Assembly (NCBI GenBank): GCA_020073265.1
Contig: JAIQFN010000008.1
Coordinates: 62,001-126,000 of the forward strand
Direction: 5' to 3'
Length of the DNA: 64,000 nt
From: Terriglobia bacterium
GTDB taxonomy: Bacteria; Acidobacteriota; Terriglobia; Bryobacterales; Bryobacteraceae
Shown here: positions 1 to 64,000 of the stretch, piece by piece
How the letters are laid out: each line of letters opens with the position of its first letter
Position numbering within the stretch: position 1 is the first letter of the stretch
The notes under the pieces: generated by a model
Database searches by the model: none
The model's input: the letters and a program-made list of their open reading frames with translations, nothing else
What the model was told of the DNA's origin: nothing
Made by a program: the position numbers and the translations under genes

Positions 1-78
1 GCCAGATACCGGCCGACTTCGTAGTAACGGGTCGGCGTAGTAGAGATGATGGCGATCCACTCTGATCAGGGCGCTCAT
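1..78 (-). CDS. Partial minus-strand ORF at the left edge, unidentified
   Basis: An ATG at 78 opens a minus-strand frame that runs off the window, giving 26 visible residues beginning MSALIRVDRHH. It starts five bases after the stop of the small upstream ORF at 84-245, which suggests translational coupling. A different minus-strand frame over the same bases also reads smoothly (ending in RYYEVGRYL), but it has an in-frame stop just upstream and no ATG, so the coding frame is uncertain. No family can be recognised from this fragment. Confidence 0.25.
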   Translation of the reverse strand, partial: MSALIRVDRHHLYYADPLLRSRPVSG

Positions 79-83
79 CGAGG

Positions 84-245
84 CTAGCGGGCGACCTTGA
101 GCTTCTGAATCAGCGCGGTGATCGGGAGCGCCACCAGGCTGGCGATCCAGACATAGCATCCTGGGAGCAAGCGGATGACCATGGGCTTGTCGCTGTTCTT
201 GAACTCGAGCGCCGGCGCGCTGAATCGCAGCGCTAAGATTCTCAT
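84..245 (-). CDS. Small hypothetical protein with one hydrophobic segment
   Basis: ATG at 245 to TAG at 84-86 encodes 53 residues, starting MRILALRFSAP and ending QKLKVAR. Residues about 23-45 (VIRLLPGCYVWIASLVALPITALI) form one plausible membrane segment, followed by a basic C-terminus. It precedes another minus-strand start at 78 by five bases and is divergent from the oligopeptidase gene at 281, so it may open a small minus-strand operon leaving the window. No homology is recognised. The call rests on frame openness, the membrane segment and operon-like spacing. Confidence 0.35.
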   Translation of the reverse strand: MRILALRFSAPALEFKNSDKPMVIRLLPGCYVWIASLVALPITALIQKLKVAR

Positions 246-257
246 ATAGGGATGTCA

Positions 258-263
258 TATAAT
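258..263 (+). promoter_or_regulatory. Candidate -10 box for the M3 oligopeptidase gene
   Basis: A perfect TATAAT lies 18 bases upstream of the ATG at 281, which would give a leader of about ten bases. No convincing -35 hexamer lies 16-18 bases further upstream, so this is a weak call. Confidence 0.3.
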
Positions 264-280
264 CAAAAAGACCAGTACGA

Positions 281-2332
281 ATGACTTCCTCCCACGACGC
301 AAATCCTCTCCTTGAACGCAGATTTCAAATACCCTTCGACCAGATTCGCGCCGAACATGTTCAGCCGGCCATCGCTGAGCTGCTGGGCGACACGCGCGGG
401 CGATTGGATCAACTGATTTCCGACCCGGCGCCGCGCAGCTTCGCCAACACGATGGACGTTCTGGACGGCTTGACTGAGCGTCTGGACTACGCCATCGGGA
501 TCGTGCGCCATCTGGAGGCGGTCGCCACCACGCCGGAACTGCGGGCGGCCTACAACGCCGCGCAGCCGGACGTGAGCGAGTTTCACTCTTCGCTGCCGTT
601 GAACGAAGGCTTGTGGCGCGCGGTGCAGTCCTATGGCGAGAGCGAAGAAGCCAAGAGCCTGACCGGATCGCGGAAACGTTTCCTGGAGAAGACCATCGAT
701 AATTTCCGCCGGCATGGAGCCGAACTGGATGCGGCCGGCAAGAAGCGTATCGCCGAAATCGACGTCGAGCTCACCAAACAGACCATCCGCTTTTCAGAAA
801 ATGTGCTGGATTCCATCAACGAATTCGAGCTGGTGGTCCGGGATGAGAGCAAGCTGGCCGGTCTGCCGGCGGGCGCTCGGGCCATGGCGCGGGCCAGCGC
901 GGGTTTCAAGGGTCTGGAAGAGCCGTCCTGGCGGTTCACGCTGCAGGCGCCCAGCTACATCGCGCTGATGACCTACCTGGACGACGCAGCCATCCGGCGC
1001 GAGGTCTACGAAGCTTTCGTGAACCGGGCCGTGGACGAGAAGCACGACAACCGCCCGGTGATGCTTCGCATCCTGGAGTTGCGGCGCGAGAAGGCGAATC
1101 TGCTGGGCTACCGGGATTTCGCAGACCTGGTGCTGGAAGACCGCATGGCGCACACCGGCCATCGCGCCCAGGAGTTTCTGGCGGATCTGAAGCAGAAGAC
1201 CGAGTACCATTTCCGCAAGGAGAACCAGGAGCTGGAGGCTTTCGCGGGAAAGGTGCCGGAACCCTGGGACATCGCCTACTACGCCGAAAAGCAGCGGGCG
1301 GCGCTGTACAACTTCGACGAAGAGGAGTTGCGGCCGTATTTCGAGCTGGATCGCGTGGTGCAGGGCATGTTCGAGATCGTGCGAATGCTGTATGGGATTC
1401 GAGTGCTGGAGAAGCAGGGCGTGCCGGGTTGGGATCCGCAGGTGAAATACTACGAGATCCGCGACGGCGACACGCTGATCGGCGCCTTTTACGCCGACTG
1501 GTATCCGCGCGAGAACAAGCGGGGCGGCGCCTGGATGGACGCCTTCATCACCGGGATCGCGCGCGACGACAGCCTGGAACCGCACGCGGGGCTGATTTGC
1601 GGGAATCTGACTCCTCCGGTGGGCGAACGTCCGTCGCTACTGACGCACCGCGAAGTGCAGACCATCTTTCACGAGTTCGGCCACCTGCTGCACCACTGCC
1701 TGAGCAAAGTGGAGGTGCGCAGCCTGGCGGGCGTGAACGTGGCCTGGGATTTCGTGGAGCTGCCGTCGCAGATCATGGAGAACTGGTGTTGGGAGCGCGA
1801 GGCACTGGACCTGTTCGCGCGGCACTATCAGACCGGTGAGCTGATTCCGCGCGAGCTTTTTGACAAGATGCGCAAGACCCGCACGTTCCGGGCGGCCAAC
1901 ACGCAGATGCGGCAGCTCGGCCTGGGCTTCGTCGACCTGGCTCTGCATCGTGAATATTTGCAGCACAAAGATGGCGATTTAATGCTGTACGCGCGGCGCA
2001 TTTTGCAGGAATTCTCGCCGGTTCCCCTGCCGGAGCGCTACAACATGATCGCCGCTTTCACGCACCTGTTCACCAGCCCGGTGGGGTACGGCGCCGGCTA
2101 CTATTCCTACAAGTGGTCGGAGGTGCTGGACGCGGATGCGTTCACCATGTTCCAACGGCGCGGCATCTTCAGCCGCGAAGTAGGCACGCAGTTCCGCCAG
2201 AGGCTGCTCTCGCGAGGCAACAGCGAGGACCCCGCGGATCTGTACCGCAGCTTCATGGGGCGGGATCCGGATCCCAACGCGCTGCTGGAGCGGTGCGGCT
2301 GGCTCGCAACCACGTCCAGCGGCCAACCCTGA
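281..2332 (+). CDS. prlC: M3 family oligopeptidase (oligopeptidase A / peptidyl-dipeptidase type)
   Basis: A 683-residue cytoplasmic zinc metallopeptidase of the thimet oligopeptidase family (M3), predicted to cleave short peptides during protein turnover. The zinc motif HEFGH is at residues 464-468, with the third ligand Glu493 in FVELPSQIMENW, 25 residues beyond the second His as in the family. The conserved C-terminal tyrosine/glycine stretch (SPVGYGAGYYSYKWSEVLDAD) is also present. There is no signal peptide. Length is normal for the family (about 680). The ATG follows a TATAAT box closely and has no strong Shine-Dalgarno. A downstream inverted repeat may end the transcript. Oligopeptidase A and dipeptidyl carboxypeptidase are hard to separate from sequence alone; the length and motif spacing favour the former. 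Confidence 0.93.
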   Translation: MTSSHDANPLLERRFQIPFDQIRAEHVQPAIAELLGDTRGRLDQLISDPAPRSFANTMDVLDGLTERLDYAIGIVRHLEAVATTPELRAAYNAAQPDVSEFHSSLPLNEGLWRAVQSYGESEEAKSLTGSRKRFLEKTIDNFRRHGAELDAAGKKRIAEIDVELTKQTIRFSENVLDSINEFELVVRDESKLAGLPAGARAMARASAGFKGLEEPSWRFTLQAPSYIALMTYLDDAAIRREVYEAFVNRAVDEKHDNRPVMLRILELRREKANLLGYRDFADLVLEDRMAHTGHRAQEFLADLKQKTEYHFRKENQELEAFAGKVPEPWDIAYYAEKQRAALYNFDEEELRPYFELDRVVQGMFEIVRMLYGIRVLEKQGVPGWDPQVKYYEIRDGDTLIGAFYADWYPRENKRGGAWMDAFITGIARDDSLEPHAGLICGNLTPPVGERPSLLTHREVQTIFHEFGHLLHHCLSKVEVRSLAGVNVAWDFVELPSQIMENWCWEREALDLFARHYQTGELIPRELFDKMRKTRTFRAANTQMRQLGLGFVDLALHREYLQHKDGDLMLYARRILQEFSPVPLPERYNMIAAFTHLFTSPVGYGAGYYSYKWSEVLDADAFTMFQRRGIFSREVGTQFRQRLLSRGNSEDPADLYRSFMGRDPDPNALLERCGWLATTSSGQP

Positions 2333-2345
2333 GCGCGCGGTGTCA

Positions 2346-2359
2346 GCCCGCTGACGGGC
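2346..2359 (+). terminator. Short GC-rich inverted repeat after the oligopeptidase gene
   Basis: GCCCG-CTGA-CGGGC forms a five-base-pair stem with a four-base loop 14 bases after the stop codon. No T-run follows, so it is only a possible terminator or 3' stabilising hairpin. Confidence 0.25.
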
Positions 2360-2491
2360 GGGATGTTACGACACGCGGCCGCGGCGGTTCACTTTTAAAG
2401 CAACATATCCAGGCGCAGCGCAATCCAATCAAGTAGGCGGGTGAACTATACTTGAACCCGGGCGCACCGCGTTAGCTGGAAGGTTTTGGCT

Positions 2492-3622
2492 ATGAGATCG
2501 AACATTCGACTGGGCCGTTTTTTCGGGATCGAAGTGGGGCTGCACTATAGCTGGTTTCTGATCGCCTTCCTGATCACCATGTCGCTGGCCGCGCAATTCC
2601 GCGAGACCAACGCCTCCTGGGGCGCGGTGGTGATCTGGGCGGTTTCCATCGTGACGGCGGTGCTGTTCTTCGCGGCGCTGCTGGCGCACGAGATGTCGCA
2701 TGCCCTGGTGGCCCGGGCGCACGGCCTCACTACACGGGCCATCACGCTGTTTGCCTTGGGCGGCGTGGCGCAGATCGAGAAAGAGCCGGCGGACGCGAAG
2801 ACCGAATTCTGGGTCGGAATCGTCGGGCCGCTTTCGAGCGCCGCGATCGGTTTGGTTTGCCTGCTGATCGCCTGGGCGGCGGGATGGCGGGGAGCGCCGG
2901 CGCCGGACACGCCGATCGCAGCCATGTTCCTCTGGCTGGGCTACATCAACTTCATGCTGGCGGCGTTCAACATGATTCCGGGATTCCCGCTGGATGGCGG
3001 CCGGATCCTGCGCTCCATCATCTGGTGGCGAACCGGCAGCGGCGAGCGTTCCACGAAACTGGCCGCGCGGATCGGACAGACCGTAGCGCTGCTGTTCATC
3101 GCGTTCGGCATTTTCCGCTTCTTCGGCGGGGCCGGGTTCGGCGGGCTGTGGATCGCCTTCATCGGCTGGTTCCTGCTGCAGGCCGCCGGCGCCAGCTACG
3201 CCACGGTCACGCTGACCACCGGATTGAAAGACGTCCGCGTCGGCGATGTGATGAATCGCGATTGCACGCCGGTGGATGGGAACCTGAACGTGGAGACTTT
3301 CGTCGAGGACTACCTGCTGCGCACCGGGCGGCGCTGCTTTGTGATCGAGCAGAATGGCGAGATCGCGGGACTGGTGACGCCGCACGAGATCAAGGGCCTG
3401 GAGCGGCAGCGCTGGCCCTACACCACGCTCTACGACGTGATGCGTCCGCTCGATCAGTTGCATACCGTGACGCCGGCCACTCCGGTGATGGAGGCGCTGG
3501 AGACCATGGGCCGCGATGACGTGAATCAGCTTCCGGTGGTCGCCAACAACCATCTGGAAGGAATCGTCACGCGCGCCAACGTGCTGCAGTTCCTGCAGAC
3601 GCGCGCCGAATTGGGCAGGTAG
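2492..3622 (+). CDS. Site-2-protease-like M50 membrane metallopeptidase with CBS domains
   Basis: A 376-residue integral membrane protein. The zinc motif HEMSH is at residues 66-70 inside a hydrophobic segment. The second family motif, NMIPGFPLDGG, is at 160-170, where Asp168 is the third ligand. About six membrane segments fill residues 15-225. The C-terminal part carries a CBS pair (about 230-290 and 310-376), which usually senses adenine nucleotides. The family cleaves transmembrane substrates, often to release regulators, but no substrate is suggested here. The frame opens at a TTG at 2486. ATG 2492 is preferred because a GGAAGG Shine-Dalgarno lies eight bases upstream and the downstream protein begins like other family members (MRSNIRLGRFFGIEV). 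Confidence 0.92.
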   Translation: MRSNIRLGRFFGIEVGLHYSWFLIAFLITMSLAAQFRETNASWGAVVIWAVSIVTAVLFFAALLAHEMSHALVARAHGLTTRAITLFALGGVAQIEKEPADAKTEFWVGIVGPLSSAAIGLVCLLIAWAAGWRGAPAPDTPIAAMFLWLGYINFMLAAFNMIPGFPLDGGRILRSIIWWRTGSGERSTKLAARIGQTVALLFIAFGIFRFFGGAGFGGLWIAFIGWFLLQAAGASYATVTLTTGLKDVRVGDVMNRDCTPVDGNLNVETFVEDYLLRTGRRCFVIEQNGEIAGLVTPHEIKGLERQRWPYTTLYDVMRPLDQLHTVTPATPVMEALETMGRDDVNQLPVVANNHLEGIVTRANVLQFLQTRAELGR

Positions 3623-3700
3623 CGCGATAGCGGGCGGAGCCTGGCCGAAATGGCCGCCGCGTTGAGCCCGGGCGCTGCGAAGTTTGGTAAAGTAGGCGCA

Positions 3701-4651
3701 GTGCGAACCGCGTTGATCGCAGCCAGCGTGATGGTGTGTTGGGCTGCTTCCACCGACGATCAACAGTTCAACGGCCGCTGGGACATCCAGGTGAATGGCT
3801 TGTCTTCGCCGCGCGGCTGGTGGCTGGAGGTGTCGGGCGCGGGCACCAGCAGCCTGAAGGGCAAGTTTGTCGGCGCTCCCATCGGGCAGGTGGACGACAT
3901 CCCCAAGCTGTCGATCTCCGACGGCGAGCTGCGATTCGCCATACAGAACCGTTACCGCAGGAACGGCGTGGAAAAGGGACTGTACTGGGCGCGCCTGGCG
4001 GACGGAAAGCTGAAAGGGACTTTCGAGATCGAGGGAGATCCTTCTTCCTACCTGGAGTGGACCGGCATGCGGGCGCCGGCGCTGCCGGAAAAAGATGACG
4101 CGAGCTGGAAGAAAGGCGCGCCGGTGGTTCTGTTCGACGGGCACGATCTGGGCGGCTGGCAGACGGTCGGGTCGGTGCGCACGTTGGGATGGACGGTGAA
4201 GGACGGGCTGCTGACCAACGGGCTGGGCAATACCAATCTGATATCGGACGAAAAATTCTGGAACTTCGCTCTGGATGTGGAGTACAGGATCGGCCACAAT
4301 GCGAACAGCGGGATCGGACTGCGGGGGCGGTACGAAGCGCAGATTATCGATGACGCCGAAAAGCCATTGTCGACCAACAGCAGCGGGGCGATCCTGGGCC
4401 GCATCGCGCCGGTTCTGAATGCGGCCAAGCCGGCGGGCGAGTGGCAAAGCATGTCCATCCGGCTGGTGGGACGGCAGGTCACGGTATTGCTCAACGGCGC
4501 GCGAGTCATCGAGAAGCAGAACATCGAGGGTCCCACGGCCATCGCGCTGGACACCAATGAAACCGATCCTGGCCCGATTCTGCTGCAAGGCGATCGCGGG
4601 TCGGTGGCCTTCCGGAAGATCGTCGTTTATCCTCTGACCAAGAAGCCTTGA
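3701..4651 (+). CDS. Secreted DUF1080 (3-keto-disaccharide hydrolase-like) protein
   Basis: About 316 residues. The GTG start at 3701 is chosen because it gives a signal peptide at once (VRTALIAASVMVCWAAS), whereas the longer frame from ATG 3650 adds 17 unlikely residues. The N-terminal half is a small beta-rich domain. The C-terminal part is the DUF1080 concanavalin-like fold with FDGHDLGGW, WTVKDGLL, NSGIGLRG and a late GPILLQGD block. Members of this fold bind or hydrolyse modified sugars, and many are of unknown function and exported by Acidobacteriota and Planctomycetota. The next gene overlaps its stop codon, suggesting one transcript. Confidence 0.8.
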   Translation: MRTALIAASVMVCWAASTDDQQFNGRWDIQVNGLSSPRGWWLEVSGAGTSSLKGKFVGAPIGQVDDIPKLSISDGELRFAIQNRYRRNGVEKGLYWARLADGKLKGTFEIEGDPSSYLEWTGMRAPALPEKDDASWKKGAPVVLFDGHDLGGWQTVGSVRTLGWTVKDGLLTNGLGNTNLISDEKFWNFALDVEYRIGHNANSGIGLRGRYEAQIIDDAEKPLSTNSSGAILGRIAPVLNAAKPAGEWQSMSIRLVGRQVTVLLNGARVIEKQNIEGPTAIALDTNETDPGPILLQGDRGSVAFRKIVVYPLTKKP

Positions 4652-4929
4652 GCGCGGCGAAGCTAGCACGGCTGTATCGCATTCGCGGGCGGGTGCAAGG
4701 CGTGGGATTTCGTTACTTCGCGGAACATTCGGCGCACGCGCTGGGGATCACGGGATGGGTGCGGAACCGGGACGATGGGTGCGTTGAGGTGTACGCTGTG
4801 GGCAGCGCGGAAGAGCTCGCTGAGTTCGCGGGGATGTTATGGAAGGGGCCGAGGTGGGCTGAGGTGCGAGGGGTGGAGGAGTTGGAGGCGGCGGTGGAGC
4901 GACATTCGGGGTTTTCGGTTCGGCAGTAA
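4648..4929 (+). CDS. acyP: Acylphosphatase
   Basis: A 93-residue enzyme hydrolysing acyl phosphates such as carbamoyl phosphate or 1,3-bisphosphoglycerate. The signature GRVQGVGFR gives catalytic Arg22, and GWVRNRDDG gives catalytic Asn40. Length and fold pattern are standard. The start is a TTG whose last bases form the TGA stop of the preceding DUF1080 gene, indicating translational coupling. It ends just before a double-hairpin element that separates it from convergent hemB. Confidence 0.93.
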   Translation: MSAAKLARLYRIRGRVQGVGFRYFAEHSAHALGITGWVRNRDDGCVEVYAVGSAEELAEFAGMLWKGPRWAEVRGVEELEAAVERHSGFSVRQ

Positions 4930-4933
4930 CCTC

Positions 4934-4974
4934 GGCGGGTGAAAGCCGCCTGCAGCCACGATTGGCTGCCCCAC
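4934..4974 (-). repeat. Double-hairpin intergenic element, copy 1
   Basis: Stem 1 is GGCGG (4934-4938) paired with CCGCC (4946-4950). Stem 2 is a perfect GCAGCC (4952-4957) / GGCTGC (4964-4969) with a six-base loop, followed by CCCAC. The element abuts the hemB stop codon. A second copy with the same layout abuts the receptor gene stop at 6540. The two stem 2 sequences differ by compensating changes, which supports a structured REP-like or 3'-UTR element. Strand is given as that of the gene it follows. Confidence 0.6.
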
Positions 4975-5943
<969 letters not shown>

Positions 5944-5977
5944 CTATGGTTCCAGTGTAACTGGGAAGGAGGAGCGA

Positions 5978-6460
<483 letters not shown>

Positions 6461-6497
6461 AGTTCCAGTGTAGCGATGAAGCATCGGCCAGCGAGTT

Positions 6498-6537
6498 GCC
6501 GGCTAAAGCCGGCTGCGGCCAGGATTGGCCGCCCCAC
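6498..6537 (-). repeat. Double-hairpin intergenic element, copy 2
   Basis: Perfect stem 1 is GCCGGC-TAAA-GCCGGC (6498-6513). Perfect stem 2 is GCGGCC (6515-6520) / GGCCGC (6527-6532) with loop AGGATT, followed by CCCAC. It has the same architecture and orientation as the copy at 4934-4974 and again sits immediately after the stop of a minus-strand gene. On the minus strand it reads GTGGGGC directly after the stop codon. Confidence 0.65.
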
Positions 6538-6539
6538 AG

Positions 6540-9500
6540 CTAGAACTGGTAGCGGAGGCCCATCACGATGCGGCGGATGCCGCCGTCGGTAGCTCCTTCA
6601 TTGCCGAACGCGGGCGAGATGATACGCGCTTCCGGAATCCCATAGTTACGGTGGTTGAGCGCGTTGTACATTTCCAGCCGGTAGGACAGCGCGTGGCCCT
6701 CCCAGGGCATGCGGAAGCTCTTGTTCACCGCAAAGTCAACGTCGTTGAGCGGCGTCGAACGCAGGATATTCCGGCCGGCGTTGCCGATCGGATTGGCGGC
6801 GGTGACTTGGCTGAAGTACTTGGAGGCGCCGTTCCGGAAGATGTCGTTGATGTTCACGCCCGACAGGCCTACGCCGGGAAGAACGTTCGGGCGGATTGCC
6901 AGACCGACCAGGCCATCGATTCCGGTGAGAGCATTGCCGGGGTCCACGCCGGCCAGGGGCGAGAAGGGCGATCCCGACTGAGACGTCAGGAATCCGCTCA
7001 CTTGCCAGCCACCGACCACGTGTCCGACCAGCCCCTTTTGGTCGCGCATGAAGGGGAGCTCGTAGACGCCGTTAACGGCGAAGCGCTGCGGCCGGTCGTA
7101 GGTGGAGCGGCCACGGTCCGCGCGGCGATTGTAGGAGTTTTGCGCCACGGCGACCTCACCGGCAACAGATGGATTGAATACCTCCGAGCCGTCGTCGATG
7201 AACATGCTCCAGGTGTAATGAGCCGCCATCGAGAAGTTTCGAGACAGCCGTCTCTCAGCGCTGGCCTGGAGCGAATGGTAGATGGACGATCCGGCGTTGG
7301 CACGCTCGCGAATGATGCCGCGATTCGGGTTCACGCGCTGCGTCCCCTTGGTGCCCAGGATGGTGGGATTGCCGTCCAAGCTATCCAGCAGGCCGGTGCC
7401 CTTGGTGCCGATCCAGCCGAGCGTCAGCGCCCAGTTGTTGGAGAGCTCGCGCTCCATCTGGAACGAGAACTGTTCGGCGAGCGGCGCGTGCAGGTTGGTG
7501 TCGACGATGGTACGCGTGATGTGATCCGGGTCGTTCACCTTGGGCACGACTGTTCCGGCGCGGATCGGGTCGATCAACGCGAAGGCATTGGGGACCAGGC
7601 CGTTCACCGGCACGCCGGTGGTGACCAGCGTGAATGGGAAGGCGGAGAACACGTTCAGCGTCACGTTGTTGAAGATCAGGTCGTAGCTGCGCGCGTAACC
7701 GCCGCGTACCACCGTTTTTCCGTCGCCCGTCAGCCAATGCAGCATTCCGGGCGCGTTACCGAGACGATAATTGAAGCCGAACCGCGGAGCCCAATTGTTG
7801 GTGTCGCGGGCGGGCAGCGGGTTAATCGCGAAGGCCTGATTGCCGCCATTTCGAGCGATTTCCTGCTGGTTCAATTGGTTGAGCAAATCAAACGAATTTC
7901 CGGGCGATTCGTAGCGCAGGCCGTAGGTCAGCGTGAAGTTGGGCTTCACACGCCACTCGTCCTGCAGGAAGAAGGCGTAATTGTAGTACTTGTAATACTG
8001 AGTGATGGGAATGCCAGGCAACGGAGTGTTGATGGTGGCGGTTTGAGCCTGGTCGTCCACCAGCCCTTGCAGGGTGCCATAGGCCAGGCGACCGCGCAGC
8101 GTGGGATTGAACACGGTGAACTGATCCTGACGCTGGAAGTCGATTCCGAACTTCATCGAATGCGAGCCGTGATTGACGGACAGGGTGTCGGCCAACTGAT
8201 AGCTGTTGTAGACGGCTGACTGGGGAAGATTGAGAGCCAGGCCGATGGCGGTGCGCGATGTGGCGGCGTTGAAACCAGTGAGGCCGAGTTCGGCAACCTC
8301 GATGGAGGGGATGTTCTGCGATGCCAGATTGGCCGCCGTGGTGGCAGTCAGGTAGCGGTTGAACGCCAGCCGCACTTCATTGAAGATATTCGGGGTGAGC
8401 GAGCTGTTCAGCGCCGTGGTTGCGATTTCGCGGCGTTCCGGCACATTCGAGGTGAGGCCGTCGGGAACGGCCTGCCCGTTGACGGCGACGCGATCGTCCC
8501 ACTGAAAACGCATGGCCAGGCTCTCTTTGTCGTTAAAGCGGTGATCGCCGCGCGCCGACCATTGCCAGTCGTTCAACAGGTTCGGCGCGACGCCGCCGAG
8601 GATTCCAACCGGGATCTGCAGAGTTTGACCATTGGCGGTCACGGACACGGACTTGCCGGTGGCGGTCTGGGCGGGCGGCAGGTACGTGAGCAGCGCCTGA
8701 AGCTGCGGACGAGTCGAAGCCAGAGGCTGCAGCAGCGCGTCGCCGGCCGAGGTGGGTGCGGCGGAAATGGACGCTCCGCTTCCCAACTGTCTGTCCGTCC
8801 AGCGGAGCGCGGACACAAAGAAGAAGGTCTTATCCTTGATGATCGGGCCGCCGAACGTTCCAGCAAACTGGTTCTCGATCCGATAGGGGGCCGCTTTAAA
8901 CCCGGCTTGCTTGTTCAGATTGCTGAGGCTGTTGAAGTGGTTATTGTTGTTGGTCCAGTACGCGGTTCCGTGATAGGTGTTGGTACCGCCCTTGGTGATC
9001 ACGTTCACCACCGCGCCCGCGGTTCGCCCGTATTGCGCCAGGAACTGATTGGTGATGAGCCGGAATTCGGCGACAGTATCCGGATTCTCGATCTCCTGGT
9101 TTGCTCCGGTTACGCTGGGCTGATTGTTATCGGCGCCGTCGAGCATGAAATTGTTGGAACGCGTGCGCGCACCGTTCACGGAAAACGACACGCCGCCCGC
9201 CGAGAACGTGGAATTCCCGCTGGAGAGCTGGCTCACGCCTGCGACCGAGAGCGCCAGGTTATAGATGTTGTGATTGGGCGCCAGCGGCAGGTTCTCGATG
9301 CGCTTGACATCGAAGTTCACGCCCACTTCGGCGGTGGTGGTGTTGATCAGCGGAGCGTCAGAGGTGATGTTCACGGATTCGGTTACGCCAGCGAGCGACA
9401 ACTTGACGGGCAGTTCGGCCTCCGCGTTGAGGCGCAGAACGATGGGACCTTGCACGTACTTCGCGAAGCCCGGGGCCTCGACGGTGACTTCATACGATCC

Positions 9501-9716
9501 CACCGGGAGCTGAGGAAACCGGAAGCGTCCGTCGCTGGATGTGGTGAGCGTCTGGGTCGCGTTGGTGTCCAGATTGCGCGCGGTGATCTTTGCATTTGCG
9601 ACCTGGGCGCCGCTCGGATCCTCGACCGACCCGAGGATGGAACCAGACGTGACCTGCCCGTACAATACTCCGGCCACGAGAAAGCTCAAGAGAAACAACA
9701 CCAGACAGTGCTTCAT
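6540..9716 (-). CDS. TonB-dependent receptor with N-terminal carboxypeptidase-regulatory-like domain
   Basis: A 1058-residue outer-membrane protein of the large Acidobacteriota/Bacteroidota TonB-dependent receptor type. ATG 9716 is preferred over ATG 9737 because it starts the signal peptide (MKHCLVLFLLSFLVAGVLYGQ) and follows a GGAGTG Shine-Dalgarno. Residues about 25-105 form a CnaB-like beta-sandwich (ILGSVEDPSGAQVANAKITARN). A plug region follows (about 115-235: INTTTAEVGVNF, FMLDGADNNQPSV, GAVVNVITKGGTN), then a long beta-barrel ending in an aromatic residue (GLRYQF), as expected for an outer-membrane protein. It probably imports an oligosaccharide or other large ligand, but no substrate partner gene lies alongside. 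It is transcribed from the promoter at 9829-9858 and followed by a double-hairpin element. Confidence 0.93.
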   Translation of the reverse strand: MKHCLVLFLLSFLVAGVLYGQVTSGSILGSVEDPSGAQVANAKITARNLDTNATQTLTTSSDGRFRFPQLPVGSYEVTVEAPGFAKYVQGPIVLRLNAEAELPVKLSLAGVTESVNITSDAPLINTTTAEVGVNFDVKRIENLPLAPNHNIYNLALSVAGVSQLSSGNSTFSAGGVSFSVNGARTRSNNFMLDGADNNQPSVTGANQEIENPDTVAEFRLITNQFLAQYGRTAGAVVNVITKGGTNTYHGTAYWTNNNNHFNSLSNLNKQAGFKAAPYRIENQFAGTFGGPIIKDKTFFFVSALRWTDRQLGSGASISAAPTSAGDALLQPLASTRPQLQALLTYLPPAQTATGKSVSVTANGQTLQIPVGILGGVAPNLLNDWQWSARGDHRFNDKESLAMRFQWDDRVAVNGQAVPDGLTSNVPERREIATTALNSSLTPNIFNEVRLAFNRYLTATTAANLASQNIPSIEVAELGLTGFNAATSRTAIGLALNLPQSAVYNSYQLADTLSVNHGSHSMKFGIDFQRQDQFTVFNPTLRGRLAYGTLQGLVDDQAQTATINTPLPGIPITQYYKYYNYAFFLQDEWRVKPNFTLTYGLRYESPGNSFDLLNQLNQQEIARNGGNQAFAINPLPARDTNNWAPRFGFNYRLGNAPGMLHWLTGDGKTVVRGGYARSYDLIFNNVTLNVFSAFPFTLVTTGVPVNGLVPNAFALIDPIRAGTVVPKVNDPDHITRTIVDTNLHAPLAEQFSFQMERELSNNWALTLGWIGTKGTGLLDSLDGNPTILGTKGTQRVNPNRGIIRERANAGSSIYHSLQASAERRLSRNFSMAAHYTWSMFIDDGSEVFNPSVAGEVAVAQNSYNRRADRGRSTYDRPQRFAVNGVYELPFMRDQKGLVGHVVGGWQVSGFLTSQSGSPFSPLAGVDPGNALTGIDGLVGLAIRPNVLPGVGLSGVNINDIFRNGASKYFSQVTAANPIGNAGRNILRSTPLNDVDFAVNKSFRMPWEGHALSYRLEMYNALNHRNYGIPEARIISPAFGNEGATDGGIRRIVMGLRYQF

Positions 9717-9759
9717 ATGCCAACACTCCTGTTCCACGATTTTAAGAATTCACTGGGGG

Positions 9760-9775
9760 GACCCACCCCTGGGTC
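9760..9775 (-). other. Hairpin in the 5' leader of the receptor gene
   Basis: GACCCA-CCCC-TGGGTC is a perfect six-base-pair hairpin within the roughly 105-base leader between the promoter at 9829-9858 and the receptor start. It has no T-run, so it is more likely a leader structure than a terminator. Confidence 0.35.
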
Positions 9776-9828
9776 GTCAAACCAACGCGGTGCCCTGCTT
9801 AAACCCCGAGCACAAACCAGTTGGGCTG

Positions 9829-9858
9829 ATTTTATGCCTTGTTTAACATTGTTGTCAA
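9829..9858 (-). promoter_or_regulatory. Sigma-70-like promoter of the TonB-dependent receptor
   Basis: On the minus strand a perfect TTGACA (9858-9853) is followed by an 18-base spacer and TAAAAT (9834-9829, five of six consensus bases). Transcription should start near 9822, leaving a leader of about 105 bases before ATG 9716. This is the closest match to the consensus that I found in the window. Confidence 0.7.
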
Positions 9859-9952
9859 GAAAATTTCCTTCGTGTTGGCTAAAGGAAGTTCGAATTCGGA
9901 GGCTTTTGCACTGCGGGCATCGCAACAAGCCGATTCGGTAGTAGCGCCGCTA

Positions 9953-10388
9953 TTACAAGCGCAAGTCCCGGCCGGTCATTTCCTTGGGCTGCGTCTCGCC
10001 CAGAAATCCCAGGATGGTCGGGGAGATGTCTTGCAGCGCGCCGCCGGTTCTGAGCGGCCGCTGCGTCTCATCGATCAGCAGGAAAGGCACGGGATTGGTG
10101 GTGTGGTAGGTGTGCGGACCTTTGGTCACCGGATCGATCATGGTTTCGGCGTTGCCATGATCGGCGGTGATGATCCAGGAACCGCCGGAGCGCTTGAGGG
10201 CCGCATAGATCTGGCCGAGGCCAGCGTCCACCGCCTCGACCGCCAGCACCGTGGGGGCCATCTTGCCGGAATGGCCCACCATGTCGGCGTTGGCGAAGTT
10301 CATGACGATCACATCGAAGCCGCGCTGGTCGATGGCTTTCACCACCACTTCCGGCCGCGCTCATTTCGGGCTTGAGGTGTCAAGTGGC
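9953..10388 (-). pseudogene. 3'-terminal fragment of a second gpmI (phosphoglycerate mutase)
   Basis: This stretch encodes the last ~130 residues of GpmI and ends at the same codon as the intact gene at 11794-13329 (..EMTGRDLRL). By hand alignment the DNA differs at about 26 of 395 aligned bases, but only three residues differ (F/Y, L/I and T/S), so most changes are synonymous. At its 5' side an eight-base deletion (compared with VTEA in the intact gene) breaks the frame, and a TGA replaces a Tyr codon. Homology fades near 10388. It keeps the DHGNAE metal motif but lacks the phosphatase nucleophile region, so it cannot be an active mutase. Confidence 0.85.
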
Positions 10389-10666
10389 CAGCGCGCCGGG
10401 CCGGCACGCTACTGGATAGAATCGATCCGCTTGAGATTCACTTGTTCGTGTCCCTTCTCACTCACTTCAATTCGCACACCCCAAGATCCCCTAGGCCTCC
10501 CAAATACTTGCGAATATTTCTGGAACGTGTCAGTCTATACTAACAATGTGCCAAAGGAAAGCGAACAGTTCGGGACATCGCAATTCAACTTACGGGTAAT
10601 CACAAAACCCGCTCTTACGACACATATCGCCGTTTGCCTCGGTTACAAATTGCCGCAAGGCTCGCA

Positions 10667-11647
10667 ATGGCTGTTTTGGCTCTAGGCCTGCTGACGCGGT
10701 CGTTCGTTTGGGCCGCCCACACCTGCTCAGTCGCTCAGCAGGAATTCCGATCAATGCTAACGGTTCAGTTTACTGTTGATCAAAGGATCGCAAAATTAAC
10801 GATTCCATCATCATTGACTGAAAGCGAGTACCTCACGGTTTTCGTCGAGGCGCCCGGCGCGGCTACCAGCACAGTTAGCGGCGAGGAGTTGTTCATCCAA
10901 ACGGACGAAGGCAGAGCGCCCTTTAGGAGCGGCGTTGTTCTTCACGCCATGCGCAGGAAGGGCAGGCGCTTGACGTTTTGGGTTACGACTGGAGCGGGAG
11001 AGCATCTCTGTTCGTGGCAACCGCCTATTTACGCAGTAAGAGACCACTTCCCTGGATCGGGTGCCGACTACCGCACGCTGGACCCCTACGCTCGCCGGCT
11101 TTTCCGACGCATTGGTGAGCCAATCGAGTGGGACACTTACGGCGTCACCGTACGTGAAACCGACGAGTTCCGCATAGATGGCGCCCTAATGACTCTTCTT
11201 GCCATCGCGCCAGGTTACGTTATCCTGCGTGATCCTGCTCCCTCGCCAGGGTTACGAACAATCCAAGGGCCGGGGTATGATACCGTCTATCGAATCGTCG
11301 ACGCTCGGATGAGCATTCGAGAGCCGCAGGCGAAACGCAGTTTCTTAGACATCACGATCACCGGCTTGGAGGGCATTAAACACCGAGTCGGAATGGTCCT
11401 GATAAACCGGAGTCAAGATAAGATCCGGCTCCTTTGCGGAAAATATCCGAGCAGATATAAGGAGTGGAATCGAGGCCAAGACAGGGAGGAAATAAAGTGG
11501 GTGGAGTTTATGCCGCGCGACGTTCAGACGGGAGTGTACGAGTATAGCTGTCCTATTACGTTGATCCCCGGTGCCCAACCTGTGATTGACGCATCGCTTG
11601 TGGAACACGATCCGAAGCCCGTTATCCGTTGGCGTCCACACTTCTAA
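10667..11647 (+). CDS. Secreted protein of unknown function in the gpmI insertion
   Basis: About 326 residues. ATG 10667 gives a clear signal peptide (MAVLALGLLTRSFVWAAH) with AAGG six bases upstream; the open frame extends back to a TTG at 10634. The mature protein looks beta-rich, contains several cysteines (CSVAQQ, HLCSWQ, LLCGKY, YSCPI) and has no motif I can assign. It is bracketed by the gpmI fragment and intact gpmI on the opposite strand. Its DNA looks less GC-biased than its flanks, including A/T-ending codons, which suggests a different origin. It may be a lineage-specific exported protein; function unknown. Confidence 0.6.
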   Translation: MAVLALGLLTRSFVWAAHTCSVAQQEFRSMLTVQFTVDQRIAKLTIPSSLTESEYLTVFVEAPGAATSTVSGEELFIQTDEGRAPFRSGVVLHAMRRKGRRLTFWVTTGAGEHLCSWQPPIYAVRDHFPGSGADYRTLDPYARRLFRRIGEPIEWDTYGVTVRETDEFRIDGALMTLLAIAPGYVILRDPAPSPGLRTIQGPGYDTVYRIVDARMSIREPQAKRSFLDITITGLEGIKHRVGMVLINRSQDKIRLLCGKYPSRYKEWNRGQDREEIKWVEFMPRDVQTGVYEYSCPITLIPGAQPVIDASLVEHDPKPVIRWRPHF

Positions 11648-11793
11648 CTTGTTCGGGGCAGAGTCCAATGAGGACGAAAATAATATGCCTCATCGGCCTA
11701 CTTGAACCGAACTCCTCTCGACAATGTTCCGCGTGATCTTTTTCTGCGTCCGATCATAGATCGAGTGGCCCGAGGCCGCCGCTGCTTTGGTAG

Positions 11794-13329
11794 TCACAAG
11801 CGCAGATCCCGGCCGGTCATTTCCTTGGGCTGCGACTCGCCCAGAAATCCCAGGATGGTCGGAGAGATATCTTGCAGCGCGCCGCCGGTCCTGAGGGGCC
11901 GCTGCGTTTCATCGATCAGGATGAAAGGCACGGGATTGGTGGTGTGGTAGGTGTGCGGGCCTTTGGTCACCGGATCGATCATGGTTTCGGCGTTGCCATG
12001 ATCGGCGGTGATGATCCAGGAGCCGCCGGAGCGCTTGAGGGCGGCGTAGATCTGGCCGAGGCCAGCGTCCACCGCTTCGACCGCCAGTACCGTGGGGGCC
12101 ATCTTGCCGGAGTGACCCACCATGTCGGCGTTGGCGTAGTTCATGACGATGACGTCAAAACCCCGCTGATCGATGGCTTTCACCACCGCTTCGGTGACTC
12201 CGGCGGCGCTCATCTCCGGCTTCAGATCGTAGGTGGCGACTTTGGGCGACTGAACCAGCTCGCGGCTCTCGCCGGCGTACGGCTTTTCGTTTCCGCCGTT
12301 GAAGAAGTAGGTGACGTGCGCGTACTTCTCGGTTTCGGCCACGCGCAGGTTTTTCCAATTCAGGTGCGCCATGACGTCGGCCAGGATGTTGTTGGGATGC
12401 TCGCGCGGGAGGACGAACGGGACGCGGAAGGTCTTGTCGTACTCGGTCATGGTGGTGAAGTGCAGGTTCTTGGGGGCGAGCGAGCGGGAGGGACGATCCA
12501 GCGCCGGGTCGGTGAGCGCTTGGGTCATCTCGCGGCCGCGGTCGGCGCGGAAGTTGAAAAATATGCAGGCATCGTCGTCGCGGATCCGGCCGATGGGCTG
12601 CTGGCGATCATCCACGATGGTGACGGGCTCGATGAATTCGTCGGTGATGCCGCGTTCGTAGGAGCGCTTGACGGCGGCCACCGGATCGGTGAACTTCTCG
12701 CCGCTGCCGAGCACCAGCGCGCCGAACGCGCGCTCGATGCGGTCCCAGCGCTTGTCGCGATCCATGGCATAGTAGCGCCCGGAGACGGAAGCGATCTGGC
12801 CCACGGCGGTCTGGCGCAGCTCCTTCTGCAATTGTTCGAGATAGCCGGCGCCGCTTTCGGGCGGGGTATCGCGGCCGTCCATGAAGCAGTGGACGAAGAC
12901 CTGCTCGACGGCTTCCTGTTTGGCCATCTTGAGCAGGGCGTAGAGATGGGTGAGCAACGAGTGCACGCCGCCGTCGCTGCAGAGGCCCATCAGGTGGAGG
13001 CGATGCGCGCGGGCATGCCGCATGGCGGCGAGTAGGACGGGGTCCTGGAGGAATTCACCCGAGGCGATCATACGGTCGATGCGCGTGACGTCCATATAGA
13101 TGACACGGCCCGCGCCGATGTTCAGATGCCCTACCTCGCTGTTGCCCATCTGGCCTTCGGGCAGGCCGACGGAGGGACCGGAGGTTTGCACCAGCGTGTT
13201 GGGATACTGGCGCAGCAGCGCATCGTAGGTTGGTTTGCGAGCGGCGGCGATGGCGTTGCCCTCGCGCGCCGGCGAGAATCCCCAACCATCCAGGATGGTC
13301 AGGACCAGCGGCTTCTTTGAATTGTGCAT
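11794..13329 (-). CDS. gpmI: 2,3-bisphosphoglycerate-independent phosphoglycerate mutase
   Basis: A 511-residue two-domain glycolytic enzyme interconverting 3- and 2-phosphoglycerate using manganese. The N-terminal metal Asp is in TILDGWG, the nucleophilic Ser64 in [14 protein letters not shown], and the C-terminal metal ligands in NADMVGHSG and TADHGNAE. Length is typical. Its ATG follows the enolase stop codon with no gap, forming an eno-gpmI operon for consecutive glycolytic steps. The last ~430 bases are closely repeated at 9953-10388, on the far side of an unrelated gene. Confidence 0.97.
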
Positions 13330-14619
<1,290 letters not shown>

Positions 14620-14789
14620 TTATTCTGGGGGAGGGATGGTGGGCTTGTCCAACGGCCGTGCGCTAACGGGTATTCTCTCCAGGTCCGATCTCGCCCTGTA
14701 AGGTCGCGCACCAAATCAATCATGTCGCACCAAGTCCAATCGAACCGTGCACTCAGTTACACATAACAACGAGAGTTCGCAATGGAGAT

Positions 14790-15110
14790 TCAAGCCACAT
14801 GCAACGCCGCTCCCCTATTTCCGCCGCGGTGCGGTTTGACGACGATTTCAACGTCTTGGTCGAGCGACACCAGGAAGCGCAACAGGCGTTCGACGGAGAA
14901 GGGCCGGAAATCGCCACGCAGCATTCTCGAAACATCGGGCTGTTTGACGCCCAACAAGGTAGCTGCTTCGGACTGTTTGAGTCGACGCCTCTTCATGATG
15001 GTGTCGATCTTGAAGACGAGTTGTGCCTTCACGAGATGTTCCTCCGCGTCCGGAACCCCGAGATCCCGGAATACGTTCTGGCTTCCGATTTCAAATCTCT
15101 TCCTACCCAT
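14790..15110 (-). CDS. HigA-type XRE antitoxin
   Basis: A 106-residue helix-turn-helix protein, the antitoxin of a HigBA/RelBE-like pair. The HTH lies at about 55-85 (LKQSEAATLLGVKQPDVSRMLRGDF), followed by SVERLLRFLVSLDQDVEIVV as in this family. ATG 15110 overlaps the stop of the restored toxin frame by eight bases, the usual toxin-first layout. In the sequence as given, the frame is also open upstream through the broken toxin gene, so a 225-residue fused toxin-antitoxin protein could be made from ATG 15467. Confidence 0.8.
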   Translation of the reverse strand: MGRKRFEIGSQNVFRDLGVPDAEEHLVKAQLVFKIDTIMKRRRLKQSEAATLLGVKQPDVSRMLRGDFRPFSVERLLRFLVSLDQDVEIVVKPHRGGNRGAALHVA

Positions 15111-15467
15111 CGTTCCTCCGCTGCTCAATCTGTTCAGCCTCACGCAGGCGTTGTTTGACCAGCTCGATGTCCTGACGAGGCGTCGCGCGTCCACGCTTCG
15201 ACTTTTTCTGGAAGGCGTGGAGGACATAGACGGTCCCCGTAATGTATATACAGCTCGAAACGTGCCACCACGAAAATTCTTGATCACTTCTACAACTCCT
15301 GCCCCAGCGAAACCTTTCAGCGTTTTGGTATCGCGGTGCTTGCCGCCCCGTTGCGCCATGTACAGGGCATATCCCATGTGGTCCTGGACCGGATCAGGAA
15401 AGGCCCGCAAATCCTCGCGGCTCGATCCGACCCAGATGAGAGGCTTCAGGGCCGTCTGATCCGTCAT
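15103..15467 (-). pseudogene. HigB/Gp49-family toxin gene with a frameshift
   Basis: From ATG 15467, residues 1-77 match the phage Gp49-like/HigB RelE-fold toxins (KPLIWVGSSREDLRAFPDPVQDHMGYALYMAQ, then GVVEVIKNFRGGTFRAVYTLR). After codon 77 (near 15237) the homologous frame switches. The adjacent frame carries the rest of the toxin (TVYVLHAFQKKSKRG, then IELVKQRLREAEQIEQRR) and stops at 15103. Compared with the usual family spacing, about seven bases are missing at the switch. Such toxins normally degrade mRNA at the ribosome. The break should abolish toxicity unless it is a sequencing error, and it joins the N-terminal part to the antitoxin frame. Confidence 0.75.
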
Positions 15468-15529
15468 CGTCCAAGGTCGCTATAGCAATTTTACTATATT
15501 TTCTGGAGAAGGCCGATTGAGGGAGACGG

Positions 15530-16504
15530 TCAGAACATGAGCACGGCTTTCCAGAGAATTTTGCGGTTGGCCAGGTCGCGCAAAGCCGCCGGGGCGGAGG
15601 CTAGTGGGTATTCGACCGGGCGTGGGGGTTTGATTTTGCCTTGGGCGTAAAGATCGGCCAAGGCGCGCTGCGCAAGCGCCGGGTATTCCGGATGCGCTTG
15701 CACGTATCCGCCCCAGACCGCGCCGACCACCGACATGTTCTTGAGCAGAATTCGATTGGCGGCGATGGTGGGAATGCGTCCGCTGGCGAAGCCGATGACG
15801 AGCAGGCGGCCGGCCGAGGCGATGCACTTGGTGGAGAGATCGAAGACATCGCCGCCCACCGGATCGTAGATGACATCGGCGCCGCGGCCAGCAGTGATCT
15901 CTTTGACCTGGTCGACCCAGCTTGCGTCGCTGTAGTCGATGACGTGCTCGGCGCCTTGCGCTTTGGCGAACGCCAGTTTCTCGGCGCTGCCGGCGGTGGC
16001 GATGACGCGCGCGCCGAAAGCACGGCCGAGCTGGATCGCCGACACTCCCACGCCGCTCGCGCCCGCGTGAACCAGCAGCCATTCGCCGGGCTGCAGCGCG
16101 GCGCGGTCGCGCAGGGCGTAGTAGGAGGTGTGATAGACCACCGGGAACGCCGCTGCCTCGGGAAAATCCATGCCGGCGGGGATCGGCAGCGTGCTGGCGA
16201 CGCGGGCGAGCGACTGTTCCGCGAAGGCCGCGCCGTGGGTCATCGCCAGAACGCGATCGCCGGGTTTGTACTCTGTGACGCCGGGACCGACCGCTTCAAC
16301 GAGGCCGGCAACCTCGGCGCCGGGCGTGAACGGAAACGGCGGCTTGATCTGATACTTGCCCTGCACCTGGAGGATGTCGAAGAAATTCAGCGCGGCCGCA
16401 TGATTGCGGATGCGCACCTGGTCCGGCCCAGGCTCGGGCAGAGGGATGTCCTCGAACGTCATGGTCTCCGGCTCACCCCAGCTATGTACGCGCCAGGCTT
16501 TCAT
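15530..16504 (-). CDS. NADPH:quinone oxidoreductase family protein (MDR superfamily)
   Basis: A 324-residue medium-chain dehydrogenase/reductase lacking the zinc ligands, as in quinone oxidoreductases and related enoyl reductases. The GroES-like N-terminal domain (about 1-120) contains NHAAALNFFDILQVQGKY and GAEVAGLVEAVG. The Rossmann domain has VHAGASGVGVSAIQLGRAFGARVIATAGS at about 143-171. It reduces a quinone, enone or enoyl thioester with NADPH, and its place in the acpP-fabF-etf operon makes an acyl-thioester substrate plausible but unproven. Its ATG overlaps the stop of the carboxyltransferase gene by four bases. It is the last gene of the operon. Confidence 0.88.
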   Translation of the reverse strand: MKAWRVHSWGEPETMTFEDIPLPEPGPDQVRIRNHAAALNFFDILQVQGKYQIKPPFPFTPGAEVAGLVEAVGPGVTEYKPGDRVLAMTHGAAFAEQSLARVASTLPIPAGMDFPEAAAFPVVYHTSYYALRDRAALQPGEWLLVHAGASGVGVSAIQLGRAFGARVIATAGSAEKLAFAKAQGAEHVIDYSDASWVDQVKEITAGRGADVIYDPVGGDVFDLSTKCIASAGRLLVIGFASGRIPTIAANRILLKNMSVVGAVWGGYVQAHPEYPALAQRALADLYAQGKIKPPRPVEYPLASAPAALRDLANRKILWKAVLMF

Positions 16505-18060
16505 GGGCGTGTGGTCCTCGCTTTCGGTCCTAATTCAGATGGCAGCATTCCGTAGGCTCCTTCGATCCAATCGCACAGCAGCGGGCGGGTGTCGCGCGGG
16601 TCGATGATCTGTTCGACTCCGAAGGCTTCCGCGGTTCGCAGCGGCGAGCGAAACTGGTTCAACGCGTCTTCGATCTCGCGGCGGCGCGCGGCCGGGTCGG
16701 GCGAGGCTTCGATGTCGCGCTTGTAGGCGGCTTGCACGCCGCCTTCGATGGGCAGCGATCCCCAGTCGCCGGAAGGCCAGGCGTAGCGCAGGTTGAGCGA
16801 CTGCGCGTTGCCGTGTCCGGCGCCCGCGACACCGTAGCAGCGGCGGATCAAGATAGAGATCCACGGCGTGGTGGCTTGATAGACGGCCACCAGGGCGCGT
16901 GCTCCGGCCCGTAAGGTGCCGGCCCGCTCAGCCGCGCTTCCGATGAGAAACCCGGGGTTGTCCACGAAATTCACGACGGGAAGATGGAACGTGTCGCAGA
17001 TGTCCACCAGCCGGATCATTTTGTCGCAGGCCGGCGCGTTGGGCGCGCCTCCACCGTGGCGCGGGTCGTTGGCCATCACGCCCACCGGATATCCGTTCAG
17101 ACGCGCCAGGCCGGTGACTAGAGGGCGGCCGTAGTAATAGCCGATCTCGAAGAACGATTCGCGGTCGAAGACGGCGCTCAGGATACGGCGGACGTCGTAA
17201 GTGCGGCGGCGGTCGCGCGGGATGATGGAGATCAGTTCCTCGTCGCGCCGGCTTGGATCGTCGGCGGGTTTCTGGCGCGGCGGGGCTTCCCAAACGCTGG
17301 CGGGCAGGTAGGAGAGAAAGCCGCGAATGGTTTGGAAGGCTTCTTCTTCACTGGCGACTTCGTTGTCTACGGCGCCGCTGCCGCGCGTGTGGATCTCGTA
17401 GCCGCCGAGCTGTTCCTTGGAGACCTTCTCGCCGACGCCGCGCTCGACCACCGGCGGCCCCGCAACGAAGAGCTGGCTGGTACCGCGGACCATCAGAGAA
17501 AAATGGGAGGTGACCACGCGGACCGCGCCGAGGCCCGCGACAGGGCCAAGGCACGCACCGATGACCGGGACTTCGCCCAGCATGGCGGTGATCTGGTCCC
17601 AGGCCGGGTTCGCCGGGACGTAAGTGCGTCCGATCTGCTCGATGGTCTTGACGCTGCCGCCCCCGCCGGTTCCGTCCACCAGGCGAACCATGGGGATGCG
17701 CAGGCCGCGGGCGAGTTTCTCGCCGTGCCCCATTTTGTCGCCGACCTTGGCGTCGGCCGCGCCTCCGCGCACGGTGAAATCGTCGCCGCCGACCACCACC
17801 GGCCGCGAGTCGATGCGTCCGGTGCCGAGCACGAAATTGGATGGCGTGAAGGCGGTGAGCTGGCCGCCGTCGTCGTAGGTGGCGCGGCCAGCCAGCGTTC
17901 CGATCTCGTGGAACGATCCTGGGTCGAGCAGCCTGTCGATACGTTCGCGGACGGTGAGGCGTCCGGCGTCGTGCTGCCGCTGGATGTTGGCGGCGCCACC
18001 CATTTCGCGCGCCAAAGCCTCGCGGCGCCGAATCTCGTCGAGTTCCGGTTGCCAGCTCAC
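16501..18060 (-). CDS. Biotin-dependent acyl-CoA carboxylase carboxyltransferase subunit
   Basis: A 519-residue carboxyltransferase (beta) subunit of the propionyl/methylcrotonyl/acetyl-CoA carboxylase type, moving CO2 from biotin to an acyl-CoA. The N-terminal crotonase-fold half has ARLTVRERIDRLLDPGSFHE-like sequence and GTGGGGSVKTIEQIG. The C-terminal half has DKMIRLVDICDTFHLPVVNFVDNPGF, RCYGVAGAGHGN and the late EDALNQFRSPLRTAEAFGVEQIIDPRDTRPLLCDWIE. The frame is open to 18273, but GTG 18060 is chosen because its TGA-containing overlap with the methyltransferase stop is four bases and the upstream extension is antisense-like. No biotin carboxylase or biotin carrier gene is adjacent, so partners must lie elsewhere. 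Exact acyl-CoA is unclear. Confidence 0.9.
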   Translation of the reverse strand: MSWQPELDEIRRREALAREMGGAANIQRQHDAGRLTVRERIDRLLDPGSFHEIGTLAGRATYDDGGQLTAFTPSNFVLGTGRIDSRPVVVGGDDFTVRGGAADAKVGDKMGHGEKLARGLRIPMVRLVDGTGGGGSVKTIEQIGRTYVPANPAWDQITAMLGEVPVIGACLGPVAGLGAVRVVTSHFSLMVRGTSQLFVAGPPVVERGVGEKVSKEQLGGYEIHTRGSGAVDNEVASEEEAFQTIRGFLSYLPASVWEAPPRQKPADDPSRRDEELISIIPRDRRRTYDVRRILSAVFDRESFFEIGYYYGRPLVTGLARLNGYPVGVMANDPRHGGGAPNAPACDKMIRLVDICDTFHLPVVNFVDNPGFLIGSAAERAGTLRAGARALVAVYQATTPWISILIRRCYGVAGAGHGNAQSLNLRYAWPSGDWGSLPIEGGVQAAYKRDIEASPDPAARRREIEDALNQFRSPLRTAEAFGVEQIIDPRDTRPLLCDWIEGAYGMLPSELGPKARTTRP

Positions 18061-18728
18061 TTGGAATATTGTACGCGGTCGCGGTTGACCGCAATCAGCG
18101 ACTTGGTCCAGCCGAAGCGGCGCTCGCGCAAAATCTCTGCGCCTGGAAACAAGGCTGACAGTTGGGAGGATGAGAGCAGACGGACCTGGTCCAGGTAATG
18201 TCCGATGTAGAACTCGCGGTCCGCTGGGGTGCGGCGCTCGATCAGATCCCAGACGGTCCATCTCTTCGCCCAAGCCGCTTGCGCCCGGCGCGGCAGCCAG
18301 TGCAGAAAAGGCGTGAGCAGGTGCTGCTCAACGGGGAACCATCGATTCGGCGTCTGCACCCAATACCGCCGGCCGACGCGCCGGATCTCGGAGGCGAACT
18401 CGCGCTGGCGCTCCACTTCGCCGACGTGCTCGATCACTGAGTTGCTGAAGACGATCTCGAAGGACTGGTCGCGGAAAGGCAGGCGGCAGGCGTCGGCGAA
18501 GACGGAAGCGAAGTTCTCGAAACCGGGTTCGGTGGCGCGCGGCATGTTGAGGAGCGTCACACGCGGGCGCACATCCAGGAGTTCCCAGTTGCCGGGCGTG
18601 CCGCCGACATCCAGGATTTGAGTTTCGCTGGTTACTTGGAATCGCGCGAAGAAGTTGCGCATGCGGCGCGTGCGGAAACGCCGCATGGCCGAATCGATGA
18701 TGGCGCGACGGGCACTCAGTCGGTGCAC
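18057..18728 (-). CDS. Class I SAM-dependent methyltransferase
   Basis: A 223-residue protein with a Rossmann methyltransferase core: motif I is ILDVGGTPGNWELL, with FADACRLPFRDQSFEIVFSNSVIEHVG as motifs II-III. The C-terminal part is basic and may bind a membrane or substrate (HWLPRRAQAAWAKRW). The substrate cannot be predicted. Position inside the acpP-fabF-etf operon, 15 bases after etfA and overlapping the carboxyltransferase start, suggests a lipid or quinone link, but this is only inference. Confidence 0.82.
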   Translation of the reverse strand: MHRLSARRAIIDSAMRRFRTRRMRNFFARFQVTSETQILDVGGTPGNWELLDVRPRVTLLNMPRATEPGFENFASVFADACRLPFRDQSFEIVFSNSVIEHVGEVERQREFASEIRRVGRRYWVQTPNRWFPVEQHLLTPFLHWLPRRAQAAWAKRWTVWDLIERRTPADREFYIGHYLDQVRLLSSSQLSALFPGAEILRERRFGWTKSLIAVNRDRVQYSK

Positions 18729-18743
18729 GCTGTACAGAGGCTG

Positions 18744-19724
18744 TCAGCCTTTGGCTTTTTTGACTTCTTCAACCAGCGCGGGCACGACCTCGAACAGGTC
18801 GCCCACGATTCCGTAGTCGGCGACCTCGAAGATCGGCGCGTTGGAATCCTTATTGATGGCGACGATGGTTTTCGCGCCTTTCATCCCGACCAGGTGCTGG
18901 ATGGCGCCGGAGATGCCGACCGCCAGGTAAACCTTGGGCGAAACGGTCTGTCCGGAGCTGCCCACCTGGCGCTCCATTGGCAGCCAGCCGCTGTCGCAGA
19001 TCGGGCGCGAGGCGGCCAACTCGGCGCCTAGCGCTTTGGCTAGCTCCTCGACGATCGGGATGTTGTCCTTTTCTTTTATGCCGCGGCCGACGGAGACGAT
19101 GATCTCAGCGGCCGTCAAGTCGACGGCGCGCGCCGATTCGCGGAACGGGTCGAGCGGCTTGGCGCGGATCTCGTCGGCACTCAGGTCGGGCGTGAAATTT
19201 TCGACTTGCGCCGAGCCGTCTTGGAGCTGGTCCGCGCGGAAAGCGCCGGCCTGAACCGATGCGAAGTACGGCCCAGCACCTCCCGGCTTCACGTCGGCGT
19301 TCAACTTGCCCTGAAAAAGCTGCCGCGCGAACACCGGCGCTCCTCCGTCGACGCGGAAGCCGATGGTGTCGCTGATCAGGACCTGGCCGAAGCGGGTCGC
19401 CAGCTTAGGCGCGAAGTCGCGCACCTGATAGGTATGCGGGAACAGCACCAGCGACGGCGAGGCTTTGCGGATCAACTGTTCGAGCGCCGCCGTGTAGCCG
19501 TCCGCCGTGTAGGCGCCGAGCAAGGCGTGATCGACGGCGTAGACGCGCTCCAGTTTCTTGCGCGCCAGTTCGCCGGCCAGAGCTCCGATTCCCTGCCCCG
19601 CCACGGCCGTCGAAGCCGTCTGACCGGTTTGCGCTGCGAGCTGCTGTCCGGCCGCGAGCGTCTCCCACGACATGCGGTTCCACGCGCCGCCGCGCTGCTC
19701 CATGATCACCAGAACGCCGCTCAT
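18744..19724 (-). CDS. etfA: Electron transfer flavoprotein alpha subunit
   Basis: A 326-residue subunit binding FAD in its C-terminal domain ([37 protein letters not shown], then [29 protein letters not shown] and [27 protein letters not shown]). It forms a heterodimer with EtfB and shuttles electrons from acyl-CoA dehydrogenases to the quinone pool or to other partners. The open frame extends upstream to 20312, but that part is only a shadow of etfB; ATG 19724 overlaps the etfB stop by four bases and starts a canonical N-terminus ([13 protein letters not shown]). Confidence 0.96.
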
Positions 19725-20491
19725 ATCACCCGCACCTCGAATTTCAGCTTCTCCACCAGTTTCGCCGCCGCTTCCTTGGCGCTGCCTTCCAGGATCTGCG
19801 TCTGTTTGGTTCGCTGCGGAAGATACACGCGCTCGATAATCGCCGCGGGCGCCGCCGTGACGCCCAGCTCGGCCGGCCTGAGACGCTTGATCTCCTTGGT
19901 CTTGGCTTTCTTGATGCCCATCAGCGTCGCGTAGCGCAGCTTGTTGATGCCGGACTGGATGGTGAGCACGGCCGGCAGCGGCATCTCGACGTTCTGGAAC
20001 CAGCCGTCCTCCAGCTCGCGCTTCACGCGGATGCCCGAGCCGGCGGTTTCCACCGCCATGATGATGGTGGCGCTCGGCAGGCCCAGGATCTCGGCCATCA
20101 CGACGCCGGTCTGCCCGGACCCCAGATCGTCGGACTGCAGCCCGGTGAGAATCAAATCGGGCTTTTCGGATTCGGCCGCCTTCGCCAGGAGCTTCGCGAT
20201 CCCCAGCGTGTCGAACGAAGTCAGATTCTCTTCTTCGATGTGGATGGCGCGGTCGGCGCCCTTCGCCAGAGCCTCGCGGATGGTCTGCGAAGCCCTCGCC
20301 GGCCCCAGGCACAGCGCGATCACTTCGCCGCCGTGTTTCTCTTTCAACTGCAGCCCTTCTTCGAGCGCATAAGCGTCCGGCTCGTTGATCTCGAAACTGA
20401 GATCGTTCTCCTGGATCCAGTGGCCGCTCGCGTCGATGCGAAGCTGGGAGTCGCGCACTGGAACCTGTTTGATGGAAACAATAATTTTCAT
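19721..20491 (-). CDS. etfB: Electron transfer flavoprotein beta subunit
   Basis: A 256-residue subunit that binds AMP and completes the EtfAB heterodimer. Family sequence is clear: MKIIVSIKQVPVRDSQLRID, FEINEPDAYALEEGLQLKEKHGGEVIALCLGP, DLILTGLQSDDLGSGQTGVVMAEILGLP and LPAVLTIQSGINKLRYATLMGIKKAKTKEI (ETF beta signature region). It starts 15 bases after the fabF stop and overlaps etfA. Its placement after acpP-fabF, rather than with beta-oxidation genes, is unusual. Confidence 0.96.
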   Translation of the reverse strand: MKIIVSIKQVPVRDSQLRIDASGHWIQENDLSFEINEPDAYALEEGLQLKEKHGGEVIALCLGPARASQTIREALAKGADRAIHIEEENLTSFDTLGIAKLLAKAAESEKPDLILTGLQSDDLGSGQTGVVMAEILGLPSATIIMAVETAGSGIRVKRELEDGWFQNVEMPLPAVLTIQSGINKLRYATLMGIKKAKTKEIKRLRPAELGVTAAPAAIIERVYLPQRTKQTQILEGSAKEAAAKLVEKLKFEVRVI

Positions 20492-20506
20492 GAAAGCGTC
20501 GGCTCT

Positions 20507-21748
20507 TCAGCCGGTGAATCTCTTAAAGATGAGGCAGCCATTGGTACCGCCGAAACCGAAGGAATTCGAGAGCGCATAATCGATCTTCATCTGGCGTGCC
20601 TGGTTGGGCACGTAATCGAGATCGCACTCCGGATCTGGGAACTCGTAGTTGATGGTGGGCGGCGCAACCTGGTCGCGCAACGCCAGCACCGTGATGCCCG
20701 CTTCCAACCCGCCCGCGCCGCCCAGCAGGTGGCCGGTCATGGATTTGGTGGAGCTCACCGCCAGCTTGTAGGCGTGTTCGCAGAAAGCACGCTTCAGAGC
20801 CATGGTCTCGATCTTGTCGCCGACGTCAGTGGAGGTGCCGTGCGCGTTGACGTAATCGATCTGATGTGGCTCGATACCGGCATCGCGCAGGGCCTGGCGC
20901 ATCACCCGGAACGCGCCGTCGCCGTCTTCGGACGGGCTGGTGATGTGGTGCGCATCGCCGCTCATGCCGTAGCCGACGATTTCCGCGAGAATGTTTGCAC
21001 CGCGCCGCCGCGCCTCCTCCAGCTCTTCCAGAACCAACATGCCGGCGCCTTCGCCAACCACAAAGCCGTCGCGCTGCGCGTCCCAGGGGCGTGAAGCTTT
21101 GCCCGGCTCGTCATTGCGATGCGAAAGCGCGCGCATGGCTGCGAATCCGCCGATGCTCATGGGCGTGATGGCCGCCTCGGCGCCGCCGCAGATCATCGCA
21201 TCCGCGTCGCCGCGCTGGATGATCTTGAACGAATCGCCTATGGAATGGCAGCTCGAGGTGCAGGCCGTGGCGGTGGCCGAGTTGGGTCCCTTGGCGCCGG
21301 TGCGGATGGAAACGTAGCCCGAGGCGAGATTGATGATGGTGGCCGGAATAAAAAACGGCGAGATGCGGCTGGGGCCTTTTTCGAGCAGTGTCTTGTGCTC
21401 CCGCTCGATCACTTCAAATCCGCCGATGCCGCTGCCGATGAACACGCCCACGCGCTCGGCGTTATGCGCATCGATTTTCAGGCCCGACTGAGCCATCGCA
21501 AATTCAGTCGCGGCGATGCCGAACTGAATGAACCGGCCCATTTTCTTGATTTCTTTACGCTCGATGTAGAGATTGGGATCGAAGCTCTTCACTTCGCCGG
21601 CGATGCGGCAACTGAAATCGGCGGCGTCGAACTGCTCGATCCGCGAGATCCCGTTCCGCCCTTCCCGGATGGCCTGCCAGGTCTCCTGGGTGCCGATCCC
21701 AAGCGGACTCACCAGTCCGACTCCACTTACTACAACTCGACGCGACAA
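20507..21748 (-). CDS. fabF: Beta-ketoacyl-ACP synthase II
   Basis: A 413-residue condensing enzyme elongating acyl-ACP with malonyl-ACP in type II fatty-acid synthesis. The nucleophile Cys163 is in ATACTSSCHS, and the catalytic histidines are in NAHGTSTDVGD and KSMTGHLLGGAGG. The C-terminal NSFGFGGTNGCLIFKRF block is complete. It follows acpP by 18 bases, the normal acpP-fabF order. Confidence 0.97.
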   Translation of the reverse strand: MSRRVVVSGVGLVSPLGIGTQETWQAIREGRNGISRIEQFDAADFSCRIAGEVKSFDPNLYIERKEIKKMGRFIQFGIAATEFAMAQSGLKIDAHNAERVGVFIGSGIGGFEVIEREHKTLLEKGPSRISPFFIPATIINLASGYVSIRTGAKGPNSATATACTSSCHSIGDSFKIIQRGDADAMICGGAEAAITPMSIGGFAAMRALSHRNDEPGKASRPWDAQRDGFVVGEGAGMLVLEELEEARRRGANILAEIVGYGMSGDAHHITSPSEDGDGAFRVMRQALRDAGIEPHQIDYVNAHGTSTDVGDKIETMALKRAFCEHAYKLAVSSTKSMTGHLLGGAGGLEAGITVLALRDQVAPPTINYEFPDPECDLDYVPNQARQMKIDYALSNSFGFGGTNGCLIFKRFTG

Positions 21749-21766
21749 ATGGTGGCTCCCCGCGGT

Positions 21767-22003
21767 TTACTTCTTCTTCTTGGCCTCAATGTAGTCGATA
21801 GCGTCTTTCACGGTAGCGATCTTCTCGGCGTCCTCGTCCGGTATGTCGATATCGAACGCCTCTTCAAATGCCATCACCAGCTCCACGATATCGAGCGAAT
21901 CCGCGCCAAGATCATCCACAAAGGAGGCCGAATTGTCCACCTGGGCCTCGTCCACGCCCAACTGCTCGACGATGATCTGCTTCACTCTCTGTTCAACCGA
22001 CAT
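21767..22003 (-). CDS. acpP: Acyl carrier protein
   Basis: A 78-residue acidic carrier protein. Ser36 in [12 protein letters not shown] is the phosphopantetheine attachment site. It carries growing acyl chains for FabF and other fatty-acid synthesis enzymes. ATG 22003 is chosen because a GGAGG Shine-Dalgarno lies just upstream and the in-frame extension to 22063 is unlike ACP. The protein ends in an unusual lysine run (AKKKK). It is the first gene of a seven-gene minus-strand operon driven by the promoter at 22035-22063. Confidence 0.97.
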
Positions 22004-22034
22004 GAATCCTCCAAGCTTGTCTACAAACTCATTG

Positions 22035-22063
22035 ATTCTAGCGATGCTGGCGGTTGGCCGCAA
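22035..22063 (-). promoter_or_regulatory. Candidate promoter of the acpP-fabF-etf operon
   Basis: On the minus strand TTGCGG (22063-22058) is separated by 17 bases from TAGAAT (22040-22035, five of six consensus bases). Transcription would start near 22028, giving a leader of about 25 bases that contains the GGAGG ribosome site of acpP. Confidence 0.5.
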
Positions 22064-22187
22064 GTCGCGCCATGCAGAGGGTCGCTATAGCACTGTGATT
22101 CACTGACTTGGGATGACTGGTTAGAATCAGATCAGTGCGATTTAGACTCTTTTTTCCTTCAGCAACGATTGTAGCAGAGGCTTTCCA

Positions 22188-22844
22188 GTGGCCCGGATAG
22201 TCTACCTGCACGGCTTCGCCAGCGGCCCTGGATCCAAGAAGGCGCGCTTCTTCCGGGAGCGATTCGCCGAACTGGGGATCGGGCTGGAGATTCCCGACCT
22301 GGCCGAGGGCGATTTCGCCGGCTTGACGGTCAGCGGGCAGCTCCGGGTGATCGAGCGGGCCAGCCGCGGCGAGCCGGTTACGCTGATGGGTTCCAGCATG
22401 GGGGGCTATCTGGCGGCGCTCTATGCGGCGCGGCACCCGGAAGTCGACCAAGTGGTGCTGATGGCGCCGGCGTTCTGTTTTCTCAAGCGCTGGCAGGAGA
22501 CGCTGGGTCCGGCCAACATGGAGAAGTGGCGCACATCGGGATCGCTGGAGGTGTTTCATTACGGCGAGGGGCGCGCGGTGCCGGTCGGCTACCAGTTGAT
22601 CGAAGATGCGCAGCCGTACGAGGATTATCCGGCCGCTTCCCAGCCGGTTCTGATCTTCCACGGGCAGAACGACACGGTGGTGCCCCCGGAGTACTCGGTG
22701 GAATTCGCGCGCCGGCATCCTCGGGCGACGCTACGCCTGATGAACTCCGACCACGAACTGCTCAACGTGCTGGACGACATGTGGATGGAGACTGAGGCAT
22801 TCCTGTTTGGCGGTCAGAGGACCGGCCGCTCGACGCCCGCGTAG
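22188..22844 (+). CDS. YqiA/YcfP-family alpha/beta-hydrolase (probable esterase)
   Basis: A 218-residue serine hydrolase. YLHGFASGPGSKKARF is the oxyanion region, GSSMGG contains the nucleophilic Ser (about residue 67), the Asp is in GQNDTVVP and the His in SDHELL. There is no signal peptide, so it is cytoplasmic. It starts at GTG 22188 with AGAGG upstream. E. coli YqiA hydrolyses short palmitoyl-CoA-like or p-nitrophenyl esters; the natural substrate is unknown. It is divergent from acpP. Confidence 0.85.
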   Translation: MARIVYLHGFASGPGSKKARFFRERFAELGIGLEIPDLAEGDFAGLTVSGQLRVIERASRGEPVTLMGSSMGGYLAALYAARHPEVDQVVLMAPAFCFLKRWQETLGPANMEKWRTSGSLEVFHYGEGRAVPVGYQLIEDAQPYEDYPAASQPVLIFHGQNDTVVPPEYSVEFARRHPRATLRLMNSDHELLNVLDDMWMETEAFLFGGQRTGRSTPA

Positions 22845-22914
22845 ATCTCGCGTGAGCCGCACCTTGCCCAGAGCGGCGGAAGCTTATACGATCGATACTA
22901 TCGCGTAGGATCGC

Positions 22915-24486
22915 ATGCCGGAGGGCACATCGACAGGGCGCTGGCGGCAACTGGAGGACATTCTCTCCAGCTCCTGGCGGATGCCCGCGGATCAGCGGGA
23001 AGCGTACTGGGCACGGTGTGCGGCCGGAGACGAGGCGCTGTTACGAGAATTGCGTGAGTTGTCGGCTGCGAAAGAACGCGCCGACCGATGGAGCGGAGCC
23101 AGCGCCGCCGAGGCCGCGGAAGCGCCTCCGCGCCGCATCGGTCCCTACGAACTGGAGCACTTGATCGGCCGGGGCGGCATGGGCGCGGTGTATCTGGCGC
23201 ACCGCGCCTACGGCGAGTTCGATCAGCGGATCGCGCTGAAGTTGATCGGTCTGCCGTTCGAAATCGAGCCCTTTCGCGAGCTCTTCCGCCGCGAGCGCCA
23301 GATCCTGGGCGGTCTCAGCCATCCCAACATCGCGCGCCTGCTCGACGGCGGCACCACCGACGACGGCGAGCTGTACCTTGCGATGGAATACATCGACGGC
23401 GTCGCCATCGACAGGTACGCGCAGGGCCGGAGCCTGTCCGAGCGTCTTGGCTTGTTCGCGGATGTGTGCGCGGGCGTCGAATACGCGCACCAGCGTCTGG
23501 TGGTCCATCGCGACATCAAGCCTTCCAACATTCTGGTCAACGAGCAAGGTGTGCCGAAACTGCTGGATTTCGGTTCCGCTAAACTGCTCGCGGGCGCTGA
23601 AGTCACGCGGACCGGCTTCGGCATGATCACGGTCGCGTACGCCAGTCCGGAGCAGTTGCGCGGGGAGGCGGCATCCACCTTGAGCGACGTGTTTGCTCTG
23701 GGCGTGCTGTTGTTCGAACTGGTGGCCGGGCGCGGGGCCTTCGGCGGCGACCTTACGTCCCGATTGGCGGACCTTAAAGAGCATCGCGACACCCCGGACC
23801 TGCCGGAACGGCAGCCGGGTGACCTGGACCGCGTGGCGCGCAAGGCGCTGGCGTTCGACCCAGCTCAGCGCTATTCCTCGGCCGGGCAGCTCGCCGAGGA
23901 CGTGCGCCGATTCCAGGCCGGCGAGCCGGTGGCCGCGCATCCTCCGTCCTTGGCCTACCGAGCCGGAAGATTTGTCCGGCGGCACATGATCGGAGTCGCC
24001 GTCGCGGTCCTGATCATTCTCTTGATGGCGACAACGTCCGGCGCATTGCTGCAATACATCCAGACTTCGAATCCCATTCATCGCGAGTATCTGGAGGAAG
24101 CCGTCCGATTGGGACGCATCTATCCGATGGAAGTGGACAGCCTGGCGCGCTCGGCGTCGCTGCAGGCCTTGGCTGAATCGTATCTCGCCGCACCCGGAAG
24201 CGCCGAAGAGCACTATCGCCAGGCCTACCCGCTGATTCAGGAGGCCTTGACACTGGACCGCGCCGACCCTTCCCATGGATCTCAGCTTCTGCTCAGCCTC
24301 GAATCCTCGGGCCGTATCAATCGCTTCCTGGGCCACTACGACCAGGACGAAGCGGCCCAGCGCGAAGCCTACCAATTGACCATTCGGCTGGCAGGGCCGG
24401 ACCACGTAGCCACGTCGAATAAGCGCGCCATCTGGGCCATCAGCCTCACCGCGATTCGCGCGCCAGGCTGTCGGCGATGGCTTTGA
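22915..24486 (+). CDS. Membrane-anchored Ser/Thr protein kinase with rearranged C-terminus
   Basis: A 523-residue bacterial Hanks-type kinase. The glycine loop is IGRGGMGAVYLA (84-95), ATP lysine Lys109, catalytic HRDIKPSN with Asp200, and DFG Asp218; APE-like SPEQL follows. One transmembrane helix lies at about 358-380 and a helical, TPR-like external region follows. Relatives from Acidobacteriota usually carry several more TPRs. Here the TPR region stops abruptly, and the last ~14-20 residues (KRAIWAISLTAIRAPGCRRWL) are encoded by the antisense of an ECF sigma gene fragment (24446-24598). The kinase is probably intact as an enzyme but its sensor part looks cut by a rearrangement. Confidence 0.88.
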   Translation: MPEGTSTGRWRQLEDILSSSWRMPADQREAYWARCAAGDEALLRELRELSAAKERADRWSGASAAEAAEAPPRRIGPYELEHLIGRGGMGAVYLAHRAYGEFDQRIALKLIGLPFEIEPFRELFRRERQILGGLSHPNIARLLDGGTTDDGELYLAMEYIDGVAIDRYAQGRSLSERLGLFADVCAGVEYAHQRLVVHRDIKPSNILVNEQGVPKLLDFGSAKLLAGAEVTRTGFGMITVAYASPEQLRGEAASTLSDVFALGVLLFELVAGRGAFGGDLTSRLADLKEHRDTPDLPERQPGDLDRVARKALAFDPAQRYSSAGQLAEDVRRFQAGEPVAAHPPSLAYRAGRFVRRHMIGVAVAVLIILLMATTSGALLQYIQTSNPIHREYLEEAVRLGRIYPMEVDSLARSASLQALAESYLAAPGSAEEHYRQAYPLIQEALTLDRADPSHGSQLLLSLESSGRINRFLGHYDQDEAAQREAYQLTIRLAGPDHVATSNKRAIWAISLTAIRAPGCRRWL

Positions 24487-24598
24487 GGCGCGGATACACC
24501 AGCGGCATCAATTGCTCGAGGGCTTTCTTCTCGCCCTCGCGCCACCGGCGCAGTAGAACTGTAATGTCTCCCTCGGACACCTTTCCATGATGAGGCAT
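24446..24598 (-). pseudogene. 5' fragment of an ECF-type RNA polymerase sigma factor gene
   Basis: ATG 24598 to TGA 24446-24448 encodes 50 residues. The part EGDITVLLRRWREGEKKALEQLMPLVYPRLKAIA matches the N-terminal region 2 of the ECF-like sigma factors that accompany TPR-linked Ser/Thr kinases in Acidobacteriota. Regions 2.2-4 are missing. The fragment is convergent with, and overlaps, the truncated kinase gene, so it appears to mark a deletion/inversion junction. Confidence 0.7.
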
Positions 24599-24698
24599 TG
24601 TGCTCTGCGTTTGCGCACCCACTGGTAGAGCGCGATGCTGGTTCCACTGAGTTCAAATCACGAGCTTGGTCAACATGTTGGACGACGTTCTGTCGGCG

Positions 24699-25274
24699 TC
24701 AGGACGCGGGGAGATCGACGCGGTCGTAGATGCGCGCGATGGGAAGGGAAACGCCGATCGAGTCGAGCTTCAGTTCGTCCTCCAGCCGTCGATAGTCGCG
24801 CAGAGTCCAGCTGCCATCGCCGCCCCGAGTGTACTGCTCGATCAGAACCCGGTCTTGCTCAACGAGAACGTATTCCTTCAGCGACTCGATGCCGCGATGG
24901 TGCTGGAACTTGACTCCGCGGTCGTACTGCTCGGTGCTGGGAGAGAGGATTTCGAAGATCACGGCCGGATTGAGAAGGATGTCCTGGCGTTCGTCGGCAA
25001 GCTTTGGCTTTCCGCAAACGATTGTGACGTCCGGATAGACATACATTCGACTGGCGACGCGGACGCGAAAATCGGATGGCAAAACCTCGCATCCTCTTTC
25101 GCGAAGAGACGGTTGCAATTCGTTGTACAAATTCAACTGGAGCCGTGCGTGGGCCAAGGAGGCTCCGGACATGGCCCACATCTCACCGTCAACGAACTCG
25201 CTGCGCACCTCGGCGGCGCGGTCCAACGCCAGATACTGTTCTTCCGTGACCTTAGTAACCGGATTCGAGGCCAT
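24699..25274 (-). CDS. Uma2 family putative endonuclease
   Basis: A 191-residue protein of the Uma2/DUF820 family, with a PD-(D/E)XK nuclease fold. EEQYLALDRAAEVRSEFVDGEMWAMSG, VYPDVTIVCGKPK (catalytic Asp region), PAVIFEILSPSTEQYDRGVKFQHHRGIESLKEYVLVEQDRVLIEQYTR are typical, including the E-I-L-S-P motif. These are often multicopy in Acidobacteriota, cyanobacteria and Chloroflexota and their role is not established. It stands alone next to the rearranged kinase/sigma junction. Confidence 0.87.
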   Translation of the reverse strand: MASNPVTKVTEEQYLALDRAAEVRSEFVDGEMWAMSGASLAHARLQLNLYNELQPSLRERGCEVLPSDFRVRVASRMYVYPDVTIVCGKPKLADERQDILLNPAVIFEILSPSTEQYDRGVKFQHHRGIESLKEYVLVEQDRVLIEQYTRGGDGSWTLRDYRRLEDELKLDSIGVSLPIARIYDRVDLPAS

Positions 25275-25340
25275 TGGACACCTGCACGCAGTGTAGCATC
25301 CACGGGCTCATTGAGTACGTGAACTGTTACCCTCTAGAGC

Positions 25341-26582
25341 ATGCGAGCCGCGGCATTTCTGGCTATCGCGAGTGCCGCGATCCCAGCCGCGGCCTTCGGG
25401 CAAATTCCACCCTCTGAAGCGTTGTCGGCAACGGATTCGCGTCTCTTCCACCAGGAACTGCAGCGCGTGGAGGGCCAGCTCGAAACCGCCGGCGACAAGT
25501 GCACCGTCATGTATGCTCTGGCCCGGACGTGGGCGAGCGGCGGGCAGTATCGCGAGGCTCTGGAGACACTCAAGAAAGTCGCAGCCTTGCGCGTCGGGCT
25601 GGATCCATCCAGGGACGAATTCTTTGCAAAACTGCGGGGGACCAATGAGTTCGAGCAGCTCCTGAAGCAGATCCGCGAGGACAACCCGCCAGTGTTTACC
25701 AGCCATCTCGCCTTCACCATTCCAGAGGCTGATCTCTTCCCTGAAGGAATCGCCTACGATCCAGTTAGAAACCAGTTCTTCCTGGGAAGCACATTCAAGC
25801 ACAAAATCATCCGCTGTACTCGCGCGGGCGTTTGCCGGCCGCTGGTGAAGGACGCACAAGACGGCCTGGACCAAGTGCTGGGGCTGAAGGTCGATCCGAA
25901 GGACGGAACCGTATGGGCCGCCAGTAACCGGGACGCCGAGTCCGGCCTGTTTCACTACACGGTTCCGTCCGGCAACCTGATGGGCAAGTACACTCTCAGC
26001 CGCCGATCAGGCCGACACTTGTTCAACGACCTGGCGATCAACTCAAGCGGCGATGTGTTCGTCACAGACACGCAGGCAGGGACCGTTTACTGGGTTTCGC
26101 GCGCGACGGACCATCTTGAAGTGTTCGATCCGCGCTTGAAGGTCACCGCCGCCAACGGCATCGCGATATCCTCCGACGGCCGTAAGCTGTACGTGGCCGG
26201 CTTTCCCGACGGGATCACGGTGGTCGATCTCGCGGCCAGATCTTTTCGCGCGATGGAGCACCCGGCCGGCCTTTGTCTTGCGACTATCGACGGCCTCGCG
26301 TTTTCGAACGGCGACCTGATCGCGATTCAAAACGGAATCATGGCGAATCGAGTGGTTCGCTATCGCCTGAGTCGCAACCTAAACGCAATCGAAGGGTTTG
26401 ACGTTCTCGAACGCGGCAATCCACTGTTCGATGGAATCACAACGGGCGCAGCCGGCAACGGCAAGTTCTACTTCATGGCGAACACACAACTCGACAAGGT
26501 TGTAGATGGCAAGATCACGCCCGGCGTAAAACTGAATCCGATAAAAATCCTGGAGACGCCCCTGCCTACTGCTCGACGCTGA
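25341..26582 (+). CDS. Secreted SMP-30/NHL-like beta-propeller protein
   Basis: A 413-residue protein with a signal peptide (MRAAAFLAIASAAIPAAAFG). Residues about 25-115 are helical and TPR-like (ALARTWASGGQYREALETLKKVAAL). The rest resembles a gluconolactonase/SMP-30 propeller: FPEGIAYDPVRNQFFLGST, LNDLAINSSGDVFVTDTQAGTVYWV-like blades and ANGIAISSDGRKLYVAGF. Metal-ligand identity with true lactonases is not clear, so it may be only a structural relative. It is convergent with the next gene and overlaps it by 17 bases. Confidence 0.72.
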   Translation: MRAAAFLAIASAAIPAAAFGQIPPSEALSATDSRLFHQELQRVEGQLETAGDKCTVMYALARTWASGGQYREALETLKKVAALRVGLDPSRDEFFAKLRGTNEFEQLLKQIREDNPPVFTSHLAFTIPEADLFPEGIAYDPVRNQFFLGSTFKHKIIRCTRAGVCRPLVKDAQDGLDQVLGLKVDPKDGTVWAASNRDAESGLFHYTVPSGNLMGKYTLSRRSGRHLFNDLAINSSGDVFVTDTQAGTVYWVSRATDHLEVFDPRLKVTAANGIAISSDGRKLYVAGFPDGITVVDLAARSFRAMEHPAGLCLATIDGLAFSNGDLIAIQNGIMANRVVRYRLSRNLNAIEGFDVLERGNPLFDGITTGAAGNGKFYFMANTQLDKVVDGKITPGVKLNPIKILETPLPTARR

Positions 26583-27714
26583 CCCACGCCTGCTTCTGCG
26601 CGCTCTCCGCCACTTTCTCCAACAGACGCATCCCGACCAGCCCGTCGGCGAAGGTCGGATACTCAACCGGCGCCGCCGCATCCGCCACCCTGGCATAGAA
26701 CCGCTTGAACACCTGCTTGTGCGTGTCGTCGTAGCCTTCGCTGTGCCCGCCCGGCAGGTCGGCAAAACGGGCCGCCTCCGGATACATCAGCGAAGGATCC
26801 TTCACCAGCACCCGGTTGGGCTCGTCGCGCCGGCCGATCCACAACTCGTCGGGCCGCTCCTGATTCCACGACACGCCCGCTTTCGTTCCATAGATGTCGA
26901 AGGTGAACATGTTCTTCCGGCCCGCCGACATCTGGCTCACCGTAAACACGCCGCGCGCGCGGTCGCCGAGCCGCAGCAACACCGATCCGAAATCCTCGGT
27001 ATCGATTGGCGTCGATTCATAATCCTTTGGTTGAAGCTGCTTGCCCGCGAAGGTCTCCACCGACCCCTTCGGCCGTTTGCGGGTCTTATGAAAAGTCGCG
27101 AGATCCGCGCACAGCGCCGTGATCCCGAGGCCGGTCAAATGTTGAACCATGTCCATCCAGTGCGATCCCAGATCGCCCACCACGCGCAGCGTCCCGTTCG
27201 CCGCTGAATCGATGCGCCAGTTCCAGTCGGTGTCCCACAGCAGCCAATCCTGCGAGTAGGTCCCCTGCACGATCAGGATCTCCCCCAGATCCCCGCGCTG
27301 GATCATGCGCCGGATCTGCTGCACCACGGGGTAGTAACGCAGATTATGTTGAAGGCAATTCGCCAGGCCGGTCCGGGCGGCCAGATCCACCAGGTCGCGC
27401 GCCTCCGCCACCGAGATTGTGAAAGGTTTTTCACAGAGTACGTGTTTGCCGGCTTCGAGCGCCGCCCGGCACATGGGATGATGCAGCGCGTTCGGGGTGA
27501 GCACGTGAACCGCCCGGATGGTCCGGTCTGCGAGGAGCGCGCGGTAATCCCCGGAGGCTCGATCCACTCCAATGCTCTGCGCGAACTGCCGCGCCTTCTC
27601 CTCGCTCGAGCCGGCCACGGCCGCGATTTCCACGTGGCCCAGCCGCCGGACGTTCTCGGCGTGCACCTTGCCCATGAAACCGGTGCCGATGATGGCGATC
27701 TTCATTTTTTCCAT
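26566..27714 (-). CDS. Gfo/Idh/MocA family NAD(P)-dependent oxidoreductase
   Basis: A 382-residue sugar or inositol-type dehydrogenase. The Rossmann start is IAIIGTGFMGKVHAENVRRLG, the signature EKPF appears in LEAGKHVLCEKPFTISVAEA, and the C-terminal alpha/beta substrate domain (about 130-360) includes GDLGSHWMDMVQHLTG with the usual active-site His. An in-frame ATG at 27705 is an alternative start with a GGA close upstream. The substrate is unknown. The protein ends with a conserved QxLLEAVxxSAxxxxWV-like tail (LLEKVAESAQKQAWV). Confidence 0.9.
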   Translation of the reverse strand: MEKMKIAIIGTGFMGKVHAENVRRLGHVEIAAVAGSSEEKARQFAQSIGVDRASGDYRALLADRTIRAVHVLTPNALHHPMCRAALEAGKHVLCEKPFTISVAEARDLVDLAARTGLANCLQHNLRYYPVVQQIRRMIQRGDLGEILIVQGTYSQDWLLWDTDWNWRIDSAANGTLRVVGDLGSHWMDMVQHLTGLGITALCADLATFHKTRKRPKGSVETFAGKQLQPKDYESTPIDTEDFGSVLLRLGDRARGVFTVSQMSAGRKNMFTFDIYGTKAGVSWNQERPDELWIGRRDEPNRVLVKDPSLMYPEAARFADLPGGHSEGYDDTHKQVFKRFYARVADAAAPVEYPTFADGLVGMRLLEKVAESAQKQAWVSVEQ

Positions 27715-27776
27715 AAGGTAGTCGATGGTTCGCGTCGATAGTATCTCTGGAACTGATAAACTGAGATTGTACCGGA

Positions 27777-28106
27777 ATGGTAGTCAAGATCAGACTTCGG
27801 ACGGGACCGAGAGTGCGGCACAAGCGGCGCAAGAACCAGCATCTCGCTCTCGCGCTGGCTGCCTTGATCACGCCCGCCACGGTGATGGCGTCCGTGCTGG
27901 CCTTGTGGAGACTGGCGGCCGACCTTAAGTTCACCAGCGCTTTTCCGATCACCGACGGCCTGTTCTCCCATTGGCAGACCTGGTTGGTCGCCACCTTCGT
28001 GCTCCAGGGCGGAGCAATCCTGCTCAACCGCTATGGAAAAACGGAAATTGTGTTCCGCAATACGGTAGAAGCGCCCGAACAAAAGCTCGTCGATACCGGA
28101 CGCTGA
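27777..28106 (+). CDS. Small membrane protein, paralog of the gene at 28377
   Basis: A 109-residue protein with a very basic N-terminus (RLRTGPRVRHKRRKNQ) and two hydrophobic segments (about 22-48 and 68-85). The block PATVMASVLALWRLAADL, then FTSAFPITDGLFSHWQTW, closely parallels PASMLALVFALWRFSSDI and WTEAFPIPDGFFSHWQVW in the next gene. No known family is recognised. A conserved interhelical AFPI-DG-FSHWQ motif suggests a shared function. Confidence 0.55.
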   Translation: MVVKIRLRTGPRVRHKRRKNQHLALALAALITPATVMASVLALWRLAADLKFTSAFPITDGLFSHWQTWLVATFVLQGGAILLNRYGKTEIVFRNTVEAPEQKLVDTGR

Positions 28107-28376
28107 ATTTTCGCTGCGCATTCCGGAACAATCGCAAATCAGTAGTAACAGTACTCTCGATCTGTGGCGATCAGCCACACACCGTGCGCTTCCAGACCGC
28201 AGTGCGTTTCTTGCCGAATCCAAACGTCGCCGCCAATCGTAAGCATTGATGGAACCAGCGGCACGCACGCATTCCCGAAACTTTGGCCGGTCTCGTGCAT
28301 CTACCGCTGTGGAGGCTGTCTCGCGGTGCAGGCATGCGCGCCTGCGTTTCTCGGGCAACCTCTTGGAGGACGTCGG

Positions 28377-28757
28377 ATGTCGGTAACGAGAATCGCAGAA
28401 ACGTTGCAACCTGCTTCGGTGCGGGCGGCCACGCTGGTCGTAGAAACAGGTTCAACTTTCGCGGGCAAGATGCAAGCAATGCTTGAACAAGCCGTCAGCA
28501 GTACGCGCGCCGCGGTCCTCGACGACCAACTCCCCAACGTTCTTGTTGCGCTGCTTACACCCGCATCGATGCTCGCTCTGGTGTTCGCGTTGTGGCGCTT
28601 CAGCTCCGACATCGGATGGACCGAGGCTTTCCCGATTCCAGACGGATTCTTCTCCCACTGGCAGGTTTGGATTGCGCTCGCGGCCGGACTCCGGTTTGCC
28701 GCATCGTCGCTCCAGCGCAGAGCGAGCGCCGATTCGAAAACTTCTCAGGAAAACTAA
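28377..28757 (+). CDS. Small membrane protein, paralog of the gene at 27777
   Basis: A 126-residue protein. ATG 28377 is chosen for its GGAGG Shine-Dalgarno eight bases upstream; the longer frame from 28164 is unlike a protein. Helices at about 58-76 and 94-112 flank the shared AFPIPDGFFSHWQVW motif, preceded by a helical region of about 55 residues (KMQAMLEQAVSSTRAAVLDDQ) not found in the paralog. The 270 bases before it hold no gene; they contain two perfect six-base-pair hairpins, TGTGGC/GCCACA at 28163-28179 and GCAGGC/GCCTGC at 28328-28345. Function unknown. Confidence 0.6.
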   Translation: MSVTRIAETLQPASVRAATLVVETGSTFAGKMQAMLEQAVSSTRAAVLDDQLPNVLVALLTPASMLALVFALWRFSSDIGWTEAFPIPDGFFSHWQVWIALAAGLRFAASSLQRRASADSKTSQEN

Positions 28758-28798
28758 CCGTCGTTCTGATATTCTGAGTTTAGGCGGGCGCTCTCCGA

Positions 28799-29557
28799 AT
28801 GTCCTTCCGCAGTAGAACCCGAACCGCCGGAATTTTCTATGTTCCGGGCTTTCCCAGGGGCGTGAAGTGGCTCCTGATCAGCAACGTCGCCATCTTCATC
28901 CTGGACTTCTTTGCAAGATTTGCCGACCTGCACGGCCCGATCGTAATTCTGTTCGCGCTCACTCCCGAGGCGGTGGTCAAGAATTTCGCCATATGGCAGT
29001 TGGCCACCTACATGTTCCTGCACGGCGGCTTCGGACACATCCTCTGGAACATGCTGGCGCTTTGGATGTTCGGCGCCGACCTGGAAGGCGTGTGGGGAAT
29101 GCGCCGCTTCCTGCAGTTTTATTTCTTCTGCGGAATCGGCGCGGGCGTCTGCGTGGTCCTCGCGAACTTCGCGCTGCCCTGGGGAAACCCTTTGATCCCC
29201 ACCATCGGAAGCTCCGGAGCGATCTTCGGCATCCTGATGGCTTACGCGATGCTGTACCCTACTCGAACCATCCTGTTCGGGTTCCTGATCCCGATTCAAG
29301 TGAAATACTTCGTCATGATCGTCGGCGCCATCGCTTTCCTCAGTTCCTTCCAGGTGAACACCGGCGTCAGCGAGTTCGCGCATCTGGGCGGTCTGCTGTT
29401 CGGCTACCTGTTCCTGAAGGCGCCCAAGAATATGCAGTTCGATTTGGCGGGACCCGTTCGCCGCCAGTACAGCGATTGGAAGCTGCGCCGGGCCAAGAAA
29501 AAGTTCCAGGTTTATCTGCGGAAGCAAGGGCCCGGGCGCGACCCCAGGGTCCATTAG
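28799..29557 (+). CDS. Rhomboid family intramembrane serine protease
   Basis: A 252-residue, six-helix membrane protease cleaving transmembrane substrates. Catalytic Ser139 is in IGSSGAIFGIL, catalytic His195 in EFAHLGGLLFGY, and the oxyanion-side Asn84 in GHILWNMLALWMFG. The C-terminal tail (about 215-252) is basic and cytosolic. Length is standard. A secreted vWA protein follows after 55 bases in the same direction, possibly cotranscribed. Confidence 0.93.
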   Translation: MSFRSRTRTAGIFYVPGFPRGVKWLLISNVAIFILDFFARFADLHGPIVILFALTPEAVVKNFAIWQLATYMFLHGGFGHILWNMLALWMFGADLEGVWGMRRFLQFYFFCGIGAGVCVVLANFALPWGNPLIPTIGSSGAIFGILMAYAMLYPTRTILFGFLIPIQVKYFVMIVGAIAFLSSFQVNTGVSEFAHLGGLLFGYLFLKAPKNMQFDLAGPVRRQYSDWKLRRAKKKFQVYLRKQGPGRDPRVH

Positions 29558-29612
29558 CGGGTTTAATATAGATGTGGGAGGTGGAGCAGGACGGCTCGCT
29601 CCGAATCGTGTT

Positions 29613-30752
29613 ATGAAAGCATCCAAGTTATTCTTCGCCGCAACCTTGGCTGGCCTCGTGGCCGGACTGCCCGCGCCATTTGCTTGGGCCCAGGGTCCTG
29701 GTTCGCAGTCTTCTGAGACCGTGGCCAGGCCCAAGAAGAAAGACGCGCCCGCCGCCGCCGAATCAACTGAGCAGCCCAAGATCCCCTCCAAGTTCACCAG
29801 GAAGGATAAGGACGCTCCCGAAGGCCTGCCCACCTTCCGCAGCGATGTCAATACGGTCCAGCTCGACGTCGCGGTGATGGACAATAAGGGGCATTTCATC
29901 CCCAACATCCCGCGCGGCAATTTCCGCGTGCTCGAAGACAACGTGCCGCAGCAGATCTCGAATTTCGGCACCAACGCCGACGCCCCCATGACCGTGGCAC
30001 TCGTGATCGAGTTCAGCAATCTGTACCAGCAGTACTGGTCGGAGGGTTGGTACGAAACTTTGACCGCGGCTTACGGCTTCATCGAAACCTTGAAGCCGGA
30101 CGACTACGTCGCAGTGGTCGCCTACGACCTCAAGACGGAGATTCTTTCGGACTTCACCACGGACCGGGAAAAAACCGGCGAGGCCATGCAGCGCTTGCGC
30201 ATCGCGGGCTTCTCGGAGGCCAACATGTACGATGCGCTGGTGGATACCGCACAGCGCATGAGCACCATCGACGGACGCAAGGCCATCATTCTCATCTCTA
30301 CCGGCCGCGACACCTTCAGCAAGCTCACATTCGACAAGGCGCGCAAGGGAATTCAGGAAGCCGCCGTCCCGATTTACGCTATCAGCTTGCTGCAAGCTCT
30401 GCGTCTGGTGGCCGAGCCCTACATGGGAGACATCCAGCGCCTGGATTTCCTTCAGGCCGACAACCAAATGAATACCTTCGCGCGAGAAAGCGGCGGTCAG
30501 GCCTTCTTCCCCCGCTTCGTCGCCGAATACCCCGGCATCTATGCCGCCGTTGCGGATTCTCTTCGGAACCAGTATTCGCTCGCCTACCAGCCTTCCAATC
30601 AGGCCAAGGATGGGAAGTACCGCAACATAAAAGTCGAGCTGGTGGATCCCGCCAACGGCAATCCGCTGCGCGTCGTGGACCAGAAGGGCAAGCCGATAAA
30701 GTATTCGATCGTCGCCAAGCGTGGCTACAACGCGCCGCGTGACGTGGAGTGA
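29613..30752 (+). CDS. Secreted vWA-domain protein of the Acidobacteriota TIGR03436 type
   Basis: About 379 residues. ATG 29613 starts a signal peptide (MKASKLFFAATLAGLVAGLPAPFAWAQ); the upstream GTG frame is not signal-like. A Lys/Ala/Pro-rich linker (28-70) precedes VNTVQLDVAVMDNKGHFI and NFRVLEDNVPQQISNF, the usual entry to the family. The vWA domain follows. The canonical MIDAS DxSxS appears as LVIEFSNLYQQ, so the first Asp is Glu and the last Ser is replaced. The later KAIILISTGRDTFSK segment is conserved. Function in the family is not known; binding to extracellular targets is a guess. Confidence 0.82.
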   Translation: MKASKLFFAATLAGLVAGLPAPFAWAQGPGSQSSETVARPKKKDAPAAAESTEQPKIPSKFTRKDKDAPEGLPTFRSDVNTVQLDVAVMDNKGHFIPNIPRGNFRVLEDNVPQQISNFGTNADAPMTVALVIEFSNLYQQYWSEGWYETLTAAYGFIETLKPDDYVAVVAYDLKTEILSDFTTDREKTGEAMQRLRIAGFSEANMYDALVDTAQRMSTIDGRKAIILISTGRDTFSKLTFDKARKGIQEAAVPIYAISLLQALRLVAEPYMGDIQRLDFLQADNQMNTFARESGGQAFFPRFVAEYPGIYAAVADSLRNQYSLAYQPSNQAKDGKYRNIKVELVDPANGNPLRVVDQKGKPIKYSIVAKRGYNAPRDVE

Positions 30753-30824
30753 TCGGCGACTACACAGCTTCGCCCTGACAGTCAAGCTCTCGATCTTTAT
30801 TTTTTCCAAGCTCGTAGAAATTCA

Positions 30825-30853
30825 TTGACAGTGCGATTACATCTTTGTTAAGT
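30825..30853 (+). promoter_or_regulatory. Candidate promoter of the response regulator gene
   Basis: Perfect TTGACA (30825-30830) is followed by a 17-base spacer and a weak -10, TTAAGT (30848-30853). The start of transcription would lie near 30860, about ten bases before the ATG. Confidence 0.45.
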
Positions 30854-30870
30854 TCGTCTGGTCTTCTTCG

Positions 30871-31323
30871 ATGACGCACTCTTCCTCGAACAACCTTTCC
30901 GGACGTGTTTTGATCGTCGACGATAACTCACTGGGACTGGCGGCCCGGCGGAGCGTGCTGGAGGAGTTGGGACACAAGGTCAGTACCTGCTCGTCTCCGC
31001 ACGAAGCGCTGGAACTGTGCGGCAAACAACGCTTCGATGTGGTGGTGACCGACTACAAGATGCCCAAGATGAACGGTCTCGAGTTCATCGGACGCTTGAA
31101 GAAACAGCATCCCCAGATTGCCGTCGTTCTGATTTCCGGTTTCACGGATACGCTCGGCCTGAACGAATCCAACACCGGCGCCGACGTGGTGATGCAGAAG
31201 AGCGCGCACGAGGTGAGCCTGCTGATCCGCTCGGTGAACCGTTTGCTCCGCCAGCAAAAGCCGAGCAAACGGCCGGCAGGTTCGCAAACCTCCTCGAAGA
31301 ACGAAAAGCGCAAGAGCCATTGA
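30871..31323 (+). CDS. Single-domain response regulator
   Basis: A 150-residue receiver domain protein. The acidic pocket is VLIVDDNS, the phosphoacceptor Asp61 lies in VVVTDYKMPKMNGLEFI, and the conserved Thr/Ser and Lys are in VVLISGFTD and VVMQKSAHE. The C-terminal 30 residues are Lys/Ser-rich and unstructured, with no output domain. No histidine kinase is adjacent, so it may act in a phosphorelay or by protein interaction. Confidence 0.9.
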   Translation: MTHSSSNNLSGRVLIVDDNSLGLAARRSVLEELGHKVSTCSSPHEALELCGKQRFDVVVTDYKMPKMNGLEFIGRLKKQHPQIAVVLISGFTDTLGLNESNTGADVVMQKSAHEVSLLIRSVNRLLRQQKPSKRPAGSQTSSKNEKRKSH

Positions 31324-31330
31324 TCGGGTT

Positions 31331-31505
31331 TCTAGGTTCCTTGGTTCATTAGTTCTTTGGTTCCTTGGTTCGGGCGTGTCGTGTACAGCGTGACACAAAC
31401 GCAAAGGAACCAGCCAACCAGCGCACCGAAGAACTAAGGAACCAACGCACCAACGCACCAAGGAACCAACGAACTAATGAACCAAGGAACCAATGAACCA
31501 AGGAA
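31331..31505. repeat. Array of degenerate 7-8 base repeats with opposed arms
   Basis: The left arm (31331-31372) consists of units like GGTTCCTT and GGTTCATT. The right arm (31402-31505) consists of the complementary units such as AAGGAACC, AACGAACT and AATGAACC. Between them is GTGTC..GACAC, a smaller palindrome at 31376-31396. The arms can pair into one long hairpin. The array lies between a response regulator and a GH3 gene and holds no open frame. Confidence 0.75.
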
Positions 31506-31530
31506 CGCCGTTAGGTTAAAGTAAAGTCAG

Positions 31531-33321
31531 ATGGCCTTTCGCTCCGCCCTGATCGCGCTTGGCTTCTCCGCCCTCGCTTTTGGCGCCACTGCTCGTCCTA
31601 AGGCCGTCAAGAAAATCCCCGAGCAGAATATCCCCGGCGTGCGTACCTGGATGCGCTCGCTGAGCCTCCGCGACAAAGTGGCGCAACTGGTGGTCATGCC
31701 GATCTATGGCGAACCGGTCAACACGCGCTCGGCGATTTTCCGCAAGTATCAGCACTTCGTGCGCGATCTGCACGTGGGCGGCATCATCGTTACGGGCAAC
31801 ACGCAGAACGGCAGCGTACGGAACGCCGAGCCATACGCCATGGCCGCCATGCTCAACCGCCTGCAGAGGATGGCCAACCTGCCGCTGCTGGTGGGCGCCG
31901 ACTTCGAGCGTGGCGCGTCCATGCGTGTCAACTCCACTACCCTGTGGCCCTACAGCATGGCGTTCGCCGCTGCCCGGGACCTGGACGGCGTAGCGTCGGA
32001 AGGGGCGGAAACCGCGCGCGACGCTCGCGCCATGGGCGTGAACTGGCTGTTTGCCCCCGTCGCCGACGTCAACAACAATCCCGACAATCCCATCATCAAT
32101 ATCCGTTCCTTCGGTGAAGACCCCAAGCAGGTCTCCAGCTTCGTCGAAGCCTATATCAAGGGCGCTCACTCCGACCCGCGAAGTCCGGTGCTGGTAACGG
32201 CCAAGCACTTCCCCGGCCACGGCGACACCGCGCAGGACAGTCATCTTGGTCTGGCGCGCATAGATGCCGACCGCGAACGTATCGAAACCGTCGAGCTCTC
32301 GCCGTTCCGCGCGGCCATCGCCGCCGGAGTGGACGCGATCATGACCGCGCACCTGGCCGTGCCGGCGCTCGAACCGGAGAACGAACCAGCCACGGTCTCG
32401 TTCAATGTACTCACCGGCGTGTTGCGCGGCGAGCTGAACTTCCGCGGCATCGTGATCACCGACGCGATGGACATGCAGGGTTTGGCCTCCATGTTCGACA
32501 CCGCCGAAGCTTCGGTGCGGGCCATCCAAGCCGGCTCGGACGTCCTGCTGATGCCCCGGCGCGCCGAGGACGCCATCAACGGCGTGGTCGCGGCGGTCCT
32601 CAACGGCCGAATCACGCGCCAGCGCCTCGACGAAAGCGTGGCCCGGGTGCTCGCAGCCAAGCTCCGCCTGGGCCTGAATCGCAAACGGATCGTCAATCTG
32701 GAAAACATCGCGGACGTGGTCGGTTCTCCGGAAGCCGAAGAGCGCGCCCAACAGGTAGCCGATCACGCTCTGACGCTGGTGAAAGACGCCAAGGACTCGC
32801 TTCCCCTCCGTCATCCGGACAGCAGTTGCCTGTTCGCTTTGACCGAGAGCCGCCGCAGCCAGCAAGGCCAGCACCTGCTCGAAGAGGTCAGGAAACGCGA
32901 TCCCAAGCTGACCACGGTTCTGATCGATCCGTCCATGAGCAAGCCGGATCTGGACGAGGCGGCTGGAAAAACTTCCGGCTGCGCCCAGATCGTGGTCGCG
33001 GCCTTTGTCAGCGTCAGCGCCTATCGCGGCAACGTCGCGCTCACGGGAAATTATCCCGAGTTCTTGAACGCCCTGATCGCCGGACATGCCCCGGTCACGC
33101 TGGTGTCGCTCGGCAATCCCTACCTGATTCGCAGCTTTCCCAACGTCAGCGCCTATCTCACTACCTTCAGCCCGACGCCCAGTTCGGAGACCTCGCTCAG
33201 CAAGGCGCTGTTCGGCGACATCCCCATCAGCGGCCACCTGCCGGTCACCATTCCCGGCATCGCCAGGTATGGAGACGGCCTGCAGGTTCCAGCAGCACCA
33301 CCACCACAGAAAGGTCCGTAA
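31531..33321 (+). CDS. Glycoside hydrolase family 3 beta-N-acetylhexosaminidase-like protein
   Basis: A 596-residue exported enzyme with a signal peptide (MAFRSALIALGFSALAFGATA). The GH3 TIM barrel carries LPLLVGADFERGASMR, the NagZ signature VTAKHFPGHGDTAQDSHLGL (catalytic loop with the Asp-His dyad type), and VITDAMDMQGLA with the nucleophile Asp. The C-terminal part (about 420-590) matches the second GH3 domain. It probably releases N-acetylglucosamine from peptidoglycan or chitin fragments in the periplasm. It is followed by an MBL-fold hydrolase and a two-component system in tight succession. Confidence 0.9.
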   Translation: MAFRSALIALGFSALAFGATARPKAVKKIPEQNIPGVRTWMRSLSLRDKVAQLVVMPIYGEPVNTRSAIFRKYQHFVRDLHVGGIIVTGNTQNGSVRNAEPYAMAAMLNRLQRMANLPLLVGADFERGASMRVNSTTLWPYSMAFAAARDLDGVASEGAETARDARAMGVNWLFAPVADVNNNPDNPIINIRSFGEDPKQVSSFVEAYIKGAHSDPRSPVLVTAKHFPGHGDTAQDSHLGLARIDADRERIETVELSPFRAAIAAGVDAIMTAHLAVPALEPENEPATVSFNVLTGVLRGELNFRGIVITDAMDMQGLASMFDTAEASVRAIQAGSDVLLMPRRAEDAINGVVAAVLNGRITRQRLDESVARVLAAKLRLGLNRKRIVNLENIADVVGSPEAEERAQQVADHALTLVKDAKDSLPLRHPDSSCLFALTESRRSQQGQHLLEEVRKRDPKLTTVLIDPSMSKPDLDEAAGKTSGCAQIVVAAFVSVSAYRGNVALTGNYPEFLNALIAGHAPVTLVSLGNPYLIRSFPNVSAYLTTFSPTPSSETSLSKALFGDIPISGHLPVTIPGIARYGDGLQVPAAPPPQKGP

Positions 33322-33324
33322 GAA

Positions 33325-34026
33325 ATGATTGAAATCACGTGGCTCGGCCACGCCACTTTTCAATTCCGCCTGGCTTCCGGTGAAGTATTGTTGATGGATC
33401 CGTGGGTCGAGGGGAATCCCAAGTTCCCGGCGCACCACCAGTTTGATCGCATCGATGCGATCCTGATTTCGCATGGCCACTTCGACCACATCCACGATGC
33501 GATTCCGCTGGCCAAGAAGTTCAAGCCCAAAGTGCTCGCCATCTTCGAGACCTGCGTCTGGCTCACTTCCAAAGGCGTCGAAAACTGCAGCGGGATGAAC
33601 AAAGGCGGCACGCAGGATGTGGTGGCAGGCGTCACCGCCACCATGACCCACGCCGTTCACAGTTGCGGAATCCAGGACGGCGACCAGATTATCTATGGCG
33701 GCGAAGCAGCCGGATACGTGCTCCATTTCCCGGATCGCCGCGCGCTGTACTTCGCCGGAGATACCAATGTCTTCTCCGATATGCAGCTGATCGAAAAGCT
33801 GTACCGGCCTGATTTGGCCTGCCTGCCGATCGGCGACCTCTACACCATGGGTCCCAAGGAAGCCGCCCTGGCCTGCCGATTGTTGAACGTGAAAAAGGTC
33901 ATTCCCATGCACTTCGGTACGTTCCCGGCGCTCACCGGCCGGCCGGAGGACGTCGCTACGCTGCTGGAAGATTTCCCCCGCACTCTGGTCTGGCCGCTCG
34001 AGATCGGCAAGCCGGTCAAATGGTAA
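33325..34026 (+). CDS. UPF0173-type metal-dependent hydrolase (MBL fold)
   Basis: A 233-residue metallo-beta-lactamase-fold protein. The metal motif is HGHFDH with His50, His52, Asp54 and His55; later ligands are in MTHAVHSCG, YFAGDTNVFSDM (Asp) and PMHFGTFPAL (His). Relatives include the L-ascorbate 6-phosphate lactonase-like UPF0173 group. It has no signal peptide. It begins three bases after the GH3 stop, so the two are likely cotranscribed. Substrate unknown. Confidence 0.88.
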   Translation: MIEITWLGHATFQFRLASGEVLLMDPWVEGNPKFPAHHQFDRIDAILISHGHFDHIHDAIPLAKKFKPKVLAIFETCVWLTSKGVENCSGMNKGGTQDVVAGVTATMTHAVHSCGIQDGDQIIYGGEAAGYVLHFPDRRALYFAGDTNVFSDMQLIEKLYRPDLACLPIGDLYTMGPKEAALACRLLNVKKVIPMHFGTFPALTGRPEDVATLLEDFPRTLVWPLEIGKPVKW

Positions 34027-34059
34027 GCCCCGGCTCCCGCGCGATACTATTGGAATTGG

Positions 34060-34746
34060 ATGCGGTTGTTGATCATCGACGACGACGTCGAGTTGTGCGC
34101 CCTGATGCAGGAATTCCTCCAGCGCGAGGGGTTTACCGTGGACTGCGCGCATGAAGGCCACGACGGACTCGAGCAGGCTCAGAAGGGCGGGCACGACCTC
34201 ATCATTCTGGATGTCATGCTCCCCGGCCTGGACGGATTCGAGATTCTGAAGCGACTTCGCGTCTCCAGCCGGGTTCCAGTATTGATGTTGACCGCGCGCG
34301 GCGAGGACGTGGATCGAATCGTGGGCCTGGAGCTGGGCGCCGACGATTATCTGCCGAAGCCGTTCAATCCGCGCGAACTGTCCGCGCGCGTCAAGGCCAT
34401 CCTGCGGCGCACCGAAGCCACCGTCAACCGGGGCCGGGTGGAGGTCAACGGGGTGGTGCTCGATCCGGGCCGCCGCGAAGTCACCTGCGACGGCAAACCG
34501 GTGGAGGTCACCACGCTCGAGTTCGACATCCTGGAACAACTGATGCGCAACGCCGGGCGCGTTGTTTCCCGCGACGGGTTGATGGAGAGCCTCTACAACC
34601 GGAAAGCCACGCCGTTCGACCGCTCCATCGACATGCATGTCAGCCATCTGCGACGCAAGCTCGAGGGCAGCCGGCCGGTCATCAAAACCATTCGGGGCGT
34701 GGGCTACCAGTTCTGTAAAACGCCGGAGGACGTGCCTGTCGCATGA
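34060..34746 (+). CDS. OmpR-family response regulator
   Basis: A 228-residue transcription factor. The receiver domain (1-118) has LLIIDDDVEL, phosphoacceptor Asp51 (LIILDVMLPGLDG) and the K in DDYLPKPF. The winged-helix DNA-binding domain (about 130-225) shows TTLEFDILEQLMRNAGRVVSRDGLME and VHVSHLRRKL-like sequence (DMHVSHLRRKLEGS) with TIRGVGYQF. Its stop overlaps the sensor kinase start by four bases, so they form a two-component pair. It lies 33 bases after the UPF0173 gene. Confidence 0.96.
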   Translation: MRLLIIDDDVELCALMQEFLQREGFTVDCAHEGHDGLEQAQKGGHDLIILDVMLPGLDGFEILKRLRVSSRVPVLMLTARGEDVDRIVGLELGADDYLPKPFNPRELSARVKAILRRTEATVNRGRVEVNGVVLDPGRREVTCDGKPVEVTTLEFDILEQLMRNAGRVVSRDGLMESLYNRKATPFDRSIDMHVSHLRRKLEGSRPVIKTIRGVGYQFCKTPEDVPVA

Positions 34747-36110
34747 GATCCCTTTTCGCAAAAACGCTGCTCTGGTTCCTCGCGACCACCGCGGTCGCCA
34801 TCGGTGGCATCATTCTAACTACCGCGCTCACCTTCACCAACCCGGAACCGCGCGGACCGTTTGGGATGCTGCTGAACGTGCAGGTGGCGGAAGCCAAGCG
34901 CGCCTATGAAACCGGGGGCCGCGAAGCGCTGAGCGCGGTGCTTTCGAAATTCCAGCAGATCACGCAAACGCAGGTGGTGTTCACCGACGCGCAAGGCACC
35001 GATCTGATAACCGGTAAATCCCGGCCGGAGCTGCTGCATCGGCCGCAGCGCAGCCGGTGGCGCCTTCCCTATCCGTTCACCGGCGGGCGGCCGCCCATCA
35101 TCGCGCGCGCCGATTCGAGCCGCCGGTACTGGCTGTTCCTGATCAGCCAGCGCAGCAACTGGACCTTTTTCTTCCTGCAGCCGCAGCATCTTTGGATCAT
35201 CGGCCTGGTGGTTCTGTTGTGCTACGGGTTCGCCTATCACTTGACGTCGCCGGTGCGCCGGCTGCGGGCCGTGGTGGATTGCTTCGGCCGCGGCGATTTT
35301 TCCGCTCGCGCCGCCACCAATCGCAAGGACGAGCTGGGACAACTCGCCAAGAGCTTCAACCAGATGGCCGAACGCATCCAGACGCTGCTCGCGGCCGAGC
35401 GGCGGCTGCTGCTCGACATCTCGCATGAGTTGCGCAGCCCGCTGGCCCGGCTGGGCGTGGCCGTCGAACTGGCCCGTTCGGGCGAGGACCGCGAACACAT
35501 GCTGGATCGCATTCAGAAAGAGGCCGACCGGCTGAACGAATTGGTAGCGGAGCTTCTGCAGGTCACCCGCGTCGAAGGCGATCCGTCCATGCGCAAGACC
35601 GAGACCATCCGGCTGGACGAGCTGCTGGCCGACCTGGTGTACGACTCGCTGCTCGAGGCCAAGGCCAAGGATTGCACGTTGTTGTTGAAAGCGCCTGTCG
35701 CGGTCACGCTGAACGGCGACGAGGAACTCATTCGGCGCGCCGTCGAGAACGTGGTCCGGAACGCCATTCGATACGCGCCGCGCGGCACGGCCGTGGATGT
35801 CGAACTGAGCAAGGCGGGCGAAATGGCGGAAATTTCGGTTCGCGATTACGGTCCGGGCGTCCCCGATGAAGCGCTGTCCCGGATTTTCGATCCGTTCTAT
35901 CGCGTGGATTCCGACCGGAACCGCGTGAGCGGCGGCCTGGGCCTCGGCCTTGCCATCGCGCGCCGTTCGGTGGAGTTGCACAACGGCACGCTGAAAGCGC
36001 GCAACGCGAAACCCGGACTGCTGGTCACCATCCAGCTTCCCGCGGCGGCCGAGCCGGAAGCGCGCGCCGCTTCTAAACCCGCGGCGCCTACAGCGGTTTC
36101 AACAACTTGA
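34743..36110 (+). CDS. Membrane sensor histidine kinase (CpxA-like architecture)
   Basis: A 455-residue kinase. Transmembrane helices are at about 7-29 and 149-168, with a periplasmic sensor of ~120 residues between them. A HAMP domain (about 166-220) precedes the dimerisation helix with the phosphorylated His228 in LLLDISHELRSPLARLGVA. The catalytic domain has N box RAVENVVRNAIRYAPRGT, G1 DYGPGVPDE, and G2 GGLGLGLAIARRSVELHNG. The last 20 residues are Ala/Pro-rich. It partners the preceding OmpR-type regulator. Its 3' end overlaps the convergent gene at 36088 by 23 bases. Confidence 0.96.
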   Translation: MRSLFAKTLLWFLATTAVAIGGIILTTALTFTNPEPRGPFGMLLNVQVAEAKRAYETGGREALSAVLSKFQQITQTQVVFTDAQGTDLITGKSRPELLHRPQRSRWRLPYPFTGGRPPIIARADSSRRYWLFLISQRSNWTFFFLQPQHLWIIGLVVLLCYGFAYHLTSPVRRLRAVVDCFGRGDFSARAATNRKDELGQLAKSFNQMAERIQTLLAAERRLLLDISHELRSPLARLGVAVELARSGEDREHMLDRIQKEADRLNELVAELLQVTRVEGDPSMRKTETIRLDELLADLVYDSLLEAKAKDCTLLLKAPVAVTLNGDEELIRRAVENVVRNAIRYAPRGTAVDVELSKAGEMAEISVRDYGPGVPDEALSRIFDPFYRVDSDRNRVSGGLGLGLAIARRSVELHNGTLKARNAKPGLLVTIQLPAAAEPEARAASKPAAPTAVSTT

Positions 36111-36885
36111 TCGTGGACGGCAGCACGAACAGGTTGTCGGTCGCCTGTTTGCTGTTCACTTCCACGGAGTTGGAAAAAATCTGGTAGACTTTTTCGCCGT
36201 TGCGCTCGCGCTCGATGGCGTAGGGCCACTGGACACCGCCTACGTCGCGATATTTCGAATACAGCGTGATCTCCTCGTTGCGCTGTTTGGTCACCGGATC
36301 GCGGCGGTAGAACACCTGGCGGACCGGCAGTTTCGTGATCTGGTGCAGGTACACCGTGGTAGTGCGGTTGTCGGCGTCGGTGATGTCAACGGTCTCCACC
36401 GGAACGTTTTGCAAAACGTCCGCGCCGCGGGCTTCGAAGATCATGCCCGGCTCGTTCAGCCGGATGCGGAGAATGTAGAAAACATCGCGCAGCGTCGTTT
36501 CTTTGTAGCGAGCGAAGGTATCGTCGGGGATCGGGCGCGCGCCGCGGAAGGTGACGTCCCAGGCTTCTTTGTCGCCGAACAGGACGCCATAATCCTCCTT
36601 CTTTCCGAAATTCTCGCGTTCGTGCTGCGCTAGCTGGTGCGCGGTGTCGGTGACGCCGGAGTCGTAGCGCGTGTAAATGGTGGCGATGCTCAGGCCGTTC
36701 AGATCCTCGCGATAGAAGGAGTAAGCGCGGCCGGACTCCACGCGGGTCTGCATGTGCAAGTAGTTGTCGCCGCCCAGGGCCTGGAGGCATTCGTTGATCA
36801 GCCGTTTGCCGCGCTCCTGCGCGGTTTCCGCATGCACTAGGAGCGCACAGGTTGAAGCCAGTGCGGCCACACGCCAAAGCTTCAT
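36088..36885 (-). CDS. Secreted LolA-fold-like protein linked to the M16 pair
   Basis: A 265-residue exported protein. ATG 36885 gives a signal peptide (MKLWRVAALASTCALLVHA) and overlaps the stop of the inactive M16 gene; the upstream extension is shadow frame. The mature part, with INECLQALGGDNYLH near the start and YSKYRDVGGVQWPYAIERERNGEKVY near the end, resembles the C-terminal domain of the neighbouring M16 protein (LGGSEKL..., then YSDWREVAGVRLPFEW). Both look like the half-barrel fold of outer-membrane lipoprotein-sorting proteins. Function unknown, probably tied to the peptidase pair. Confidence 0.7.
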   Translation of the reverse strand: MKLWRVAALASTCALLVHAETAQERGKRLINECLQALGGDNYLHMQTRVESGRAYSFYREDLNGLSIATIYTRYDSGVTDTAHQLAQHERENFGKKEDYGVLFGDKEAWDVTFRGARPIPDDTFARYKETTLRDVFYILRIRLNEPGMIFEARGADVLQNVPVETVDITDADNRTTTVYLHQITKLPVRQVFYRRDPVTKQRNEEITLYSKYRDVGGVQWPYAIERERNGEKVYQIFSNSVEVNSKQATDNLFVLPSTIKLLKPL

Positions 36886-38993
36886 GGCTTCTTGCTCAGC
36901 GCCTCCTGGGTCAGGCCGGAGTTGATCTTGTAGTCTTGAATCTTCACCACCGCGAACTTCTGGCCGCCCTGCACGACGGTCCATTCGAAGGGCAAGCGCA
37001 CACCGGCCACTTCGCGCCAGTCCGAATATGTCAGATCGATGGAAGCGGGGCCTTGCGGGCCGGCTTCCTGATAGGTAAGCTTCAGCGGGACGCCGGTCTT
37101 CTCGTCCACCTGAAGCCGAACGCTTTCGCCGTCCTTGGATGAGATTTCGAGCACTCCGTCTCCGGCGTAGTTGACGGCGCGGTCCGGATCGCGGTCGCTG
37201 AGCGAGAGCGCCAGAATCTGGCGGAACATTTCTCCTCGCGCCTGCTTTAGAACCGCCGCGGGGAGATTCTGGACTCCCTGCATCCCGGCCAGCCAGCCGG
37301 ACTTTCCGTCGGAATAGAGCGACTGCTTGCCGAAGGGAAGCTCGCTCTCCTGCCGCAGCACACCCGACATCAGAAACGAGTTGGTCTGCTTCACCTTCAT
37401 AGGCGGGCCGCCCGGGGTTTGCACGTCGACGTCGGCCTGATACTGCAGGTCCTTCACCGCGGCGAGCTTTTCGGAACCGCCCAGAGACTGCTGCGCGCGC
37501 CGCAACAGATCCTTGCCTTTCTCGAGGCTGGCAGGATCGGTTTGGGAAGTCTCCTGCTTGGGCTCGGGGATGCTGAGATCGATGTCTGAGATCTTCAGGT
37601 CCAGCGCGCTAAGCGGCGTGCCGAAGTCTTTCGGATTGCCGACGGCGATGTAGCTGAGATCCTGCGGCCTGAAATACTGTTTCGCCACCCGCAGCACGTC
37701 GGCCTTGGTAACGGCCGCCACCGCTTTCTGATACTGGAAGATGAAGTCCCTGGGATAGCCGTAGTATTCGTAAACGATCAAGCGGTTCAGCGTTTTGCTG
37801 GGCCGGTCGAAGTTGAAGACAAAGCCATTCAGCACGGTGTCTTTGGCGGTCTGCAATTCCTGGTCGGTGACTTCGCTGGTTCGAATCCGATCCAGCTCGT
37901 CGCGGACCGCTTTCAGCGTGTCAACAGTATGCGCCGATTGCGTGCTGCCGCTGATATGGAACAGACCGGGGTGATCGTACTGCGCTCCCCAGGAGGCTCC
38001 GATGCTGTAGGCCCAACCGTGCTCGGTGCGAACGTTGCGGAACAAGCGGCTGGAGAAACTACCGCCCAGAATCTCAGCGGCCACTTCCAGCGCCGGATAG
38101 TCCTTATCGCGAAGCACGCCGCCCAGGTGTCCTACGTCTAAGAACGTCTGCGTGACATCGGTCTTGGTGGCCAGGAAGATGCCCGGCTCGGCTTTTTCAG
38201 GCACTTTCGGGAACGGCGGAACAGGAGCCTGGCTATACTTCCACTCGCCCAGGAGCTGCTCGAGCGTGGCCTTCATTTCAGCGGTCGAGAAGTCCCCGTA
38301 GATTTCCAACTGGATGTTGGCCGGGAAATAATAGCGCCGGTAAAAGTTCAACAGGTCCTGGCGCTGGATGTTGTCGACGTCCGAGTACTCCATCTGCCAG
38401 CCATAGGAATTGTCGCGGCCATAGAGGATGTCGCTGAACTCGCGCTCGGCAATCCCGTGCGCGTCGTCGTTGCGGCGGGAGATCTCGCTGCGCAATTGCG
38501 TTTTGGCGAGATCCAGTTTGTCCTCGCGAAATTCGGGCGCGGTCAGCAGATCCTTGAACACCCGGAGCACTTGAGCCGTGTTCTCCTTGAGGCAGGAGAA
38601 TCTCAGAGTGCCGGACGATTCACCGATCTGGCTTTCCACCGACGCAGCGATGTTTTCGAGTTCGACGTCGAGCTGATCGCCGGTCTTGGAGGTAGTGCCG
38701 CCCGCCCGCAGAACATCGCCGGTCAGTCCTGCCAGGCCGATTTTGCCCTTTGGATCGAAAAGATTGCCGGTCCGGATCAGCGCGGTTCCGCTGACGAGCG
38801 GCAGTTCGTGATCTTCCAGCATGAACACCTTCATCCCGTTCGACAATGTCACTTCAGCGGGCACGGGAGGATTGATGGGCGGCAGCGGAGCGTATTTCAG
38901 ATCCTTATAGGAAGGCAGAACAATGGCGTGGCGCACCTCGGTTTGCGCGCCCAGCACGCCTGCCAGCAGGACGCCAATCAGGAGCGGCTTCAT
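36882..38993 (-). CDS. M16-like peptidase subunit without zinc motif, fused to a LolA-fold domain
   Basis: A 703-residue exported protein (signal MKPLLIGVLLAGVLGAQ). Residues about 45-490 are the M16 two-lobe fold, but where HxxEH should be the sequence reads GLAGLTGDVLRAGGT, so the zinc ligands are absent. R/Y motif sequences such as IGASWGAQYDHPGLFHISGS, used by partner subunits, are conserved. Residues about 495-700 are a beta-rich domain related to the next gene product. Such inactive M16 subunits pair with an active one, as in mitochondrial processing peptidase and bacterial M16B heterodimers. It overlaps the active subunit gene by four bases. Confidence 0.9.
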   Translation of the reverse strand: MKPLLIGVLLAGVLGAQTEVRHAIVLPSYKDLKYAPLPPINPPVPAEVTLSNGMKVFMLEDHELPLVSGTALIRTGNLFDPKGKIGLAGLTGDVLRAGGTTSKTGDQLDVELENIAASVESQIGESSGTLRFSCLKENTAQVLRVFKDLLTAPEFREDKLDLAKTQLRSEISRRNDDAHGIAEREFSDILYGRDNSYGWQMEYSDVDNIQRQDLLNFYRRYYFPANIQLEIYGDFSTAEMKATLEQLLGEWKYSQAPVPPFPKVPEKAEPGIFLATKTDVTQTFLDVGHLGGVLRDKDYPALEVAAEILGGSFSSRLFRNVRTEHGWAYSIGASWGAQYDHPGLFHISGSTQSAHTVDTLKAVRDELDRIRTSEVTDQELQTAKDTVLNGFVFNFDRPSKTLNRLIVYEYYGYPRDFIFQYQKAVAAVTKADVLRVAKQYFRPQDLSYIAVGNPKDFGTPLSALDLKISDIDLSIPEPKQETSQTDPASLEKGKDLLRRAQQSLGGSEKLAAVKDLQYQADVDVQTPGGPPMKVKQTNSFLMSGVLRQESELPFGKQSLYSDGKSGWLAGMQGVQNLPAAVLKQARGEMFRQILALSLSDRDPDRAVNYAGDGVLEISSKDGESVRLQVDEKTGVPLKLTYQEAGPQGPASIDLTYSDWREVAGVRLPFEWTVVQGGQKFAVVKIQDYKINSGLTQEALSKKP

Positions 38994-40510
38994 TGTCCTT
39001 GTCCTTTCTGCTCGCCGGCTGCGCGCGCGGGCGCATAAGTGTAAACCACGGTGCGGGTCTCCGGAACGAAGTACTGCTTGGCCACGCGCTGCACGTCGTC
39101 GGCGGTGACTTTCGCGATGTCGTCGATGCCGGTAAACAGCTTGCGCCAGTCTCCGTAGTTGACGTGATAGAAGGTGAGCGCCTCCGCCATTCCGGCATTG
39201 CTGTCCAGCCTCCGGACGAGCGAGGCCCGCACTTTGGTCTTGATGCGGTTGAGCGTATCGTCGGTGACCTTATCGGTCTTCAAACGATCGATGATCTGAT
39301 AAGCGGCCTTCTCGTTCTCCTCCACGGTATGCCCTCGATTGGGGACCAGGAACAACAAGAACAGGTTGGGATACTTGCCGCCCGGAAACGAAGCCTGCGC
39401 GGCGGCGCCCAGTGCGATCTTCTGATCGCGCACCAGCTCGGTGTAGAACAGCCCGGTTCGCTCGCCGGAGAGAATCTCGTTTAGCACATCGAACACCGGG
39501 TCATCCTTGTCGTTCTGATCGGGCCGTTTGTAACCGACGAGGATAAAGGGCTGGGCCGGGGATTCCACCTTGACGCGCTTCTCACCCTTCTGGACCGGCT
39601 CCACCGTGCGCGGGCCGCTGGGCAGCGGTCCGGAAGGCAGAATGGAAAAATACTTGTCGGCCAGCCTGCGGCACTCCTTGGGATCCACGTCGCCCGCGAT
39701 GCTGATGGTGATGTTGGCGGGCACGTAGTACTTCTTGTAGAAAGCGATCGCCTCGGTCAGGCGGAAGTTGTCGATGTCGCTGGCCCATCCGCCGGGCATG
39801 TTGCGGTAAGGATGAGCGGCAAAAGCGGTAGCCAGCAGCGCCTCCACCAGCCCTCCTTGCGGGCTCGATTCGACGCGCATGCGGCGCTCCTCCCGCACCA
39901 CGTCGCGCTCCTTGTAGAATTCGCGGAAAACCGGATCGTAAAAGCGCTGCGATTCGAGCAGGAACCAGAGCTCCAGGCGGTTGCGGGGAAAATTGTAGAA
40001 GTAGTTGGTGGAGTCCTCGCCAGTTCCGGCGTTCATGCCGACGCCGCCGTTTTCTTCGATGAGCTGCGGATAGGCGTTGGGAATCACGAAGCTGTTGGCC
40101 TTGTCCATGGCGGCCTTGAGCTGCTGCTGGAGTTCGGCGAGCTTGGCCTTATCCGCTTTGAGTCCCTTGTTCCGCTCGGCGTCGTAGCGGTCGTAGACGT
40201 GCTCCGCTTCGTCCATGGCCTGGCGCTCGAGCGCGTAGTTCTTGGTCCCGATCGTCTGGGTGCCTTTGAAGGCCATGTGCTCGAACATGTGCGCGATGCC
40301 GGTCTCGCCGCTGGGGTCGTCCACCGAGCCGGCGTTCACATAGGAGTGGAACGACACCACCGGCGCTTCGTGACGCTCGAAGATGATGAAGTGGAGTCCG
40401 TTGCCGAGCGTGAACTCAGTAACTCGCTTCTCGAAGTCCGAGAGCGACTGGGCCAGCAAAGCGAGCGGAAAGACGAGCAGCAGGATGAGCTTGACGGTAG
40501 GTGATTTCAT
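38990..40510 (-). CDS. Catalytic M16 family zinc peptidase
   Basis: A 506-residue exported or periplasmic peptidase (signal MKSPTVKLILLLVFPLALLAQ). The inverted zinc motif HMFEH is at residues 74-78 (GIAHMFEHMAFKGT), with the downstream Glu in KERDVVREERRMRVE. An unusually long insertion of about 45 mostly helical residues (EAEHVYDRYDAERNKG and on) lies between them. It probably degrades peptides together with the inactive partner encoded downstream. The order active subunit, inactive subunit, LolA-fold protein is kept in one overlapping operon. Confidence 0.93.
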   Translation of the reverse strand: MKSPTVKLILLLVFPLALLAQSLSDFEKRVTEFTLGNGLHFIIFERHEAPVVSFHSYVNAGSVDDPSGETGIAHMFEHMAFKGTQTIGTKNYALERQAMDEAEHVYDRYDAERNKGLKADKAKLAELQQQLKAAMDKANSFVIPNAYPQLIEENGGVGMNAGTGEDSTNYFYNFPRNRLELWFLLESQRFYDPVFREFYKERDVVREERRMRVESSPQGGLVEALLATAFAAHPYRNMPGGWASDIDNFRLTEAIAFYKKYYVPANITISIAGDVDPKECRRLADKYFSILPSGPLPSGPRTVEPVQKGEKRVKVESPAQPFILVGYKRPDQNDKDDPVFDVLNEILSGERTGLFYTELVRDQKIALGAAAQASFPGGKYPNLFLLFLVPNRGHTVEENEKAAYQIIDRLKTDKVTDDTLNRIKTKVRASLVRRLDSNAGMAEALTFYHVNYGDWRKLFTGIDDIAKVTADDVQRVAKQYFVPETRTVVYTYAPARAAGEQKGQGQ

Positions 40511-40597
40511 GCGGGTGCTACTAATATTGTAACGGGCGAGGCTGGCCGGAGGTTGTTAAGCGTGCGGGATTGCCGAGGCGGTCGTGAGGCCACCTCG

Positions 40598-43453
40598 TTA
40601 CTTCGAGACCGTCAGGGTGGCCGGAGGGCTGTCGACCCCGCCGATCCTTACCACCACCGATTGGGGACCGGCCGCGAGTCCGGCAGGCACCTGAAAATTG
40701 ATCTGCACCACCCCCACCAATCCCGGCGGAATGCCGATGAACTGGATGGGCGCGGATGCTGCACCTACCGTCACGCTTGCCGATTGCACAGGCGCCGGAA
40801 GATTGTTGAGCGAGGTGCTCGCCGGCGGCGCGGCTCCGGTGGGAATCGACGGCGCGACCGCTCCCTGGCCGGTAATGAACATCGTGACTAGCTGGTCAGA
40901 CGACGCACTCCCGGTTGGCACCAGAGTTCCCTTCGCATCGGTGAAAATGGCGGGCGCGGCGGCAGTAACGGCGAAAGTGCTCTTGGCGGTGCGGCCGTTG
41001 TTCGTCACCACCAACTCCGCGGTAGTGTCAACGGGCACTTCGTATGGGATCTGAATATTCAATTGACCGGGCGAAACGAAATAGAGCGGCGCGGTGACGC
41101 CGTTGACGGCGGCCGAGGCTCCGGCCAATTGGGAAGGCAACGGAAGCGACCCCGCTTGCCAGGTGGAGGGAGCGAGCGCGGAACCGAATACAGTCAGCAC
41201 CATTCCGGGCGCATAGGACTTGCGGAACGAAGCGCCGTTGGCGAGGGCCGAAACCGCTGGCGGGCCGGAAACCGAAGAAGTCACGCTCACGGTGGCCGAG
41301 GCCGAGGCGCCGCCGTAGAAGAAGTCGCCGTTATAAAGCGCGGTCATGGTGTTGGTTCCCAGAGGCAACTCAGCGCCTGACGCGATGACGGTCGCGCCAG
41401 ACGATCCTCTGGCGCCTCGCAAAGTAGGTGAATCCAGCAAGACGCCGTTCAGGTAAAACTTCACGGTGCCCGAGGGCGTCCCTCCATCCGTGCTGGCGAC
41501 GGCGGCTGTGAACGTCACGCTGCCCGTGGACGCGATGGCCGCAGCGCTCGACGAGAGCGTCATGGCGGGAGTGCCGCGCGCGATGGAGCTGTTCTGGCTG
41601 GTCCAAGCCAGCGCCAGGTGATGCGCATCCACCGAGCCGAGCCCGGAGGCCTGGTCGTAACCGGGACCGGCACTGAAACCAAAAGATCCGGGGGTGCAAT
41701 TGCGCGACCTGGCGCCGCAATTCACGGTGACGATGTTGTCGCCGTCCAAGATGTCGTGAAAGACGCCGGAAGCGATCTGCGCCAGACCGTACAGCATGGG
41801 ATTCATGTTGCCGAGCCCTGGGCTGGATTGCGCGCCGACCGACACCAGGTAGTGATTCAGCAACGTGGCGATGCCTGCAAAGACCGGCGCCGACACCGAT
41901 GTTCCTCCGTAAATCCGGAAGGCACCGCGAGTGGAAACCATGTACCCGTCGTGGCCGGCCGAGGCGGACAGCGACACGTCGGGAACATTGCGGGCGCTGT
42001 TGTCGGGAACTCCGGGGCCCCTTTGCCAGGAGGGTTGCGAGAAGACCACGCTCGCGCCGCCGCCGCCCGCGCCCGGATTCCCGAGGGAGCTTTCGTTCCA
42101 CACCATTTCCGGGATGTATCCTAAGGCCGAACCGCTATTGACGTTGTTGGTGTCGCTCCAATACTGGCCGGTGCCTTCGGCGAACTGAGTCCCACCCACG
42201 CCAGTGACTTCCGGGATGCTGGCGGGGATGTCCACGGATGGGCCGCCATTGGAGGACGAGGTCGAGGTGATGCAATCCGCGCCACCCGAGTCACCCGAGG
42301 CGGTGAACCAGGTGATGCCCTGGGCGTTGCCCTGCTGCGCCCAGGATTGAAACGTGAGCGCATCCGAGTTGGGAGTCTCGGTCTCACACAACCCGTAACT
42401 GACGCTGATGACGGGCGCGAGATTCTGATCGATGGCGTACTGGACGGATTCCAGAACGTCGTCCGAAAACACGTAGATGACAGCGGCGTTGGGAGCGACG
42501 GCTCCGGACCATTCAATATCCAGGTCGGCTTCCGGCAGATCGGTGGCGGAGACTCCCGGGTCCTTGGTGTCGGGGACCTGAACGATCTGGGGATCGCTGG
42601 CCGGCAGGTTGAACCGGCTGCGGAACTGCTGGATGTCTGAAAGATCGATCTGGGTTTGCCCGGCGATCACCAGCTTCTGCCCGGAGCCATCGATACCCGC
42701 TCCGTACATTTCCCTGATGTTGTAGATGGTGGCGATATCGTCGGGGGTGAGAAAATGATTGCCGCTGGTGGGAGCCGTGTAGGCCGGCGATTCGGAGACC
42801 GTGGCGGAAGCGTGCAGCCTCGAAAGCGGCCGCATGCGGAAATCGTGCAGCCCGCGCACGCTGCGGACCACTGCCTGCAGAGCCACGGGAACGGATGGAT
42901 CGGTGACGTTGGCGAAATGCATCTCGCCGTTCACGTCATATTGGTGCAGCTCGGTTCGAAATGCCGCTTGTACCTGGGCGGCGGTGCCACTGAACGAGAT
43001 CCAGTTGCGGGCGCGCGCAACGCCGGTCACTTTCAAATTCTGGCTTGCGAGCCAGGCGGCGATCTGGTGGATGTCGTCCATGCTGGCGCCGAAGCGGTCG
43101 GCATACTGCTCAGGGGTGAGCCAGCGATGGTAGTCCGCCGAAGAGGGATCCTGCTGCGCCGCGAGCAGCCGCTCGAGGTCGGCCTGCTGACTGGCCGAGG
43201 GCTTGAGGACGACCGTAAGTCGCGCGAGAACCCGGGCAGGGTCCACCGGTCCACGATCGAATTCCGGACGGGCGCTGGGATTCAGGTGGCCGCCCAGCAT
43301 GGCGCGCCGAGTGTTGTCGATTGCGCCGCTGATGCGATTCCGCTGGGCCATCAAGGGTATGGTCGAAAGGGCAAGCAGCAAGACCACGATCGCCGCTTTG
43401 CCGATAGGGTTACCACCAATTGAAGTTAGAGGATTATTGCGATACTGTTGCAT
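40598..43453 (-). CDS. Secreted S53 (sedolisin/kumamolisin) protease with Ig-like and TIGR03437-type C-terminal domains
   Basis: A 951-residue acid-acting serine-carboxyl peptidase precursor. It has an N-terminal hydrophobic signal (about 19-36), a pro-kumamolisin activation domain (about 70-210), then the catalytic domain (about 235-625) with Glu308 and Asp312 in PEADLDIEW, Asp388 in TASGDSGG, and Ser519 in YGGTSVSAP. The late HDILDGDN provides Ca ligands. An Ig-like repeat (about 640-730) and a TIGR03437-type domain (about 735-950, FRKSYAPGMVLTVFGSALAP, LPLPSQLAGASAAVNG, YFVSPGQLNIQIPYEV) follow. These are typical Solibacter-type extracellular enzymes. The gene is divergent from a methyltransferase. 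Confidence 0.93.
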   Translation of the reverse strand: MQQYRNNPLTSIGGNPIGKAAIVVLLLALSTIPLMAQRNRISGAIDNTRRAMLGGHLNPSARPEFDRGPVDPARVLARLTVVLKPSASQQADLERLLAAQQDPSSADYHRWLTPEQYADRFGASMDDIHQIAAWLASQNLKVTGVARARNWISFSGTAAQVQAAFRTELHQYDVNGEMHFANVTDPSVPVALQAVVRSVRGLHDFRMRPLSRLHASATVSESPAYTAPTSGNHFLTPDDIATIYNIREMYGAGIDGSGQKLVIAGQTQIDLSDIQQFRSRFNLPASDPQIVQVPDTKDPGVSATDLPEADLDIEWSGAVAPNAAVIYVFSDDVLESVQYAIDQNLAPVISVSYGLCETETPNSDALTFQSWAQQGNAQGITWFTASGDSGGADCITSTSSSNGGPSVDIPASIPEVTGVGGTQFAEGTGQYWSDTNNVNSGSALGYIPEMVWNESSLGNPGAGGGGASVVFSQPSWQRGPGVPDNSARNVPDVSLSASAGHDGYMVSTRGAFRIYGGTSVSAPVFAGIATLLNHYLVSVGAQSSPGLGNMNPMLYGLAQIASGVFHDILDGDNIVTVNCGARSRNCTPGSFGFSAGPGYDQASGLGSVDAHHLALAWTSQNSSIARGTPAMTLSSSAAAIASTGSVTFTAAVASTDGGTPSGTVKFYLNGVLLDSPTLRGARGSSGATVIASGAELPLGTNTMTALYNGDFFYGGASASATVSVTSSVSGPPAVSALANGASFRKSYAPGMVLTVFGSALAPSTWQAGSLPLPSQLAGASAAVNGVTAPLYFVSPGQLNIQIPYEVPVDTTAELVVTNNGRTAKSTFAVTAAAPAIFTDAKGTLVPTGSASSDQLVTMFITGQGAVAPSIPTGAAPPASTSLNNLPAPVQSASVTVGAASAPIQFIGIPPGLVGVVQINFQVPAGLAAGPQSVVVRIGGVDSPPATLTVSK

Positions 43454-43595
43454 GTTGCCGCTAAAAACGGATCACCCCGCCGTTGATTCTTGTATAGCAG
43501 ACGGCGAGCGAGGAATGGGGGTTACCGGAACTTGCGGTCAGACGCCCGAAATAGGGTTTTCACTGTAGAATCGATGACGTGTAAGGAGGTGCGGC

Positions 43596-44414
43596 ATGCA
43601 GCCCGCCCAAGATGGCCTGGAACGGCTGAAGCAGGGGATGCGCAGGACCTGGATGGCCGGCGATTTCGGACAACTCGCGCGCTACACGGCGCAATGCGCC
43701 GAAGAATTCGTCGATCGGCTGGACATTCAGGCTGGCATGCGAGTGCTCGACGTGGCGTGTGGCACCGGGAACCTGGCCATCGCGGCGGCGCGCAAGGGAG
43801 CGCAGGTTTCCGGCGTGGATTTCGCGACCAATCTGCTGGAGCAGGCGCGTCAAAGGGCCGCTGCCGAGGGCCTGCAGGCGACCTTCGAGGAGGGCGACGC
43901 GGAGCGGTTGCATTATCCCGATGCTCAGTTCGACGTGGTGATGAGCATGTTTGGAGCGATGTTTCCTCCGCGTCCCGAGCTGGTGGCGGCGGAGCTGGCG
44001 CGGGTGTGCCGTACCGGAGGCAGGATTGCGATGGCGAACTGGACGCCGGGCGGTTTCATCGGCCAGGTTTTCGCAGTGGGCGGCCGCTATATCGCACCGC
44101 CCGAGAACGTCCCGGCGCCGGTGCTGTGGGGCGAAGTAGAGATCGTGCGGCAGCGGCTGGGCGCTTATGCTTCCGAGATCCGGACGACGCGGCAGATGGC
44201 CGAATTCGATTTTCCTTTTCCGCCTGCCGACGTGGTGGCGTTCTTCCGCGAGTATTTCGGGCCGACCAAAATGGCGTTCTCGCGGCTGGATGCGGAAGCA
44301 CAATCAGCTTACGCTGCGGATCTTGAGGCGCTGTGGCGCGAGCACAATCAGGCGGGCAGCGGGCGGACGCTGGTGCGGGCGGAGTATCTGGAGGTGGTGG
44401 CGGTGCGGCGTTGA
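43596..44414 (+). CDS. Class I SAM-dependent methyltransferase (UbiE-like)
   Basis: A 272-residue protein. Motif I is MRVLDVACGTGNLAIAAARKGAQVSGVD, and FEEGDAERLHYPDAQFDVVMSMFGAMF is typical of UbiE/COQ5-like enzymes. PRPELVAAELARVCRTGGRIAMANWTP follows as motif III. It has an excellent AAGGAGG Shine-Dalgarno six bases before ATG. The C-terminal half has no obvious partner motif. Likely a small-molecule methyltransferase of unknown substrate; it is convergent with the phosphoesterase gene. Confidence 0.88.
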   Translation: MQPAQDGLERLKQGMRRTWMAGDFGQLARYTAQCAEEFVDRLDIQAGMRVLDVACGTGNLAIAAARKGAQVSGVDFATNLLEQARQRAAAEGLQATFEEGDAERLHYPDAQFDVVMSMFGAMFPPRPELVAAELARVCRTGGRIAMANWTPGGFIGQVFAVGGRYIAPPENVPAPVLWGEVEIVRQRLGAYASEIRTTRQMAEFDFPFPPADVVAFFREYFGPTKMAFSRLDAEAQSAYAADLEALWREHNQAGSGRTLVRAEYLEVVAVRR

Positions 44415-44424
44415 AGACGCCGTG

Positions 44425-45291
44425 TCACTTGGCGGGTGCCGGAGTTGGCGAAAGCGCGTTGGGGATGTTGCCCAGGCCGTAGTACTTGTCTTCGATCGAC
44501 GACGAAGATACTTTCACGATGCGGAGTCCTGACGTTGCATCCTCCAGCGGCATTCCCACTGGCCCCGTAGTCACCATGCGCAGCGAACCGGTGCGTCCGG
44601 AGGCGTTGCGATGGTAGTGGCCTGCGAAGACTGCCGACACGCCGTACTTTTCGAACAGCGCCAGGTATTTCGCGCGAGCTTCCGTGGGAATGTTGAAATA
44701 CTGGCCGGGTTCGTCCGCGTTTTCGAGAAACCAGGGAATGTGCTGGAATACGACGCGCCACCGGATTCCATCCGCTGAGGCCTCCTCCAGTTCGCGCCGC
44801 AGCCATTGTTCCTGCCGCGCCGCCTCGTCCGGGGCTTTGTCCGGATGTTGGATTAGGCTCGAGTCTAGAACGAAGCCGGCTAGATCTCCGTGGCGGAACG
44901 TGTAGTAATCGGGTCCAAACCGTTCGCGATAGGCAGCCAGGGAAGCGGCCGTCGGCTCGTTGCCTACGTCGTGATTGCCCGCGACGTTGTAGAGCTTGAT
45001 GGCGGGGTCCAGTCGGCCCGCGACGCGCAGGTACTCGCGGATCTCTCCCGCATCGCCCGGCTTGTTCACCAGATCTCCGCAGACCACCACAAAGGCCGGC
45101 TTCAGACGGTTCGCGGTCGCAATGGCGAATTCGAAATTGGCGGTTTCCTGCGTGAAGTCGCGGTCAGACGTGTACATGCCGAACTGCGGATCGGACATCT
45201 GGAGGAAGTAGAGATCCGCCGCGGCGAGCCAGGATTGAGCGGCAAGAATTGTCAGTCCCCAGAGCGCTGTTTGACGAGCGAGCTTCTTCAT
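44425..45291 (-). CDS. Secreted calcineurin-like metallophosphoesterase
   Basis: A 288-residue exported phosphoesterase (signal MKKLARQTALWGLTILAAQSWLAA). Metal-ligand blocks are MSDPQFGMY (in place of the usual DxH), VVCGDLVNKPGD, NVAGNHDVGN, QHIPWF and AGHYHRNA. The closest known pattern is the CPPED1/ICC-type family. It is the last of at least three genes reading minus-strand from 47345, with gaps of 10 and 28 bases. Substrate unknown. Confidence 0.87.
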   Translation of the reverse strand: MKKLARQTALWGLTILAAQSWLAAADLYFLQMSDPQFGMYTSDRDFTQETANFEFAIATANRLKPAFVVVCGDLVNKPGDAGEIREYLRVAGRLDPAIKLYNVAGNHDVGNEPTAASLAAYRERFGPDYYTFRHGDLAGFVLDSSLIQHPDKAPDEAARQEQWLRRELEEASADGIRWRVVFQHIPWFLENADEPGQYFNIPTEARAKYLALFEKYGVSAVFAGHYHRNASGRTGSLRMVTTGPVGMPLEDATSGLRIVKVSSSSIEDKYYGLGNIPNALSPTPAPAK

Positions 45292-45319
45292 CTGGGGAAT
45301 TGATCTGGACGATCTGCCG

Positions 45320-46327
45320 TTATTTCTTGCCGGCTTTTTCGGCTTCTTGCTTGCGCGCGCCGCCCAGGATGTCGGTCATGGCATAGTTGCCTTCGTGGCA
45401 GGCGTACTCGTAGACCGGTCCAGGCGTAGCGCGGAACGGAAACTCCATGGTCCACTGCTTGGCGTAAGTGGAGGGATCGTCAATGGTGGCACGGTAGAGG
45501 ATCGTGTCGGGATCGATGCGCTGGAAGCGCTCAATCACCTTCAAGTTCTCCGAAGCGCCATAGAACGCGTTGTCCTCGCGGAAGTTGGTGGTCTCAACCA
45601 CCAGTGCGTCGCCTTCCCAGTGGCCGATCGAGTCGCCCAGCAGCGTGCGGACGTTGGCGGGCTTGTGCGTGCCGTTCATGCGGATGACGCGGACGTCGTG
45701 CACCATTTCGACCAGGATCATGATGTTGTCCTTGGTCTGGACGATCTGATAGGTGTTGTTGTAGAGCACCGGCATCATGGGCGGGCCGGCGGTGGAACCG
45801 AACCCGATGACGCAGCGCTCGCTCAGCGGCCGAGCCTGGACGTTATCGTAGTTGTTAAAGCTGCGCATCATCTTGCCTAGCCGGTCCATGGCTTCTTTGG
45901 TGAGCGCGGGCCTCTTCCCGTCCGCAGGATCGATGATCAGCGAGCTTCGCTTGACGCCGTCGATGCGGATCATCTCGGAGCCTCGGTCGAGGAACAACGC
46001 GTTGTATCCGCCGGTACCGGAGGAACCCGCGGCGCGAATGATGGGGCCATCCGACTTGCCGTCTTCGTCCTTGAGGTCCTGCGCCTGGGCCTTTTCATAC
46101 GCGGTCGCTTCGGCGTCGGTCAGGTTCGGCTTGCCTGCAAACTGCGCCGGCCGCTCCATGGGTGTGACGGTGGCGTTGGTCCAGATTCCCGAAAAGTCGG
46201 GATGGCCGTCGGCGGTGCGCGGCGCCGCTGTCTTCGCTTTCGTCGCCGCTCGCTGGGTTTGGGCGGAAACCGGCGCGGTGATCAGAATCGCCGCCGCGCC
46301 GAGGGATGCGAGAATTTGGTAACGCAT
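45320..46327 (-). CDS. Secreted protein of unknown function, tandem paralog 1
   Basis: A 335-residue exported protein (signal MRYQILASLGAAAILITAPVSAQ). It starts the mature region with the Acidobacteriota-type block TADGHPDFSGIWTNATVTPMERP. It is highly similar to the following paralog over the whole length, including RPLSERCVIGFGSTAGPPMM and GPVYEYACHEGNYAMTDILG. No enzyme motif is recognised. Such proteins are common in Acidobacteriota as exported paralogs without known function. Confidence 0.72.
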   Translation of the reverse strand: MRYQILASLGAAAILITAPVSAQTQRAATKAKTAAPRTADGHPDFSGIWTNATVTPMERPAQFAGKPNLTDAEATAYEKAQAQDLKDEDGKSDGPIIRAAGSSGTGGYNALFLDRGSEMIRIDGVKRSSLIIDPADGKRPALTKEAMDRLGKMMRSFNNYDNVQARPLSERCVIGFGSTAGPPMMPVLYNNTYQIVQTKDNIMILVEMVHDVRVIRMNGTHKPANVRTLLGDSIGHWEGDALVVETTNFREDNAFYGASENLKVIERFQRIDPDTILYRATIDDPSTYAKQWTMEFPFRATPGPVYEYACHEGNYAMTDILGGARKQEAEKAGKK

Positions 46328-46337
46328 TGAGGCCTCC

Positions 46338-47345
46338 TTACTTTTTGCCTTCGGCTTCCATCTTGCGCGCGCCGCCGAGAATGTCGGTCATGGCGTAGTT
46401 GCCCTCGTGGCAGGCGTATTCATAGACCGGGCCCGGGGTCGCGCGGAACGGAAACTCCATGGTCCACTGCTTGGTATAAGTGGAGGGGTCGTCGATGGTG
46501 ACCTTGTAGAGGATGGTGCCGGCCTCGATGCGCTGGAAGCGCTCGATCACGTGTACGTTATCCGAGGCCCCGCGGAAAGCGGTCTCCGGGCGGAAATTCG
46601 TAGTGTCGACCACCAGCGTGTCGCCTTCCCAATGGCCGATGGAGTCGCCCAGCAAGGTGCGAATGTTGGATGGCTTGTGCGTGCCGTTCATGCGGATGAT
46701 GCGAACGTCGTGAACCATTTCGACCAGGATCATCATGCTGTCCTTGGTCTGCAAGAACTGGTAGGTGTTGTTGTAGAGGACTGGCATCATGGGCGGGCCG
46801 GCAGTAGAGCCGAACCCGATGACGCAGCGCTCGCTCAGCGGCCGGTTCTTGACATCGTCGTAGTTGAGGCCGAGGATTCCGCCGCCGCGCCGGCTGCTAA
46901 ACCTGTCGCGCGCTGCCTGGGTGAGCGGGGGAACCTTGCCGTCCGGGGGATCGACGATGAGCGAAGTTCGCTTCACTCCGTCGACGCGCGCCAGCTCGGT
47001 GCCGCGGTCGACAAACAACACGTTGTAGCCGCCGGTTCCGGAAGATCCTGCCGCGCGAATCAGCGGACCATCGGACTGGCCGTCTTGCGACTGGAGTTCC
47101 TGGGCATCGCTCTTCTCATAGGCCGTTGCTTCGGCGTCCGAAACAGTCGGCTTGCCGGCAAACCGCGCCGGGCGCTCCATGGGGGTGATGGTGGCATTGG
47201 TCCAGATTCCCGACAGGTCCGGATGGCCGTCCGGCGTGCGCGGCACAGTGGCGGTCTTGGTTGCGGCTCGCTGCGTCTGCCCGGGTAGGGGCGCAGCAAT
47301 CAGGATCGCCAGCGCGCCCAAAGGTACGAGAAGTCGGTAGCTCAT
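46338..47345 (-). CDS. Secreted protein of unknown function, tandem paralog 2
   Basis: A 335-residue protein (signal MSYRLLVPLGALAILIAAPLPGQ) with the same architecture as the gene 10 bases downstream, including TPDGHPDLSGIWTNATITPMERP and the same C-terminal blocks. A central segment differs most (FSSRRGGGILGLNYDD versus MMRSFNNYDN). Conserved single Cys residues (SERCVIG, YACHEGN) could matter. Tandem duplication is the simplest explanation. No promoter was identified. Confidence 0.72.
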   Translation of the reverse strand: MSYRLLVPLGALAILIAAPLPGQTQRAATKTATVPRTPDGHPDLSGIWTNATITPMERPARFAGKPTVSDAEATAYEKSDAQELQSQDGQSDGPLIRAAGSSGTGGYNVLFVDRGTELARVDGVKRTSLIVDPPDGKVPPLTQAARDRFSSRRGGGILGLNYDDVKNRPLSERCVIGFGSTAGPPMMPVLYNNTYQFLQTKDSMMILVEMVHDVRIIRMNGTHKPSNIRTLLGDSIGHWEGDTLVVDTTNFRPETAFRGASDNVHVIERFQRIEAGTILYKVTIDDPSTYTKQWTMEFPFRATPGPVYEYACHEGNYAMTDILGGARKMEAEGKK

Positions 47346-47399
47346 GGGATCTCCTTTTGCTTCCTTATTATAGCCGGTCGCCTGCAGTCCGCGGCGTTT

Positions 47400-48491
47400 T
47401 TAGGTCCAGATCGCGGAGAGGGCCCGCTGGAAGTTGCCGCCCAGGATGAGTTCGATGTTGGCCGGCGAATAATTGCGCCGCAACAGGCCTTCGGTCAGGT
47501 CGAAGACCTTCTGGGCGTAGTGGATGCCGTCCAGATCATTTTTCCTGGCGGCGTTCGGGTTCAAGTCGCGGCCGTCCAGATCGACGTCGCTGCCCAGGCC
47601 GACATGCTCGACGCCCACCAGGCCGACCACGTGGTCGACATGGTCCAGGACGTCCTCGATGGTCGCGGTTGCGCCCGAGTGGACAAAATAGCGGACCATG
47701 GTGACACCGATGACGCCGCCTTTGGCCGCGGTCCGCCGGATGGCTTCGTCGGTCTTGCAGCGCGGGCTGCTGGGGACCAGGGCGCGGCAGTTGGAATGCG
47801 TGATAAGCACCGGCTTGCTGGAAGCCTCGATCGCGTCCAGCGTGGTTCTGTCGCCGCAGTGCGAGATGTCCACGGCCATTCCGATGGCGTTCATGCGCTC
47901 GACAATCTGGGCGCCGAACCCGCTGAGGCCGATATCGAAGGCGTCCGAGGAACCGCCGCCCAGCCGGTTGCGCACGTAAGTGAGCTGCGAGACGCGCTGG
48001 CCCAGGCGATAGAAGCTGTCGACATCCTCGACGGTGCGGAAGTGCTTCGAATTTTGCTGGCCGATGAGGATACCGATCTTGCCGAGCGACTTGGCGCGCG
48101 GGAAATCGGCGGGAGCGTCGACTCTGAGGAACTCGTCTTCGTGTGCGCTCATGAACGCGTTCAGGCCTTCGATGTCGCGCAGCGAGCTGGCGTAGACGTC
48201 GCCTTCGGTGAAGCCGACCGCCGGGTGAAAGATCGTGATTCCGGAATTCTTCAGGCGTTGATAGTCGGCCGGGCCGAAGCGGTCGGGTTGCGATTCCCAG
48301 TCGGAAAGCTTCCGGTAGTTCAGCGTGAGCAGGCCCAGCATGTCGATGACGGTGCAACGCCGGACCAGATCCAGAGTGAGAGCCGAATAGGCCAGCGTGC
48401 TTTGGCCGAACAGGCAGAAGCGTCCCCGATTGACGAACGGCGCGGTTAAACCGAGCGCCGCGCTTTTTAGGACAGCACGACGGGAGAGCAC
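47400..48491 (-). CDS. M19 membrane-dipeptidase-like protein with an eroded metal site
   Basis: A 363-residue protein of the renal dipeptidase family, probably exported by the Tat route (MLSRRAVLKSAALGL). The fold markers are present, including DISHCGDRT and ITHSNCRAL (two metal His) and GLGSDVDLDG (Asp). However, the usual VIDGHxD is here VIDMLGLL, so the first His and Asp are lost. The bridging Glu position in the LIGVEG-like stretch reads LIGQQNSKHF. Three of the normal metal ligands are therefore replaced. It may be non-catalytic, or use another site. Length and remaining order are typical. Confidence 0.8.
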   Translation of the reverse strand: MLSRRAVLKSAALGLTAPFVNRGRFCLFGQSTLAYSALTLDLVRRCTVIDMLGLLTLNYRKLSDWESQPDRFGPADYQRLKNSGITIFHPAVGFTEGDVYASSLRDIEGLNAFMSAHEDEFLRVDAPADFPRAKSLGKIGILIGQQNSKHFRTVEDVDSFYRLGQRVSQLTYVRNRLGGGSSDAFDIGLSGFGAQIVERMNAIGMAVDISHCGDRTTLDAIEASSKPVLITHSNCRALVPSSPRCKTDEAIRRTAAKGGVIGVTMVRYFVHSGATATIEDVLDHVDHVVGLVGVEHVGLGSDVDLDGRDLNPNAARKNDLDGIHYAQKVFDLTEGLLRRNYSPANIELILGGNFQRALSAIWT

Positions 48492-48532
48492 GGGAGGACT
48501 ACGGAAGCCACCAGTTTAGCACGCGGCAGGAT

Positions 48533-48871
48533 TCAAGATCCTGTGGTTGGCCCGTCAGAGAGGCGCCCGCAGCAGCGCTTGTACTTCAGGCCGCTGCCAC
48601 AGGGGCAAGGATCATTTCTGCCGGCCTTGGGTGCAGATTCCGGATCGGGCTCGTCCTCCCGATAGGTTCTTCCAAAGTGACCAAATCTATTGTCCACGGC
48701 CTCTTGAATTTGGCCGGGGCCGTACTTCCTGTAGCGCGGTGGCGGCAGGAACAATTCATACAACATGAAGGCGACGATCCCGATGAAAAAGATGAAGACG
48801 CCTAGCCAGCGATACCCAACGACGACTATGGCCAACAGGAGCAGCACTCGGAGTGTGCGCGATCGAGCCAT
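48533..48871 (-). CDS. Small membrane protein with SEC-C zinc motif
   Basis: A 112-residue protein. ATG 48871 is preferred over longer frames reaching 49474, which overlap the sigma gene. A hydrophobic segment (about 9-40) contains one or two membrane helices. The C-terminus is a SEC-C motif (GRNDPCPCGSGLKYKRCCG), a zinc finger also found at the end of SecA. It is divergent from a sigma factor gene and could bind zinc and a partner protein at the membrane; role unknown. Confidence 0.8.
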   Translation of the reverse strand: MARSRTLRVLLLLAIVVVGYRWLGVFIFFIGIVAFMLYELFLPPPRYRKYGPGQIQEAVDNRFGHFGRTYREDEPDPESAPKAGRNDPCPCGSGLKYKRCCGRLSDGPTTGS

Positions 48872-48979
48872 CGTCTCATCGTACCTGTTCTCCGGCGCGG
48901 AGAATTCAAACCGGTCCACTACCTGGAATCCTGAGCTGAGGTTGTCAGCCGACGTCACAAAGAAGTATCCTTTGGGCGA

Positions 48980-49516
48980 ATGCAGAGTGGGCGCGTGGAG
49001 AAGGCCGCCGGCTTGCGCGAGCAATTGCTGGAGAAGCTGCGTGAAAGGATCGTGGGCTTCGCGGCATCCAGAATGCAGAGGGACGCTGCCGAGGACCTGG
49101 CCCAGGAAGTCCTGATTCTGCTGCACGAAAAGTACGGGCACCTCGACCGGTTGGAAGATCTTCTCCCGCTTTCGCTGAAAATCGTCAGATTCAAAATCAT
49201 GGCGTACCGGCGGAAGGCGCAGAGGCGAGGAGAGTACACGCAAGTGCCGGTGGACGAGATCCAGATGGCGGGCGACGGGGTGGATCCGCTGACGGCCGCC
49301 GAACAGCATGAAACGCGCGAGCGGCTGGTTCGGGCGGTGTCGCAACTGGGCGATCGCTGCCGGAAGCTGCTGGCGCTCAAGCTGGAGGGCAAAAGCTTCG
49401 CGGAGATCCAGGTCATTCTGGGCGCCGGCTCGATCAACACCATCTACACCTGGGATTTCCGGTGCCGCAAGCACTTGCTGGAGCTGATGGGCGGCGGTTG
49501 GGAGCAGCCGAAATGA
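48980..49516 (+). CDS. ECF-type RNA polymerase sigma factor
   Basis: A 178-residue sigma factor. Region 2 (about 24-90) includes RDAAEDLAQEVLILLHEKY. Region 4 (about 120-175) includes LVRAVSQLGDRCRKLLALKLEGKSFAEIQVILGAGSINTIYTWDFRCRKHLLELM with a helix-turn-helix. It is likely controlled by the overlapping membrane protein downstream (ATG/TGA overlap), as in sigma/anti-sigma pairs. ATG 48980 is accepted, although no strong Shine-Dalgarno precedes it. Confidence 0.88.
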   Translation: MQSGRVEKAAGLREQLLEKLRERIVGFAASRMQRDAAEDLAQEVLILLHEKYGHLDRLEDLLPLSLKIVRFKIMAYRRKAQRRGEYTQVPVDEIQMAGDGVDPLTAAEQHETRERLVRAVSQLGDRCRKLLALKLEGKSFAEIQVILGAGSINTIYTWDFRCRKHLLELMGGGWEQPK

Positions 49517-50634
49517 CCAATGAAGAGATCCGCAAGCTGCTGGGCGGTTACGCCACCAACACGCTCACCGAGAGCGAGAGGCAGGCTCTGTTCGAGGCCG
49601 CGCTCGAGGATCAGGAGTTGTTCAACGCGCTGCAGGAAGAAGAGGCGCTGAAGGATGCGCTCGCCGATCCGGTGACGCGCGCACAGCTTCGCCAGGCGCT
49701 GGATCAGCCGGCTTCGGGAAGAGAGCGCTCGGTGTGGCGGTTGCGTTGGTGGGCGTGGGGCGGAGCGGTGAGCGCTGTAGCAGCCGCCGCCGTTGTGTTT
49801 GCGGTGTTTCAGTGGAATCGGGTTTCGACTTCGAAGCCCGAGCTTCAGATTGCATCGACGGAGAAGGCACCGGTCCCGGCGATTCCCGAGCCCGCCCAGA
49901 GCCGCGTGTCAGAAACCAAAGAGCAGCCGGTCGAACAAAAAGTGCGGCCAGCGGAGCAGGCGGCCACGCCGTTGAAGAAGCAGATCATTGGCCAGGCAGC
50001 CGGAGCGAGTGGAGCAGCGGTCGAAGCGAAAGACGCGCTGGCCGGAAATGCACCACCCCCACCGCCCGCGGCGCCGGCTCCGGTCATTCCTGCACCGGTC
50101 CGAGCCGAGGCCGTCCAGCAGGGCGCGCAGTTGGGACAGTCGCCGCAGGGGCTGGTGCAAGGCCAGTTATCGACGCCGGCGGCGGACGCATTTCGCGAAC
50201 AGCGGGCGACGCCGCGCCAGTTCGGTTCGGCGGGGTTGGGAGGAGTAGCCAACTACGTTGGACCTTTGCTGCGATACTCGCTGCTGAAGCTGGATGCCAG
50301 CGGCACGGAGCTGCCAATCGCATCCGATGCGGAACTCCAGACCGGCGATGCCGTGCGTCTGCGCGTGTCTCCGGGAGTGTCCGGCAACCTGGTTCTCTAC
50401 CAAATGGATGCGGCCGGGCGATGGAATCCCATTGCGGGCCTGACGGTGCAGGCGAATTCGAGCTACGCCGTCCCCGCGACTCCGATCCGGATCGAAAGCG
50501 CCCAGCAGAGATTCAGATTGGCGCTCGATCGCACCGCGCCGCAACTGAAGCTGGGCGCGCGGACCCAGGCGAAGCGCGCCGAGCAGGCGCCGCCATCGCA
50601 GCTGGTGGTGGAGATCACGCTGGCAGGGAAATGA
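49513..50634 (+). CDS. Membrane anti-sigma-like protein with a DUF4384-like C-terminus
   Basis: About 373 residues. ATG 49513 overlaps the sigma stop, a common sigma/anti-sigma layout, and starts with a helical region (MTNEEIRKLLGGYATNTLTESERQALFEAALEDQELFNAL) typical of anti-sigma N-termini. One transmembrane helix is at about 77-98 (RWWAWGGAVSAVAAAAVVFAVFQW). A Pro/Ala/Gln-rich external linker of over 120 residues leads to a beta-domain (YSLLKLDASGTELPIASDAELQTGDAVRLRVSPGVSGNLVLYQMD) resembling DUF4384. Sequence alone does not prove anti-sigma activity. Confidence 0.75.
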   Translation: MTNEEIRKLLGGYATNTLTESERQALFEAALEDQELFNALQEEEALKDALADPVTRAQLRQALDQPASGRERSVWRLRWWAWGGAVSAVAAAAVVFAVFQWNRVSTSKPELQIASTEKAPVPAIPEPAQSRVSETKEQPVEQKVRPAEQAATPLKKQIIGQAAGASGAAVEAKDALAGNAPPPPPAAPAPVIPAPVRAEAVQQGAQLGQSPQGLVQGQLSTPAADAFREQRATPRQFGSAGLGGVANYVGPLLRYSLLKLDASGTELPIASDAELQTGDAVRLRVSPGVSGNLVLYQMDAAGRWNPIAGLTVQANSSYAVPATPIRIESAQQRFRLALDRTAPQLKLGARTQAKRAEQAPPSQLVVEITLAGK

Positions 50635-50635
50635 A

Positions 50636-52765
50636 CTAAGGAACGGCTTCCAGGCGTTCCAGCAGTTGGACTATCCTGCCGGCGGCTTCCGGCCGGCCGC
50701 CGAAGCGGAGCTGATTGTAAGCCTCGGTCAGATCCTCCACCAGCAGCGCCAGCTCGGGTTCCTGCAACACGCGCGCGAATTCGAAGGGCGTCAACCAGGC
50801 GGGCTTTTCGATACCGCGGCGCGTCAGAACTTTCAGCATCCGCTGGTACAACATGGTGGCATCGGAAGCCTGTGCTTCGCCGCGCTGCACCTTGAGAACG
50901 CGCCGGCGGGCTTCCCACCAACGCCATCCATCCCGGCCGAACAGGCGCAGCAGCAGCGCCAGCGCCGCCAGACCGAAGAGCGCGAAACCGTAGCGCTTGG
51001 CGAGTGCGACGGTTGCGGTCCACAATGCCGAAAGCGACAAAGGGCGGCCGTCGAACCAGCGCAATCCCACGTGGCGGCTGGTTTCCCCCATGCGGCTCGC
51101 GAGCTGAAGCTGGCGGTCGAGGTTGTAGTTGAGCACCCAATCGTTCCAGAAAACTTCGGCGGCGTCGGCGTAGAAGCCGATGCGCGTCCAAAGGGAAATC
51201 CGCGCGGGATTGGGATCGGGCGGTGTGGGATCAAACGTGGTCCAGCCGCGGTGCGGCAGCCAGGCCTCCACCCAACTGTGCGCATCCGAGGTCCGGATCA
51301 ATTGGTAGCCGCTGATGGGATTGTAAATGCCGCTCTGAAATCCAGTCACCACGCGCGCGGGGATGTTGAGCACGCGCAGCATCACGGCCATGGACGAGGC
51401 GAAGTATTCGCAATGTCCCTTCTTGCGATGGAACAGGAAGAAGGCCAGCGGATCGGCGGGCTCGGCCGGAGGCAGCTCCAGCGTGTAGCCATAGTGCGTG
51501 CGCAGGTAATTCTCGATCAAGCGCGCCTGAACGCCGGTTGACGGTTCGTTTCCCGCGATGCTGACCGCCAGCGTGTGAATCCGGGGATCCAGCCGAGGCA
51601 GTTGCAGGTAGACGCTGCTGACGGCACGCGGCGGCGATTCGCCGGCATCCTCCACCGCGCTGGCCTCGCGGTACGGGGAATCCAGGCGGCTGTAGACCTG
51701 ATACGAAACGTTCCGCGCCTCGCCGGATTGCACGTTGTAATTATCGAAAGGACGGCGGATCACCGTGCCGTCGATCCTCATGAACTGAGGCGTGCCCGCG
51801 AAGAACAAGGCATCCGACGCAATCTCGTTCAGGTAGACAGCGTAGGAAATATAGCGGCTGGCGCCGCGGCGCGCCGGCTCCTGGTCCAGGCGCAAGTTGC
51901 CTCCCGGGCCGGGGTTCAGAATCTCGCCCCGGCTGGGACGGTTGAACCAAGCCCGTCCATTGAATTCCGAGAGCGTCGCGCCGCGCCATTTCAGGGACAG
52001 GCCGCGGTCTTCCGGTTGATCCATCTTGACGTGCATTACCGGCGTGTTCTCTTTCTTGATCTCGCCGATCTCGCCCAGCGTGACATGGTTGGAAAAACCA
52101 GCCAGATGGTAGCGATGCGAGACCAGGTGCTGGAACGCCGCCCGTGCGGTGCGGGGCAGGAAGAAGAACAGCCCGGCGGTGATCACCAGGATTCCGGCGG
52201 ACACGAACAGCACCACGGAAACCAGGCGCATCGAAAGTCCAGGTCCGGACGTCCGGGCCAGCGAGTGGCGCCGCCGGCCGGCGTGACGGATTTCGTCGCT
52301 CGCGAAAGTGGCCACGCCCAGCACCAGGAACAGCAGCAGGAAAAGGAAGAAATTGAGCCGGGTCGAGAGCACACAGGCGGCCAGCAATTCCAGGAACGCA
52401 ATCACCTTCAGGAACAGGTAGTCGCGGTCGGTCCGCCCGGTGACGATCTTCACCTCCGCCACGAAGAAGACCAGGTGCACCGCAGCCGGAATAAAGGTCC
52501 GCGAGATGTAGAAATAGTCGACCGGATAGAAGCCGATGTAGGCCAGCGTGACGGCGGTCACCACTCCGGCCGGAAGCTCGAACCGCAGGACGCCGGCGGA
52601 GATGAACGCCCGGATCACGAAAGCGGCCGTCGTGATCAGCATGGTGGGCGTGTCCAGATAACCGGAACCGACCACTGCCAGGAAGCCGCTCGCCAACAGG
52701 CCCAGGAGCGAAAATTCGAAAAATCTGTCCACCGGCGACAATGAGCCGGTGGAAACCGCGGTCAT
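50636..52765 (-). CDS. Transglutaminase-like membrane protein (TgpA/DUF3488 type)
   Basis: A 709-residue protein. The N-terminal half has about five or six membrane helices (DUF3488-type, residues 15-215). The periplasmic transglutaminase-like domain contains Cys452 (KKGHCEYFASSM), His496 (DAHSWVEAW) and Asp512 (TTFDPTPP). A final helix at about 570-595 leads to a cytoplasmic C-terminal DUF4129-like segment. Related proteins may act as peptidases or in cell-wall metabolism, and Pseudomonas TgpA is an essential example. It ends one base from the convergent anti-sigma-like gene and is divergent from the paired transporter. Confidence 0.93.
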   Translation of the reverse strand: MTAVSTGSLSPVDRFFEFSLLGLLASGFLAVVGSGYLDTPTMLITTAAFVIRAFISAGVLRFELPAGVVTAVTLAYIGFYPVDYFYISRTFIPAAVHLVFFVAEVKIVTGRTDRDYLFLKVIAFLELLAACVLSTRLNFFLFLLLFLVLGVATFASDEIRHAGRRRHSLARTSGPGLSMRLVSVVLFVSAGILVITAGLFFFLPRTARAAFQHLVSHRYHLAGFSNHVTLGEIGEIKKENTPVMHVKMDQPEDRGLSLKWRGATLSEFNGRAWFNRPSRGEILNPGPGGNLRLDQEPARRGASRYISYAVYLNEIASDALFFAGTPQFMRIDGTVIRRPFDNYNVQSGEARNVSYQVYSRLDSPYREASAVEDAGESPPRAVSSVYLQLPRLDPRIHTLAVSIAGNEPSTGVQARLIENYLRTHYGYTLELPPAEPADPLAFFLFHRKKGHCEYFASSMAVMLRVLNIPARVVTGFQSGIYNPISGYQLIRTSDAHSWVEAWLPHRGWTTFDPTPPDPNPARISLWTRIGFYADAAEVFWNDWVLNYNLDRQLQLASRMGETSRHVGLRWFDGRPLSLSALWTATVALAKRYGFALFGLAALALLLRLFGRDGWRWWEARRRVLKVQRGEAQASDATMLYQRMLKVLTRRGIEKPAWLTPFEFARVLQEPELALLVEDLTEAYNQLRFGGRPEAAGRIVQLLERLEAVP

Positions 52766-52817
52766 AAACTTATTTTACGCCCTAGCCGATTGCTATCATG
52801 GGAAAACTGGAGGCGTA

Positions 52818-53231
52818 TTGAGCAGCGTCACAATTTCGCCGGAAACGCAGGTTGTGGATCACGACAAACGGCGGCAGGCGGTGTGGATCATCCTGGCCGG
52901 CACGTTCCTGGTCGCGGTCGCGCAACTGCTCATCAAGACCGGCGCCAACCGGCTGGGCCACGCGGATCTGATCGGAACGGTGATTGGAATTTTCACCATT
53001 CCGCCGCTGTTCGCCGGCTATTGTCTGTATGCGATTTTCGCCGTCATGATGGTTTACGCCCTGCGGCACGGCGAGCTCTCGGTGCTGTTCCCGCTGATCT
53101 CGCTGGGCTTCGTCTGGGTGGCGATCCTTTCGGTCATCGTGTTCCATGAAGCCATGAATCCGATGAAGGCCGCCGGAATCGCGATCATCGTGGCCGGCGT
53201 CGCGGTCCTCGGCCGGGGAGGCAGCCATTGA
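52818..53231 (+). CDS. Half-size EamA/SMR-type membrane transporter subunit 1
   Basis: A 137-residue protein with four predicted helices (about 18-38, 47-70, 73-98 and 102-133). TTG 52818 is chosen because GGAGG lies five bases upstream; the longer frame from 52749 adds a non-helical leader. Sequences such as ALRHGELSVLFPLISLGFVWVAILSVIVFHEAM match the repeat of the drug/metabolite transporter superfamily. The next gene overlaps its stop and encodes a similar half. The pair resembles ArnE/ArnF, which act together to flip an undecaprenyl-linked amino sugar; whether this one does is unknown. Confidence 0.82.
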   Translation: MSSVTISPETQVVDHDKRRQAVWIILAGTFLVAVAQLLIKTGANRLGHADLIGTVIGIFTIPPLFAGYCLYAIFAVMMVYALRHGELSVLFPLISLGFVWVAILSVIVFHEAMNPMKAAGIAIIVAGVAVLGRGGSH

Positions 53232-53584
53232 CCACTCCGGTCTCTTCGATGGCCTTGGTGCTGGGCGGTTCGGTGATCGGATCGATCGGCGCGGTGTTCC
53301 TCAAGTCCGGCGCTCTGCTGGTGCGGCGTCACCTCTCCAGCATTCTCCTGAACTGGAAACTGGCGATGGGTGTGGTGACGTATCTGTTGTCGTCCGTGTT
53401 ATTCGTCAAGGGCATGTCGCACGGCGAGCTGTCGGTCCTGTTTCCGATGGTGTCGCTGTCGTATATCTGCTCGCTGCTGTGGTCGCGGTTATTCTTTAAC
53501 GAAGTCGTGACCAAAGCGAAAGTCTTCGGCGTAGCGATGATCCTGGTTGGGATCGTGTGCCTCGGGATTGGCAATCGCCAGTAG
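53228..53584 (+). CDS. Half-size EamA/SMR-type membrane transporter subunit 2
   Basis: A 118-residue four-helix protein starting at TTG 53228, which overlaps the TGA of subunit 1. Helices are at about 10-32, 38-58, 60-84 and 93-115. SVLFVKGMSHGELSVLFPMVSLSYICSLLWSRLFFNEVVTKAKVFGVAMILVGIV parallels the other half and the DMT repeat. The two-gene coupling suggests a heterodimer with opposite membrane topology, as in SMR pairs. Substrate unknown. Confidence 0.82.
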   Translation: MTTPVSSMALVLGGSVIGSIGAVFLKSGALLVRRHLSSILLNWKLAMGVVTYLLSSVLFVKGMSHGELSVLFPMVSLSYICSLLWSRLFFNEVVTKAKVFGVAMILVGIVCLGIGNRQ

Positions 53585-53603
53585 GCCGGAGCGCAATTCC
53601 GAG

Positions 53604-55412
53604 TTACCGGAACTCCATAGGCTTATAGTCGGCGCTTCCGTTCATGAAGTACGCCAGGTCGAGGCCGGGGATCTGCACCGGATTTGAAAACGGATGCGGC
53701 ATCACAATCAAATAGCCGGACCCGGCGTCCGCCGTGGGCAAAGCGGATAGAGCGAACGAGGGAACAGTGAACGATCCCTTGCGGCTGTCTTCCACGCACA
53801 CCACTGCGGCGTCCAGGTCGTTGGGTTTAAGCACGCCCGAGTTGCTGTTCGCGTCCAGAACCAGAGCACCGATCAGAACAAAGCCCGGGGAAGGTCCGCC
53901 GGTCCAGGTCACGGTGACTGGTTGCCTCCGATCTATACTGCTGATCGAAGACTTATTGGTCCAGGTCAAAGTGTCGCTGATGTTCAGCGTGGCGGTGAAT
54001 GGTCCGACGCCAGTCCCTCCGGATCCGGCCACGCTGTAAGACCCGCTGGGTACTATGGCCTCCGGAAACCCGCCTCCCAGGGATACCTCGTAGGCGCTGC
54101 TCTTGCGCTGCATCGCGCGCGGGCCGCTGGGTCCGTTGAACGAGAGGGCCGCTCCGGCGTCCAGAGACCTGCTCTCTGCTTCGAAGCGGGGAGCCTGCAT
54201 CTCCCTGGTAAGGGTGCACGTTCCCGCCGGTGGGACACTGAAGGCGAACTGCGGCCCGAAGTCGGACAGCGAGCTGAGCGTTCCGAACGCGGCGCCGGCG
54301 CCCTGCACATCCAGGCCCGCGAGGGCATGCACCGCGCGCACCAGCTTGTGGTCGATGTGCCGCGGCGTGACACCGTACTTAGCCAGGATCTGCTGCAACG
54401 TGCGCATCTGCCTGGAACGGTAGGCTTGGATCAGGCGCTTTATGTCGGCCTCGGCGACCGGCCCGTGCAACAGAGCCGAGAGCTGGTCCTGCGCGCCCTG
54501 CGAAAAGGAGAACCCGAGAAACTCCAGCAACCGGACCGGACCAATCGCGATGAGGCCGAGTTTCAGCGGATCCCCGGCTATCGCCCTGTTGAGGAGCGAA
54601 GCAGGGAAGCCGGGCGCCGTGTTCGAGCACGCCTCGCCCCGAGCGCTGATCGGCACAGAAACGAAATTGCTGACGGTGGCGCCGCCGGTGCGAACCGTGA
54701 CCGGGACCAGGCATCCGAAGGTCGCATTGGGAACTTCAAACGCGATCTGATCGAGTCCCGCGCAACAGCCCGAGCGTCCCGCGGCGACCACCGTGGCGGG
54801 AGAGTTTCCAACGAACACTTCAACATTCGCGAACTGTTTGCCGCTGGGTGGCGGCATGGCGTCGTTTCCATCAATCGCGCCGAGCCCGGTACCCCAGGCG
54901 ATCAACACCTCGCCGGGACGCGCCGGCCGATCCAGCGGCTTGAGGGCGAAGTCGGAGCTGGTAATGATGCCCGGACCCAGGCCGGAGCTCGCCACCGAAT
55001 ACAATCCCACCGAACTCGCGACGACGATGATATGCGCCGGCGAAGAGGTTCCAGTGGCCCCTTTGTAGGTGACCGTGAGAGTCGCGTCGCCCAACGGCGT
55101 GTTCGAAGGCAAGATGGCTGCTAACTGCGCATAGGATGTGTAGACCATCGGACAGCTCAAGCTGCTCGATCCGGACGTGACCTTGATCGAAGTGCCGCCC
55201 AGTTCGGAGGGCAGCGGAAACACGTCGGCAGATAGTAAGTCGGCTGGCCCGAGGGAGTAACCGAAAACCGTAAATATTGATCCTTGCGCGAGGTGGTCGT
55301 AGTAACTGGCGGAATTAACCACCGAGCTGACGGATGGCGCGCCAAGCTGGGCAAAACATGTTGGCGCCGCAAGAATCGCGACGGATAGACAGACTAAGTG
55401 AGCAGCACGCAT
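53604..55412 (-). CDS. Secreted protein with TIGR03437-type N-terminal domain, paralog A
   Basis: A 602-residue exported protein (signal MRAAHLVCLSVAILAAPTCFAQ). Residues about 25-265 follow the TIGR03437-type pattern: VVNSASYYDHLAQGSIFTVFGYSLGP, LPSELGGTSIKVTSGSSSLSCPMVY, AILPSNTPLGDATLTVTY and [14 protein letters not shown] helical middle and a C-terminal beta region with CVEDSRKGSFTVPSF and LDLAYFMNGSADYKPMEFR end the protein. The whole layout is shared with the divergent gene at 56101. Function unknown; probably extracellular. Confidence 0.8.
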   Translation of the reverse strand: MRAAHLVCLSVAILAAPTCFAQLGAPSVSSVVNSASYYDHLAQGSIFTVFGYSLGPADLLSADVFPLPSELGGTSIKVTSGSSSLSCPMVYTSYAQLAAILPSNTPLGDATLTVTYKGATGTSSPAHIIVVASSVGLYSVASSGLGPGIITSSDFALKPLDRPARPGEVLIAWGTGLGAIDGNDAMPPPSGKQFANVEVFVGNSPATVVAAGRSGCCAGLDQIAFEVPNATFGCLVPVTVRTGGATVSNFVSVPISARGEACSNTAPGFPASLLNRAIAGDPLKLGLIAIGPVRLLEFLGFSFSQGAQDQLSALLHGPVAEADIKRLIQAYRSRQMRTLQQILAKYGVTPRHIDHKLVRAVHALAGLDVQGAGAAFGTLSSLSDFGPQFAFSVPPAGTCTLTREMQAPRFEAESRSLDAGAALSFNGPSGPRAMQRKSSAYEVSLGGGFPEAIVPSGSYSVAGSGGTGVGPFTATLNISDTLTWTNKSSISSIDRRQPVTVTWTGGPSPGFVLIGALVLDANSNSGVLKPNDLDAAVVCVEDSRKGSFTVPSFALSALPTADAGSGYLIVMPHPFSNPVQIPGLDLAYFMNGSADYKPMEFR

Positions 55413-55640
55413 TCTTTTACTCCCATCTCTCCTGCGGCTTGTAAGTCAGTCGCCGGCGCAGTGCGATTTGGGCCCGATTTCGCGGTTGGTTTGGGTGAGA
55501 ATGCTCAAGCCAGCTCGTGTTCGCGTTTAACTCTCGCTGAATCAAGAATCGCGACGTCAGGCGTCAGCCTGCTAATCACGCAGAGCACGAACCAGTCCAA
55601 ACGTCGAAGAGGAGGGTGCGGGGGGGCCGAAGTGGGCCAA

Positions 55641-55952
55641 TTAGATCCAGGCCGACTTATTCGATAGCTTTTCCTTGCGGCTGCTGAAGTCCTGCCGGCG
55701 CAGCCAGTCCACCAGCTTCACAAACAGAATCACTCCCGACACGCCCAGACTGACCTGGAGCGACATCTTATTCTGAGAGAGGAATGAATACGTGGTGAAT
55801 CCCAGCGAACCAAGAAACAAGAAGTTACTCAGGTTGGAGCTGGACTTGCCCGCGACCGTCACTTTCGCGAGCTTGGGAGCTGGCTCTCCGCAGACGTAGC
55901 AGACGGCGTCACGCCTCGTCAGGAGGCCGTTGCAGGACAAGCAATGTGCCAT
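55641..55952 (-). CDS. Small zinc-ribbon membrane protein
   Basis: A 103-residue protein. Two CxxC pairs at the N-terminus (CLSCNGLLTRRDAVCYVCG) form a zinc ribbon, followed by a 20-residue linker and two hydrophobic segments (about 42-60 and 65-84). It lies between the two TIGR03437-type paralogs. No known function; similar tiny zinc-ribbon membrane proteins occur in many bacteria. The 228 bases between it and the start of paralog A contain no gene. Confidence 0.6.
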   Translation of the reverse strand: MAHCLSCNGLLTRRDAVCYVCGEPAPKLAKVTVAGKSSSNLSNFLFLGSLGFTTYSFLSQNKMSLQVSLGVSGVILFVKLVDWLRRQDFSSRKEKLSNKSAWI

Positions 55953-55994
55953 GCCCCATTAGAGCGTCTTCACTTACATCTGTCTATCAAGCAG

Positions 55995-56095
55995 GTGTAC
56001 CAGTACACAAGTTTGAGGCCCTAGCCCGGGAACCTTAGCTGGTGGCCGCCGAATTGCACACCACCAGTCTCGGCGGGACCGCCAGCAAGGGGTAA
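55995..56095 (+). other. Structured leader upstream of the plus-strand TIGR03437 paralog
   Basis: Three perfect hairpins precede the gene at 56101: GTGTAC-CA-GTACAC (55995-56008), CTGGTGG (56039-56045) with CCACCAG (56061-56067), and GGCGG-GA-CCGCC (56072-56083), followed by AAGGGG as Shine-Dalgarno. The first could be an operator and the others an RNA leader. I could not match it to a known riboswitch class. Confidence 0.35.
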
Positions 56096-56100
56096 AGTCT

Positions 56101-57873
56101 ATGTACCTCAATCAGAAGCAACTGCGGTGGGCCTTCACTGCGGCGTGGTTTCTCGCACCCACAGCGTGGGCCCAACCCTACTTTTATTCGGTCGTCAACT
56201 CCGCGAGCTATTCGAAGGATTCCATCGCTCCCGGGTCCATCTTCACCGCGACGGGCTACGGCTTGGGGCCGGGCCCATTACTGCAGGCGGGCTCGTACCC
56301 GCTGCCAAACGAGCTTGGCGGGACCTCGATCAACGTCACGGTCGGATCGAGCACGCTCCCCTGCCCGATGTTTTACACCTCCGGCACGCAGGTGGCGGCC
56401 ATCCTGCCTTCGAGCACGCCACCCGGCGACGCGATGTTGACGCCAAGCTACCGCGGCGTGGTTGGCTTCCCGACCCATATCGTGGTCGCTGGTAGCGCCT
56501 TTGGGATTTATTCGGCCGACAGCTCGGGCATCGGACCCGGAGCCTTTACCGGCGTCAATTACGACCTGAAAGGTTTCCAGAATGCCGCGCGGCCGGGCGA
56601 TACCGTGATCCTGTGGGGCACCGGCCTCGGCGCCATCGACGGCAGTGACAACGATGTCCCCTCCGGGGGAAAGCAGTTCTCCGGCGTGGAGGTGTTCGTC
56701 GGCACTTCGGCCGCCAGGATTTCCTACGCGGGGCGATCCGGCTGCTGCGCCGGCCTGGATCAGATTGCCTTCGAGATCCCTGCCTCGGTTTCGGGTTGCT
56801 TCGTTCCGGTGGCCGTCCGCAGCGGCGGCGTGGTGAGCAATTTCGTCACACTGGCAGTCGATTCGGCCGGCACGTCTTGCGTCAATCCACCGCCCGCGCT
56901 GCCCGCTTCCGCTCTCATCCGCGCCCTGAACGGCGACGAGCTGAAACTGGGAGTCATCGCGATTGGTCCGACGCTGATCCTGGACGGCGCGGGATTCCAA
57001 TTCTCCAGTGATATGGTGCCGCATTTGTCGGCGCTGTTGCACGCTCCGGTGTCCGACGACGACGCGAGGTCTCTCATCGGCGTTTATCGCAGCCGGGACA
57101 TCCGCTCGATGGAGCGCCTGCTTCGCAAGTACAACGTGAGCAGGTCGCAAGTGACGCCCCGCTTTCTCCGATCTCTGCGCGCCGCCATCGGCATCGATCA
57201 GCACGGCGCGGCCGCGGCTTTCGGCACGTCCTCCGGACTGGCAGGCTTGGTTTCAGTCTTCGGACCACATCTCGTGTCACCCGGGACTTGCATCGTGACC
57301 AAGGAGCCGCGCGTTGCGCCGTATGGAGCGCACACGCACGCCTTGGACGCTGGCCAGACGTTGAACTTCTCCGGTCCTTCCGGCCAGCGGACCATGACAC
57401 TGGTCCGCGGGCAGTATCAGTTGTCGCTCGGCTCCGGCTTCCCTGACGCGAACGTGACACCTGGCACCTACGCGGTCACAGGGAACGGCGGCAACGACAT
57501 TCCCAAGTTCGCGGCGTCTCTCAAGGTGACGAGCGGCCTCACCTGGATCAACAAAACAGCCATCGGGGCGATCGATCGCACGCAGCCTCTCACCGTCATG
57601 TGGACCGGCGCCAGCGTGCCGGGATTTGTCTTGATCGGCGGAAGCGTTCACACCATCGGCGAGAACATCACGCTCGTGTGCGTCGAGGACAGTGCCAAGG
57701 GTGCGTTCACCATTCCACCGTTCGTCCTCGCGGCGCTGCCGGCGGCCGAGGCTCAGTACGCCTTCTTCTTCATTGCGCCCCATCCGCTGTCGACGCCGGT
57801 GAACATTCCGGGGCTGGATTTGGCGTACTTCGTGAACGCGAGCAGCGATTACCAGGCCATCGAGGTTCGCTAG
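56101..57873 (+). CDS. Secreted protein with TIGR03437-type N-terminal domain, paralog B
   Basis: A 590-residue exported protein with signal ([25 protein letters not shown]). It shares order and most blocks with paralog A at 53604: [83 protein letters not shown] and [15 protein letters not shown]. An AAGGGG Shine-Dalgarno is present. The two copies diverge from the segment around the zinc-ribbon gene. Function unknown. Its stop lies four bases from the convergent gltD. Confidence 0.82.
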
Positions 57874-57877
57874 AGCT

Positions 57878-59270
57878 TCAATCGCGCAGGAACCGGTCGA
57901 TTCCCGCCGCGGCGTTGCGGCCTTCGGCGATGGCCCAGACAACCAGCGACTGGCCACGGCGTATGTCGCCGGCGGCGAAGACGCCCGGAACGCTGGTGCT
58001 GTAGTCTGCTTTGGCGTCCACGTTTCCGCGAGCGTCCAGTGCGACGCCGAGCTGCTGGAGGATTCCGCCCGGGCGCGGTCCGGTGAACCCCATGGCCAGT
58101 AGCACCAGGTCGGCGTCCAGGGTGAACTCGGTGCCGGGGATCGGCTCGAACTTGGGGGCCGGCCCGACACGCGTGGCGTGCAGTTTGGTGACGTTGCCCT
58201 TGTCATCGCCGCTGAACGCGGTAGTGGCGATGCTCCAGTCGCGTATGCCTCCCTCTTCGTGCGAGCTTTCAACGCGCAGTTGCAGCGGCCACAACGGCCA
58301 GGGCGTTTGCGGCGCGCGTTCCTCAGGCGGCATGGGCAGAATCTCGAATTGATGCACGTTGGCGGCTTTCTGGCGATGCGATGTTCCCAGGCAATCGGCG
58401 CCGGTGTCGCCCCCGCCGATGATCACCACGCGCTTGCCGGTGGCCAGGATCTGGTTGGGAACCTGGTCGCCGGCGCAGCGCTTGTTCTGTTGAGGGAGGA
58501 ACTCCATGGCGAAATGAATGCCCTTCAGTTCCCTGCCCGGCACTTTGAGATCGCGCGGGTTTTCGGCCCCGCCGGCCAGCAGGATCGCACCGAAATCGGC
58601 GCGCAGTTCCTGACCCGTGATGCTGTGGCCGACGTCCACGTTGGTCTTGAACTCGACGCCCTCGGCGGTCATTTGCTCGAGCCGCCGGTCGAGCACCCGC
58701 TTTTCCATCTTGAATTCCGGGATGCCGTAGCGCAGCAGCCCGCCGATGCGGTCGGCTTTTTCGAATACCGTGACCGAGTGGCCGGCGCGGTTGAGTTGTT
58801 GCGCGGCCGCCAAACCCGCCGGGCCGGAACCGACCACCGCCACGCGCTTGCCGGTCCGGGCGGGCGGCGGCTCGGGGCGAATCCAACCTTCGCGGAAGGC
58901 GTGCTCGATGATGGTTTTCTCGATCACCTTGATGGTGACCGGGGGTTCGTTGATGCCCAGCACGCAGGCCGCTTCACAGGGGGCTGGGCAGATGCGGCCG
59001 GTGAACTCCGGGAAATTGTTGGTCGAGTGCAGCACCCGGATGGCTTCGCGCCAGCGGTCGCGATATACCAGGTCGTTCCAATCCGGAATGACGTTGTTGA
59101 GCGGGCATCCGGTGTGGCAGAAAGGCACGCCGCAATCCATGCAGCGCGCGCCTTGCGTTCGGACTTTCTCTTCGTCGAAGTCCTGGTAGACCTCAAACCA
59201 GTCGTTGATGCGCTCGGCGGGCAGCCGGCGCTGCGGAAGTTCGCGAGTGTATTCCAGAAAGCCGGTGGTT

Positions 59271-59278
<8 letters not shown>
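57878..59278 (-). CDS. gltD: Glutamate synthase small subunit
   Basis: A 466-residue NADPH-oxidising subunit that passes electrons through FAD and Fe-S centres to GltB. N-terminal cysteines for two 4Fe-4S clusters are in [17 protein letters not shown] and [12 protein letters not shown]. The FAD motif is [31 protein letters not shown], and the NADPH motif is [15 protein letters not shown]. The C-terminal [33 protein letters not shown] is intact. Its start overlaps the gltB stop by eight bases, so it is cotranscribed with gltB. Confidence 0.97.
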
Positions 59279-63860
<4,582 letters not shown>

Positions 63861-63902
63861 GCTTGACTATATCAGACCAGCGAATATTAGTCCAGCGGAA
63901 AT

Positions 63903-63921
63903 TTATATTGACTGTATATAA
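63903..63921. promoter_or_regulatory. Dyad-symmetric T-N11-A site between gltB and a LysR gene
   Basis: TTATAT-TGACTGT-ATATAA is a perfect 6-7-6 palindrome containing a T-N11-A core (T63906, A63918), the usual LysR-type binding pattern. It lies in the 88-base AT-rich intergenic region, 27 bases before the LysR start and about 43 bases before the gltB start. The whole region is strikingly AT-rich for this genome. A TATAGT lies close to the gltB start on the minus strand. Confidence 0.55.
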
Positions 63922-63948
63922 GTTGATCTAATATAATTGGAATGTCGC

Positions 63949-64000
63949 ATGGACCCGGATCATCTCAAGCTTTTCAGAGACATAGCTCAGAACAGGAGCG
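63949..64000 (+). CDS. LysR-family transcriptional regulator, 5' part only
   Basis: ATG 63949 opens a frame reading MDPDHLKLFRDIAQNRS to the window edge, the typical N-terminal helix-turn-helix start of LysR regulators (LKLFRDIAQ-x-RS). Being divergent from gltBD with a T-N11-A palindrome between them, it is a candidate local regulator of glutamate synthase, as GltC is in Bacillus. Only 17 residues are visible, so the family call is provisional. Confidence 0.6.
   Translation, partial: MDPDHLKLFRDIAQNRS

Follow-up and report, generated by a model that had tools for sequence, protein, structure and literature searches.

A truncated Ser/Thr kinase gene joined tail to tail to the remnant of an ECF sigma factor gene in a Bryobacteraceae genome

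Results

Genes and features of the locus

The window analyzed here is a stretch of 64,000 nucleotides from contig JAIQFN010000008.1 of a Terriglobia bacterium (Bryobacteraceae). Between an esterase gene (est) and a Uma2-family gene (uma2), it carries a Ser/Thr kinase gene that runs at its end into a fragment of an ECF sigma factor gene on the opposite strand. The features are listed below in window coordinates.

22188-22844, + strand: esterase/alpha-beta hydrolase gene (UPF0227, YqiA-like), left neighbour; Pfam UPF0227, E 3e-26
22845-22914: 70-bp gap upstream of the kinase gene (six-frame reading and tblastn)
22915-24486, + strand: Ser/Thr kinase ORF, 523 aa (open frame 525 aa)
22915-24417, + strand: kinase-homologous part of this ORF (Pfam, and tblastn with four kinases)
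24136-24150 and 24458-24472: arms of a perfect 15-nt inverted repeat, in the kinase tail and in the sigma stub
24418-24457: best placement of the rearrangement junction (tblastn of four kinases and four sigma factors)
24418-24486, + strand: new kinase C-terminus, 22 residues and a stop codon; some of it is antisense to the sigma remnant
24446-24598, - strand: Sig-70_X6 ECF sigma remnant, 50 codons from ATG plus stop
24599-24698: interval upstream of the sigma remnant, up to uma2
24699-25274, - strand: Uma2-family gene, right neighbour; Pfam Uma2, E 3.8e-34

The kinase and its shortened tail

The kinase is of the Hanks type, because Pfam Pkinase (PF00069) matched residues 78-322 (E 1.7e-41) with 142.8 bits against a gathering cut-off of 31.7. 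GxGxxG, the ALK lysine, HRDxKPxN (here HRDIKPSN), DFG, and SPE, which we take to be the catalytic motifs of Hanks-type kinases, are all present in an alignment of five kinases. A probable membrane helix was judged by eye from the hydrophobic residues ~356-378. It is followed by a TPR-like stub reaching to residue ~497-501. The TPR matches were below the Pfam cut-offs both when the whole protein was searched (TPR_12, E 0.0034; TPR_10, E 0.069) and when the tail was searched alone (24085-24417; 2.5e-4 and 1.7e-3, respectively).

The protein is short for its kind. It has 523 aa, compared to 729-912 aa in the four close relatives in the five-kinase alignment, and its 525-aa open frame compares to 812-1168 aa in the eight closest places of its own genome. 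A TPR-tailed sigma-partner kinase would be expected to have a long tail (more than ~700 aa in all) and an adjoining intact sigma gene of the same kind; here the kinase ends at 523 aa, and only the 50-codon stub adjoins it. All eight closest own-genome paralogues (E < 1e-60) have an X6 sigma gene upstream, which in one case is interrupted by the end of the contig. An earlier sequence-only reading of the locus had proposed that the TPR tail is shortened, and these lengths bear this out.

The G+C content at the three codon positions is 0.72/0.49/0.80 in the kinase domain part and 0.68/0.44/0.74 in the tail, which is thus still coding-like. Overall G+C is 0.654 in the kinase gene and 0.61 in the sigma frame. 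These values are near that of the window (0.621) and so do not hint at a foreign source.

The sigma remnant

The 50-codon frame matched positions 3-40 of 183 of TIGR02999 (Sig-70_X6) with E 1.6e-5, and a search of the whole genome with this family found the same place (E 3.7e-4). Homology to sigma factors spans 24458-24580, and everything beyond residue ~42 (of ~190) is gone. The frame scored 24.8 bits as a whole protein, below the curated cut-off of 126.15, and was homologous to the N-terminus of intact members of the family. It is 62-65% identical over ~40 residues to the intact sigma factors of genomes G119, G198, and G117, which in turn matched this stretch of the window with E 1.6e-13 to 1.5e-12. 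Judged by these similarities, the sigma match is not due to chance, and the frame is sigma-derived and lacks the downstream parts, as the sequence-only reading held. With most of sigma2 and the whole of sigma4 missing, the stub is a remnant that cannot work as a sigma factor.

The three intact sigma factors are 55-62% identical among themselves (40 columns), no higher than the 62-65% of the stub. The codon-position G+C of the stub is 0.70/0.42/0.72. The stub is therefore as well preserved as the intact sigma factors, and the truncation looks recent. Because a non-functional stub is equally preserved, the open frame of the kinase is weak evidence of function.

Origin of the remnant

In 150 of 257 genomes from the order, a count that includes the own genome, the stub was matched at E <= 1e-5. 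Outside the own genome, it was closest to the sigma factors G198:C170 (48.6 bits), G119:C77 (48.1 bits), and G117:C70 (44.6 bits), followed by matches of 41.6 bits and below. The kinases adjoining the G198 and G119 sigma genes belong, with the kinase of the window, to one five-member clade (99/93, tree of 60 rows), and the G198 kinase aligns with the latter over residues 10-501, i.e., into the tail. Since the top two stub matches adjoin kinases of this clade, a common origin of kinase and stub in a single module is most likely; the stub would thus be what the sequence-only reading took it for, the remnant of a sigma factor of the kind that partners this kinase. No related kinase was found within the 5 kb examined near the G117:C70 sigma gene. 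Sigma factors of the own genome are 18-48% identical to the stub (10 sigma factors, 40 ungapped columns).

The own genome has 33 TIGR02999 matches. The strongest orphan C-terminal piece (contig C117, 78 bits) was considered as the missing half of the sigma gene and rejected, because over the matched part it is near-identical to the adjacent C117 sigma gene. This piece (G000:C117:1607-1909, locus L018) is a broken near-copy of its neighbour that keeps the C-terminal part, and thus another decaying sigma gene of the same family. The one other match confined to the kinase tail, on C76, was likewise dismissed as the severed kinase half, as it lies in a TPR-rich 412-aa frame with no kinase match. 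Elsewhere, C117 (1-450) carries sigma residues 3-153 and C131 (58083-58169) carries residues 155-183 beside a kinase gene. These two pieces seem to be one sigma gene split by contig ends, and the two contigs are probably neighbours.

The junction

Three sigma factors (G198, G119, G117) align down to 24458, and that of G109 stops at 24473. On the other side, the alignment with the G198 kinase reaches 24417, and the sequence, read in the sense of the kinase, remains TPR-like up to ~24405. The left limit of the junction is soft, because three of the four kinases (G118, G119, G109) align only to 24054-24084. The resulting placement (24418-24457) fits the breakpoint at 24420-24450 suggested by the sequence-only reading. 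That reading had the two genes joined tail to head; they are in fact joined tail to tail, with the cut 3' sides of both facing each other. It had also described the end of the kinase as antisense to the first 50 codons of the sigma gene. An antisense overlap does exist, in that ~13 of the 22 new C-terminal kinase codons overlap the sigma frame, but they lie opposite its last codons (~37-50). The novel C-terminus itself, 22 residues past the last kinase homology, was correctly recognized.

The sigma homology and the second arm of the 15-nt inverted repeat (24458-24472) stop at exactly the same position. The longest word common to the coding strands of kinase and stub is 15 nt; the maximum in 1000 shuffles was 14 (3 times), and 60 other kinase genes shared at most 13 nt with the stub, although the repeat was singled out after the fact. 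Its kinase arm lies ~270 bp inside the tail, away from the junction, and the repeat alone therefore does not explain the join. It may be due to chance or be a trace of recombination.

No sigma 3' end was recognizable in the 70-bp gap upstream of the kinase gene (22845-22914) with four intact sigma factors in tblastn (best E 3.8). Searches of the own genome and of 60 relatives found the junction region nowhere else (E <= 1e-5).

Orientation of sigma-kinase pairs in relatives

Genome G198 (locus L172) has an intact sigma gene (+, 1292-1888) and an 806-residue kinase frame (-, 1891-4308) that are convergent, with open frames 3 bp apart. The kinase of the window groups tightest with those of G109, G118, and G119 (100/98), and its branch length of 1.02 is like that of G109 (1.06). 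In both G109 and G119, the kinase gene is codirectional with the sigma gene and downstream of it, overlapping it in G109; the G118 contig ends before any sigma gene. In the genus of the window's genome, G001:C113 and G002:C251 have convergent sigma and kinase genes 908 bp apart, with kinases of a different clade from that of the window.

A redundant count of 89 sigma-kinase ORF pairs comprises 70 codirectional pairs with sigma upstream and 4 with sigma downstream, 7 convergent pairs (3 distinct places), and 8 divergent pairs. The divergent pairs, a third orientation, include L174 and L159 (G139) and L203 (G123). All 10 pairs found on one contig in the own genome are codirectional with sigma upstream. 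The orientation of the kinase relative to the sigma gene is thus labile among relatives. By our own reading of the tree, an early convergent switch with a switch back costs the same as two convergent switches.

Some of these loci hold a further gene ending in what we take to be a PEP-CTERM-like motif. Such genes lie between the sigma and kinase genes in G119, where all three are codirectional, and in G002, where sigma and kinase are convergent, as well as beside the G118 kinase (L149, L148, L221). They accompany kinases of either orientation and may belong to the sigma-kinase module.

Neighbours and history of the site

The est and uma2 genes are convergent, and their 3' ends abut or overlap in the sister species G002 and G004. 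The order etfB-fabF-acpP-est is common to G002, G003, G004, and G008, with one further ORF between acpP and est in G004 and another gene between est and uma2 in G008. No Uma2 match was found in the G003, G007, and G005 loci, and none of six relative loci had a kinase or sigma match (E <= 1e-4). With no kinase or sigma match at these loci and est directly beside uma2 in G002 and G004, a gain of the module in the lineage of the window's genome is probable; its loss in the sister species instead is less likely.

A direct repeat of 20 nt (85%) pairs 22759-22778 with 24667-24686, and together with pairwise alignments it had suggested a decayed copy of the esterase 3' end flanking the insert. Alignments of esterase ends to the interval 24599-24698 were equalled or bettered by 8 (own genome, G000), 1 (G002), 47 (G004), and 56 (G003) of 1000 shuffles, and those of two further relatives by 231 and 275. 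A first esterase profile, in which uma2 sequence and the esterase of the window itself were included, gave E 8.5e-7 at this place. A stricter profile, built from the sister species only and with uma2 trimmed, found nothing, and the idea of an esterase 3'-end remnant beside uma2 was abandoned. An invertible switch of the whole insert was also rejected, as none of the 25 of 30 inverted pairs shown links its outer ends.

Beyond uma2, an SMP-30/gluconolactonase-like gene (25341-26582) precedes an oxidoreductase gene (26566-27714). In G004, the uma2 and oxidoreductase genes are ~30 bp apart, and no SMP-30/gluconolactonase-like match was found there. A second gene not common to G004 thus adjoins the first. 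The uma2 copy of G004 (L065:4835-5403) lies in two frames with a stop after ~56 residues, and looks frameshifted.

Search for close relatives of the kinase

None of 60 relatives matched the kinase at E <= 1e-100. Of 256 other genomes of the order, with the best five candidates per genome scored, three matched at E <= 1e-95, all with frames of 740-912 aa; none of these closest outside kinases is truncated. No relative of more than 54% identity was found among the best five candidates of each of the 257 genomes of the order, and the best identity among 72 confirmed loci was 51%. The search also covered all candidates in 10 genomes, and the best three per genome when the G198 kinase was searched against the 257 genomes. 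With no relative above 54%, the locus as it was before the event has not been seen, and it may have arrived already truncated. The better kinase matches include three records labelled Acidobacteria (L072, L073, L075). Megablast against 72,556 plasmid records, which detects near-identical DNA only, gave no match.

Discussion

We favour, with a probability of about 0.52, an origin of the locus by deletion of the facing 3' ends of a convergent pair. An ECF sigma/Ser-Thr kinase module would have been gained between the convergent est and uma2 genes, with its two genes in the tail-to-tail arrangement that G198 has kept intact. A deletion would then have taken the sigma gene beyond residue ~42 and ~300 codons of the TPR tail of the kinase (measured against G198). 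What is left of the kinase frame continues across the join for another 22 residues, which in part are antisense to the sigma gene. By analogy with EcfK-PknS and EcfP-PknT, the kinase of the intact module might sense through its tail and activate the sigma factor by phosphorylation. This circuit would be cut here, leaving an orphan kinase that is decaying or acts on something else. In support, the G198 pair is convergent and intact, so that a single deletion suffices. The absence of a recognizable sigma 3' end from the 70 bp upstream also favours deletion, because an inversion in a tight codirectional pair would initially have put one there. Several observations count against it. The tightest-grouping kinases with a sigma gene in view (G109, G119) are codirectional with it, the 5 kb examined around the third-best sigma match (G117:C70) contain no related kinase, and the own genome holds weak sigma matches (<32 bits) that cover only later positions. 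In addition, the 15-nt repeat could point to recombination other than simple deletion.

The sequence-only reading had explained the join by an inversion. By its own account, finding this arrangement in a relative whose genes are intact and longer would speak against it; one such case was found, G198. An inversion in a codirectional sigma-kinase operon, with ends in the sigma gene after codon ~42 and in the kinase tail and with later loss of the reciprocal junction, is a tentative alternative: possible, but not required given the G198 pair. The prevailing order of the family agrees with such an ancestor (70 of the 89 pairs and all 10 of the own genome), as do the nearest kinases with a sigma gene in view, and the equal cost on the tree leaves room for it. 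The perfect inverted repeat, one arm of which stops at the sigma side of the junction, lends some weight to inversion. However, the kinase arm of the repeat is set back ~270 bp into the tail, with TPR-like sequence continuing past it, and no inverted repeat among the 25 of 30 pairs shown joins the outer ends of the insert. The reciprocal junction, with a sigma 3' half before the kinase gene and the severed TPR tail beyond that half, was not seen in the 70 bp upstream, and two events, inversion and loss, would have to replace one deletion from a convergent ancestor. What stands from the sequence-only reading is the truncated kinase, the sigma remnant, the junction, and the new C-terminus, whereas its polarity of the join and its description of the overlap do not.

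A misjoined or collapsed stretch in the assembly could have produced the junction, the more so as this is a draft of 131 contigs (98.18% complete, 3.34% contamination) in which contig ends (C117/C131) seem to interrupt another sigma gene of this family. We consider this unlikely, since the est-uma2 neighbourhood of the sister species reappears in the outer flanks on both sides, and no further copy of the junction was found in the own genome or among 60 relatives. It is very improbable that the locus is a selected, working variant, in which the antisense-derived C-terminus stands in for the distal TPR tail and the kinase acts without its sigma factor. The intact catalytic motifs and 523 open codons, the coding-like composition of the tail, and a branch length close to that of G109 would suit such a variant, but the surely non-functional stub is equally preserved in identity and codon-position composition, so that preservation says only that the event was recent. 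Truncated relatives were found neither among the 60 genomes at E <= 1e-100 nor among the three matches at E <= 1e-95. A rewired orphan kinase with an overprinted C-terminus, read in part antisense to its own former sigma partner, is likewise very improbable. The locus has the look of normal genome decay, not of a gene of a new kind.

The locus is a small example of the loss of a member from an expanded sigma-kinase family, with both genes broken at one junction. Perhaps more useful is that orientation in this family is labile (codirectional, convergent, or divergent, sometimes with a PEP-CTERM-like gene between), and orientation alone is therefore no basis for inferring a local inversion. Titles and abstract openings of the open-licence literature contained nothing on this locus or on convergent Sig-70_X6/kinase pairs.

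The closest likeness is to the modules of the order that combine a Sig-70_X6 sigma factor with a transmembrane TPR-tailed kinase (G198:C170, G119:C77, G109:C365). The locus has in common with them the kinase domain, the membrane helix, the start of a TPR-like tail, the sigma N-terminus, and the adjacency of the two genes, in the convergent order of G198. Unlike in those modules, the sigma gene is cut after ~42 of ~190 residues, the kinase has 523 aa, the two cut ends are joined, and no partner sigma gene is left beside the kinase. According to PMC13147305 and PMC8999054, EcfK-PknS of Xanthomonas citri and EcfP-PknT of Vibrio parahaemolyticus are ECF43 sigma/kinase pairs in which the kinase is encoded beside the sigma factor and the latter is activated by phosphorylation. 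The principle of a kinase beside a sigma factor is the same here, and an ECF43-type mode may be supposed for Sig-70_X6 by analogy; in contrast to those pairs, the stub of the window breaks off ahead of most of sigma2. In Planctomycetota and myxobacteria, TPR-tailed Ser/Thr kinases likewise combine a kinase domain with a C-terminal TPR array, and a passage in PMC11032199 gives the kinase domain of the Planctomycetota proteins as predicted to be cytoplasmic and the TPRs as mostly periplasmic. In the kinase described here, this array is cut to a short stub.
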